Shown: positions 1-38,235 of the stretch, in pieces
Numbering within the stretch: the first letter of the stretch is position 1
Layout of the letters: every line of letters begins with the position of its first letter
NCBI GenBank assembly: GCA_015228925.1
Contig: JADGCQ010000028.1
Location: 1-38,235 of the forward strand
From: Magnetococcales bacterium
Lineage (GTDB): Bacteria > Pseudomonadota > Magnetococcia > Magnetococcales > UBA8363
Length of the DNA: 38,235 bases
Direction: 5' to 3'
The notes under the pieces: model-generated
Told to the model about the DNA's origin: nothing
Database searches by the model: none
What the model saw: the letters and a program-made list of their open reading frames with translations, nothing else
Translations under genes and position numbers: made by a program

Positions 1-103
1 CTTCCCGTCCGATCAAAATCTGCAACAAACGTTGCGGCGGCTTTTCAAACAAATCCTTGAGGGTGGTATCGTACTGTGATCTGTTTTTTTCTTTTTGATC
101 TTC

Positions 104-430
104 CCGACATTCCGCACCCCCAGAGAATAATGGCTTTGATGATGGTTATGACATTATGCCTTTTGGTATATGCCGCTCTGGAGTACAAAATCCGCCAAGG
201 ACTCAAGGAGAGAGAGACCTCCTTACCAGACCAGAAAGGCAAACCAACCAAATGCCCTACAGTTCGGTGGGTATTCCAGACGTTTACGGGAATCCATCTT
301 CTTATTGTTAAAGATTCACAATGCGTTATACTTAATATGAACGAGTACCATTGGAGGGTCTTGGCACTCCTCGGAAAACGCTATGAAACCATATATTCCT
401 AAAACGTGTTCTAGGGGTGCGGAATGTCGG
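104..430. mobile_element. Internally deleted IS (MITE-like), IS1634-type
   Basis: The element is bounded by near-perfect 20-bp inverted ends: CCGACATTCCGCACCCCCAG at 104-123 and its complement, with one mismatch, at 411-430. At about 327 bp it is far shorter than a complete IS1634-family element (roughly 1.5-2 kb). It keeps only the 3' end of a transposase frame, which starts right after the left end. The simplest reading is an internal deletion that removed most of the transposase and kept both ends, giving a non-autonomous element that a full-length copy could mobilise. I saw no clear target-site duplication. The outer flanks share a TTTTGA-like stretch in inverted orientation, which may be chance. 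Confidence 0.65.
121..402 (+). pseudogene. C-terminal fragment of IS1634-family transposase
   Basis: About 93 codons match the C-terminus of IS1634-type transposases as I know them: a hydrophobic stretch (RIMALMMVMTLCLLVYA), then PDQKGKPTKCPTVRWVFQ and an ending around LALLGKRYETIY. The frame is open upstream to a GTG at 76, but the family-like sequence begins only inside the left inverted end, so the catalytic DDE core is missing and the product cannot transpose. The natural stop is kept just before the right inverted end. Frame 2 from base 2 to 79 is also open for 25 codons and may be the tail of an unrelated truncated gene; I could not identify it. Confidence 0.65.
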
Positions 431-522
431 TCAAAAGGTTGCGTTAACGCGATCTTTAAGATTTGACGTTGTTCTTTAATTCAACCTTTTTTGATGGCAA
501 ACTGGGTGGCAAGGGGTACGCA

Positions 523-1599
523 TTAGAACTGAGTGTTGGGAATAGATGTTTTGTACGATTTTGTGGCGGCGGTCTTTTTTTGCTGCCGGATCATGTGACG
601 GAGGAAAACAGCAAACACGCCCGCAAAGAGACCCCCGAAAATTCCCGTCAAAACGATGCGCGACTTCTGGGGCCTGACATACGCATTCTCGGGTGGCACC
701 ACAGCCGGATCAATGATATCAAACGCATAGGATGTTTTGACACTCGCCATCATGATTCTTTTCATTTGGCCTTCTTGCAACGAGGCAATGGCATTGCGGA
801 CAACAACAATTTGTGTCCTTTCAAACTCTTCATTCAAGAATTCCATGCTTTTTCGGGCATCCTGAATGGCTAGATCACGCAAAAACAGGTTGATGCGCTC
901 CACAATATGGTTAGCCCAGAGGGTCGCTTGCTCTCTGTCCCCCCATTCGATGGCCAGGGTGATCAGACCGTCTTTTTTATTTTCATTAATGCTGAGGATG
1001 TTATTAAAAAGTTGCACGGCGTCCCACATGCTGGGTGGTTCATCCGTGCTGGGCGACTCATCTGGCAGACCAAGCCAACGTTTCCATCTTGGTATTGGTT
1101 TTTTTTTCCATTTCTGTTTTTCAGCATCCCACCGATCAGCATAAAGAACTTTTATAAGATTTTCTTCTCGCAGAAAGGACTCGATGAAAGCCTTGGACTT
1201 GAGCTTGGCGGTGGCAAAAACCGTGGAATTGCTGGACTGGCTGCCAAGTCCCAACAACTGGGCTGCCCCTCCCAGGTTGGCAAGCACCCCCGACTTGGTT
1301 GATTCTTCACCGGTCACTGGCAGCAACAATACTTCCGCTCTGTAGATAGGATTGCTCGATAATGCCTGGAGTAAGGCCAGAATCGTGGCAATAATCGTGA
1401 ATGTGATGATCAAATACTTCCCACGGACCAAGGTATCCCAAAGTTCGATCAGATTGATCGCATCGTCATCAACCAGAGAGGTGGCAGGAACACTGGGGTC
1501 AGGGGGGAGAGAAGATAGGTTTGAGGAAGGTGTAGTTGCTGACACGATGGGGGCATTCCTATGGATTAAATTTTTGCCACGACGGCGCATGAGGCGCAT
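523..1599 (-). CDS. Wzz-like polysaccharide chain-length determinant
   Basis: An inner-membrane protein of the Wzz/GumC (polysaccharide co-polymerase) class that sets the chain length of O-antigen or exopolysaccharide. The 358-aa protein has the family plan: a cytoplasmic N-terminus, TM1 (about residues 57-78, starting after LWDTLVRGKY), a long periplasmic region with the early 'YRAEVLLLPV' beta segment, a coiled-coil middle, a proline-rich segment before TM2 (DPAVVPPENAYVRPQKSR), and TM2 with the glycine-rich GIFGGLFAGVFAVFL run. It has no C-terminal tyrosine-kinase domain. The first ATG at 1599 has no strong Shine-Dalgarno site, and an in-frame ATG at 1590 is an alternative. It is divergent from the NusG-like gene, which fits a polysaccharide locus. 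The exact polymer is unknown. Confidence 0.85.
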   Translation of the reverse strand: MRLMRRRGKNLIHRNAPIVSATTPSSNLSSLPPDPSVPATSLVDDDAINLIELWDTLVRGKYLIITFTIIATILALLQALSSNPIYRAEVLLLPVTGEESTKSGVLANLGGAAQLLGLGSQSSNSTVFATAKLKSKAFIESFLREENLIKVLYADRWDAEKQKWKKKPIPRWKRWLGLPDESPSTDEPPSMWDAVQLFNNILSINENKKDGLITLAIEWGDREQATLWANHIVERINLFLRDLAIQDARKSMEFLNEEFERTQIVVVRNAIASLQEGQMKRIMMASVKTSYAFDIIDPAVVPPENAYVRPQKSRIVLTGIFGGLFAGVFAVFLRHMIRQQKKTAATKSYKTSIPNTQF

Positions 1600-1802
1600 G
1601 AACTAGCTTGAACTGGGCTGCGCACGTTTCATACACGGTATTCATTAAAAAATCAACCAATTCTGGCATATGGGCCATGCAATGTATCCATGCCTAGGGA
1701 GAAAAGGCCCTTGAATCAATAGTGATTTTGATGTAGCGTATCCCCTGGGGTTTTTTACACCATTGCCATAATGGTGACACGGACAAGGAAATCAAGATTG
1801 TA

Positions 1803-2294
1803 ATGAATCACTGGTATGTTGTACATACGAAACCGAACCAGGAGCAGGTCGCGAGAAACAATCTGATCAATCAGGGGTATACGTGTTTTTTCCCAAAAGT
1901 GCGGGTGATGAGGCTTAGAAGAAACAAACGGGCCCCTGTGGCTGTGCCCTTCTTTTATAGCTACCTTTTTATCAATCTTGATATTGAAAATACCAATATT
2001 GGACCAATCCGCTCGACTTTTGGGGTGCGTGGACTCGTCCGATTCGGTGGGTACTATCCGGTGATCAGCGATGATTTCATCAACCAGCTGTACGCCATGG
2101 CGGACGCGGGAGATATCCTGAGTCTGCCTGCCAAAGAGTTTGAACCCAACCAGGTTGTCCAAATAAAAGGCGGTCCATTGTGTGGGTATGAAGCCATCTT
2201 TTTGGCAAAAAATAATAAGGAACGTGCGCTCATTTTGATCGACATCATTGGGACAAAAAGAGAGATCAGTATGCCTATGTCGGACTTGATATAG
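1803..2294 (+). CDS. NusG-like antiterminator (RfaH type)
   Basis: A 163-aa NusG paralogue. The NGN domain covers roughly residues 1-105 (MNHWYVVHTKPNQEQVARNNL, then YLFINLD and IRSTFGVRGLVRFG, the segments that contact RNA polymerase). A short KOW-like C-terminal domain follows (about 115-163, QVVQIKGGPLCGYEAIF). Its length and the YVVHTKPNQE opening are closer to RfaH-type specialised factors than to housekeeping NusG, which normally sits beside secE and rplK; neither is here. RfaH-type proteins let polymerase read through long polysaccharide operons, and the divergent Wzz gene supports that role. AAGGA lies upstream of the ATG. The operon it controls is not visible in the window. Confidence 0.85.
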   Translation: MNHWYVVHTKPNQEQVARNNLINQGYTCFFPKVRVMRLRRNKRAPVAVPFFYSYLFINLDIENTNIGPIRSTFGVRGLVRFGGYYPVISDDFINQLYAMADAGDILSLPAKEFEPNQVVQIKGGPLCGYEAIFLAKNNKERALILIDIIGTKREISMPMSDLI

Positions 2295-2426
2295 AACCAG
2301 ACGCCAGGGAATAGATCACGACTGGATCGATTGATGGCATCTGGCGCACGGCGTAATCGTTTACTCCCCCCCCAGGTAAGCTTCTTGTTTTCGGATGATT
2401 TTTTGGAAGTCTGTCAGGACCAACCA

Positions 2427-3059
2427 TTACCGACAGGGGCGGGAGTCAACGGCCAGGGGATCGCCACCGGATGAGAACCGCTGCTGCAATGATTGCCGGT
2501 TGATCTGAAGCCATTGCATCCCCAAAATGACCGACCCGGCGTTGATCTCTCCTTGAGCCATCATCTCCAATACTTCGGAAAATGGTATGCAAATCGTTCG
2601 GATATCCTCCTCTTCCTCACGAACGCCACTTGCGGATGGTGGCACTGTGCTGTCAAAGATCCCAAGGAACAGGTGGATACGCTCCGTGGTTCCACTGGGA
2701 CTGATGTAAAAAGTATTGATATGTTCCAGGACCGATGGCGTCCAACCGGTCTCTTCCTGGATCTCTTTCAGTGCCACCGCTTTGACATCGGCACGACCTT
2801 GACAGGCCCCGGCAGCCAGTTCCGTTACCCAACCCCGGTTTTCACGCAAGTGGGCACCAATGCGAAATTGTTGTACCAGACCAACCTTATCCCGTATCGG
2901 ATCATACAGGATGATCGCGACCCCATCTCCCCGTTCCAAGGCTTCCAGAACGACCGTTCCGCTCATCTGACCATCAAAACGGCGATAGCGCAACATCACC
3001 TTGAAAAGGCGGAAAAATCCTCGATAGACCTCTTTGGTTTCAATCACTTCAACGTCCAT
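2427..3059 (-). CDS. nudF: ADP-ribose pyrophosphatase (Nudix hydrolase)
   Basis: A 210-aa Nudix enzyme expected to split ADP-ribose into AMP and ribose-5-phosphate; E. coli NudF is about the same size. The Nudix box is GACQGRADVKAVALKEIQEE followed by TGW. The metal-binding KEIQEE is kept, but the glutamate five residues after the first glycine is alanine and the usual RE is KE. Upstream, GWVTELAAG and VGLVQQFRIG match the ADPRase subgroup. The frame is open 145 codons further upstream, but that part is low-complexity. The ATG at 3059 has AAGGGG at a good distance and starts family-like sequence (YRGFFRLFKVMLRYRRFDG). Confidence 0.85.
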   Translation of the reverse strand: MDVEVIETKEVYRGFFRLFKVMLRYRRFDGQMSGTVVLEALERGDGVAIILYDPIRDKVGLVQQFRIGAHLRENRGWVTELAAGACQGRADVKAVALKEIQEETGWTPSVLEHINTFYISPSGTTERIHLFLGIFDSTVPPSASGVREEEEDIRTICIPFSEVLEMMAQGEINAGSVILGMQWLQINRQSLQQRFSSGGDPLAVDSRPCR

Positions 3060-3685
3060 TAAGACCCCTTGATCATGGCATTTTGGCTGACACGGCAACT
3101 TTTTCCATCCCCTGGGGCATTTGATACCACTCCATACAGGATCAAACAATGGGATCTGGTGAAAATTATTGACGGCATGATACATGCATGTCTTATCCTT
3201 CAAGAAGGTGTCCTTGGAAGCAAACGACTCACGAGTTCTTGGCCAGGAACCGATAAGGATAGTAAGGGCTGTCTCATCGCCTGTGGACTCGCAACCGTGG
3301 GGCCTCCTCGTGCGGTTTCCGCACACGGGGGCTGCGGTTGGGCTGGAGCCATGGGGAGGGGCGGCGCGGGGAAGGTCACCGAAAACCGTGACTCCTGTTC
3401 TTGTGAGGTTCCTGGAGCTATTTTCTTCGGGAATTCGTGGGCGGGTTGGCCAGAAAAAGTGCCAAAAAATAAGTGGGGGGTTACCCCCCACCATCCAATT
3501 CTGAGGGATCTTCCTGGATTCCGTGTCGTGAGTTTGTCCCTAAAGTCAAAAAATAAATGCATTGATCCCCTGTCCAAATTCGCCGTGGTTCTCAAGACTG
3601 TGCATCGTTAAAAGATGGTTTCGATTCCGCGAGGCTGGCAACGCTTGTGTTCATGCCCAGTTGCGTTTTTCCTTAAAGAGGGTTC
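3060..3685. other. Non-coding stretch with GC-rich hairpins
   Basis: This 626-nt gap lies between the divergent nudF and GGDEF-like genes. Frames are open on both strands across the GC-rich part, but the translations are low-complexity (Pro/Arg/Gly) and match nothing I know. Visible structures are a perfect 6-bp hairpin at 3310-3324 (GTGCGG-TTT-CCGCAC) and a perfect 8-bp G/C hairpin at 3473-3491. The ribosome site for the downstream gene is AGAGGG just before 3686. A decayed gene or insertion element is possible, but I could not recognise one. Confidence 0.4.
3473..3491. repeat. G-rich intergenic hairpin, copy 1
   Basis: Perfect palindrome GTGGGGGG-TTA-CCCCCCAC. It belongs to a loose set of G6/C6 intergenic hairpins, also found at 6820, 22016 and 38215. 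Confidence 0.5.
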
Positions 3686-4933
3686 ATGTCAACGACCATC
3701 CTTATTGAAACCCTGTACGATCTTCTGCGACAAAACCCACCTGAGACGGAAAAGGCACTGGCATTGATCGATCATGCCCTCGCCGCCGGCGTTTGTGCTT
3801 ATGAAAGAAATCAGGGCAAAAAAATGGTCGAGGGTTTGTTGAATGCGTTGGCAGGATGGTGGGGTGCGGAGGAAGGGGTTGGCTTGGCCATTGAGCGTTG
3901 TCGTCAGTTTGAGGGGCATGGGTATGATCCGCAGCAGTTTGTTCAGGCGTGTACCCCTTTGTTTGCCTATGCTGGATCCCGGTGGAAAACTGAAAACAAC
4001 GATTCTTCATCGGCGTTGGTCCCCAGAATCTGGGAGGCCTTGGAAATGTTGGCAAAACATAATCACGATGTCGCTCATGCGATCAGAACCCCACCGTCAA
4101 AACCTTCCAGCATGGAACAATTGATCCAACGATTGGAATCTATGGATATTCCGGGTAGGATGACCCAGGACAATCAGGAAAATGATCGGTGTTTCGATAC
4201 GGCTTGGCGGCGTTTGGATCAGGGGCTGGCAGAGATTGTTCAAGGTGATGGGATGGTCCGTGCGGATGATCTGGAGTCCAGAATATCGCGTGTGACCACA
4301 TGGACGGAAGATTGGATGCGGGAAGCGGGGAGGGTGGGGCAGTGCCAGGATGAAAATCGGCAAAAAGGGGAAAAACTGAAAATACGCATCGATGCCCTGG
4401 AAACTGCCATTGCTTCCAGCCAGGTGGCCCATTTCATTGATCCCAAGACGGGGCTTTCAGACCACTCATCATTTTCTGTTCGACTCAATCGGTTATTGGA
4501 TCGTGCCCGCCATCTGGGGGAAATTTTTGCCATCGGGGTGATCCGTTTGGAAAATTATGATGCCTTGGAGGCATCATTGACTGCGGACGCGATGGCTTTG
4601 ATGATCCGGGAAATGGCCGAGGAAATTCGCCAACATCTGGAAGAACATGATTTCATTGCTCGGATCGCACCGGATCGCCTTGGGATTTTGTTCCCTAAAA
4701 CGGGAAGTGAACGCTCCGCAGCGGTGATCGCCGAATTAAATCGATCCTTGTATTGCACGCTATCGTCATTGAACCCGGGCATTTCCCGGTTGCGCATTAT
4801 GGGTGGCAGTCTTTGTTTTCAGCAGGGGATGACCGTTAAGGAGATGATGGTCAAAGTCGCGCAGTTGGCCAATGACCTGGATGTGGCCAAGGCAGACAGA
4901 TTGGAGGTGTCCGAGGAGCCTGAATGTGATTGA
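3686..4933 (+). CDS. Degenerate GGDEF-domain protein
   Basis: A 415-aa soluble protein with no signal peptide or membrane segment. The N-terminal ~230 residues are helical and unassigned. The C-terminal ~170 residues follow the GGDEF (diguanylate cyclase) pattern: the opening DPKTGLSDHSSF (canonical D.LTGL.NR..F), then the FAIGVIRLENYDAL strand where FDxF is expected. The signature position reads RIAPDRLGILFP instead of RxGGDEF, so the catalytic and GTP-binding residues are gone. It is probably a non-catalytic sensor or scaffold. AGAGGG precedes the ATG. The stop overlaps the next gene's GTG by 8 nt, so the two are likely co-translated and may work together. Confidence 0.7.
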   Translation: MSTTILIETLYDLLRQNPPETEKALALIDHALAAGVCAYERNQGKKMVEGLLNALAGWWGAEEGVGLAIERCRQFEGHGYDPQQFVQACTPLFAYAGSRWKTENNDSSSALVPRIWEALEMLAKHNHDVAHAIRTPPSKPSSMEQLIQRLESMDIPGRMTQDNQENDRCFDTAWRRLDQGLAEIVQGDGMVRADDLESRISRVTTWTEDWMREAGRVGQCQDENRQKGEKLKIRIDALETAIASSQVAHFIDPKTGLSDHSSFSVRLNRLLDRARHLGEIFAIGVIRLENYDALEASLTADAMALMIREMAEEIRQHLEEHDFIARIAPDRLGILFPKTGSERSAAVIAELNRSLYCTLSSLNPGISRLRIMGGSLCFQQGMTVKEMMVKVAQLANDLDVAKADRLEVSEEPECD

Positions 4934-6212
4934 AACATCCAGAAACATCCATAAACTTCGGGGTTTGCTCCTTGAAACACCCATGCAGGCTCACCCGGTG
5001 ATGTCGGTGGCCAAAGAGATGATGCTTCATGGTGTCAATGATCGTGAGGTGTTTTATTTCCAACAGGCGGCCATTGTGCTTTTAGAACGGGTTTTCGGCC
5101 CATGTCTGCACGGCCATGTGGAGGAGGAATCCATTCTTAAAAGATTGGTTGCCAGGATTCGGCGCAATCCAGGTATCGATCCTGACGAGGTGGCTGGTGC
5201 GGTCGCTCCATTGATTTTAAGTGTTTCGCAACATTCGGCATCATCGGTTGGTCGTGAATCCTCTCAGGAGGAGGCGGATCGTGTGCGGGCGTTGTTGTCG
5301 CGCATTCCAGGATTCCAAGAAGTTTGCGATAAAAGCCAGGGCGAGACTTCAGGCTGGCGTTGGGTTGAGGCGTGTGTTGAGGCGTGTATTCTGGAGCAGG
5401 GACGCAATCAAAGGCGTGAAGAACGAGAATGGCAGCGGCGCAGACATCAGTTGGAACGGATGGCGCACGCCTTGATTCAGGCCTGTGAACGCATCCATCT
5501 TCCAACCGATGTGTTGCACAAAGCCATACAAGCCTTGGAGGGTACGGAATCGTTGGCTGTCAAGCTAGATGCTTTTGTGGAAAGTCTTCTGGGTGAGGCG
5601 CACAAATTAAAAACATCGATGGATGCGGCGCGTCGCTACATCGATCGGGCGGAGGCGGCTATTGAAGAACTGAATGGACTTTTCCGCAAGGCCGACGTGC
5701 AACTGATGCAATCCCGGGATGAGGAATTGCTGGATATCTTTACGGGGCTTGGTAATCGCTTTGCGTTGACGGAACACCGAAAGCGGTACGCATCTGGTAC
5801 AAAACAGGTCTTGTTGTTCGTCTATTGTGATGAGGGGACAACGATTCGCCCCAAAATAGCGCGGTCTGAGGTTTTGCGTGTTTTAGGATTCATCGGGCGA
5901 CGCATCCAAAAAATGCAGATTGGGTTGCCGTTTCATATTGGCAATGAAACCATCGTGGTCATCCTTTCCCGTCCTTTTGTCCATCAGGAGATCGACTGTG
6001 CCGTCAGGGAACAAATCCTCGACCGGTTGCGGGAAGCCAAGGGATTTCCAACCCACGTAAGCTTTGGATTGGCGGCTCTGTCGGCGAGCGGTTTTTCGGA
6101 TGAGGCGGTCATGTTGGAGGAGGGGAGACACTTGGCGAAAAATTCGGCCATGAGGGGTGGCCAGCTTTTGCAGGTGGAAAAGATCGTCTCCGATCCATCC
6201 CAAACGTCGTAA
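4926..6212 (+). CDS. Second degenerate GGDEF-like protein
   Basis: A 428-aa protein from a GTG at 4926, chosen because GAGGAG lies 7 nt upstream and the start overlaps the preceding stop. An ATG at 4983 is an alternative. The N-terminal two thirds are helical, with a probable coiled coil around the middle (HKLKTSMDAARRYIDRAEAA region). The C-terminal ~150 residues begin DEELLDIFTGLGNRFALTEH, matching the GGDEF-domain opening, but the signature site reads PFHIGNETIVVIL, so cyclase activity is not expected. It may be a diverged paralogue of the upstream gene. A partner role, for example hetero-oligomerisation or c-di-GMP-independent signalling, is inference. Confidence 0.6.
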   Translation: MIETSRNIHKLRGLLLETPMQAHPVMSVAKEMMLHGVNDREVFYFQQAAIVLLERVFGPCLHGHVEEESILKRLVARIRRNPGIDPDEVAGAVAPLILSVSQHSASSVGRESSQEEADRVRALLSRIPGFQEVCDKSQGETSGWRWVEACVEACILEQGRNQRREEREWQRRRHQLERMAHALIQACERIHLPTDVLHKAIQALEGTESLAVKLDAFVESLLGEAHKLKTSMDAARRYIDRAEAAIEELNGLFRKADVQLMQSRDEELLDIFTGLGNRFALTEHRKRYASGTKQVLLFVYCDEGTTIRPKIARSEVLRVLGFIGRRIQKMQIGLPFHIGNETIVVILSRPFVHQEIDCAVREQILDRLREAKGFPTHVSFGLAALSASGFSDEAVMLEEGRHLAKNSAMRGGQLLQVEKIVSDPSQTS

Positions 6213-6302
6213 AGAGGATGTGATGTGACTTGCAATAATACAAAATTTAAAATATTTTTAGTCCGTCTTTTCCGCTTTTTTATCATTTTTTGGGAGATAA
6301 CC

Positions 6303-6767
6303 ATGAAACGTTTTTCAGCCATGGGTCGTGGCTTAGTCTTAAGTTTGGCGTTGATCGTCCCTGGAACCGTCATCAGTGGGTGTGCATCCAAGGCCCAGAG
6401 CGGTGCCGGTTTGGGCGCATTGGGTGGTGGATTGATCGGTAGTTTGGCAGGCCCTTCAAAAAATAAGGAACAAAATGCACTGATCGGTGCGGCTGTGGGC
6501 GGCTTGTTGGGATATGCCATCGGTAATGAGATGGATAAGGCCGATAGGGCGCAAATCGACACGGCTCTTGAGGTGGGAAAATCCAATCAGGTTCGGGAGT
6601 GGACCAATCCCGATACGGGCCGCAGTTATGCGGTGACTCCCATGCAACCCAAACGTGTCAACGGGCGCGATTGTCGCGATATTCTTGTCGATGTCATCGT
6701 CGATGGTCGGCATGATACAGCGACCCATACCGCATGCCGCAGTGATGATGGTACTTGGGAAATGTAG
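6303..6767 (+). CDS. Glycine-zipper surface lipoprotein (17-kDa-antigen-like)
   Basis: A 154-aa predicted lipoprotein. A signal peptide (MKRFSAMGRGLVLSLALIVP) leads to a lipobox ending ISGC, with the Cys about residue 24 as the lipidation site. A 2TM glycine zipper follows (GAGLGALGGGLIGSLAG and ALIGAAVGGLLGYAIGNEMD), as in Rickettsia 17-kDa surface antigen and SlyB-type proteins. The C-terminal part (WTNPDTGRSYAVTP... DCRDILVDVIVDG) matches the soluble domain of this family. It probably sits in the outer membrane and supports envelope integrity. The frame is open upstream to 6225, but GGGAG before the ATG at 6303 and the signal peptide fix the start. Confidence 0.85.
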   Translation: MKRFSAMGRGLVLSLALIVPGTVISGCASKAQSGAGLGALGGGLIGSLAGPSKNKEQNALIGAAVGGLLGYAIGNEMDKADRAQIDTALEVGKSNQVREWTNPDTGRSYAVTPMQPKRVNGRDCRDILVDVIVDGRHDTATHTACRSDDGTWEM

Positions 6768-6819
6768 TTGGGTTTGATCTCTTTTTAAGTGAGTACCTTG
6801 GGGCTTGCTTCAGGTTCCG

Positions 6820-6839
6820 CCGGGGGGTGATCCCCCCGG
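6820..6839. repeat. G-rich intergenic hairpin, copy 2
   Basis: Perfect 8-bp stem CCGGGGGG-TGAT-CCCCCCGG, flanked by TTCCG and GGAAT, which extend pairing with a bulge. It lies downstream of the lipoprotein gene and could act as a weak terminator, although no T-run follows on the plus strand. It resembles the copy at 22016 read on the other strand. Confidence 0.5.
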
Positions 6840-6992
6840 AATCCCCGTGGTCATTGGATGGGAATACTGTGATGCGTACCGATTGTGCGTAGGGTGGTTT
6901 GGATAATTTCCGTTGAATTTTTAACGCATCGGGTCCATTTTGTCAGGCAGTGGTTAACGACACTTTCAACCTTCCCGGAATGCGGAGTTGAC

Positions 6993-7595
6993 ATGGAACT
7001 CGAGGACGCAATTGTCAAACGCCGATCAGTCAAAAAATTTGACCCCGAATTTCATCTGAATGATCCTCAGGTGGAGCGGTTGATTTCCCTAGCGTTATTG
7101 TCTCCGACGGCATTCAATATCCAAAATTGGCGGTTTCTTTGGTTGTCTGATCCCAATCTGCGTCTGGAATTTCGGAAAATTGCCTGGGATCAAGCCCAAG
7201 TGACCGATGCTTCGGCCTTTATCCTCATTGCGGCTGACCTGAAAGCATGGGATCGCGATCCTGAACGGTATTGGCGTAACCAACCCGACTTTGCCAAAAC
7301 CGTGGTGCCTGCCATGGGGCAATATTATCGTGGGAAGGAGAGGATCCAACGCGATGAAGCCATGCGTAGTGCCGGAATAGCCGCCCAGACCCTGATGCTC
7401 GCGGCCAAAGGGATGGGGTTGGATTCTTGTCCCATGACAGGTTTTAATTATGATGCCGCAGGATCGTTAATCAAACTGCCCAAAGATTATTGCCTGACCA
7501 TGGCCGTGGCCGTCGGTCGTGCCCTGGAACCCGCGAACGCACGCGGGGGGCAACTACCCTTGTCGGAAGTGTTTTTCAAAAATCGGTTTCCTTAG
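6993..7595 (+). CDS. Nitroreductase-family flavoprotein
   Basis: A 200-aa FMN-dependent NAD(P)H oxidoreductase of the NfnB/NfsB-like superfamily. MELEDAIVKRRSVKKFDP provides the conserved RRS FMN-phosphate contact, LLSPTAFNIQNWRF is the SPSxxNxQPW-type segment, and the C-terminal MGLDSCPMTGFN matches the family GLDSCPMxGF motif. Length is normal. The frame runs upstream to 6885, but the ATG at 6993 with CGGAG ahead begins family sequence. It likely reduces quinones or nitro compounds in the cytoplasm; the true substrate cannot be told. A strong intrinsic terminator follows, and this is the last conserved gene before the accessory island. Confidence 0.85.
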   Translation: MELEDAIVKRRSVKKFDPEFHLNDPQVERLISLALLSPTAFNIQNWRFLWLSDPNLRLEFRKIAWDQAQVTDASAFILIAADLKAWDRDPERYWRNQPDFAKTVVPAMGQYYRGKERIQRDEAMRSAGIAAQTLMLAAKGMGLDSCPMTGFNYDAAGSLIKLPKDYCLTMAVAVGRALEPANARGGQLPLSEVFFKNRFP

Positions 7596-7634
7596 GGCGT
7601 GCTGACATTCAATAATTTATTGATACCACTCCCT

Positions 7635-7683
7635 AAAAAAAGTTGGTGTTCCAAGATTAAGTCTTGGAACACCAACTTTTTTT
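7635..7683. terminator. Strong intrinsic terminator after nitroreductase
   Basis: AAAAAAAGTTGGTGTTCCAAG pairs with CTTGGAACACCAACTTTTTTT around a 7-nt loop. The stem is long and perfect with a flanking A-run and T-run, so it can stop transcription in both directions. Confidence 0.93.
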
Positions 7684-8028
7684 GGTACAACAAGGACCAA
7701 GTCAATATTGCGTGGGATTTTGTAGGGAATACGTTCAAAGAGGAATATTTGTTGAAATTTTAGGTAAAAAATTTTAGGTTAAATAATAAACCTATAAATT
7801 ACGGCCTTGCCTGATTCATTCTAATTCGTGTAATGTTACCGTGGAGTGTTGGACTTGATGCGTTTGAGTCAGTCCTGCTGAAGTTGATTTTGTTTCAAGC
7901 AAAGGCGGTGGAAGTTGATGATTCCTTTGATTTTACCTTTCTCGAAAGTTGGGAAATGTAGAACCAAAGGTCGTTTTTTTTAATTCGGGTGCCGCAGAGT
8001 GCAATTATTATCTTGAGGAGTTATTACA
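7684..8028. other. AT-rich gap at the left edge of the accessory island
   Basis: No gene is visible. The stretch is AT-rich with an 11-bp direct repeat, AAATTTTAGGT, at 7755-7765 and 7769-7779, and a small inverted repeat AGGTT/AACCT just after it. It changes composition sharply from the nitroreductase gene and may mark the island boundary. No attachment site or integrase was found. Confidence 0.35.
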
Positions 8029-8289
8029 ATGTCTGGTGGTATGGAAGATCTCAGCAGTAGCAAGCGCGTGTCTGTTAACGAAAGGACAAAATGGCTGAGA
8101 ACCCGCATACTTTGTCAGCAGAGCGATTTACTTTCCTGTAATCGCAACAGTTCCCCCCGAATCAAAGACCTCAAACGAGAGGATTTTCCTCCTGTCCGAG
8201 ATTGCACCTTTAACTTGCCCAACGGAGCCTTTATGCCAACGGCCCTCCTGGTGAAACGCTCCTCCGAAGAAGTAACAATGTCTCGGTGA
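8029..8289 (+). CDS. Small hypothetical protein (86 aa)
   Basis: An 86-aa ORF I do not recognise. It has a convincing ribosome site, GAGGAG about 9 nt before the ATG, which is the main argument that it is translated. The protein is basic and hydrophilic (SSKRVSVNERTKWLRTRIL), with three cysteines, no signal peptide and no membrane segment. It stands alone between the nitroreductase terminator and the next gene. Codon use is less regular than in neighbouring housekeeping genes. It may be a recently acquired or decaying gene. Confidence 0.4.
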   Translation: MSGGMEDLSSSKRVSVNERTKWLRTRILCQQSDLLSCNRNSSPRIKDLKREDFPPVRDCTFNLPNGAFMPTALLVKRSSEEVTMSR

Positions 8290-8438
8290 CATCTGGACGC
8301 TATTCGGGGGGAATGGTACTGGGGTGGGTGTCGGTTTGCCTCTTCAAGTCTGCTGCATCATGTAAAATGTCACTGTGTTTTTGGTCGGTTGACAGTCGGG
8401 TGCTTCCGGGATGACCGTTCTTGTTCCCGGCCCCATGG

Positions 8439-8466
8439 CTGACTGTGCAAACCCTGTTATCATAAT
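8439..8466 (+). promoter_or_regulatory. Candidate sigma70 promoter for the 289-aa gene
   Basis: CTGACT at 8439-8444 and CATAAT at 8461-8466 are separated by 16 nt, giving a fair -35 and a good -10. Transcription would start near 8473, about 60 nt ahead of the ATG at 8534. Confidence 0.35.
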
Positions 8467-8533
8467 TTTACAGGTATTCGTTGTATGGGTTGCCTATTGC
8501 TAACCTCAATAACATTCTCCAAGGGAAGTAGAT

Positions 8534-9403
8534 ATGTCATTTCTTGACCATGTGTGCGGTCTCGACGACGAGGCCGTACCTTTTGATCGTGACCAACTCC
8601 GTTCTGAAATCAACTCAGAGTGGGAGAATTTCCTAGAAAATGTATGGATGACCAGTTTTATGCCCTGTTTGATTGAAATCTTGGAGAACTGCCCTGAAGA
8701 CTTGAATTTGCGCCAGCATGTGGATGATTTGAAGGAAAATTTCTTTATTCTTTATCGCTATGCCTATAAAATAATTAGAAACCGCATGGCCCCACCAGAG
8801 GGGGAAAAAAACATTGTGGTGGATATACACAAACTCGCAGGGGCTGGATTATTCGCCTGCCTTTACTTAGGTCCGTTTGCTTTCTCTTTTATCAGCAAGG
8901 AAGACATTGAAAAACAAAAAGGTGATATTATCGCCAAGCCTTTTTTACGCAATCCCAGGACGACTTCACTTGATCCCAATAGAGCAATCACCATTGAAGC
9001 CAAATATTCCAATGAGCTATTCGCTTTTCGGGTTGGGTGCGGCATTGCCCTGACAGAATTACGACACCGAACACGAATTGAATCCGAGCAGGCCCTCGGA
9101 ATAGTAGTTACCCCCAGTTCCACGGATGGCGAGTTGGATAGATTAGCCGACACCGCCGGCTCAGCTAAATTCGTTGAAGATTTGAAATATCTGGAAATGC
9201 CAGAAGACTATGAAAAGCATATCCTCCGTGGTCTCAGTCAATCTTATTCTACTGGGTGTTTTGATATTCTTCTGTGGCCCCATATATTCTACTGGTTACA
9301 ACTGTATACCATGTCGTCTCGTGCGGACATGGCCCCTCTGGTGCAAATTCTCAAAACCGTTAACAACATGCCCCAAAGTAGCCGTCATTGCGCCTTTAGT
9401 TGA
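8534..9403 (+). CDS. Hypothetical protein (289 aa), no recognised family
   Basis: I do not recognise this protein. AAGGGAAG just upstream of the ATG supports the start. It is mostly helical and acidic at the N-terminus (HVCGLDDEAVPFDRDQL, SEWENFLENVW). Two hydrophobic segments are visible: about residues 97-119 (IHKLAGAGLFACLYLGPFAFSF) and near 245-260 (CFDILLWPHIFYWLQLYTM). Either could be a buried helix or a membrane anchor. It is transcribed toward the aminotransferase gene and separated from it by a hairpin. Its place next to the asparaginase/racemase operon suggests, but does not show, a shared role. It could be a C-terminally altered relic, since the last residues look atypical. Confidence 0.55.
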   Translation: MSFLDHVCGLDDEAVPFDRDQLRSEINSEWENFLENVWMTSFMPCLIEILENCPEDLNLRQHVDDLKENFFILYRYAYKIIRNRMAPPEGEKNIVVDIHKLAGAGLFACLYLGPFAFSFISKEDIEKQKGDIIAKPFLRNPRTTSLDPNRAITIEAKYSNELFAFRVGCGIALTELRHRTRIESEQALGIVVTPSSTDGELDRLADTAGSAKFVEDLKYLEMPEDYEKHILRGLSQSYSTGCFDILLWPHIFYWLQLYTMSSRADMAPLVQILKTVNNMPQSSRHCAFS

Positions 9404-9453
9404 AGGTTGTTGGTGGGATCTTGCCCCTATTGGTTTCCTCAAGTACAGAGACA

Positions 9454-9482
9454 GCTCTGGTATGCCCGCACATCACCAGAGC
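9454..9482. terminator. Bidirectional hairpin between convergent genes
   Basis: GCTCTGGT (9454-9461) pairs perfectly with ACCAGAGC (9475-9482) around a 13-nt loop. It sits between the converging 289-aa gene and the aminotransferase gene. There is no T-run, so it may be a weak or factor-assisted terminator. Confidence 0.45.
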
Positions 9483-9513
9483 CATCGGGTCTGAGGCTAT
9501 TCACTTATCCAAA

Positions 9514-10356
9514 TCAGCGGCCACAAGTTAACAACCGGAAAATATTCTGGAGGCGACGGGTGACTGGGCCGGGAGTTCCTGAAGCAACCGGGACGCCATT
9601 AATACTGGTGATGGGGGTGATTTCGCCTGTGGTACCGGTCAGAAATGCTTCCTGGGATTGCTGAAATTCCGGGAGGGTCATGGGGGACATGCGTGTGGGT
9701 ATACCGGATTGAGCGCAAAGCTCAAGCACAGCGGTGCGGGTTATCCCTTCCAGGATAAGATGAGAGGCCGGATGCGTGACGACCATCCCGTCCATTACAG
9801 CCATGACGTTGGTATGACTCCCTTCTGTTACAAAGCCATCGCGCACGAAAACCGCTTCCACGGCACCAACGTCTATAGCTTGTTGATGCGCCAACACATT
9901 CGCGGTGAGTCCGATAGTTTTGACATCACAACGAGCCCAACGGATATCCGGGGTAGTGATGATGGGGACACCGTCTCTGGCATGATGTTGTTTAGAAGCA
10001 AACGGTTTAACCCAAGCCATGCAAGTCAGAGGGGTTGTCGGGGGTGGAAAGCCATGCGTTCGGGGAGCACTACCACGGGTGACTTCCAGATAGAGGATGG
10101 CGTTCTGTCCAGTTAAGCCGTTGACCTTGAGCAGAGAGTCCGCCACCCCGGCGAACTCTGGAAATTCAGTGCGGGCAAACCGCATAAACACAGCACCATG
10201 TGACAGCCGCTTCAAATGGTTATCCATCCTAAACCAAAGTCCGTCATAAGCCCGCGCAACTTCATATAAACCATCCGCAAACAGAAACCCCCGATCTTCA
10301 GGGGACAAAAAGCACGCCTCTGCCGGCATAATTTCACCATTAAAGTAATATAGCAT
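9514..10356 (-). CDS. dat: D-amino-acid aminotransferase
   Basis: A 280-aa class IV (fold-type IV) PLP aminotransferase, closest by eye to Bacillus D-alanine aminotransferase, which moves amino groups between D-amino acids and 2-oxoacids. Landmarks: SPEDRGFLFADGLYEV, the carboxylate-binding VTRGSAPRTHGFP (R and H as in the Bacillus RGTSPRAHQFP), the PLP lysine in WARCDVKTIGL, VTEGSHTNV, and LTGTTGEITPI. All are intact. The ATG at 10356 has GGTGAT upstream; the longer frame begins at a TTG. It is divergent from the asparaginase/racemase operon. If that operon makes D-Asp, this enzyme could convert it to oxaloacetate, but the link is inference. A housekeeping D-Ala/D-Glu role is equally possible. 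Confidence 0.88.
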   Translation of the reverse strand: MLYYFNGEIMPAEACFLSPEDRGFLFADGLYEVARAYDGLWFRMDNHLKRLSHGAVFMRFARTEFPEFAGVADSLLKVNGLTGQNAILYLEVTRGSAPRTHGFPPPTTPLTCMAWVKPFASKQHHARDGVPIITTPDIRWARCDVKTIGLTANVLAHQQAIDVGAVEAVFVRDGFVTEGSHTNVMAVMDGMVVTHPASHLILEGITRTAVLELCAQSGIPTRMSPMTLPEFQQSQEAFLTGTTGEITPITSINGVPVASGTPGPVTRRLQNIFRLLTCGR

Positions 10357-10428
10357 AGTCTTATCACCCAACAATTTCAAAAGATTTTTTCGGTTGACAT
10401 TAGGCGTGATCTATCATATATCAATCAA

Positions 10429-10468
10429 CATGATTTTTTCCAAACATATTCGAGTAGAAAAAATCATG
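10429..10468. promoter_or_regulatory. 12-bp inverted repeat upstream of dat (operator candidate)
   Basis: CATGATTTTTTC at 10429-10440 and GAAAAAATCATG at 10457-10468 form a perfect 12-bp inverted repeat with a 16-bp spacer. On the minus strand the inner arm overlaps the region where the dat promoter should lie (a TTGGAA and a TATATG/TATGAT-like box are near). Centre-to-centre spacing of about 28 bp suits a dimeric DNA-binding protein. The HTH protein of the neighbouring operon is an obvious but unproven candidate. It could also fold as a bidirectional terminator, because the arms carry T and A runs. Confidence 0.5.
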
Positions 10469-10517
10469 AGGATTTTAGGAAGTTTTGTTTAGGTTAATAA
10501 AATCACCTTAAATGGGG

Positions 10518-10643
10518 ATGAATATGATGAACCGCACAATGTTAAACTCCAGTATGAGAAAAATCGGCAGAGCTGTCCTCCCGAAACTCATCGTCATTAT
10601 CGTAAGCTTGTTGGCTGCCTTTTGGCCAGGAACCGCTTGGTAA
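10518..10643 (+). CDS. Possible small membrane/exported peptide (41 aa)
   Basis: A 41-codon ORF from an ATG at 10518; in-frame ATGs at 10524 and 10527 follow, with GGGG just upstream. The C-terminal half has a basic patch followed by one hydrophobic helix (MRKIGRAVLPKLIVIIVSLLAAFW), so it looks like a single-span membrane peptide or a cut-off signal peptide. I cannot assign a family. It lies between dat and the operon in otherwise non-coding DNA. It may be a toxin-like small peptide, a leader, or a gene remnant. Confidence 0.3.
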   Translation: MNMMNRTMLNSSMRKIGRAVLPKLIVIIVSLLAAFWPGTAW

Positions 10644-10829
10644 TGCCGCCCACTAAAGCTTAATGAAGAAAGACTCCCTGGACCCTATAGCCATTGTAGG
10701 CTGTCTTGGCTGCGTCTTCAAGCGCAAAATGAATAATATCAAAGGTCTGAAATTAAACAACTTTCCAGACCGGTCAGTTGAAACGCACTAATACAATTTG
10801 ACTCAAACGTTTCTTCCTGAATCTAACCA

Positions 10830-10838
10830 TGATATAGT
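10830..10838 (+). promoter_or_regulatory. Extended -10 promoter candidate for the four-gene operon
   Basis: TGATATAGT forms an extended -10 box (TGn plus TATAGT, five of six consensus bases). The -35 region at 10810-10815 is poor (TTTCTT), as is usual for extended -10 promoters. The predicted start near 10845 leaves a leader of about 100 nt before the ATG at 10946. A TTGACT at 10798 is too far upstream to pair with this -10. Confidence 0.4.
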
Positions 10839-10945
10839 AGCCCGTGTTGGCGTTGGAAGTTTCCACAATACAACATGAGGTTTGCAGTTTTTTATTTTAT
10901 TCTTTACTGTGTCCACCAGAGATATGTCGAAAAGGGGTAACAGGT

Positions 10946-12289
10946 ATGGATGTCGCCAAAGCTATTCAAAATATTACCGCTGGCATCAAAGGGGTTAACC
11001 AAAAAAGAGTGGCCTTGGAGGCCGGTGTTAATCAGGGGCAGCTTTCCCACTGGCTCCGCAACGGCGTCGATTTTTCTGAGGAAAATATTAGCAAGGTAAT
11101 TAAAACAGTTTTATTTATTGTTGATGAAGAGAATAAAAAGAGTGGAAATTTTGATTATTATGAAAAATATGGAGAAGAGCTTTCGGTCCTCAATTCCTCT
11201 CCAATATTTCAAAAACTATTGTTGGAAGTCATGGATATTGCTCCCGACCAGCCAATTCCGGCGAATAACCCTGCATTGATGGCTCAACCTGGACATGCCT
11301 TAATGACTAAAGAAATCGGCCAGAATCCGCCGATACGCATCGCCATTATCGGGGGAAGAAAAACGGGCAGAAGCAGTGCTCTCCTCAAAGCTAAAGCCGA
11401 CTTGGCAAGAAAAAACTACCACTCCGTCATTTTTGATGGCCGTCTTTTCGCTGCTGAATATGACGGTGACGACGAACCCCTGTTTAGATGGCTGGATACC
11501 ACCGCCCGTAGTCAATTGCCAGGCAGACAGTATAAAATAACATTGCGCAAAATAAGCGACTTTGAACCCTGGGTTAAAAAAAATATTTTGCCCAACCTTC
11601 CAGGCGATAAGCAACTCGTCTTTATGATCGATCACCTGGATGAATTTCCTCCCAAAGCTTTCGCCAGTCTGGCTTTCGGGTTTCATGACCTGTTTGATAA
11701 AGAGGATGAGAACAATCCCGTCAGCCTCCTGGTCTCGTACAATGAAGCCGGGGGTAAACTTTTCGACGTAAACGCGCCAGCCAGTACATTTGCCCGCCAA
11801 CTTCGTACCATTTCCCTGGGCAACACCCAGGATGCGGAGATTGTGCGCTTGTTGGAAACCATGGAGTCCACCAGGGATCATGCCCTGGAATGGAGCGAAT
11901 TCGCCTGGAATCGCTTTTCCGGACATCCCTATCTCACCTTCAACTGGGCACATCTGGTAGCGCGGGGTGAGAAACCAGAAAAGGCATTGGAGACTATGGC
12001 TGTTTTGCTCAAGGAGCGTCTGCTGCTGCCTTTGCTGGAGGATCTGGCACGTTGCAATCCATCTCAGGAAATACTGACTTGGCCGAGTAAGGAAAATGTG
12101 GTGGAACGTATTTTCACTGGAATTTTTGGTCAACAAGAAAATAGCAACCTAGTCCTCAGATCTTATATGTCCCAATGGATGGTGGATAGTGGATTATTCC
12201 GTTGGGAGCAGCAGGCAAACGGGCAACGGGGCATCGTCACCATAACCCCGTGGATCTCGGATAAAATTGACCAGATTCTGAAAAATTAG
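10946..12289 (+). CDS. HTH plus AAA_35-like ATPase (first gene of operon)
   Basis: A 447-aa protein. An N-terminal helix-turn-helix is visible around residues 15-52 (NQKRVALEAGVNQGQLSHWLRNG), with the pattern of Cro/XRE-type DNA binders. A P-loop NTPase domain follows (about 130-445). Walker A is GGRKTGRSS (136-144), with arginine 142 where lysine is expected. Walker B is VFMIDHLDE (225-233). The 'FSGHPYLTF' segment (about 324-332) and a winged-helix-like tail (GLFRWEQQANGQ) parallel the next protein's AAA_35 domain, so the two may be paralogous partners. AAGGGG precedes the ATG at 10946; the frame is open to 10844. It may be regulator and sensor at once. The missing lysine makes ATP hydrolysis doubtful. 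Confidence 0.75.
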   Translation: MDVAKAIQNITAGIKGVNQKRVALEAGVNQGQLSHWLRNGVDFSEENISKVIKTVLFIVDEENKKSGNFDYYEKYGEELSVLNSSPIFQKLLLEVMDIAPDQPIPANNPALMAQPGHALMTKEIGQNPPIRIAIIGGRKTGRSSALLKAKADLARKNYHSVIFDGRLFAAEYDGDDEPLFRWLDTTARSQLPGRQYKITLRKISDFEPWVKKNILPNLPGDKQLVFMIDHLDEFPPKAFASLAFGFHDLFDKEDENNPVSLLVSYNEAGGKLFDVNAPASTFARQLRTISLGNTQDAEIVRLLETMESTRDHALEWSEFAWNRFSGHPYLTFNWAHLVARGEKPEKALETMAVLLKERLLLPLLEDLARCNPSQEILTWPSKENVVERIFTGIFGQQENSNLVLRSYMSQWMVDSGLFRWEQQANGQRGIVTITPWISDKIDQILKN

Positions 12290-12294
12290 CCACC

Positions 12295-14601
12295 ATGGCA
12301 GACTCAATTTTACCGAGTGATCTATCCAACGGTAGGGCGGTAGCCAAGCCTTTTATGCCCGTCAGTGCCATTGATGATCGAAAGGCAGTTTACGTCAGCA
12401 GGGAGGCGGATACGCAATTGTTCGACCTGCTGTCGGAAGGACGACATTGTAATCTGCATGCAGGTCGCCAGAGCGGAAAAACAAGTTTGTTGCGCAAGGT
12501 GAGGCGACAGCTTGAAGCCCTTGGTGATCTCTGCTGCGAAATAAACTGTAGCCTCTATTTTATCCAGTCTCCTTTCGGAGAAGCGGTGAAACATGTGGCG
12601 GCATCTCTACAATCCGAAATTCGTCTCCAACTGTCTGATCACAGATTGCCGACTCTTCGTGTCCGCAAAAGGGAAAATCCCTCAAAGTTTTTCGTGCGGA
12701 TACTGGACCATCTGGCGGCTAATGCGCCAACAGGAAAACGCATCTTTGTGATGTTGGATGAATTGGACAGTTTGACCGTTCACTCCCCAGGCGAATTAGT
12801 AGATTTTTTCCTACACCTGCGGGAATACATCCAGAATCAGGCCTCCCATCAACCTCGTGTGGTGTTGCTCTTCGTGTCGGTATTGACGCTTCAAGAGATG
12901 ATCATGGAATATCATTCGGGTGGAACAGGAATCGCCAGCCTTGCCAATGTTCCTCTGTGTCCATTTGCCAACACGGTCAAGGTGCGGCGGCAGATGGAAG
13001 AACAGGGATTCCCTGGTCAGGCAGACGATACTATCGATAAGCTGTTGACCCGTGTTATCGACCTGACCGGGGGACAACCTTATCTCACTTCCTTGTTCGC
13101 TCGAGAGTTGCAGTGTAGCGATGATCCAGAAACACGGCTTACATTTGTTGCCGACGAGGCTGTGAAAGAGCCACGAAGTTTGGTGACCAATCACCTGAAT
13201 GGGATTGACAAGCAGTTGACTGATATGGGGTTACGCCTGTTTTCCCTGGTACAAATCTATAAGGAAATTCATCAACAGTCGGAGACGGTGCGTGGTAGAA
13301 GAAATACGCAGATCATCGGGACTCTGGAAAATCTTGGATTGATTCGGCGTGAGACAACGGGTCACTATCGGGTCTCAAACCCTATTTATTACGCGCGTCT
13401 TACCCCTGATTGGGCAGAAAACCTCGTAAACCAGTACGAAAAGTTATCTGGATCCCGTTTTAGAACACGTCAAAGGTTGGGTTGTACATTTAACAGAAAG
13501 GTCGCCCTCCTCATGGTCGGTGGTACCATGGGGATGATTACAGAGAAAGGTCAATCGCATTTCATGGGTGCTCAACAGCGTATCGAAAGATTTATCGAGG
13601 AAGAGCTAAACCAAGTGACTCCGGTGCAACCTTTTTTCCTTTGGGAGCTTGATGGGATCAATGTGACCCCTAAAAATTGGCTTAACATCGCCCAATGGAT
13701 TGACCAGCGGCGCGATGAATACGAGGGATTTGTTATTGCCCATGGCACCGACACCCTGGCCTACACCGCCAGCGCAGTGGCTTTCATGTTGGGCCGAGGG
13801 TTGAATCGTCCGGTGGTTTTTACCGGTTCCCAGACTACCATTGATCAACTCCATGGCGATACCCGCCAGAACTTTTTCCGCGCCGTATATGCCGCTGCCA
13901 ATGACCATGCCATACCCGAGGTACAGATTTTTTTCGGCGACCGAGTGATGCGGGCAGTACGGGCAGAAAAGAGTGATGACCGCACTTACGATGGTTTTGA
14001 ATCGCCAGGTTGGCCGCTTCTAGCCCGGGTTACGGAAAACTACCTAGTCAACCAATTCGCCCTGGATACCAAACACCAACAGCGCATCCCGTACCACTTT
14101 CAACCTTATATCGCCGACAGCATCATGCTCATCACCCTGGCACCGGGGATTCAACCCGAACCTTATATGGAGATTATCCAGCTATTACACGACAGAGGGA
14201 AACCCTTGAATGGCATCCTGATCACCACACCAGGTGTAGGCAACATTCCATCTGAGGATCCTTTCAACTTTCGTCTTCTGATTCAAGAAGCCATTTCCTT
14301 AGGAATACCGGTGCTTATTGCCAGCCAAGTACCCATCAACCCCTATACCCAGGATCAGTATGAAATGGCCAGCACACCGGCCAAATATGGGGCCATTCCT
14401 GCCGGTAACCTGACCCTGGCCGCCGCCTTGACCAAATTCGCCTGGGTCATCGGATGTGTACGCCATGAAATGGGTGCCGAGGCAATTGCCGATCCAGAGA
14501 ATAAACTTAAAGAAATCAAAACCCGTATGCGCACCATCTATATCGGCGAGGAAGGCGAATACGGCGAGCAGTTGCAGCGTTCCCACCCCGGAGACAAATA
14601 A
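12295..14601 (+). CDS. AAA_35 ATPase fused to L-asparaginase
   Basis: A 768-aa fusion. Residues ~25-370 form an AAA-like (AAA_35) NTPase: VYVSREADTQLFDLL opening, Walker A GRQSGKTS (57-64), Walker B FVMLDELDS (151-159), the LTGGQPYLT motif (257-265), and a winged-helix end (LIRRETTGHYRVSNPIY). Residues ~400-768 are a type I-like L-asparaginase, which hydrolyses asparagine to aspartate and ammonia. The nucleophile Thr411 (MVGGTMG), the Thr485-Asp486 pair (AHGTDTLAYTASA) and Lys559 are present. The substrate-binding serine of DS is Gly454 (LDGINVTP), so specificity or activity may differ. It starts 5 nt after the upstream stop with no ribosome site, so it is probably translationally coupled. 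The layout suggests an NTP-controlled asparaginase. Confidence 0.87.
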   Translation: MADSILPSDLSNGRAVAKPFMPVSAIDDRKAVYVSREADTQLFDLLSEGRHCNLHAGRQSGKTSLLRKVRRQLEALGDLCCEINCSLYFIQSPFGEAVKHVAASLQSEIRLQLSDHRLPTLRVRKRENPSKFFVRILDHLAANAPTGKRIFVMLDELDSLTVHSPGELVDFFLHLREYIQNQASHQPRVVLLFVSVLTLQEMIMEYHSGGTGIASLANVPLCPFANTVKVRRQMEEQGFPGQADDTIDKLLTRVIDLTGGQPYLTSLFARELQCSDDPETRLTFVADEAVKEPRSLVTNHLNGIDKQLTDMGLRLFSLVQIYKEIHQQSETVRGRRNTQIIGTLENLGLIRRETTGHYRVSNPIYYARLTPDWAENLVNQYEKLSGSRFRTRQRLGCTFNRKVALLMVGGTMGMITEKGQSHFMGAQQRIERFIEEELNQVTPVQPFFLWELDGINVTPKNWLNIAQWIDQRRDEYEGFVIAHGTDTLAYTASAVAFMLGRGLNRPVVFTGSQTTIDQLHGDTRQNFFRAVYAAANDHAIPEVQIFFGDRVMRAVRAEKSDDRTYDGFESPGWPLLARVTENYLVNQFALDTKHQQRIPYHFQPYIADSIMLITLAPGIQPEPYMEIIQLLHDRGKPLNGILITTPGVGNIPSEDPFNFRLLIQEAISLGIPVLIASQVPINPYTQDQYEMASTPAKYGAIPAGNLTLAAALTKFAWVIGCVRHEMGAEAIADPENKLKEIKTRMRTIYIGEEGEYGEQLQRSHPGDK

Positions 14602-14625
14602 CTTACTTTCATAGGGAAATTTGAC

Positions 14626-16404
14626 ATGTCTATTGAACCTGTATCTTTGAGCGCATTGGAACAAGATGACCGCGTTGATGAGTTGGTGCGGAATTTTATG
14701 CAGGCCTTGATGCTGGAGAGCGGTTTTGCCAAGCTTAAGAAAGATCAGCAGGAACAGGTCAGATCGGTGCTGAATTCGGTGATCAAGATGCGTTTTGACA
14801 GCGTTAGTTCTTTTCAGAATGTCGTGATCGGTTTGCTGCGCTCCATTGCCCCTGATCTTGAAAAGTACATCACCATCGCCATCGACAGTGCCCGCGACAT
14901 GCTCAAGGATAATAAAGGGGTGCTAGTGATTTATACCGGTGGAACCATCGGCAGTGCCCCCAAAGATCTCGATGACCCAGACAGCCCGCAGATTGTCAAA
15001 CCCTGGGGTGATCTTAAAAGTGCAGGTCCCATACTGGGACGCCTGGGCTATCCGGTTGATGCCATCGCTTTTGTTGAACCTCTAGACTCCTGCAATGTCG
15101 GGCCGCGCCATTGGTTAACCATGGTGCGCATCATCAAGGAAAACTACGGCAATTACTCTGGTTTTGTCATTTTACACGGCACCGACAGCATGGTATTTAC
15201 CGCCTCGGCACTCTCCTTCATGATCACCGAATTGGACAAACCGATCGTAATCACCGGGTCGCAAATCGCAGGCATCGTCAATCCGCGCAACGATGCCCAC
15301 CAGAACATGATCACCGCCATTATGTTGGCCAACCCCGAAGCTCACAAGCTGGCATTAATTCCAGAGGTGTTCATTTCGTTTGGCAACCTTATCGTGCGGG
15401 GTAATCGCGCCAAAAAAATGAACGTTGTAGAATATCAGGGTTTCAACTCTCCCAATTATCCCCTGTTGGGCAGGGCTGGCGACCACATTGTCATTGAGCG
15501 CAAGCAGATTCGTCGTCCCTCGGAGATTGGAGTGCAGTTTAGCGAACTGATGGACACCAACGTCATCATCGTTGAGGTATTCCCTGGCATGCAAAACTCC
15601 CCGGTATTGTCCAACATTCTGCAAGACGAAAACCTGCGCGGTGTGGTATTGAAGGCCTACGGGGCAGGCAACATCCCTACCGACGCCCCTTTTCTTAAAA
15701 TGTTCACCGACTTTATCCAACGGGGAGGCATCGTGGTATGCACCACCAGTTGTCCAGCAGGTGAGGTGGTGATGGGACTCTATGAAACAAGCCAGATCCT
15801 GGTGGATATCGGCATCATTGGTGGATTTGACATTACCCCTGAGGCAGCCCTGTGCAAATTAATGATGCTGTTGGGTAACTTTGAAGATCTGTCGGAAGCC
15901 AAACGATTGATGCAGCAATCCATTGCCGGTGAACAGCGTCTGAGTCTTGAAACCACGGTTTTGGCTGGCAAAAAGAGCATCCAATCCGGGGGCATGGTTG
16001 AGTTGTCAAGTTCCTTAAACAGCAAGGAAGACAACATAGAACGGATTGAAAAGGTGATGTTAGTTTTCAAGAATGCCAAACTCGATCCAGGCAATGACGC
16101 CCCCGATGCCCGCGCCGCTGTTAAACTGTTTTTGGATGGTGAGACTACTGAGGAAGGTGAAAACTTTCTGGGCAGTTTCTCCCGGCGTCGGGTTCCCAGT
16201 AATGCGTTGATAACGAATAGCACCATTGGTGAAAGTCTTGTAATCGATCTGACGCTCAAAAAACATCACTTTCTTAAAAAGGAAAGCAAAGGGCGTATAA
16301 AAGTCGAACAGAAGGTGCGCATCAACGTCGCGTTGGAGGGGGAAGGTGGGGCTTCGTTCTCCTGGGAGGACGCCGAACTCAAGATTTACACCATGGACCA
16401 ATAA
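14626..16404 (+). CDS. L-asparaginase with extra N- and C-terminal domains
   Basis: A 592-aa protein, far longer than ordinary asparaginases (about 330-350 aa). Residues 1-95 are helical (a possible death-fold-like or oligomerisation module; not identified). Residues ~97-435 are a full type I-like asparaginase: Thr107 (VIYTGGTIG), Asp154-Ser155 (LDSCNVGP), Thr186-Asp187 (LHGTDSMVFTASALSFM) and Lys264 (RGNRAKK), all catalytic positions intact. Residues ~470-592 are a beta-rich tail (KVMLVFKNAKL ... RINVALEGEG) of unknown type. It is 24 nt after the previous gene with AGGGAAA upstream. It probably supplies the competent asparaginase of the pair, and hetero-oligomers with the AAA fusion are likely. 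Unlike GatD, no RNA-binding beta-barrel precedes the enzyme. Confidence 0.88.
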   Translation: MSIEPVSLSALEQDDRVDELVRNFMQALMLESGFAKLKKDQQEQVRSVLNSVIKMRFDSVSSFQNVVIGLLRSIAPDLEKYITIAIDSARDMLKDNKGVLVIYTGGTIGSAPKDLDDPDSPQIVKPWGDLKSAGPILGRLGYPVDAIAFVEPLDSCNVGPRHWLTMVRIIKENYGNYSGFVILHGTDSMVFTASALSFMITELDKPIVITGSQIAGIVNPRNDAHQNMITAIMLANPEAHKLALIPEVFISFGNLIVRGNRAKKMNVVEYQGFNSPNYPLLGRAGDHIVIERKQIRRPSEIGVQFSELMDTNVIIVEVFPGMQNSPVLSNILQDENLRGVVLKAYGAGNIPTDAPFLKMFTDFIQRGGIVVCTTSCPAGEVVMGLYETSQILVDIGIIGGFDITPEAALCKLMMLLGNFEDLSEAKRLMQQSIAGEQRLSLETTVLAGKKSIQSGGMVELSSSLNSKEDNIERIEKVMLVFKNAKLDPGNDAPDARAAVKLFLDGETTEEGENFLGSFSRRRVPSNALITNSTIGESLVIDLTLKKHHFLKKESKGRIKVEQKVRINVALEGEGGASFSWEDAELKIYTMDQ

Positions 16405-16406
16405 CC

Positions 16407-17771
16407 ATGGCAAACGGGTCCGTTCATGGTACGCTGGATATGGAGGATGCTCCACTTCGTGTTCGGCGTACCGTCGCCTTTCTGCGTGAGAATCATGTCT
16501 GGCATGTAATCTCGCGCAACTCCATGTCCACCAGTTGTCAGGATGCCGCCAATCGACGTAATCGCCTAGGTGCCGCTGGGATTCCCCTCCATGATGAAGT
16601 AAAATCGTTGCACATGGTGGGGTATTTCAGCGATGGCATACGTCGTCATGTGTTGTTGCATTGTCGCGCCAATGCGCGGTTCAATCTTGATGCTGCTGCC
16701 GCCGTTTTGCAGACAACACGCCCCCTTGAGCGGCTTTCCGCCGACGAACTCATGAATGAATTCGGTGCTCGATACGGCACGGTCAACCCGTTTTCCGATG
16801 CCGAGGAGTGCATCCAACTCTTTGACGAAAACATGCTGTCCCGCTATACCCCCCCACACACGATGATGACCAACGCCGGCGATCTGACATGGGCAGTCGA
16901 ATTTCGCCCCCAAGAACTCATCACCGCCCTGGGTCGTTACTCATCCAAGGTATCATTGGCGCGTATCACCGGTCGGGAAACTCAGCACCATTCCCTACCA
17001 GTCTTTGGTATCATCACCGGGAATGGCCCCGAAAGCGGAATGACCCTGTGGAAACAACTGAATGGTTTCATCTACGACTCGTTGTCTGAAGTTGACAGGC
17101 TTCATGGTGACTTATCGTATCCCAGAATATGTATTCAATCAATTCCAGAAATGGGTCTTTCCATGGAGTTAGTCCAAAGGGAGGACGATGTTTGGGGCAT
17201 CATTCAGCAAGCTGTGGGCCATTTCATCTCACAGGGAGTAACGCACATTGCTATCGCGTGCAATACGACGCAATATTTTTCTGAACGTATACGAGAGATC
17301 TGCGCACCCCATGGAGTCATTTTCATCTCTTTAGCCGACGTTACTTTGGAATACATCCGCGAAAAAAATATCGATGACATCACGATCATTGGCATACCAA
17401 TCGTCGCTGACCTCGGTCCGTACAGTGCTTATGCTCCATTAAAAGACCTGCATGTCCATCCTGTAAAAGACATCGCGAAATCCCATCTTCAGGAGTTGGG
17501 TTATATGGTCAAACAAATGGGAACCGATGCCCAGGACAGCAAAGCACTCAACAAACTTGTCCATATTATCAATTCCGGCGTCTCAACTCGCCGCGTCATT
17601 ATCGCTCTGACTGAAATCTCGGTTCTGTTGGGACGCTTTCCCAAGAAACGTCGTAACATTGGGGACAAAGAGATCATCGATCCTTTGGAATTGTATAGTC
17701 AGAAACTTGCTCGAATTTTTATTGACGCCCTGCCCAGCACCACTCCTGACACCATCGATAGCTGGGAATAA
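16407..17771 (+). CDS. YbaK-type tRNA deacylase domain fused to Asp/Glu racemase
   Basis: A 454-aa fusion. Residues ~15-132 follow the YbaK/ProX editing fold: LGAAGIPLHDEVKSLHM with Lys66 at the conserved VKTL lysine, ARFNLDAAAAVL, and the ending LSADELMNEFGARYGTVNPF. Such domains deacylate mischarged tRNAs. Residues ~198-445 are an Asp/Glu racemase domain: FGIITGNGPESGMTLWK, then IAIACNTTQYF with Cys285. The second catalytic cysteine (usually in GCTE) is replaced: VIIALTEIS has Leu401. Full two-base racemisation is therefore doubtful; one-way epimerisation, a lyase-like reaction or mere binding are alternatives. It starts 2 nt after the asparaginase stop. The fusion links aspartate chemistry to aminoacyl-tRNA quality control. 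Confidence 0.8.
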   Translation: MANGSVHGTLDMEDAPLRVRRTVAFLRENHVWHVISRNSMSTSCQDAANRRNRLGAAGIPLHDEVKSLHMVGYFSDGIRRHVLLHCRANARFNLDAAAAVLQTTRPLERLSADELMNEFGARYGTVNPFSDAEECIQLFDENMLSRYTPPHTMMTNAGDLTWAVEFRPQELITALGRYSSKVSLARITGRETQHHSLPVFGIITGNGPESGMTLWKQLNGFIYDSLSEVDRLHGDLSYPRICIQSIPEMGLSMELVQREDDVWGIIQQAVGHFISQGVTHIAIACNTTQYFSERIREICAPHGVIFISLADVTLEYIREKNIDDITIIGIPIVADLGPYSAYAPLKDLHVHPVKDIAKSHLQELGYMVKQMGTDAQDSKALNKLVHIINSGVSTRRVIIALTEISVLLGRFPKKRRNIGDKEIIDPLELYSQKLARIFIDALPSTTPDTIDSWE

Positions 17772-17823
17772 TGATCGGGTAATTTCTCGGAGCAAATCCA
17801 GCATCCTGAATTGGTAAGGTTTT

Positions 17824-17842
17824 GACTGGATTTTTTTCAGTC
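17824..17842 (+). terminator. Weak hairpin after the operon
   Basis: GACTG at 17824-17828 pairs with CAGTC at 17838-17842, with a T-run inside the loop. A wider imperfect inverted repeat (TTTCTCGGA / TCTGAGAAA) surrounds it. It is a possible but weak operon terminator. The rest of 17772-17966 shows no gene. Confidence 0.25.
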
Positions 17843-17966
17843 GATAGTGTCTGAGAAATACCTACAATGTTAACGAAAATTTGCCCCGAAAATTGATGGT
17901 CAATAGAAGATTGGATATTTCAATTAGAATAATAATATCCATCGTGGCTCCTAAAAACATTATTTC

Positions 17967-17994
17967 TTGACAACAAATGCCAAAGTTGTAAAAT
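17967..17994 (+). promoter_or_regulatory. Strong sigma70-like promoter
   Basis: TTGACA at 17967-17972 and TAAAAT at 17989-17994 lie 16 nt apart, a near-consensus pair. The start point would be near 18001, about 30 nt ahead of the small ORF at 18032. Confidence 0.55.
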
Positions 17995-18031
17995 CCTCCG
18001 TGCCGCTTACAAACCTATGCCGGAGGCTGTT

Positions 18032-18220
18032 ATGGATACACTACTCGGGAACAAAAAGTCAGCAGTTTCCATTGATCAACCGAGCTGTTTTCACAATGCG
18101 TGCAACGATGATGATCACGCTGTCGATACGAAAAAAGTGGAAACACACCACCCGAGTCATCCACCGCTACCATGGGAGGATTGCCCCTTGAAGGTACAAC
18201 ATGTCAGATTCTCACTCTGA
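18032..18220 (+). CDS. Small Cys/His-rich protein (62 aa)
   Basis: A 62-aa ORF with GGAGG 7 nt before the ATG at 18032 and a near-consensus promoter just upstream, so expression is credible; an ATG at 18017 is in frame. The protein is rich in Cys, His and Asp (CFHNACNDDDHAVD, ETHHPSHPP), which could bind a metal ion, and ends in a short basic/hydrophobic tail. I do not recognise a family. It follows the asparaginase/racemase operon in the same direction but with its own promoter. Confidence 0.4.
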   Translation: MDTLLGNKKSAVSIDQPSCFHNACNDDDHAVDTKKVETHHPSHPPLPWEDCPLKVQHVRFSL

Positions 18221-18310
18221 TGGGAGATTTCTTTTCGCATCGCAATACTCAAAGTCTGCAATGACCTGTTGAAGCAGTCCAGTAAACATTCGGTCATCAC
18301 CCTTGCCGGA

Positions 18311-18565
18311 TTATCGGCACAGGAGCGTTTTGAAGTTGCGGTCCAGCGGATAGACCCAGATGTCTTTGATTGGAACGCTTTGGATACCACAAGGGCCGAG
18401 TTTCCATCGGCCCTTGGTCTGTCCGAGGTGGTTCCAGTTGACGGCGTGATAGCAAGTACCTCGGAAACGTGGTTTTTGGACGAAGGTTTTTAGCAATACC
18501 GGGCGCATGTTGTACACGGACTGCCATTGGCCGGGAAGTCCTCTGGCCACTTTGGCCAGCATCAT
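18311..18565 (-). pseudogene. C-terminal remnant of DUF4338 (DruA/transposase-associated) protein
   Basis: About 84 codons match the C-terminus of DUF4338 proteins, as I recall the family: ARGLPGQWQSVY, RPVLLKTFV, RFRGTCYHAVNWNHLGQTKGR, and the end VKDIWVYPLDRNFKTLLCR. DUF4338 proteins are transposase-like and include Druantia DruA. The N-terminal two thirds are absent; upstream the frame breaks near KEAS and unrelated sequence begins. It is a fragment without function. It supports the view that 7600-18600 is a mobile, recombining island. Confidence 0.65.
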
Positions 18566-18659
18566 TGACGCTTCTTTTAATGGTTTTATTTAATGCTAAC
18601 ATGCCTTGGAAGACCGAAACAATCTCCTAAAGTTCCGCGATCCGTTCGGCAAGGAAAGC

Positions 18660-19379
18660 CTACCACGGCATAAAGTGGTTGATGAAGCTCATCGGACGGG
18701 TTGCGCCATTCATGTCATGACCCATGCCATGGACGGCTCCGGTCATGGCATGCATCGCTTGGGTGATCGCCTGGAGGTTTTGCGCCATGGGGGTCAGGCT
18801 GTTGAGTTGCCGTCCCATTCCGCTCATGGTGGTGTTCATCTCCAGGACGTTTTTATTCAAACTCTGAATGCTCTTTTCCATATTGCCGATGCTGTCGGCC
18901 ATGACCGATATCTTGCCACTCATGGTTTCAACGCTGTCGGCCATGTTTTGCATGTCAACCGACATGGTTTCCATGTTATCGCTGATGTACTCCAGATGGG
19001 TGGACATCAGTTCGACATTATTGGAGAGCATACCGATATTGGAAGAAAGTGATCCCATGTTGAATCCCATCTGTGGATCGATGGACGAGGCCATGATGCG
19101 AATATCCTGAGTCAGGCTGAAAATAAGAAAAAAGCCGTACATGGCCAGAATGATGAAGGAAAAAAGGGATGGATAGACGATTAATTCCCATCGGCGGGCA
19201 CTTTTGTCGAAGCTTTTGGCAAATTCGGAAAGTACTTTACCGGAGCATTCATTGCATTCGTCATAGTTGCCGACAGGGAGGAAGGGGGAGGGGTGAAGTT
19301 GCCGCTTTCCCGCTTTATTGCCGGCGCAAGGTGTCGCTGGGTTTGCCGATGCATCCGATGGTTGTTGGGTATCCGACAT
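18660..19379 (-). CDS. Membrane protein with Met-rich heptad coiled coil
   Basis: A 239-aa protein with a ~65-residue cytoplasmic N-terminus holding two close cysteines (YDECNECSG), one membrane helix (about 69-91, IVYPSLFSFIILAMYGFFLIFSL), and then a ~110-residue stretch in which Met, Leu and Ile recur every three to four residues (MSTHLEYISDNMETM, NMADSVETMSGK). This predicts a long coiled coil outside the membrane. The C-terminus ends SFINHFMPW. No enzyme motif is seen. AGGAGA precedes the ATG. It lies 108 nt downstream of the ParA-like gene on the same strand, which suggests a membrane partner or cargo for that ATPase. Specific function unknown. Confidence 0.6.
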   Translation of the reverse strand: MSDTQQPSDASANPATPCAGNKAGKRQLHPSPFLPVGNYDECNECSGKVLSEFAKSFDKSARRWELIVYPSLFSFIILAMYGFFLIFSLTQDIRIMASSIDPQMGFNMGSLSSNIGMLSNNVELMSTHLEYISDNMETMSVDMQNMADSVETMSGKISVMADSIGNMEKSIQSLNKNVLEMNTTMSGMGRQLNSLTPMAQNLQAITQAMHAMTGAVHGMGHDMNGATRPMSFINHFMPW

Positions 19380-19487
19380 GAATTACGTTTCTCCTGAGAT
19401 TTTATTCATCGCGTTGATTTTTATTCAGCAGGAAAATCCATTTCCTCTGCGAACGTCACCGCTCGCAAGGTTTGATCACACCATCAT

Positions 19488-20129
19488 TCACGTATCGACA
19501 TCGGGATAGAGTGTCTTGGCCAAATCGATGATTTCACTGGCCGCTTTGCCATCGGATCCGAGTTCAAAGACGGCTCGCCCTTCGCTGAACGAGCGGCGGT
19601 AGGCGGTCCTTTGGAAGATGCGGTGATCCAGGACAGAGACTCCAGAAAGGGTACGGAGCGCGTCTTGGGTTTCGATGGCCTCTTTCATCCCAGGATGGGT
19701 ATCGGCACGGTTGATGAACATGAAAATTTCCGGTAGGGCTTTTTTACCCGCGACCGTTTCGGCGATAATGTCCCGGAATCGTGCCGTGGACCAAACATCG
19801 GCTTGACTGGGGGGGACGGGGACAACCACACGGTCGGCCATGGCGATGGCCTGACGCATGGCCCACAGATTGGAGGCACCGACATCGACCAATACCTCGC
19901 CGACGTGCTGGCGCATGATTTTGGTCGGATTGCTATCGGGGCGGTAGATGGTGAGTTCAGGAGCAACCCCTTCTTCCATCCGTACTTCGTTTACGTCACT
20001 CAAGGTGGATTGGGGATCGAGATCGAAACAGATGACATTACAACCTTTGACGGCAAGCCATACCGCCAAGTTGAACGTGATCGTGCTTTTGCCGCAGCCA
20101 CCTTTCAGATTTCCTATGACTGTTATCAT
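19488..20129 (-). CDS. ParA/MinD-like ATPase (orphan)
   Basis: A 213-aa member of the deviant Walker A (ParA/MinD/Soj) family. Visible motifs are the deviant P-loop KGGCGKST near the N-terminus with its signature lysine, VICFDLDPQSTL (Walker A' region), VLVDVGA (Walker B), and VVVPVPPSQADVWS. It is short and has no N-terminal HTH, like the chromosome- or cargo-positioning types. No parB gene accompanies it. Instead a Met-rich membrane coiled-coil protein follows. It may position a membrane or cytoplasmic complex, or have a plasmid-type origin. AAGAGA precedes the ATG. An inverted repeat lies upstream. Confidence 0.87.
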   Translation of the reverse strand: MITVIGNLKGGCGKSTITFNLAVWLAVKGCNVICFDLDPQSTLSDVNEVRMEEGVAPELTIYRPDSNPTKIMRQHVGEVLVDVGASNLWAMRQAIAMADRVVVPVPPSQADVWSTARFRDIIAETVAGKKALPEIFMFINRADTHPGMKEAIETQDALRTLSGVSVLDHRIFQRTAYRRSFSEGRAVFELGSDGKAASEIIDLAKTLYPDVDT

Positions 20130-20182
20130 GTTTCTCTTACTACCCGAAAGCCGTCAGCCGTTGGATTTTGACTCGCCAAACA

Positions 20183-20212
20183 CCGTTTCGTGCAAGTTTC
20201 ACGTAAAACGGG
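20183..20212. promoter_or_regulatory. parS-like inverted repeat upstream of the ParA gene
   Basis: CCGTTT-CGTG and CACG-TA-AAACGG form an inverted repeat with a small bulge. Inside it, AGTTTCACGTAAAACG at 20195-20210 matches 13 of 16 positions of the bacterial parS consensus (TGTTTCACGTGAAACA). It sits about 55 nt upstream of the ParA start, so it could be an operator or partition site. Confidence 0.3.
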
Positions 20213-20261
20213 CGTTATTGCAAGACCCGATGGCGCAATGGACGTGGAATATCATGTACCC

Positions 20262-21962
20262 CTATAAAGTTTGGTGCAGGATGCGGTTGGCACGGACATC
20301 ATCCAGGTCTTGGGCCAGGGTCGATGGGGGGAGGCTGAAGGCACTGAAAACCTTGTGGCACAGGGCAACGGAGGCTTCCAGTTGCAAAGAGACGACGTGG
20401 TTGGCCCCCAGGGATTCCAGTTCTTGGACTTCCGTAACAAAATTGGAACGTGCCACAATCAACAGGTTGGCGTTCAGACGTCGAACCGTGGCAACAATGT
20501 TCCGAGTTGCCGCAGCATCGGGTATGGTGATCAGCATGGTTTTGGCGTTGGCGATCCCTGCATGATGCAATACGGCGGATTGGGTTGCGTCGCCAAACTG
20601 GATGTGGGCACCCGAGGCCAGCTCACGGCGCACAGTTTCAGGATTGGTTTCCAAAATCACGTAGGGGATGTTATGGCGGTGGGCCAATTGCTTGGCGTTC
20701 TGTCCATTTTCACCCAAACCGACGATGATCAAATGGTTTGTGAGGCGTTTGTGTGTGGGGTCCACGGGTGAACGACCGATGGCCAGACGGCGGAATATGC
20801 GCCATTGCGCCAGGGTGCGTCCCCATCGGCCAGAACGTTCCACGAGGCTTGGGGTCATGGCCATGGTCAAAATAGAGACGGCGAGGAAAAATTGATAACT
20901 GGTGGGAGAAAGCAGCCCTGCGGCAATACCCGCCTTGGCCAGAACGAAGGAAAATTCGCCAACCTGCGCCAGACATAGCCCGACAGCGATGGAAGCGGCA
21001 AAACCGGCCCCGGTAAATATCGCGGAACCAAACGTCAGAAAGATTTTAATCACGATGACGACGATGGCGACAATGATGATTTCGGTCAGATTGTCCCATA
21101 AAAAGCTGGCATCCAGAAGCATACCGACGGAGACAAAAAACAAGCTGGTAAAAATATCGCGAAAAGGGAGAACTGCGCTGAACGCCTGGTGGCTAAACTC
21201 CGACTCCGAGATGATCAAACCTGCCAGGAATGCTCCCAAGGCGAGAGAGAGACCCGCCAGGGCCGTAAGCCAAGCGATGCCAAGGCCGATGACGATGACG
21301 CTCAACAAAAACAGTTCAGGATCTCTTTGTCGCACGATGCGAAACAACATGGTGGCGATGAAACGACGGGCAACAAACCAGATCACAAGGCCGATGATGG
21401 TGGATTTCAGCAGAAAAAGGCCAAGCTCTTGAAGTGGGTGGGCCGCAGTTCCCGCCAGGAGGGGAATCAACAGCAGCATGGGGACAACAATAAGATCCTG
21501 GAAGATTAAAATGCCCATGGATGCGCTGCCATGGGTGGCTCCGGTCTCGCCGCGTTGTTGTAAAATCTTCAGGACGATGGCGGTACTGCTCAAAGTAACG
21601 AGAAAGCCGATGAAGATGGCTTGATTGCTGGGGATGGCCAAGTTCCAGGCGATGCCGCCCGCGACCATGGTGGTCATGGTGAATTGAAGACCGCCGCCGA
21701 CGAAGACGGCATGTTTCATCTCCATCAGCTTGGACAGCGACAATTCCAGTCCGATGGTGAACAGGAGCAGCATGACGCCGATTTCCGCCAGAAGATCCAC
21801 TTCCTTGATGGACGAAACCAAAGACAGTCCATGGGGACCGGCCACGACGCCGGTGATCAAAAATCCAATGATCGGGGCAACCCGAAACCGATGGCACAGC
21901 ATAACGACGGCGACGGAAAGGGAAAAAATAACCAAAAGCTCGGTCAGAACCAAATTATGCAT
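20262..21962 (-). CDS. KefB-type cation:proton antiporter (CPA2)
   Basis: A 566-aa inner-membrane protein. Residues 1-~390 form the CPA2 antiporter domain with about twelve membrane helices (for example TELLVIFSLSVAVVMLC and LLLFTIGLELSLSKLMEMK, the family's GLE segment). Residues ~405-530 form a TrkA-N/RCK nucleotide-binding domain (NHLIIVGLGENGQNAK, VILETNPETV, FGDATQSAVLHHAGI). The protein ends about 35 residues after the RCK domain and lacks a TrkA-C domain. It should exchange K+ (or Na+) for protons, gated by nucleotide or electrophile binding. It stands alone on the minus strand. Confidence 0.9.
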   Translation of the reverse strand: MHNLVLTELLVIFSLSVAVVMLCHRFRVAPIIGFLITGVVAGPHGLSLVSSIKEVDLLAEIGVMLLLFTIGLELSLSKLMEMKHAVFVGGGLQFTMTTMVAGGIAWNLAIPSNQAIFIGFLVTLSSTAIVLKILQQRGETGATHGSASMGILIFQDLIVVPMLLLIPLLAGTAAHPLQELGLFLLKSTIIGLVIWFVARRFIATMLFRIVRQRDPELFLLSVIVIGLGIAWLTALAGLSLALGAFLAGLIISESEFSHQAFSAVLPFRDIFTSLFFVSVGMLLDASFLWDNLTEIIIVAIVVIVIKIFLTFGSAIFTGAGFAASIAVGLCLAQVGEFSFVLAKAGIAAGLLSPTSYQFFLAVSILTMAMTPSLVERSGRWGRTLAQWRIFRRLAIGRSPVDPTHKRLTNHLIIVGLGENGQNAKQLAHRHNIPYVILETNPETVRRELASGAHIQFGDATQSAVLHHAGIANAKTMLITIPDAAATRNIVATVRRLNANLLIVARSNFVTEVQELESLGANHVVSLQLEASVALCHKVFSAFSLPPSTLAQDLDDVRANRILHQTL

Positions 21963-22015
21963 GGAGGTATTGGTAACTCCGTCACATTTTAATGATAAAA
22001 AACCATTGCGGGGGG

Positions 22016-22042
22016 GCCGGGGGGATCATCTCCCCCCCCGGC
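22016..22042. repeat. G-rich intergenic hairpin, copy 3
   Basis: GCCGGGGGG pairs with CCCCCCGGC around a short loop. It lies between the Kef start and the DHH stop, where it could terminate the DHH gene. Read on the minus strand it resembles the copy at 6820. Confidence 0.5.
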
Positions 22043-22065
22043 GGGATTTGGGAGGCTTTTCGTTT

Positions 22066-23004
22066 TCAACCATCCAGTGTGATTTGGGCGATCAATTCCT
22101 GGAGGGTCGCATCGGCACGCTCATTATCGATTTGGCAGGTTCCCGCATTGAGGTGACCACCCCCCCCATATTTCAAAGCCAGTTCGCCAACGTTGGTCTT
22201 GGAATCCCGTTTGAGGATCGATTTACCGATGGCAAAGACGGTATTCTGTTTTTGAAACCCCCAGAGGGCATGGATGGAAATATTGCACTCGGGATGGAGG
22301 GCGTAGATCATGAAACGATTACCGGCCCAGATGGTCTCTTCGTTGCGCAGATCCAGAACGACAAGATTATCATACCGTGTGGAACAATCCAAAATCTGTT
22401 GCCTGAATTTTTTTTCATGTTCAAAAAAGACATCCACCCGTTCTTTGACATCGGGAAGCCGTAGGATATCCTCGATGGGTTTGTCTCTACAGTAGTCGAT
22501 CAACTGCATCATCAACTGGTAGTTGGACAGGGTGAAATTTCTGAAGCGTCCCAGACCCGTCCGGGCATCCATCAAGAAGTTCATCAACACCCACCCTTTG
22601 GGATTGAGAATTTCATCGCGGGAAAACTGGGCGGAATCCCCCTTGTCCACGGCGTCCATCATGTCGGTGGAGATTTTGGTCAGGACGGAGGCCCCACCAT
22701 AATAGTCATACACAACCCGTGCGGCAGAGGGTGCCCTGGGATCGATGACATGGTTATCGGGTTTTTCCCCACCGCGGCGAATGGTTTCGCTCAGATGGTG
22801 GTCAAAAGCCAAGTAAACCCCCTCGACATAGGGGAGGTTGGTCGAAATATCGCGGTTGGTGATATCGATTTTTCCGTCCTGCATATCCTTGGGATGGACG
22901 AATTTGATCTCATCGATCATGTCCAGTTCTTTGAGGATCACGGCGCACACCAAGCCATCAAAGTCGCTTCGGGTGACAAGCCGGAATTTCTTTTTCGGGT
23001 TCAT
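22066..23004 (-). CDS. DHH-family phosphoesterase
   Basis: A 312-aa DHH/DHHA1 protein. The DHH part shows VTRSDFDGLVCAVIL (metal-binding DxD region) and LAFDHHLSE. The DHHA1 part ends with GGGGHLNAGTCQI, the substrate-binding glycine motif. Related enzymes are exopolyphosphatases, nanoRNases and cyclic-dinucleotide phosphodiesterases; the exact substrate cannot be told. GAAGGAG precedes the ATG at 23004, which is preferred over the ATG at 23040. It follows rlmKL with a 70-nt gap. Confidence 0.85.
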   Translation of the reverse strand: MNPKKKFRLVTRSDFDGLVCAVILKELDMIDEIKFVHPKDMQDGKIDITNRDISTNLPYVEGVYLAFDHHLSETIRRGGEKPDNHVIDPRAPSAARVVYDYYGGASVLTKISTDMMDAVDKGDSAQFSRDEILNPKGWVLMNFLMDARTGLGRFRNFTLSNYQLMMQLIDYCRDKPIEDILRLPDVKERVDVFFEHEKKFRQQILDCSTRYDNLVVLDLRNEETIWAGNRFMIYALHPECNISIHALWGFQKQNTVFAIGKSILKRDSKTNVGELALKYGGGGHLNAGTCQIDNERADATLQELIAQITLDG

Positions 23005-23074
23005 GGGTGCTCCTTCGACATCCAAAATGGGGTTAGTCACTGCGTCCTATAACATACCGAAAAAAGAAATGAAT

Positions 23075-25243
23075 TTAAACTCTATTTTTTTTCTTGGGAC
23101 GCAGCATCCAGCAACGATGAATTTTTTTATTTCTGGAAAAGTCCAATGGCAGCGTTTTATGACTGAGATCCTGGATATGAACGATGGGTTCCAGTGCCGT
23201 CTCATCTAGTTTGAATCGTTGATAATTGGTTGAGAAGATCAACACGCCATCGCCATGCAACCGCGCCACCGCCCGCCGGATTAGATTGACATGATCGCTT
23301 TGCAGATTCAATGGTTTGGCGATAGCCTTGGAATTGGAAAAACTGGGAGGATCGAGCAAGATGAGGTCAAAGCGATCCCGATTATGATCCAGCCAAGCGA
23401 CGCAATCATCCCGCACGAACTGGTGGTTTTCTCCCGTAAAGCCGTTGATTTGCATATTTTTCTTTGCCCAGTCGAGGTAAACGTTGGACAAATCCACCGT
23501 CACCGTACTATGGGCACCGCCGGCGGCGGCATAGACCGAGGCGGTACCGGTGTAGCCAAACAGGTTTAAAAACCGACGCCCCGGGGCCTGTTCCCAGACC
23601 AGGGTGCGCACCTGCCGATAGTCGAGAAAAAGTCCCGTATCCAGGCGATCTTCCAGATTGACCAGAAAGCGCAACGGCCCTTCGCGGACTTCCAGATAAT
23701 GATTTTTTCGTTGGAATACCCCGTACCGTGCCCCCCCCTGACCGCGCATCCGGGTTTTGAGAAATACCTCCTCCGGCTTGCATTGGAGTACCTGGGGGAT
23801 GACCGCCACCGCCTTGCGCAATCTTTCTCCAGCCTTGTCGGGATCCACCGTTTTGGGGGGAAGATATTCCTGGACATGGATGGCCGTTTCATAAACATCC
23901 ACCGCCAGGGCAAATTCCGGGATGTCGGCATCGTAGAGGCGGTAACAGGAAATATCGTTGTTTTGACACCAGTGATCCAGCTTCTTTTTATTTTTTAGAA
24001 GACGGTTGATAAAGGGTTCCATGTCAACAGATTTTTCCTGTTGACTATCCCGTTCGTCACAGAGGATCTTTCCCCGTGAGGGGACCACCATGGGGGGGTA
24101 ATGCAGGAGGAGACAGGAGAGAGAGCCATTTTTGAGTACATCTTTTCGTTTGGCTGTCCGGCCCAACGCCTGATCCGACAACTCCAGCCCGGAGAAAATA
24201 GCGCAGTGCCAATCATGGAAATGCCGTTGCAGGATTTCCCCCAACCGTTGGTGTAGGAGGATGGCCTCATCGGTTCGGCCCATGCGGACGCCATAGGGGG
24301 GGTTGGTCACCAACAAGCCGGGTGTTTTTACTCCCGATTCTTTGGCCAAGTGTTCCAGGGGTTGGCACTCGAAGCGGATGGCGGCGTAGAGTCCCGCCTT
24401 GGTAGCATTGGACCGGGCTGCCGCAATCGCACGGGGATCGGCATCCAACCCGATGAATCCGGGTAAATTTTTTTGTCCCACCTGGAAGCGTTCACGCGCC
24501 TCCAGAAGGCAACGGTCCCATACCTGGGGATCCATGGGCAACCATCCCATGAAACCGTGATAGTCATGCAACAATCCAGGGGCACCATCCGCCGCCATGA
24601 GGGCCGCTTCAATGGTCAAGGTTCCCGTGCCACACATGGGATCGAGAAAGGGTTGGCCATTTTGGGCTAGGTTGGGCCAGTCGGAAAGCAACAGGATGGC
24701 TGCCGCCAAGTTTTCCTTGAGCGGAGCCTCCCCGGGCTGCACGCGATAACCTCGGCGATGCAGGCTTTCACCCGATAAATCCAGGGCGACCATGACCCGT
24801 TTTTCTCGCAGACGGCAATGAACCCGAATTTCTGGGCGTTCCAGGCGGATCGATGGTCGAATGCCGGTTTGATTGCGAAAGCGATCGACAATGGCATCCT
24901 TGACTTTGAGTGCGCCAAAATTGGTATGTCGGATTCCCTGGCCGATACCGAAAAAATCGACCGCAAAGGTATCGGTGACCCGCAGATGGTCCTCCCAGGG
25001 GATGACTGCGACCCCATCATAAAGATCCTGGGGGGTTTCGATGACAAATCGCGACAGGGGGAGTAGCAGACGTGAGGCGACTCTGGACCACAGGCAAACC
25101 CGGCAGGCGGTCTCCAGGGATCCTTCAAACGATGCGCCTCCTTGGGCGGGGCGAACCTTGGTGGCACCCAAAGATTTTAACTCTTTGGCCAGCAGAGATT
25201 CGGTCCCCTGCGGGGATGAGGTAAAAAAATAAAATAGGGTCAA
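23075..25243 (-). CDS. rlmL: RlmKL bifunctional 23S rRNA methyltransferase
   Basis: A fused methyltransferase that modifies 23S rRNA at G2445 (RlmL half, m2G) and G2069 (RlmK half, m7G). N-terminal part: FFTSSPQGTESLLAKEL, THUMP region, then the first methyltransferase with LDPMCGTGTLTIEA and the NPPYGVRMG catalytic motif. C-terminal part: FLNLFGYTGTASVYAAAGGA (SAM site) and LILLDPPSFSNS. Length of about 722 aa is close to the E. coli 702. I chose TTG at 25243 because homology starts there. An ATG at 25312 would add 23 unlikely residues and overlap the fcl 3' end. Read on the minus strand it follows fcl. Confidence 0.93.
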   Translation of the reverse strand: MTLFYFFTSSPQGTESLLAKELKSLGATKVRPAQGGASFEGSLETACRVCLWSRVASRLLLPLSRFVIETPQDLYDGVAVIPWEDHLRVTDTFAVDFFGIGQGIRHTNFGALKVKDAIVDRFRNQTGIRPSIRLERPEIRVHCRLREKRVMVALDLSGESLHRRGYRVQPGEAPLKENLAAAILLLSDWPNLAQNGQPFLDPMCGTGTLTIEAALMAADGAPGLLHDYHGFMGWLPMDPQVWDRCLLEARERFQVGQKNLPGFIGLDADPRAIAAARSNATKAGLYAAIRFECQPLEHLAKESGVKTPGLLVTNPPYGVRMGRTDEAILLHQRLGEILQRHFHDWHCAIFSGLELSDQALGRTAKRKDVLKNGSLSCLLLHYPPMVVPSRGKILCDERDSQQEKSVDMEPFINRLLKNKKKLDHWCQNNDISCYRLYDADIPEFALAVDVYETAIHVQEYLPPKTVDPDKAGERLRKAVAVIPQVLQCKPEEVFLKTRMRGQGGARYGVFQRKNHYLEVREGPLRFLVNLEDRLDTGLFLDYRQVRTLVWEQAPGRRFLNLFGYTGTASVYAAAGGAHSTVTVDLSNVYLDWAKKNMQINGFTGENHQFVRDDCVAWLDHNRDRFDLILLDPPSFSNSKAIAKPLNLQSDHVNLIRRAVARLHGDGVLIFSTNYQRFKLDETALEPIVHIQDLSHKTLPLDFSRNKKIHRCWMLRPKKKNRV

Positions 25244-25275
25244 TGGTGACTGCCTGGCTAAGTATGGTCGTAAAC

Positions 25276-26217
25276 TTAACGACGGAATGAATCCTGATGC
25301 TCCAGGAACCAACGGTAGGTTTGGGTGATCCCTTCTTCCAGGGAAGTTTTTGCTTTCCAGCCCAATGCGTCCAGTTTGCTGACATTCAAACGTTTGATCG
25401 GCGTTCCATCGGGCTTCGAGGTATCGAAGGTGATCGCCCCTGAAAAGCCGACGATTTTTTGAATCATGTGCGCCAATGCCGCGATGGTCAGATCGTGACC
25501 GACCCCGACGTTGATGATCTCCTCGGCGTCATAATGATGCATGAGAAAAATGGCGGCCTCCGCCAAATCATCGACAAATAAAAATTCACGGCGGGCATTA
25601 CCCGTACCCCAGATCACGACATGATCGTCACCCCGGACCTTGGCTTCGTGAAATCTTCGGAGCAAGGCCGGCAAAACGTGCGACTCTTCATAATGAAAAT
25701 TATCTTCCGGGCCATAAAGGTTGGTGGGCATGAGACTAATGGCGTTGAGTCCGTACTGACGGCGATACGCCTGGACCATACGGATCCCTGCGATTTTGGC
25801 GATGGCATACCATTGATTGCTGGGTTCGAGGGGGCCGGTCAGCAAACTTTCTTCGCGGATAGGTTGTGGGCAGTCGCGTGGGTAGATACATGACGAACCA
25901 AAAAATTGCATTTTTTTTAAGGGGTAGCATCGAGCGGTTTCAATGCAGTTATTTTGAATTTGCAGATTGCTATAGATGAAATCGGCAGGATAATGCGCAT
26001 TGGCATGGATGCCACCGACCCTGGCGGCGGTGAGGAAGACGTACTCTGGGCGATGAGTTTTGAAAAAAAATTCCACGTCCGCTTGCCGGGTCAGATCCAG
26101 TTCCTGACGCGGGGCTGTCAGGACATGGGTGTACCCCTCCCGAAGAAGTCGCCGGACGATGGCCCCTCCGACCAAACCGTGATGCCCGGCCACAAAAATG
26201 CGACTGTGTTTTTCCAT
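25276..26217 (-). CDS. fcl: GDP-L-fucose synthase
   Basis: A 313-aa extended short-chain dehydrogenase that converts GDP-4-keto-6-deoxy-mannose to GDP-L-fucose for surface polysaccharides. The NADP-binding VAGHHGLVGGAI glycine motif (about 9-20), FGSSCIYP (Ser108 region), and the catalytic Tyr137 and Lys141 in WYAIAK are all intact, followed by MPTNLYGP. AGAGGG precedes the ATG at 26217; the frame is open to 26238. The usual partner gmd (GDP-mannose dehydratase) is not in the window. It links with the Wzz-like and glycosyltransferase genes as envelope sugar functions. Confidence 0.94.
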   Translation of the reverse strand: MEKHSRIFVAGHHGLVGGAIVRRLLREGYTHVLTAPRQELDLTRQADVEFFFKTHRPEYVFLTAARVGGIHANAHYPADFIYSNLQIQNNCIETARCYPLKKMQFFGSSCIYPRDCPQPIREESLLTGPLEPSNQWYAIAKIAGIRMVQAYRRQYGLNAISLMPTNLYGPEDNFHYEESHVLPALLRRFHEAKVRGDDHVVIWGTGNARREFLFVDDLAEAAIFLMHHYDAEEIINVGVGHDLTIAALAHMIQKIVGFSGAITFDTSKPDGTPIKRLNVSKLDALGWKAKTSLEEGITQTYRWFLEHQDSFRR

Positions 26218-26414
26218 GGTGTTCGACCCTCTGACCAATGATCACGACTGCTGCGGCATTGTTTCAACCTTGGAACGACTTGTCCATTCTTTTTCAACAC
26301 AAAATCAAACATTGAATTTTTTTCTCCTGGTACTATTCTTAGTGGTATGGAAGAGAGTCCGCCCGTTTGTGAGTGATACGGGCCAACACGCCCAACTGGA
26401 AAAGGCAAACATCA

Positions 26415-27047
26415 ATGTCCGATTATTCTAAGGGAAAACAGGCGATTTCCGGTATCCGTATTGTTGAACAGCAGATGCCTCCCGCAGCCCAAGCCCAGCC
26501 AACACCCCAACCGCGTCATGGCGGTCCCGATTGGGATGCCGAAGTGGCACAGGTCAGACGTTGGGGTGAGGAGGGAAACTGGGATGAGGCCTTTAAATTA
26601 TTAAAAACCATGTCGCAACGGTTCAAGAACACTGAGATTTACAAGGCGTTGGCGCAACGAATCTGGGTTGCCTTAAAAACCGAGACTCCCGCTTCCGAAT
26701 GTGTTCTCGCTCTGTTTCATCTACTCAACACCCTTGGACCCAGGCATGAGGTAGCTGGTCCCATCGCCGCCCTGGCGCATTTCCTGGCCAAACATCGCAC
26801 CCCCGATCATCCCGACCGTGAGTTGGCCATGGGGCAGGCGCAACAAATGTTTCACAGGGTGTGTGAAGAAAAAGGGGTTGTGGGTGAGGAGTCTTTCAAG
26901 ATTTGGGTCAAGAACAATCGTTTGGATGACCCCAACCATTATGTCCCCATCGTCATGCATTGTTTGGAGGTGATGGTCGGTGATGAATGGTGGTTTGATC
27001 GCAGTTTATTGCAAAGGGAATTGGAACAAACCGCCGGTCACGCATGA
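26415..27047 (+). CDS. Hypothetical helical protein (210 aa)
   Basis: I do not recognise a family. The start at 26415 follows AAGG at about 9 nt; an upstream start at 26373 is in frame. After a proline/glutamine-rich linker (MPPAAQAQPTPQPRHGG) the protein is all-helical (DWDAEVAQVRRWGEEGNWDEAFKLLKTM), in a TPR-like pattern, followed by conserved-looking tryptophans (VGDEWWFDRSL). No signal peptide or membrane helix is seen. It converges on the glycosyltransferase gene, and its ORF composition agrees with the neighbouring housekeeping genes. Confidence 0.6.
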   Translation: MSDYSKGKQAISGIRIVEQQMPPAAQAQPTPQPRHGGPDWDAEVAQVRRWGEEGNWDEAFKLLKTMSQRFKNTEIYKALAQRIWVALKTETPASECVLALFHLLNTLGPRHEVAGPIAALAHFLAKHRTPDHPDRELAMGQAQQMFHRVCEEKGVVGEESFKIWVKNNRLDDPNHYVPIVMHCLEVMVGDEWWFDRSLLQRELEQTAGHA

Positions 27048-27060
27048 TTCAAGGCGTTAT

Positions 27061-28239
27061 CTAAGCAAGTATCCCATCAAGCACCAGGTCACATTGGCGA
27101 TTCCAAGGATGGTTCGCCATAAACCGGTGTCCTTCGATCCCCATTTGGGTCGCTTTTTTGGGATCGCAAGCCACCCGTTCCAACCCTTCCAACGCCTCTT
27201 CCACCGAGGATTCCCCCCAATCTTCCAATAATTCCCCCGACCATGGAGCGATGACCGGTTGCTGGTCTTTGAGTGCCAGGCATCGGCCATCGTCGATTAA
27301 ATCCAGGTGGCCGGTATTGGCCGAAAGGATTACCGGGATCCCTGTGGCCATGCATTCCATAGCGACCAGATTGGTCCCCCCCTCACAGCGGTTGGGGAAC
27401 AGGGCAACATCAACCTCGCGCAATATTTCCGGCATCCTGGGGTTGGCGATGGGGCCGATATCCAGAAAGCTTTCTTGGGGGAGATGACGCCCCATCCACC
27501 GTTGCAAGGCTTCCCCCCCCTCTTCCGGGAAATCATCCACCCACCGTGTGGGAAAACGACTGGTGGCATCCACCCAGCGGTTGTTCCACGCCGTCAGGAG
27601 CAAGGCTTCGGGGTGGCGGGCATGAAACCTGCGGAAGGTCTCCAAGACGATATCCTGTCCTTTGCGAAATTCCAGCTTGCCACCGGAAAAAATAACAAAG
27701 CGATCCTTTAGGAGTCCCCGGCGACCCGAAGGAAAAAATTGTGTGGTTTCGACCCCCTGCATCACATAGTGGACATTCTTGAGGGCGTATTTTTTCTTCA
27801 AGACCTGTTCATTCCAGCGGGAACCGACGATGATGCTGGAAAATTTTTTCGCCCGTTCGACATGGTGCGCTGGCAGGTTGGCGGTCTCGAAAAAGGTGAT
27901 ACCCACCGGCGGTTTTCCTTCGAACAGGGTATCATCGAAGGCCAATTGCCCATCGGTATGGATCAAAGGGATGGTATCGGCGGCGCGGATGACCCGATTG
28001 GGGTGTAGGAGGCGTACTCGCAGGGTATCGGTGGAGTCTTCCAACACCCGGAGCATCAACCGCGCCTGGAGGGGGTCCAGATCCATGGCCCCCGGTTTTT
28101 GCAACAATCGCGGGACGATATTACGTCGGAGCATGGCCCAGACCAGATTGAGGCCATAGACCCCCCAGCCATGGTAGTGACCGATGGACCAGGAAATGGC
28201 CATTTTTTGCGTGGACGGTGGTGAATCTGTCATGTTCAT
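27061..28239 (-). CDS. Glycosyltransferase (GT4-like)
   Basis: A 392-aa family 4 type (GT-B fold) glycosyltransferase. The N-terminal half has the GHYHGWGVYGLNL loop. The donor-binding C-terminal half has VIFSGGKLEFRKGQDIVLETF (the FVGRLxxxKG-like region), VALFPNRCEGGTNLVAMECMATGIPVI (the E-x7-E nucleotide-sugar motif), and a normal tail. It transfers a sugar from a nucleotide sugar to an unknown acceptor, probably in envelope glycan synthesis. AGGTG precedes the ATG at 28239. It starts 4 nt after the DUF2442 stop, so it may be read in the same minus-strand transcript. Confidence 0.82.
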   Translation of the reverse strand: MNMTDSPPSTQKMAISWSIGHYHGWGVYGLNLVWAMLRRNIVPRLLQKPGAMDLDPLQARLMLRVLEDSTDTLRVRLLHPNRVIRAADTIPLIHTDGQLAFDDTLFEGKPPVGITFFETANLPAHHVERAKKFSSIIVGSRWNEQVLKKKYALKNVHYVMQGVETTQFFPSGRRGLLKDRFVIFSGGKLEFRKGQDIVLETFRRFHARHPEALLLTAWNNRWVDATSRFPTRWVDDFPEEGGEALQRWMGRHLPQESFLDIGPIANPRMPEILREVDVALFPNRCEGGTNLVAMECMATGIPVILSANTGHLDLIDDGRCLALKDQQPVIAPWSGELLEDWGESSVEEALEGLERVACDPKKATQMGIEGHRFMANHPWNRQCDLVLDGILA

Positions 28240-28243
28240 ACAC

Positions 28244-28579
28244 CTAAAGTTGTGACGTATCGGAAAAAATAAGTACAGCGCGTGGTTTATCACTCTTTAC
28301 TGTCGCTTTGCTACTGGGAGGCGAATGCCAGACAGGCGATTTTCCAGTAACCAGATAGTAGGCATATTCCGGTGCCAAATCGAAACCACAAGGCCAAGCC
28401 AGGGTGGGCCATTCGTCGAGGAAAACGTGGCGAAATTCCTCTTGATTGCGTAATGGGACAGCCGATGGTGTCGATTGCACCAGATCCGTCAAGTCTGCTA
28501 TCCCGCTTTCTCCTGAATTGAAGGTCAGATGCAAGCGATAGTCTCCCAGGTATTCCACGGTTTGCACGGTGATGGGCAC
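28244..28579 (-). CDS. DUF2442-domain protein
   Basis: A 111-aa small protein. The first ~75 residues match DUF2442 by eye: VEYLGDYRLHLTFNSGESGIADLTDLV, then EEFRHVFLDEWPTLAWPCGFDLAPEYAYYLVTG, with the family's W-P-x-G-xDLAPE ending. The C-terminal ~35 residues are polar and not part of the domain. DUF2442 genes often stand beside DUF4160 genes in what look like toxin-antitoxin pairs, and a DUF4160-like ORF lies 12 nt upstream here. Function is unproven. Confidence 0.75.
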   Translation of the reverse strand: MPITVQTVEYLGDYRLHLTFNSGESGIADLTDLVQSTPSAVPLRNQEEFRHVFLDEWPTLAWPCGFDLAPEYAYYLVTGKSPVWHSPPSSKATVKSDKPRAVLIFSDTSQL

Positions 28580-28591
28580 GGCATTTCTCCT

Positions 28592-28723
28592 TCACACCAA
28601 AGGGGCAATTTTGTGAAATTCCTTGCTTTCCCACATGGACAGCAATTCTGCTTGGTGCAGTTCCATCCACTCTTCAACCAATCCTCTTACCCGTGCGGGC
28701 AGATGACCATCCAGGATGTTCAC
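28592..28723 (-). CDS. 43-aa DUF4160 C-terminus-like ORF
   Basis: This ORF begins at a GTG at 28723, with AGGAAGG ideally placed upstream. Its product (HLPARVRGLVEEWMELHQAE, then LLSMWESKEF) resembles the C-terminal half of DUF4160 proteins, which end with a similar RARxLVxEWAxLHxxELLxNWE segment. Only about half the usual ~80 residues are present, and the N-terminal strand region is missing. It is either a truncated but still translated gene or a naturally short variant. The next stop upstream is only 10 codons away. It sits between DUF4276 and DUF2442. Confidence 0.5.
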   Translation of the reverse strand: MNILDGHLPARVRGLVEEWMELHQAELLSMWESKEFHKIAPLV

Positions 28724-28745
28724 GGGCGACCTTCCTACTCCCGTT

Positions 28746-29297
28746 TCAGGATTTCAGTAAGCTAATAATTCCTTTAATAAATACATTAAAACTATGTGAA
28801 GTATTCCCTTCTCGTGTCATAACCTTGCCCATAGCTCTGGATCCAGCAATTTTTTGATACGATGGAGCCAGTCGCGTCAGTTCTTGAACAGGGTTACCCA
28901 GCTTGTCAGGGTTTCGAAATTTTAGATTCGTTTGCTGTTTGGCTGCCCCTCGGGCACTCAAGGCTTTTTCTACCGCCGCAAGATCTCCCAGATACCACGA
29001 CTCCAATTCACGACAGGCGATGCGGATCAGGGTTTGTGGGTGGCCCCCTTCGCGACTTAGATTTCGTAACTTTTCTTTGACTTCGCAGCAGTTTCCAGAA
29101 TCCTTGTCTCGAAGTACAACGAAGCGACTATTGGGTTGTTGCCAATTTCGTAATTTTCGCGGTAATTGTTTTTCCAGATCCTGTTTTCCCTCGAACACGA
29201 TAAAAAGAGGCGTTTCAATATCGGGTAAGAACCGTGGTAGCAGCTCCTGCAATAACGCTTTGGCGGAGGCCTCTTCAAGAAAGAATACCAGTTGCAT
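28746..29297 (-). CDS. DUF4276 TOPRIM-like nuclease (PARIS AriB-like)
   Basis: A 183-aa protein of the DUF4276 family. The opening LVFFLEEASAKALLQELLP carries the acidic pair Glu8-Glu9 of a TOPRIM-type fold, FVVLRDKDSGNC supplies Asp64 and Asp66, and RIACRELESWYLGDL is the family's conserved mid segment. TOPRIM-like proteins cut nucleic acids; in the PARIS defence system the DUF4276 protein AriB is the effector that the AAA protein AriA releases. It begins 1 nt after the ATPase stop (TGA-T-ATG), so translation is coupled. It is shorter than PARIS AriB, so a related but distinct system is possible. Confidence 0.75.
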   Translation of the reverse strand: MQLVFFLEEASAKALLQELLPRFLPDIETPLFIVFEGKQDLEKQLPRKLRNWQQPNSRFVVLRDKDSGNCCEVKEKLRNLSREGGHPQTLIRIACRELESWYLGDLAAVEKALSARGAAKQQTNLKFRNPDKLGNPVQELTRLAPSYQKIAGSRAMGKVMTREGNTSHSFNVFIKGIISLLKS

Positions 29298-29298
29298 A

Positions 29299-30483
29299 TC
29301 AGGGTTCGATCCCTTTAAAAAATCCCTGCTTCCATAAATATCCCATTTTATCACCATCGTTCATATACGCCACGAGTTGCTGATCATCCTCGGCGCGGTG
29401 AACTTGGGTGTAGCCATCCTGTTTGACGAACCAAAAAACCTCATTGATGGCACATGCATTGAGAAAATCTGGCGAATGGGTAGAGACGAACACTTGACCA
29501 CCCTGTTTGGCATAATCGCGAAACTCTTCCGCTAATTCTTCTAAAAGGGATGGATAAAGCTGGTTTTCTGGCTCTTCGACGCACAACAATGGGTGCGGGC
29601 GCGGATCAAAAAGCAAAATCAAATAGGCCAACATTTTGATGGTACCATCGGAAACATAACGGGCTAGAAAGGGGTCTTCAAACGCTTGATCTTGGAAGCG
29701 CAACAAGACGCGGCCTTCTTCGGTAGTTTTGGAATCCACCCGGGAAATTCCGGGAATCCTTTTAGATAACTTTTCAAGAATCTTATCAAATACCTTACGG
29801 TGGCGTGTATAAAGATACTGAATGACCAGTGAAAGATTTTCACCTTCCGTAGAAAGATGTTCCGCATGTCCTGCATCCTGTTCAGGGCGGGCGCGATTGA
29901 TATGGAAGTCGGAAACATGCCAGTTTTCGATCAAATCCCCCAATTCTTTGACCGCTGGAAAACGCTCAAACTGCGCTAACCCCTTGATGGCCAATATATC
30001 TGGAGACTTCAGTTGCTGATTTTCTCTGTTGAGGCTCTGAACGTTCGTGACCTGTTCCAACTCATTGGTGACGGCATAACCGCTTCCCCTAGAAAAATCA
30101 AGAAAATGCCAGGGCTGGCCGTGGCTACCCCGACGGTATTTCAGGATTTCTCGGCTGACGACGGGGTCTCCATTGAGTTCACCGATGTTGAGAGCGTAAG
30201 TTACCAGGGGACCACCCGTTTTGATTCGGAACTTGAGTTCGATTTCGATCTCGCCATCCACGGCCCGACTGCGGACCTCCTGGAAACCCCGGTTGCCACC
30301 CTGCTTGATCAAGGCTGTATGAATATTGCTTGAGAACGCCTCTCGCAGGAAAGCAAACACGTTGAATAGTGTCGATTTTCCGGTACCATTGGCACCCACC
30401 AGGATACAGAAACGGGGAATATTCTTGAGTTCAACGTCGCGGAAACATTTAAAGTTTTTCAGACGTATTGATTCGATCTGCAT
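29299..30483 (-). CDS. SMC/Rad50-like AAA ATPase (PARIS AriA-like)
   Basis: A 394-aa ABC-type (AAA_15/AAA_21) ATPase. It starts MQIESIRLKNFKCFRDVEL, typical of OLD and RecF-like proteins. Walker A is GANGTGKST (30-38), the signature-like loop is YVSDGTIKML (277-285), Walker B is LLCVEEPENQLYP (299-311), and the switch His is in VFVSTHSPDFL (331-341). All are intact. Such ATPases often pair with a nuclease as phage-defence modules (OLD, PARIS, Gabija-like). The next gene is DUF4276, the exact PARIS combination. It lies 19 nt downstream of rlmN on the same strand, so it may share a transcript with a housekeeping gene. Confidence 0.85.
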   Translation of the reverse strand: MQIESIRLKNFKCFRDVELKNIPRFCILVGANGTGKSTLFNVFAFLREAFSSNIHTALIKQGGNRGFQEVRSRAVDGEIEIELKFRIKTGGPLVTYALNIGELNGDPVVSREILKYRRGSHGQPWHFLDFSRGSGYAVTNELEQVTNVQSLNRENQQLKSPDILAIKGLAQFERFPAVKELGDLIENWHVSDFHINRARPEQDAGHAEHLSTEGENLSLVIQYLYTRHRKVFDKILEKLSKRIPGISRVDSKTTEEGRVLLRFQDQAFEDPFLARYVSDGTIKMLAYLILLFDPRPHPLLCVEEPENQLYPSLLEELAEEFRDYAKQGGQVFVSTHSPDFLNACAINEVFWFVKQDGYTQVHRAEDDQQLVAYMNDGDKMGYLWKQGFFKGIEP

Positions 30484-30502
30484 GATTGAAACGCCTCCTT
30501 GA

Positions 30503-31546
30503 TCACAAGGCCATCAATGTTCTACCCACCAACTGCCCACAGGCCGCCGCAATATCTTCGCCGCGACGATCACGGATGACGGTGACCAATCCTGAACCAC
30601 CGACAATCTCCTGAAAATGAATAATTTTTTCCATGGGTGATGGGGTAAAAGGGGTTCCAGGCCAGGGGTTAAACGGAATCAGGTTGACCTTGGAGGGGAT
30701 ACCCTTCAGAAAACGGACCAATCCGTGGGCATCTTCGTCGGAATCGTTGATCCCATCCAGGAGGACATATTCCCAGGTGATGCGGCGTCCCCCCTTGAGG
30801 GGATAATGCAGCACCGCCTGTTTCAAGGCGGCCAGATTATATCTTTTGTTGAGGGGGACCAGTCGGTCTCTGATGTCATCGCGCACGGCGTGTAAGGAAA
30901 TGGCCAGGTTAACCCCCAAATCCCGGCCAACATCCACCAGTTTGGGGACAACCCCCGCCGTGGAAAGGGTAATCTTGCGGGTGCCGATGGCTAGGCCATT
31001 GGGGTCCAGCATGATCCGTACTGCCCTGACCACCGCATCATAATTGAATAACGGCTCTCCCATCCCCATCAAGACAATGTTGGTGACCCGTAATCCCTGG
31101 TCCGATAATTCCGACCGGGCCAAAATAACCTGACCGACGATCTCGGCGGCGGTGAGATTGCGTGCCAACCGCTGGGTTCCGGTGTGGCAGAATGGACAAG
31201 AGAGGGAACACCCAACCTGAGAAGAGACACACAAAGTCCCCCGATCCTCTTCGGGAATGAACACCGATTCCACACACAAACCATCCGCCAATTCCAATAA
31301 CCACTTGACCGTGTGATCCTGGGAGTGCTGGCGCGTGCGGATGGTGGGGCGGCAAAAACGAAAATTTTCTTTCAAACGCTGGCGAAATTCCTTCGATATA
31401 TCGGTCATTTCGTCAATTTCGGTGGCCAGCTTGACATGGATCCAGGACCATATCTGCTGTGTCCGAAAGGGTTTTTCTCCCCATTGACTGAAAGTGTCCA
31501 ATAATTCTCCACGCAAGAATCCGGTGAAACATGGGACGGAATCCAT
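30503..31546 (-). CDS. rlmN: RlmN dual-specificity RNA methyltransferase
   Basis: A 347-aa radical-SAM enzyme that makes 2-methyladenosine at A2503 of 23S rRNA and A37 of some tRNAs. Evidence: the N-terminal accessory part (FRTQQIWSWIHVK), the radical-SAM cluster motif CSLSCPFC with its CxxxCxxC cysteines, VLMGMGEPLFNYD, ISLHAVRDDIRD, LIPFNPWPGTPF, and the C-terminal AAACGQL holding the methyl-carrier cysteine. All are intact. It is divergent from dnaE. Confidence 0.95.
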   Translation of the reverse strand: MDSVPCFTGFLRGELLDTFSQWGEKPFRTQQIWSWIHVKLATEIDEMTDISKEFRQRLKENFRFCRPTIRTRQHSQDHTVKWLLELADGLCVESVFIPEEDRGTLCVSSQVGCSLSCPFCHTGTQRLARNLTAAEIVGQVILARSELSDQGLRVTNIVLMGMGEPLFNYDAVVRAVRIMLDPNGLAIGTRKITLSTAGVVPKLVDVGRDLGVNLAISLHAVRDDIRDRLVPLNKRYNLAALKQAVLHYPLKGGRRITWEYVLLDGINDSDEDAHGLVRFLKGIPSKVNLIPFNPWPGTPFTPSPMEKIIHFQEIVGGSGLVTVIRDRRGEDIAAACGQLVGRTLMAL

Positions 31547-31928
31547 TCATTCTACTCCCTATTTTTAAATTGGATTTTTCTCCACTCCGCTTGTGGACAA
31601 ATCTGTGGAAAAAAAATGGTCACTGGTTGAAAAATAATTGACCATCAAGAAAATGGGGTGTCATCCTTCAAAGGACAATATAAAGAGTTTATCATTTAAT
31701 TTCAATATTTTGTGTATTATATAATCAGTCAATATTTTTTGCAATCTCCCTGGATTTCCCCAGGCGTCCCAAGAGGGGAAAAAAGGGGGGATCTGTGAAT
31801 AACTTGCCTTAAGCCATCCAGGGACGTTACACTTCAACATGTCTGGTGGTTGTGACAGATTATCCCTGCAATGACAGGGCCAGACATGACCAGAAAACTC
31901 GGATTCCAAGCCTGCCAAAGGGGCGACC
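31547..31928. promoter_or_regulatory. AT-rich intergenic region with DnaA-box-like sites
   Basis: This 382-nt gap between divergent rlmN and dnaE has no gene. It contains three near matches to the DnaA box TGTGGATAA: TGTGGACAA at 31592-31600, TGTGGAAAA at 31604-31612, and TGTGAATAA at 31794-31802, each one base off. A very AT-rich tract (31680-31745) follows the first pair and includes a TATAAT at 31720-31725. It may be a regulatory region bound by DnaA, for example controlling dnaE, or a replication-origin-like element. Chance matches in AT-rich DNA cannot be excluded. Confidence 0.4.
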
Positions 31929-34900
31929 GTGACCGCCGCCAAACCGTTTGTCCATCTCCATCTGCATTCCGGCTATTCCCTGCTGACCTCCACCATCCGT
32001 CTGGAACCTTTGGTCAAACGGGCGATCCAACTGGATATGCCCGCCCTGGCACTCACCGATCAGGGAAACCTGTTTGCCGCCATCCAATTTTATTCGACCT
32101 GCATCAAAAATGGGATCAAACCGATTCTGGGTGCCCAGGTTTATCTGGTCCCTGACCGCCATGATAAAACGGTCCGTCCCGATCTGGAAATACGCGATCA
32201 GTTGATCCTTTTGTGCAAAAACAAGGAAGGGTGGAAAAATCTTCTGTCGGTGATTTCCATCGGCCATCTGGAAGGGAGCCATGATAAACCCCGGATCGAC
32301 TTTGAGATTTTGCACCGTCATCGCGGTGGGTTGATCGGACTGTCGGGTTGGTCGCAGGGAGAGGTGGGACGGCTCCTGGCCCAGGGAGACCGCCAGGGGG
32401 CCACCGAAGCGGCCAGCCGCTATCAAGAACTTTTTGACGCCGGGGCGGACGAAGCCCCTGGGTTTTATCTGGAACTGCAACGCCACGGCGTACCCGGAGA
32501 AGAGGGATGGATCCGTGAAACCACCGCGTTGGCCATGGCGTTGCATCTTCCCCTGGTCGCCACCAACGATTGTCATTTTCTCGAACCCTCCGGGCAACGG
32601 GGACACGATGCCCTGACTTGTATCGGCCTTGGGACGACGCTGTACCAGGAAAACCGTTCCGTCCTCAATGATCGGTATCATTTTGCCTCTTCGGCCCAAA
32701 TGTCTTCGCTTTTCGCCGATCTCCCCGAAGCCTTGGACAATACCCTGCATATCGCCAAACGGTGCAATGTCCAGTTGGAGTTGGGGCATACCGTCCTTCC
32801 CGATTATCAACCACCCGCAGGGGAAGATTTATCTTCCTGGCTGCGGCAACAGGCGGCGGAGGGGTTGGAGAAACGGTTGACCGAGGAGGTTTTGCCTCGG
32901 ACGCCGACCGAGCAGCAGGAGGAGACCATCGGCCTCTATCGGCAACGCCTTGAGTTTGAGCTGGATGTCATCCTCCAGATGGGGTTTCCGGGATATTTTT
33001 TGATTGTGTCCGATTTTATCCGATGGGCCAAGGGACATGACATTCCGGTGGGGCCGGGGAGAGGTTCCGGGGCCGGTTCTTTGGTCGCTTGGTCGCTGGA
33101 TATCACCGATCTGGATCCCATCCGCTATCAACTTCTGTTTGAACGGTTTCTCAATCCCGAACGGGTCTCCATGCCCGACTTTGATGTCGATTTTTGCCAG
33201 GAAAAACGGGAAAAAGTGATCGGCTATGTTCAAGAACGTTATGGGCATGACCGTATGGCCCAGATTATCACCTTTGGCACGTTGCAAGCGCGGGTGGTCA
33301 TCCGCGATGTGGGACGGGTCTTGGAACTGCCCTATGGCCAGGTGGATAAAATTGCCAAATTAATCCCCAATGCTTTGGGAATTACCCTGAAGGATGCCAT
33401 TGCCCAGGAAGAACGGCTGGCCGCCATGATCAAGGAGGATTCCAATGTCCGGGATTTGGTGGAGCTGGCCCTGGAACTGGAAGGGTTACCCCGTTCTGCG
33501 GGAACCCATGCCGCCGGGGTGGTCATGGCCAATGGTCCACTCACCGATATGGTCCCGCTGTACCGCGATCCCAATTCTAATATCCCGGTCACGCAATTTA
33601 ACATGTCGGATGTGGAGAAGGCGGGGTTGGTCAAGTTTGACTTTCTTGGCCTGAAAACCCTGACCGTCATCGCCACCGCCTTAAAAATGATCAATGAACC
33701 ACGAATTCGGGATCATCTCCCCCCCATTGACATCCGCCACATCGACCTGACGGATCGGAAAACGTTTGCATTGCTTCAGGAGGGGCATACCCGTGGGGTG
33801 TTTCAATTGGAATCGTCGGGGATGCGGGAAATCTTAAAAAAACTCGCCCCAGATACGTTTGAGGATATCATCGCCTTGGTGGCCTTATACCGTCCCGGTC
33901 CTTTGGGTTCCGGCATGGTGGATGATTTTATCAACCGCAAACATGGGCGCACCGAGGTGGTGTATCCGGTCCCCTCTCTGGAACCCATTCTCAAAGAAAC
34001 CTACGGTGTCATCCTCTATCAAGAACAGGTGATGAAAATCGCCCAGGTATTGGCGGGGTATTCCCTGGGGAGTGCAGACTTGTTGCGCCGTGCCATGGGC
34101 AAAAAGAAAAAAGAAGAGATGTCTTCGCAACGGGAGATCTTTTTAAAAGGGGCCGAAGCCAACGCTATCCCCAGCAAACAATCGGAACATATTTTTGATC
34201 TGATGGAGAAATTTGCCGGATATGGATTCAATAAATCCCATTCCGCTGCCTATGCGCTGATTTCATTTCAAACCGCATGGCTCAAGGCGCACTATCCGGT
34301 GGAATTTTTGGCGGCAACCTTGACGTGCGATATCCTGAACACCGACAAAGTGACGCAGTTTGTTCGGGAATGCCAAGCGATGAAGGTGCCGGTATGGCCG
34401 CCGGACATCAACCAATCGCAGGCACTGTTCACGGTGGAAAACCATGGCATCCGCTATGGTTTGCTGGCGGTGAAAAATGTGGGGGCCGCTGCGGTGGACA
34501 AGATGATTCAAAAGCGTGAAAAATATGGAGAATTTAAAAGTTTATATCACCTATGCGACATGACGGCGGAGGTGGGGGTCAACCGCCGCATGATGGAAAA
34601 TCTGATCAAGAGCGGGGCGTGTGATCCCTTTTCCTCCAACCGGGCCGCCTTGCTGGAGGCCCTTCCCACCGCATTGGTCCGTGGGGGGAAAAAACGGGAA
34701 GATCGGGATCTGGGATTCAGGAGTCTTTTTGAAGCGGAAGAGATCGATCCGCCGCTCCCCCCCACCCCCCCGATGGATAGTGCCTTGGCGTTGCAGTTTG
34801 AAAAAGATTCCCTCGGATTTTACATGACCGGGCATCCCATGGATAAACATCAGCAGGAATTGCGGGATTATGGTATTTTGAGCATCAGCCAGTTGCGCGA

Positions 34901-35447
34901 ACGTCTGGAGAGTCATCGGGATATTCCGGGATCTGTCCGTATTGCCGGATTGGTGAGCGAGCGCAAACTTCATCGTACCCGTAAAGGGGATCGGATGGCG
35001 TTCATCACCTTGGAAGATCCCGATGGCCATTTGGAAAGTGTGATTTTTTCGGATGTGTATCAAACCTGCCAGGATTTTTTGGAAAGTGAATCGGTTTTGA
35101 TCGTCAAGGGGACCGTCGATGCCGAAGAGGAGGAACCCAAACTGATGGCGGAAGAGGTCATGGACCTCGACAGCTATCGCCAACGCCATTGTCGGGAGTT
35201 GCGGTTGTCCCTCCCCCTGGCCTGGGTGAATGATGCTAACATGGAAAAGCTTTCCAAGGTATTGCAAACACATGCGGGTGGGCGTTGTCGTGTTGTGGCC
35301 ACCATTGCGTTGCCAACGGCACGGGTAACGACACGCTTTGGTCAGGAGTTCAGTATTACTCCCGAAGAAAATGTATTGTCCGATATGGGTCGTTTATGTC
35401 CCCAGGGGGGGGCCAGTTTTTCGGGGCAAATTTCTGCGGTATCTTGA
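31929..35447 (+). CDS. dnaE: DNA polymerase III alpha subunit
   Basis: A 1172-aa replicative polymerase catalytic subunit. The N-terminal PHP domain begins FVHLHLHSGYSLL with His9, His11 and His13. The polymerase palm has PDFDVDFC (416-423) and Asp571 in KFDFLGLKTLT, the three catalytic aspartates. The fingers (SAGTHAAGVV, KKKKEEMSSQ, FNKSHSAAYA) and HhH region follow, then an OB-fold (VRIAGLVSERKLHRTRKGDRMAFITLED) and a C-terminal tau-binding tail. All elements are intact and length is normal. The start is a GTG at 31929. Confidence 0.97.
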   Translation: MTAAKPFVHLHLHSGYSLLTSTIRLEPLVKRAIQLDMPALALTDQGNLFAAIQFYSTCIKNGIKPILGAQVYLVPDRHDKTVRPDLEIRDQLILLCKNKEGWKNLLSVISIGHLEGSHDKPRIDFEILHRHRGGLIGLSGWSQGEVGRLLAQGDRQGATEAASRYQELFDAGADEAPGFYLELQRHGVPGEEGWIRETTALAMALHLPLVATNDCHFLEPSGQRGHDALTCIGLGTTLYQENRSVLNDRYHFASSAQMSSLFADLPEALDNTLHIAKRCNVQLELGHTVLPDYQPPAGEDLSSWLRQQAAEGLEKRLTEEVLPRTPTEQQEETIGLYRQRLEFELDVILQMGFPGYFLIVSDFIRWAKGHDIPVGPGRGSGAGSLVAWSLDITDLDPIRYQLLFERFLNPERVSMPDFDVDFCQEKREKVIGYVQERYGHDRMAQIITFGTLQARVVIRDVGRVLELPYGQVDKIAKLIPNALGITLKDAIAQEERLAAMIKEDSNVRDLVELALELEGLPRSAGTHAAGVVMANGPLTDMVPLYRDPNSNIPVTQFNMSDVEKAGLVKFDFLGLKTLTVIATALKMINEPRIRDHLPPIDIRHIDLTDRKTFALLQEGHTRGVFQLESSGMREILKKLAPDTFEDIIALVALYRPGPLGSGMVDDFINRKHGRTEVVYPVPSLEPILKETYGVILYQEQVMKIAQVLAGYSLGSADLLRRAMGKKKKEEMSSQREIFLKGAEANAIPSKQSEHIFDLMEKFAGYGFNKSHSAAYALISFQTAWLKAHYPVEFLAATLTCDILNTDKVTQFVRECQAMKVPVWPPDINQSQALFTVENHGIRYGLLAVKNVGAAAVDKMIQKREKYGEFKSLYHLCDMTAEVGVNRRMMENLIKSGACDPFSSNRAALLEALPTALVRGGKKREDRDLGFRSLFEAEEIDPPLPPTPPMDSALALQFEKDSLGFYMTGHPMDKHQQELRDYGILSISQLRERLESHRDIPGSVRIAGLVSERKLHRTRKGDRMAFITLEDPDGHLESVIFSDVYQTCQDFLESESVLIVKGTVDAEEEEPKLMAEEVMDLDSYRQRHCRELRLSLPLAWVNDANMEKLSKVLQTHAGGRCRVVATIALPTARVTTRFGQEFSITPEENVLSDMGRLCPQGGASFSGQISAVS

Positions 35448-35582
35448 TTTTCTCAGGGTTTTGTTGGGGTATCGAATGCTTTTTGCACGAAACTTGCTTC
35501 TTTTCTGGGCGGTTTGACGTTGGGGAAAAAGTTCCCTGAAAGCCTGTTCATCACATCCATTCTTTGCGATTTCCGGCACCCC

Positions 35583-37202
35583 ATGATCTGTTCAAGACCC
35601 ATCGGTCGTTTTCGGCGTGTTTACCTCTGGCTCTTTTGTTTCGTCGGTGTGTTCGGCTCGGCGGTCCCCGGTTTTGCTGACAAATCGGGGTTGTGTGGTG
35701 TTGCCCGGGAAATTGCCACCCAGGGGGTTGCCCGTTTCGATACCCAACATAACCTGGGCTTGGCGGCGATTCGGCGCGCCTATGATTTATGCGGCTCCGA
35801 TCCGGGTATCGCCTTTAACATGGGTCTCGCTTGGTATCTCGATAAACAACTTCCGAAAGCCCGGGAAATTTGGGAAACCCTTTATAAGACGACCCGTGAT
35901 TTTCCCGTCACCGACCCTTTGGCTTTGAAGGTTCTCACCAATTTGGCATGGCTCCGGTTTGAGATGGGTGATGATGAGGAGGCCCATTTGTTGGCATTTG
36001 CGGGACTTCGACAACATCCGGGTCATTTGGCTTTGGCCCATACCAAGTTTATGGCGTTGATGCGGATGGCCCGTTATCTTGAAGCCTATGACTGGCTGAC
36101 CCGCGACAAACTCCCCGGCAGCCTCCCCTTGGAGTGGAAGAATCAGACGGCGGAATACATGGTGGAAAATCTTTGGCGTGAGTTTCGCAGCGGTAAACAT
36201 TTGTCATCCATCAAGAATGCGGTCGATTTTTATATCAAGGAATACCCGGAGGAACCCATCTTTATTCGGGCTAAGGAGCAACTGTTGGTGGCGGAAGTGG
36301 ATCCCAAAGGGGAGATTCCGCCGATTGTGGCACTGCCCGATAGTTCCTGGCCCAAGAGTGGCAATATCGATGATCGGGTTTTGGAGTTGGATCCCCTGCT
36401 GGCGTCGCAGCCGACGTTGGAACCGTGGAAAAAGCGCGAAGATGCCTTTGCGGTTGTGGTGGGTATTGCCCGTTATCGCAACATCGAGTCGCGGCATTAT
36501 GGAGACCGTGATGCGGCGAACATGGCTTCCGTGTTGACACGCCGAGGGATTTTCTTGGCCGACCCGGAGCATGTGCGGGTACGCTTGGATGGTCAGGCGA
36601 CGCAGGAGACGATTCTGCAAGATATCGAATGGTTGGCTAGTAAGGGGAGGATTCATCCCAATGCCGTTTTATTGTTTTATTTTTCCGGGTTGGGTGCCCC
36701 TTGGATTGCCAACGATCCCCCGGAATTTGTGGATGGATTGTTGTTACCGGTCCAAGTGGATGGGTTAAAAATCACCCCCCAGACCGCCATTTCTTTAAAT
36801 TTTTTGAAAGGATTGCTGTCGGATCTTCCCGACCGGGAAATCATTGTGATTTTGGATACCTGTTTCCATGGTCAGGGACATTGCGGCACCCGTCTTCCGG
36901 GCAAGCGTGTGGTGCCTACCCAAGGATTTTTCCAGGATACCCATGGGTGGGCACTCGCCTCGGTGCAAGGGGATGCGGGTGTCTTGGATGCGGCACGCCA
37001 GGGGGCTTTTACCTATCATTTGATCAAGGGATTTCTGGGACAGGCGGATGGGGCGGATGGTTTGGAGAGGGATGGTTGGGTCAGTCTGGGGGAGGCTTTT
37101 GGGTTGGCGCAGACCGCGTTGCGGACTCACAAACCGGCAGTGGATGGGTTTTTGACGGCTCCGGCCACGGTTCGCCTGACGCGCACGCGCGGGGAGGAAT
37201 AG
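35583..37202 (+). CDS. Secreted caspase-like protein with altered catalytic dyad
   Basis: A 539-aa protein from ATG 35583, chosen because a signal peptide begins there (RRVYLWLFCFVGVFGSAVPGFA). Residues ~40-250 are helical, TPR-like (LGLAAIRRAYDLC, GLAWYLDKQLPKAREIWETLY). Residues ~300-500 show the peptidase C14 (caspase) fold: FAVVVGIARYRNIESRHYGDRDAANM, then VLLFYFSGLG, then IIVILDTCFHG. The nucleophile Cys427 is present, but the histidine of SGHG is Leu370, so proteolysis is unlikely by the normal mechanism. It is probably periplasmic and a pseudo-enzyme. Its TAG touches the ATG of the next gene with no gap. Confidence 0.75.
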   Translation: MICSRPIGRFRRVYLWLFCFVGVFGSAVPGFADKSGLCGVAREIATQGVARFDTQHNLGLAAIRRAYDLCGSDPGIAFNMGLAWYLDKQLPKAREIWETLYKTTRDFPVTDPLALKVLTNLAWLRFEMGDDEEAHLLAFAGLRQHPGHLALAHTKFMALMRMARYLEAYDWLTRDKLPGSLPLEWKNQTAEYMVENLWREFRSGKHLSSIKNAVDFYIKEYPEEPIFIRAKEQLLVAEVDPKGEIPPIVALPDSSWPKSGNIDDRVLELDPLLASQPTLEPWKKREDAFAVVVGIARYRNIESRHYGDRDAANMASVLTRRGIFLADPEHVRVRLDGQATQETILQDIEWLASKGRIHPNAVLLFYFSGLGAPWIANDPPEFVDGLLLPVQVDGLKITPQTAISLNFLKGLLSDLPDREIIVILDTCFHGQGHCGTRLPGKRVVPTQGFFQDTHGWALASVQGDAGVLDAARQGAFTYHLIKGFLGQADGADGLERDGWVSLGEAFGLAQTALRTHKPAVDGFLTAPATVRLTRTRGEE

Positions 37203-38105
37203 ATGAAGGGGTTTATGTTCCGCTTGGGCCTGGGGATGATGGTGGGATGGTGGAGTTTTATCCCTGCCCAGGGAGAGGCTTATCTGATCAACGAATGGGA
37301 ACGTTTGGCGTTGGCGGGGGGAGAGCGACCGCTGGATGAAGAACCGGTACCGGGGAAAAACTGGACCGATGCGTTGACGGGGATTGAATTTGTATGGATT
37401 GCGGGTGGATGTTTCCAGATGGGGTCACCGCCGTGGAAGGATGGTCGTGAACATGATGAGGGTCCGTTGCACCAAGTGTGTTTGGGGGATTACTGGCTGG
37501 CGCAAAGGGAGGTGACGCAGGGGCAGTGGCAAGCCATCATGCGGATGAATCCTTCGGCGTTTCCGAAGGGTGATGCGTATCCGTTGGAGCGGGTCACTTG
37601 GTTGGATGCGGAGGTTATCGCAGCCAATTTGAATGAACGCTATAGGGGCAAGGCCCGTATCCGTTTGCCGACTGAGGCGGAATGGGAATATGCCTGCCGT
37701 GAGCGGGGGGATGATATCGTTTATGCGGGGCGGGATGATGTGCATCGGGTTTCTTGGAACCGGGAGAATAGTTTGGGATCGACGCAGATGACCGGGACGC
37801 GACAACCCAACCGTTTGGGTTTGTTGGACATGAGTGGTAATGTGTGGGAATGGACCCAGGATAGTTATCGCCCCGATGCGTATTCCCGGCATAACGAGAA
37901 CAACCCGGGGGGGGTGGATGAGGGTTTTTTCAAGGTGATACGGGGTGGGGGATGGAAGGATGCGTCTGGGGCGTTGCGGTGTGCCAATCGTGGTTTTGAG
38001 CGGTATTTAAGCAAACGGCATGATCTTGGATTTCGTTTGGCGGCGGTGGTGGATGTGGCATCGGTGGATGGAAAACGTCCCCCTTTGTTTGAGATTCCCT
38101 TTTAA
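37203..38105 (+). CDS. SUMF1/FGE-like domain protein
   Basis: A 300-aa exported protein with a signal-like N-terminus (MKGFMFRLGLGMMVGWWSFIPAQGEA). The rest is a formylglycine-generating-enzyme-like domain: GIEFVWIAGGCFQMGSPPW, VCLGDYWLAQREVTQGQWQAI, RIRLPTEAEWEYACR, LLDMSGNVWEWTQDSY, VIRGGGWKDASGALRCANRGF and DLGFRLA. The cysteine pair used by true FGE is not seen, so it is more likely a binding or scaffold domain. It starts directly after the pseudo-caspase stop, so the two probably form a functional pair. Confidence 0.88.
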   Translation: MKGFMFRLGLGMMVGWWSFIPAQGEAYLINEWERLALAGGERPLDEEPVPGKNWTDALTGIEFVWIAGGCFQMGSPPWKDGREHDEGPLHQVCLGDYWLAQREVTQGQWQAIMRMNPSAFPKGDAYPLERVTWLDAEVIAANLNERYRGKARIRLPTEAEWEYACRERGDDIVYAGRDDVHRVSWNRENSLGSTQMTGTRQPNRLGLLDMSGNVWEWTQDSYRPDAYSRHNENNPGGVDEGFFKVIRGGGWKDASGALRCANRGFERYLSKRHDLGFRLAAVVDVASVDGKRPPLFEIPF

Positions 38106-38214
38106 GATGGGTTGTCGCACCATGGATGATGGGGGTCTGGGGCAGGGCAATTGCATTTGAAATTGGCACGTACAAATTCTTGAAAATGATCAATTATTAA
38201 AAGAAAAAAGGGGT

Positions 38215-38232
38215 CTGGGGGATTGCCCCCAG
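38215..38232. repeat. G-rich intergenic hairpin, copy 4
   Basis: CTGGGGG-ATTG-CCCCCAG, a perfect 7-bp stem, preceded by GGGGT. A related GGGGTCTGGGG sequence lies nearby at about 38126. It probably belongs to the same repeat group as the other G-rich hairpins and may terminate the caspase/SUMF1 operon. The rest of 38106-38235 shows no gene. Confidence 0.45.
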
Positions 38233-38235
38233 GGT

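Follow-up and report, generated by a model that had tools for sequence, protein, structure and literature searches.

A conserved bacterial operon of two asparaginases, P-loop ATPases and a tRNA-editing/racemase-fold fusion: a possible asparagine-starvation switch

Gene content of the locus

The DNA that we analyzed, referred to here as the window, is a 38,235-nucleotide stretch from a member of the Magnetococcales and makes up contig 140 of an assembly of 4.25 Mb. There are four co-directional open reading frames on the plus strand, at positions 10946-12289, 12295-14601, 14626-16404 and 16407-17771, separated by gaps of 5, 24 and 2 nt. A preliminary description, made from the sequence, had given these four genes, their spacings and a set of domains. 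We re-derived the open reading frames and gaps and obtained the same values, and Pfam searches recovered the domains claimed for all four products, with the racemase half of gene 4 scoring below its cut-off and backed by its fold.

Gene 1 (10946-12289, plus strand) encodes an N-terminal helix-turn-helix domain (about 10988-11104) and a P-loop ATPase, and is presumed to be a sensor or regulator. Its Pfam matches were weak (HTH_3, E = 0.007; AAA_35, E = 0.012). Against PF14516 (AAA_35) it scored 14.9 bits, below the cut-off of 27, and the copy in the window has an arginine in place of the P-loop lysine. Orthologues were found in loci L011 and L012, which come from other families of Magnetococcales. 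The sequence of gene 1 is poorly conserved, and remote relatives (hhalign, 97.6%) occupy the equivalent position in L027 and L030, from Acidobacteriota, and in L029, from Bacteroidota.

A fifth gene, at 9514-10380 on the minus strand, is divergent from the other four and was overlooked in the preliminary description. It encodes a class IV aminotransferase (PF01063, E = 2e-40) of the D-amino-acid transaminase type. The best solved relatives were D-amino-acid aminotransferases, including D-alanine aminotransferase structures (5e-54), and the protein keeps the RGxxPRxHxFP and RCDxK motifs. Its best NCBIfam model was TIGR01121 (D-amino-acid transaminase), with a score of 247 bits, below the cut-off of 277. 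Three of the 48 genomes of the order have this gene, always adjacent and divergent, and they are exactly the three with the four-gene operon, a coincidence expected by chance once in 17,296 if genomes are assumed to be independent. The other complete operons, outside the Magnetococcales, lacked the transaminase, apart from a decayed piece of a transaminase-like gene after gene 4 in L029. The divergent intergenic region (10381-10945; 39% GC) is presumed to be the control region for both transcripts; no operator was identified there in a search for a shared k-mer or a perfect palindrome.

Two asparaginases of separate clades

Gene 2 (12295-14601, plus strand) encodes an AAA_35 ATPase (about 12367-13359; Pfam E = 2.3e-8, above cut-off) fused to an asparaginase (about 13498-14457; E = 5.2e-46), in agreement with the earlier claim that NTPase modules are joined to asparaginases at this locus. 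The ATPase half scored 33.7 bits against PF14516 (cut-off 27) and has the Walker A sequence GRQSGKTS and the Walker B sequence FVMLDELD. Gene 3 (14626-16404, plus strand) encodes a helical N-terminus (about 14626-14910), a type I asparaginase domain (about 14920-15912; E = 4e-45) and a C-terminal domain (about 16033-16401). Neither extension matches a Pfam family. The C-terminal extension is conserved, and it is predicted to be beta-rich from a low-confidence model (pLDDT 55).

The GGT and HGT-D motifs and the downstream lysine of the asparaginase site (Thr/Thr-Asp/Lys) are kept in genes 2 and 3 and in their relatives. The exceptions are HGTN for HGTD in the type B loci (see below) and SGTD in gene 2 of L029. 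In a tree, the asparaginases of genes 2 and 3 formed separate clades, and those of a second locus type (L022-L025 and L031), which have HGTN, formed a third. Scores of genes 2 and 3 against TIGR00519 (type I asparaginase) were 246 and 181 bits, below the cut-off of 260.5. We considered and rejected a GatD-like amidotransferase: the score of each protein was higher for type I asparaginase than for GatD, and there was no linked GatE. No match to an aspartase family was found in the four operon genes or the transaminase.

An editing domain fused to a racemase fold

Gene 4 (16407-17771, plus strand) encodes an INS/YbaK-type editing domain (about 16494-16946) followed by an Asp/Glu-racemase-fold domain (about 17001-17735). 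The Pfam matches were tRNA_edit (1.3e-6, above cut-off) and Asp_Glu_race (4.9e-4, below cut-off). Foldseek searches with the predicted structure (pLDDT 82.6) gave TM scores of 0.82-0.88 for the INS half to 1dbx, 2z0k, 2dxa and 1wdv, and of about 0.8 for the racemase half to 3s7z and 5hra.

Two features define the INS superfamily, a conserved lysine and a GXXXP loop (PMC11286415), and gene 4 has both. Lys66 (codon 16602-16604, plus strand) aligns with the INS lysine of ProRS and is invariant in all 12 sequences compared, and the loop Gly124-Pro128 (GTVNP; 16776-16790, plus strand) aligns with the ProRS INS loop, its G, N and P being invariant in the same 12. In the racemase half, the first cysteine, Cys285 (codon 17259-17261, plus strand), is a cysteine in 10 of the 12 and an aspartate in L027 and L030. 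The position of the second (17607-17609, plus strand) is a leucine in every sequence (Leu401 in the window; ALTE for CTE), and a cysteine in a racemase from Ensifer adhaerens. Because the second catalytic cysteine is lost in all 12 proteins, and the first in two of them, the production of D-aspartate that had been proposed for this operon is unsupported, and we rejected it as stated.

The Ensifer adhaerens protein, which keeps both cysteines, was, in the plasmid collection, the canonical protein most closely related to the racemase domain. Its operon also encodes an asparaginase and an aspartase and is next to an ABC transporter of the branched-chain amino-acid type. The racemase half of gene 4 therefore plausibly descends, judging from these sequences, from a racemase of asparagine catabolism.

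Distribution and conservation of the operon

Six of the 48 genomes of the order have the gene 4 fusion. Outside the order, it was found in single metagenome-assembled genomes of Acidobacteriota (Blastocatellia, Solibacteraceae and another), Candidatus Aminicenantes, Bacteroidota and Sulfurovum, and in one titled Deltaproteobacteria, an uncertain assignment given that its phylum sample overlaps that of the Blastocatellia genome. The fusion is rare: it was present in one of 347 genomes in the phylum of L027 and one of 396 in the phylum of L029, in each case the seed genome. A search for gene 2 among the sampled genomes of the L031 phylum, a set that overlaps that of L027, added only genome G365 again (see below).

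The full four-gene order was found in the window and in L011, L012, L027, L029 and L030, with gaps of -65 to +47 nt in the relatives. Because operons with this same order occur in two other Magnetococcales, two Acidobacteriota and one Bacteroidota, the association of the four genes is beyond chance. An asparaginase gene lies directly upstream of the YbaK-racemase gene in all 11 loci but L028, so the condition that the preliminary description had set for its own refutation, that the genes would seldom be linked in other genomes, does not hold. The L028 locus is cut by a contig end. Carriage on mobile elements was considered and rejected. There was no copy of the gene 4 fusion or of the operon in the viral contigs or phages searched, and the sole relative in the plasmid collection was the racemase-only protein, on one plasmid.

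Changing partners around a conserved core

Several related loci have the asparaginase and gene 4 with other partners. In Magnetococcales, a second arrangement (type B) consists of genes for an EamA permease, a cyclase/FGE-sulfatase protein, an asparaginase, gene 4 and a TIR-like protein (TIR_2). The Sulfurovum locus has an asparaginase, gene 4, an uncharacterized gene, EamA and GNAT, and in L024 EamA and GNAT genes are co-directional with the asparaginase/gene 4 pair. The L031 locus has a KAP/FGE-sulfatase gene, an asparaginase and gene 4, followed directly by a gene resembling D-amino-acid oxidases.

We compared trees of the two core proteins. The gene 4 proteins of the two Magnetococcales types group together, and a single clade of all type A sequences was rejected (AU p = 1.7e-4). 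For the asparaginases, a single clade of Magnetococcales types A and B was rejected (p = 3e-50). These trees support an exchange of modules around the asparaginase/editing-racemase core.

Genome G365 (locus L106) has an operon of an uncharacterized gene, a gene 3-type asparaginase with the C-terminal domain of gene 3, a gene 2-type asparaginase and a RelA_SpoT gene (1.8e-17). A TIR gene is convergent with this operon and downstream of it. Gene 4 was not found in this genome. The position of RelA/SpoT behind the asparaginase pair suggests that the tRNA-level partner appears exchangeable, in this one genome, for an enzyme of the alarmone or tRNA-modifying type.

Genomic surroundings and defense context

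The operon had been described as lying in an AT-richer island. This was true of the intergenic edges only (39-42% GC); the operon itself has 49.4% GC, against 50.7% for the window. The DUF4338 remnant reported next to it is real (18311-18565, minus strand; 84 aa; PF14236, a family now named DruA; E = 3.5e-9), but it lies outside the operon and is not a working part of it. The genes immediately beside the operon in Magnetococcales are mostly housekeeping genes, and we rejected a classical defense island in the window. On the right-hand side, synteny with genomes of the same genus is shared up to position 18660, beside the operon, and the far side is different in each genome. The region at 18660 is a variable site at which no clean insertion boundary can be drawn. 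Type B loci are flanked by TrkA and HDAC genes; where a genome lacks the cassette, these two genes fall on different contigs.

Comparison of the four proteins with PADLOC-DB gave no match better than E = 0.012. There were conflict-type genes near the relatives, including TIR, TIR-SLOG, toxin-antitoxin, restriction-modification and Schlafen (SLFN) AlbA_2 genes. Outside the Magnetococcales, these neighbors were PIN with Phd, DUF6036 with a helix-turn-helix gene, an Eco57I methylase, TIR-SLOG and SLFN AlbA_2. In a PADLOC comparison of neighborhoods, control regions were likewise rich in defense genes.

Relation to known systems

The editing half of gene 4 shares its fold, conserved lysine and GXXXP loop with the INS trans-editing enzymes (YbaK/ProX, ProXp-ala and the INS domain of ProRS), but differs from them in its fusion to a racemase fold and in sharing an operon with asparaginases. 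The other half has the fold of the PLP-independent Asp/Glu racemases (TM 0.8) and mostly keeps the first cysteine; unlike those enzymes, it has leucine at the second catalytic cysteine in every copy, and its score against the nearest curated model, the cysteate racemase CuyB, was 56 bits, compared with a cut-off of 190. An asparaginase gene adjoining a racemase-family gene recalls asparagine catabolic operons, as in Ensifer. Compared with that operon and the Bacillus ans operon, the operon described here has no aspartase or transporter gene, and it has an INS domain, an AAA_35 fusion and a second asparaginase in addition.

The combination of NTPase modules with varied effectors, and the FGE (FGS), cyclase and TIR partners in related loci, resemble the NTP-dependent conflict systems with FGS/TIR effectors (PMC7159879, PMC8195603). 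In contrast to those systems, there was no vWA-MoxR core, EAD or Death-like domain in the operon, and no vWA or MoxR domain was found in the operon or the scanned neighbors. The canavanyl-tRNA deacylase system (PMC10018355) likewise has a tRNA-editing protein beside amino-acid-degrading enzymes, but its editing fold is unrelated (B3/B4) and there is no ATPase control.

The papers on NTP-dependent conflict systems by Kaur et al. (PMC7159879, PMC8195603) do not mention asparaginase or racemase, and searches of the open-access literature for a connection of asparaginase to conflict systems, to YbaK, to a racemase or to abortive infection gave nothing relevant. Because there was also no PADLOC match and no description of such an operon in the literature, we rate its composition as categorically new: no described system was found with this core, and its function is putative. 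The earlier claim of an undescribed operon is borne out, and the operon is conserved in L011, L012, L027, L029 and L030.

Possible functions of the operon

The reading that we favor, at somewhat less than an even chance, is that the operon is a sensor-gated asparagine-starvation switch. A signal sensed by the ATPases would cause both asparaginases to hydrolyze the free asparagine pool, and the INS domain would remove the amino acid, probably Asn, Asp or something closely related, from an aminoacyl-tRNA. The racemase-fold domain, which has no second catalytic cysteine, could bind the amino acid or carry out one-base chemistry. The cognate tRNA would be left uncharged and translation would halt, as in amino-acid starvation; candidate outcomes are a stress arrest or abortive infection. 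If this is correct, the operon would represent a new kind of translation halt, in which an amino acid and its tRNA ester are removed together under a molecular sensor and in which the tRNA step can be exchanged for alarmone synthesis. That it forms a new conflict or stress switch, with self-inflicted, amino-acid-specific starvation imposed by NTPase-gated asparaginases and an INS deacylase exchangeable for RelA/SpoT, we consider rather unlikely.

The core is wired elsewhere to cyclase/FGE and TIR genes, to KAP/FGE and to RelA/SpoT, a pattern to be expected of a switch and not of a pathway for nutrient use. Also in favor of the starvation switch are the four-gene order, which Magnetococcales share with Acidobacteriota and Bacteroidota, the active-site residues kept in both asparaginase clades, and the INS lysine and GXXXP loop in all 12 proteins, with both folds of gene 4 confirmed. 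The fusion of AAA_35 to an asparaginase, the swapping of sensor modules between loci, the link to RelA/SpoT and the conflict-type genes nearby point the same way. Against it, the immediate neighbors in Magnetococcales are largely housekeeping genes and the RelA/SpoT linkage comes from a single genome. In type B, HGTN stands in place of HGTD, and the substrate may therefore be other than free asparagine. In addition, the transaminase, D-amino-acid oxidase, EamA and GNAT partners suit the clearance of an amino acid at least equally well.

Such clearance, coupled to proofreading, is a close rival to the starvation switch, and we regard it as possible though doubtful. The compound would be a toxic or D-configured amino acid resembling Asp or Asn. 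The asparaginases would hydrolyze it in free form, the transaminase or oxidase would remove the D-form, EamA would export it, the ATPases would sense it, and the INS domain would deacylate tRNA mischarged with it. INS domains are editing domains, and the canavanyl-tRNA deacylase encoded beside a canavanine degradation operon (PMC10018355) is a precedent for the design. The occurrence of the D-amino-acid transaminase in exactly the three of 48 genomes that hold the operon argues for clearance, as do the oxidase-like gene that immediately follows gene 4 in L031, the EamA and GNAT genes that read in the same direction as the pair in L024, and the EamA gene of type B. Clearance leaves unexplained the RelA/SpoT, TIR, KAP/FGE and cyclase/FGE partners and the fusion of AAA_35 to one of the two asparaginases. 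If true, it would define a new class of detoxification coupled to tRNA proofreading and involving a racemase-fold protein without a racemase site. With either the clearance or the starvation reading, the fusion of INS and racemase-fold domains is a target for biochemistry, and the five-gene cluster of Magnetococcales makes the question testable.

Two metabolic explanations seem less probable. A supply or balancing of D-Asp or D-Glu for the cell envelope would fit the racemase fold and the adjacent D-amino-acid transaminase, but we consider it very improbable: the second racemase cysteine is absent, no locus has a linked envelope gene, and the other complete operons do without the transaminase, barring the decayed piece in L029. 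Ordinary catabolism of asparagine or D-asparagine under helix-turn-helix control is improbable to a lesser degree, and it has a counterpart in Ensifer adhaerens, where the relative of the racemase half sits with asparaginase, aspartase and an ABC transporter. The operon itself has neither an aspartase nor an uptake system, and in gene 4 an INS domain has been acquired and the second racemase cysteine lost. Moreover, the duplicate asparaginase is fused to an ATPase, and signaling modules are exchanged among the loci.

Asparaginase and racemase genes at other loci

Asparaginase genes were also found in operons of other composition. In an Acidobacteriota genome, an uncharacterised 359-aa gene is followed by two asparaginase genes and a RelA/SpoT synthetase gene (locus L106, 7253-13677), and this operon is accompanied by a convergent TIR gene. 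An Ensifer plasmid carries a racemase-asparaginase-aspartase operon (L041, 8971-12094) near an ABC transporter of the branched-chain amino-acid type, which together make a candidate D-asparagine utilisation locus. One of the two Acidobacteriota relatives with the four-gene operon (L027) has an additional gene of the Asp/Glu-racemase family approximately 2 kb from it (13398-14357, minus strand).

Variation within the operon and its relatives

The P-loop lysine of gene 1 is replaced by arginine in the window (10946-12289; motif GGRKTGRSS), whereas it is kept in the copies from two Magnetococcales relatives (L011 and L012). One type-B cassette is separated from the intact HDAC-like gene beside it by fragments of another, disrupted copy of that gene (G023:C45:20731-21061), which suggests a rearrangement at insertion.

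Other features of the window

An AAA_21 ATPase gene (putative AbiEii type) and an adjoining DUF4276 gene (28746-30483, minus strand) both have lower GC3 than their neighbours, and are likely an inserted defence-type pair, approximately 11 kb from the operon. Directly after dnaE, a gene for a caspase-domain protein with TPR precedes an FGE-sulfatase gene (35514-38105, plus strand), a pairing familiar in conflict systems. A repeat of approximately 50 bp at about 7590-7685 has many further copies in the same genome and in genomes of the same genus.

Follow-up and report, generated by a model that had tools for sequence, protein, structure and literature searches.

A conserved serine-to-glycine change in an NTPase-asparaginase fusion encoded by a patchily distributed gene cassette of Magnetococcales

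Introduction

Asparaginases, familiar from textbooks as housekeeping or therapeutic enzymes, have an active site that hardly varies, and the bacterial enzymes are oligomers. In the E. coli asparaginases, the side chain of Ser58 in EcAII, equivalent to Ser60 in EcAI, binds the substrate α-carboxylate; Asp90 and Lys162 have been called invariant and indispensable, and binding of the substrate depends critically on Asp90 (PMC6667453). The asparaginase fold also occurs in archaeal GatD, subunit D of the Glu-tRNA(Gln) amidotransferase, where it carries an extra N-terminal domain and is tied to tRNA metabolism. AAA_35 proteins (PF14516) are signalling NTPases present, for example, in cyanobacteria. 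Modular NTP-dependent conflict systems are patchily distributed and exchange AAA, cNMP cyclase, FGE and TIR modules around a core (Kaur et al., 2020; PMC7159879); that account makes no mention of asparaginase, amidase, racemase or AAA_35.

Here we analyse a gene, p2, that joins an AAA_35 NTPase to an asparaginase, together with its neighbours p0, p1, p3 and p4, in a 38,235-nucleotide stretch of DNA (the window) from a magnetotactic-type bacterium of the Magnetococcales (assembly GCA_015228925.1, contig JADGCQ010000028.1; genome G000). The whole N and C domains of p2 align with type I EcAI/AnsA (PDB 2p2d/2p2n/2him; p2 profile, E 1e-37), and the nucleophile Thr, the Thr-Asp pair and the Lys are kept. 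Unlike EcAI, p2 has an N-terminal AAA_35 NTPase, a Gly at the Ser60 equivalent, and a paralogue, p3, in the same putative operon. GatD shares the combination of asparaginase fold and extra N-terminal domain, but in p2 that domain is an AAA NTPase, p2 and p3 fall far below the GatD cut-off (TIGR02153; 126 and 176 bits, cut-off 324), which places p2 outside the GatDE group, and no GatE-like partner is encoded among p0–p4. The surrounding cassette resembles the conflict systems of Kaur et al. in its patchiness and in the swapping of signalling modules around a core, but its core consists of amino-acid enzymes. Each of its domains is already known, and in kind it probably belongs with modular NTPase-regulated enzyme cassettes; a partial literature search turned up neither an AAA-asparaginase fusion nor this cassette.

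Results

p2 combines an intact NTPase domain with an asparaginase half lacking one substrate-binding residue

The anatomy of p2 is well supported and comprises the following features.

12295–14601, + strand: p2, AAA_35 NTPase-asparaginase fusion (ATG start, 768 aa)
12367–13359, + strand: AAA_35 domain of p2, including a C-terminal winged-helix-like part (aa 25–355, Pfam)
13498–14457, + strand: asparaginase N and C domains of p2 (aa 402–721, Pfam)
13654–13656, + strand: Gly454 codon of p2, replacing the α-carboxylate-binding Ser (residue check, alignment)

An earlier note on this DNA had described 12295–14601 as an asparaginase fused to an AAA_35 NTPase, and open reading frame and HMMER analyses reproduced both the coordinates and the fusion exactly, the enzyme half being type-I-like. 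The AAA_35 match (PF14516, aa 25–355) scores 33.7 bits against a cut-off of 27, and AAA_22 is also above its cut-off. Both asparaginase domains exceed their Pfam cut-offs (PF00710, aa 402–582, 5e-46, 157 bits, cut-off 22.5; PF17763, aa 611–721, 6e-13, 49.2 bits, cut-off 34.6), placing p2 in the asparaginase/glutaminase superfamily. Walker A (GRQSGKTS from residue 57) and Walker B (VMLDE at 152) are intact, as the note had held; nucleotide control of the enzyme half is plausible because both motifs are preserved. The enzyme residues T411, T485 and D486 (HGTDT) and K559, and G454 in place of the serine (LWELDGINVTP), likewise lie where the note had put them. Against the type I L-asparaginase model (TIGR00519, cut-off 260.5), p2 and p3 score 181 and 246 bits, both below the cut-off; p3 contains the complete Thr-Ser-Thr-Asp-Lys set, and p2 lacks one member owing to Gly454.

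Full-length relatives of p2 were found in two genomes from other Magnetococcales families, G008 (60% identity) and G026 (55%). Since these relatives, of 763 and 751 aa, have the same architecture on other contigs in other genomes, the fusion does not stem from an error of assembly or reading frame. No full-length relative was found in plasmid, phage or viral-contig collections; the AAA_35 NTPases of the plasmid and phage collections show no full-length fusion like p2, and no record there covers 80% of p2. A scan of 84,980 species with strict exact patterns from p2 alone also gave no match.

Gly454 lies inside an LDGINVTP block that is invariant among the three p2 proteins. Its alignment column holds Gly in 3/3 p2 sequences (window, G008 and G026); the other asparaginases retrieved from the phylum all have Ser (21/21), as do 3/3 p3 proteins and 3/3 asparaginases of the type B cassettes described below. 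The adjacent column is also unusual, with Ile455 in p2 versus S/A/T/Q/E/D in other asparaginases. The note had proposed comparing Gly454 across homologues, with a return of serine in all close homologues as an outcome that would count against it; both full-length relatives have Gly. Among the three p2 proteins the enzyme half is 65–72% identical and the NTPase half 45–48%, and this better conservation of the enzyme half argues that p2 is no decaying pseudoenzyme.

The fold of p2 and its T/T/D/K set are canonical, which would suit an ordinary cytoplasmic asparaginase that has acquired an NTPase domain and a neutral Gly change. We regard this as very improbable, and as the least likely of the explanations considered: Gly occurs in 3/3 p2 proteins from families whose DnaE proteins are only 60–65% identical, against Ser in 21/21 asparaginases elsewhere, and an intact paralogue is already next door. 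Binding of the α-carboxylate through main-chain N could nevertheless persist with Gly454, and this counts against a change in substrate recognition.

p2 is part of a conserved gene cassette with an intact asparaginase directly downstream

The note had offered altered substrate or a regulatory role as consequences of the Ser-to-Gly change. Conservation of the Gly in homologues agrees with that proposal, which had viewed the protein alone and missed the cassette around it. The other cassette features in the window are as follows.

9514–10380, − strand: p0, class IV PLP aminotransferase, D-amino-acid-transaminase-like, divergent from the putative operon (PF01063, 2e-40)
10423–10474, no strand: 18-nt inverted repeat (89%, 16-nt spacer), candidate operator in the divergent p0/p1 intergenic region
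10946–12289, + strand: p1, HTH + AAA NTPase (weak HTH_3 and AAA_35 matches)
14626–16404, + strand: p3, second asparaginase with the complete T/S/T/D/K set (Pfam, alignment)
16407–17771, + strand: p4, aminoacyl-tRNA editing (YbaK/ProX-type) domain + Asp/Glu-racemase-family domain (PF04073, PF01177)

The order p1-p2-p3-p4, with p0 divergent, is found in the same orientation in the window, G008 and G026, and the flanking genes differ. These three loci, from three families of Magnetococcales, constitute the type A cassette. The intergenic gaps in the window (5 nt for p1/p2, 24 nt for p2/p3 and 2 nt for p3/p4) suggest that p1–p4 form one transcript. The inverted repeat has no matching repeat at the other two type A loci. 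Next to the cassette in G026 are genes for a zinc-ribbon + guanylate cyclase + AAA_16 + TPR protein (L014:8451-11744) and a PIN-domain protein (L014:12017-12685).

The place and orientation of p0 are the same at L013 and L014. Its scores against the D-amino-acid transaminase equivalog TIGR01121 (247 bits in the window; 247, 270 and 212 bits over the three loci) are all below the cut-off of 277, so p0 is not assigned to that equivalog; D-amino-acid transaminase models are its best-scoring families despite these scores. The p1 reading frame opens at GTG 10844, with ATG 10946 as the likely start. The AAA regions of p1 and p2 are paralogues (hhalign probability 97%, E 1.3e-10). The P-loop of p1 is degenerate in the window (GRKTGRSS, with Arg in place of the Lys that the two p1 relatives keep) and its Walker B reads DH instead of DE in 3/3, for which reasons p1 may bind but not hydrolyse nucleotide.

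p3 lies directly downstream of p2 in all three type A loci, and the two proteins are paralogues (33% identity over 281 columns). p3 has specific extensions at the N-terminus (residues 1–96) and at the C-terminus (438–592, β-rich). The C-terminal 150 aa matched nothing among Pfam or PDB sequences, and a single-sequence model of this segment is β-sandwich-like at low confidence (pLDDT 64.5). Structural matches to the Kex2/furin P-domain region and to other β-sandwich proteins were weak, and assignment to these relatives was dropped in favour of the description "β-sandwich-like". With its full canonical residue set p3 may be an ordinary asparaginase, a point against a changed substrate for the cassette.

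If the asparaginase half of p2 is regulatory, it is most likely the partner of p3, given the intact paralogue directly downstream in 3/3 loci. The strict form of this idea is that this half is catalytically dead or weak and has no other task than to tether the AAA switch to active p3 within a hetero-oligomer. The adjacency of the two paralogues, the presence in p3 of every catalytic residue where p2 is without one, and the oligomeric nature of bacterial asparaginases are all consistent with it. p2 nevertheless keeps both Thr residues, the Asp and the Lys, and conservation is higher in the enzyme half than in the NTPase half, unlike what is expected of a relaxed active site. We therefore consider the strict form unlikely, and note that it is compatible with the explanation we prefer (see Discussion).

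p4 joins a tRNA-editing domain to a racemase-family domain with one catalytic cysteine

The editing domain of p4 exceeds the Pfam cut-off (tRNA_edit, PF04073, 1.3e-6, 28.9 bits, cut-off 25.5), which identifies it as YbaK/ProX-type; the type B p4 of G007 scores slightly under it (23.9 bits). In an alignment of six p4 sequences, Lys66 (DEVKSL), a candidate for the catalytic Lys of YbaK/ProX editing domains, is invariant (6/6). The second half matches the Asp/Glu racemase family (PF01177, 4.9e-4) and has the family motifs TGNGPESG and ACNTT. The first catalytic cysteine (Cys285) is kept in 6/6, and the second position is Leu401 in 6/6, where aspartate racemase 5b19 has Cys; p4 is thus not a two-cysteine Asp/Glu racemase. 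It also differs from described family members, which include EcL-DER (YgeA) and the cysteate racemase CuyB, in its fusion to a tRNA-editing domain and in a score of 55.7 bits against the CuyB model (NF052483), whose cut-off is 190. EcL-DER is a one-Cys member (Thr83/Cys197) whose activity is confined to the L form (PMC12838360; PMC12661438). Because the Cys retained in p4 is the opposite one, p4 might by analogy prefer the D form or operate in the D-to-L direction. No description of an editing-racemase fusion was found in the partial literature search. An AlphaFold model of p4 built from two sequences had a pLDDT of 38.5 and was set aside.

A second cassette type carries a different change in the asparaginase active site

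Relatives of p4 with 49–53% identity are encoded in three further genomes: G007, G023 (nNGHbin2) and G039. They belong to a type B cassette (n = 3) with the order EamA transporter, guanylate-cyclase-like + FGE protein, asparaginase without AAA domain, and p4; no p0 was seen beside these cassettes. The example from G007 (G007:C22) is as follows.

L022:84-6255: type B cassette (EamA, cyclase + FGE, HGTN asparaginase, p4, overlapping TIR_2)

Here a TIR_2 gene overlaps the end of p4; L023 and L024 are similar without the TIR gene. Type B asparaginases keep the serine and read HGTN where others read HGTD (3/3). The asparaginase has thus lost a different substrate-binding contact in each of the two cassette lineages, the Ser in p2 and the Asp in type B.

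The cassette is sporadic within the order

p4 was found in 6/398 genomes sampled from the phylum, all within the 48 of the order, and an asparaginase adjoins p4 in 6/6. Among the listed genomes of the order, no other contained an asparaginase; those of the window's own genome are p2 and p3 only. A scan of 84,980 species with strict exact patterns from the p4 alignment recovered one additional Magnetococcales genome, nNGHbin2, on the contig that is also that of G023; patterns this strict could have missed relatives in other phyla. Neither p2 nor p4 had relatives in viral contigs, and the plasmid and phage collections yielded only ordinary asparaginases, AAA_35 proteins or one racemase. The window's genome also encodes four asparagine-synthetase-family genes (TIGR01536) above the cut-off.

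p4 of the window's genome is 52.6% identical to that of the same-genus G007 and 62.3% identical to that of G008 from another family, whereas the corresponding DnaE identities are 78% and 60%; p4 relatedness therefore tracks cassette type and not species. Another genome of the genus, G005, lacks the cassette and retains synteny with the right flank (18660 onwards). GC3 is 0.50–0.59 in p0–p4 and 0.59–0.65 in the genes to the right, which is weak evidence. This distribution requires either lateral transfer or an old duplication followed by many losses, of which transfer is the simpler.

Discussion

The explanation that we favour, tentatively, is that p2 is a subunit of a transferable, switch-controlled cassette for handling amino acids in which recognition of the C-alpha groups has changed, with p3 as a possible partner. 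In this scheme p1 would probably be the transcriptional or sensor arm, sensing or repressing, and the AAA domain of p2 would probably switch the state of its asparaginase-fold half in response to nucleotide. p2 would work beside p3, possibly as hetero-oligomers. p2 has lost the Ser that binds the α-carboxylate, and the type B asparaginase the Asp used in substrate binding, so that free L-Asn is probably no longer recognised by these enzymes in the usual way. The likeliest substrates would have changed C-alpha groups, such as D-Asn/D-Gln, or Asn/Gln with a blocked carboxyl (aminoacyl ester or peptide end), because p0 is D-amino-acid-transaminase-like and p4 combines an editing domain with a one-cysteine racemase-like domain. 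Such a substrate would unite the lost Ser, the lost Asp, the single Cys of p4, p0 and the editing domain. Counting against the favoured explanation are the scores of p0 under the equivalog cut-off at all three loci, the lack of p0 beside type B cassettes, and the small number of sequences (three of type A and three of type B).

A metabolic role is not secured by these arguments, since AAA modules and the cyclase-FGE and TIR neighbours of type B are also used by conflict systems, and a defence role is possible. In an anti-phage or abortive system, the NTPase, or cyclase-FGE/TIR in type B, would sense invasion and switch on the enzymes, which would stop translation by attacking the pool of amino acids or aminoacyl-tRNAs. 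We judge this somewhat unlikely, and the strongest of the rival explanations. Such systems typically contain NTPases along with cNMP cyclase, TIR and FGE domains (PMC7159879). The cassette is sporadic and apparently transferred, its signalling modules are swapped around a constant asparaginase + p4 core, a TIR_2 gene overlaps p4 in G007, and cyclase-AAA_16-TPR and PIN genes accompany the cassette in G026. Against this stand its metabolic core enzymes and its D-amino-acid transaminase and transporter neighbours, which fit metabolism better. PADLOC gave only weak matches (E of at least 0.0036) and no good model, no asparaginase effector was found in the literature searched, and relatives of the cassette are absent from the phage, plasmid and viral collections.

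Removal of free Asn should, moreover, not alone starve translation. In the window's genome no AsnRS scores over the cut-off and GatB is present, from which Asn-tRNA is probably made by transamidation from Asp-tRNA, and simple Asn starvation is unlikely. Hydrolysis of free Asn was accordingly rejected as the default abortive mechanism. A variant in which an NTPase-gated asparaginase-fold system with altered C-alpha recognition acts on D-Asn/D-Gln or on Asn-tRNA/Gln-tRNA with p4 as partner, so that the cassette would be transferable, serve defence or competition and exchange its sensors, strikes us as doubtful.

If the favoured explanation of an amino-acid-handling cassette holds, the asparaginase fold would have been co-opted for a regulated response in stress, competition or defence, and could be a source of amide hydrolases with new specificities. 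Its active site would then have been altered in two ways, with an NTPase or cyclase module in control and with links to tRNA editing and to enzymes of D-amino acids.

Two other gene groups lie elsewhere in the window. An AAA_21 ATPase gene and a DUF4276 gene (28749–30483) make up a defence-like pair. At the window's edge (35514–38105), a caspase-like + TPR protein is followed by an FGE-sulfatase-domain protein, a pair typical of conflict systems.
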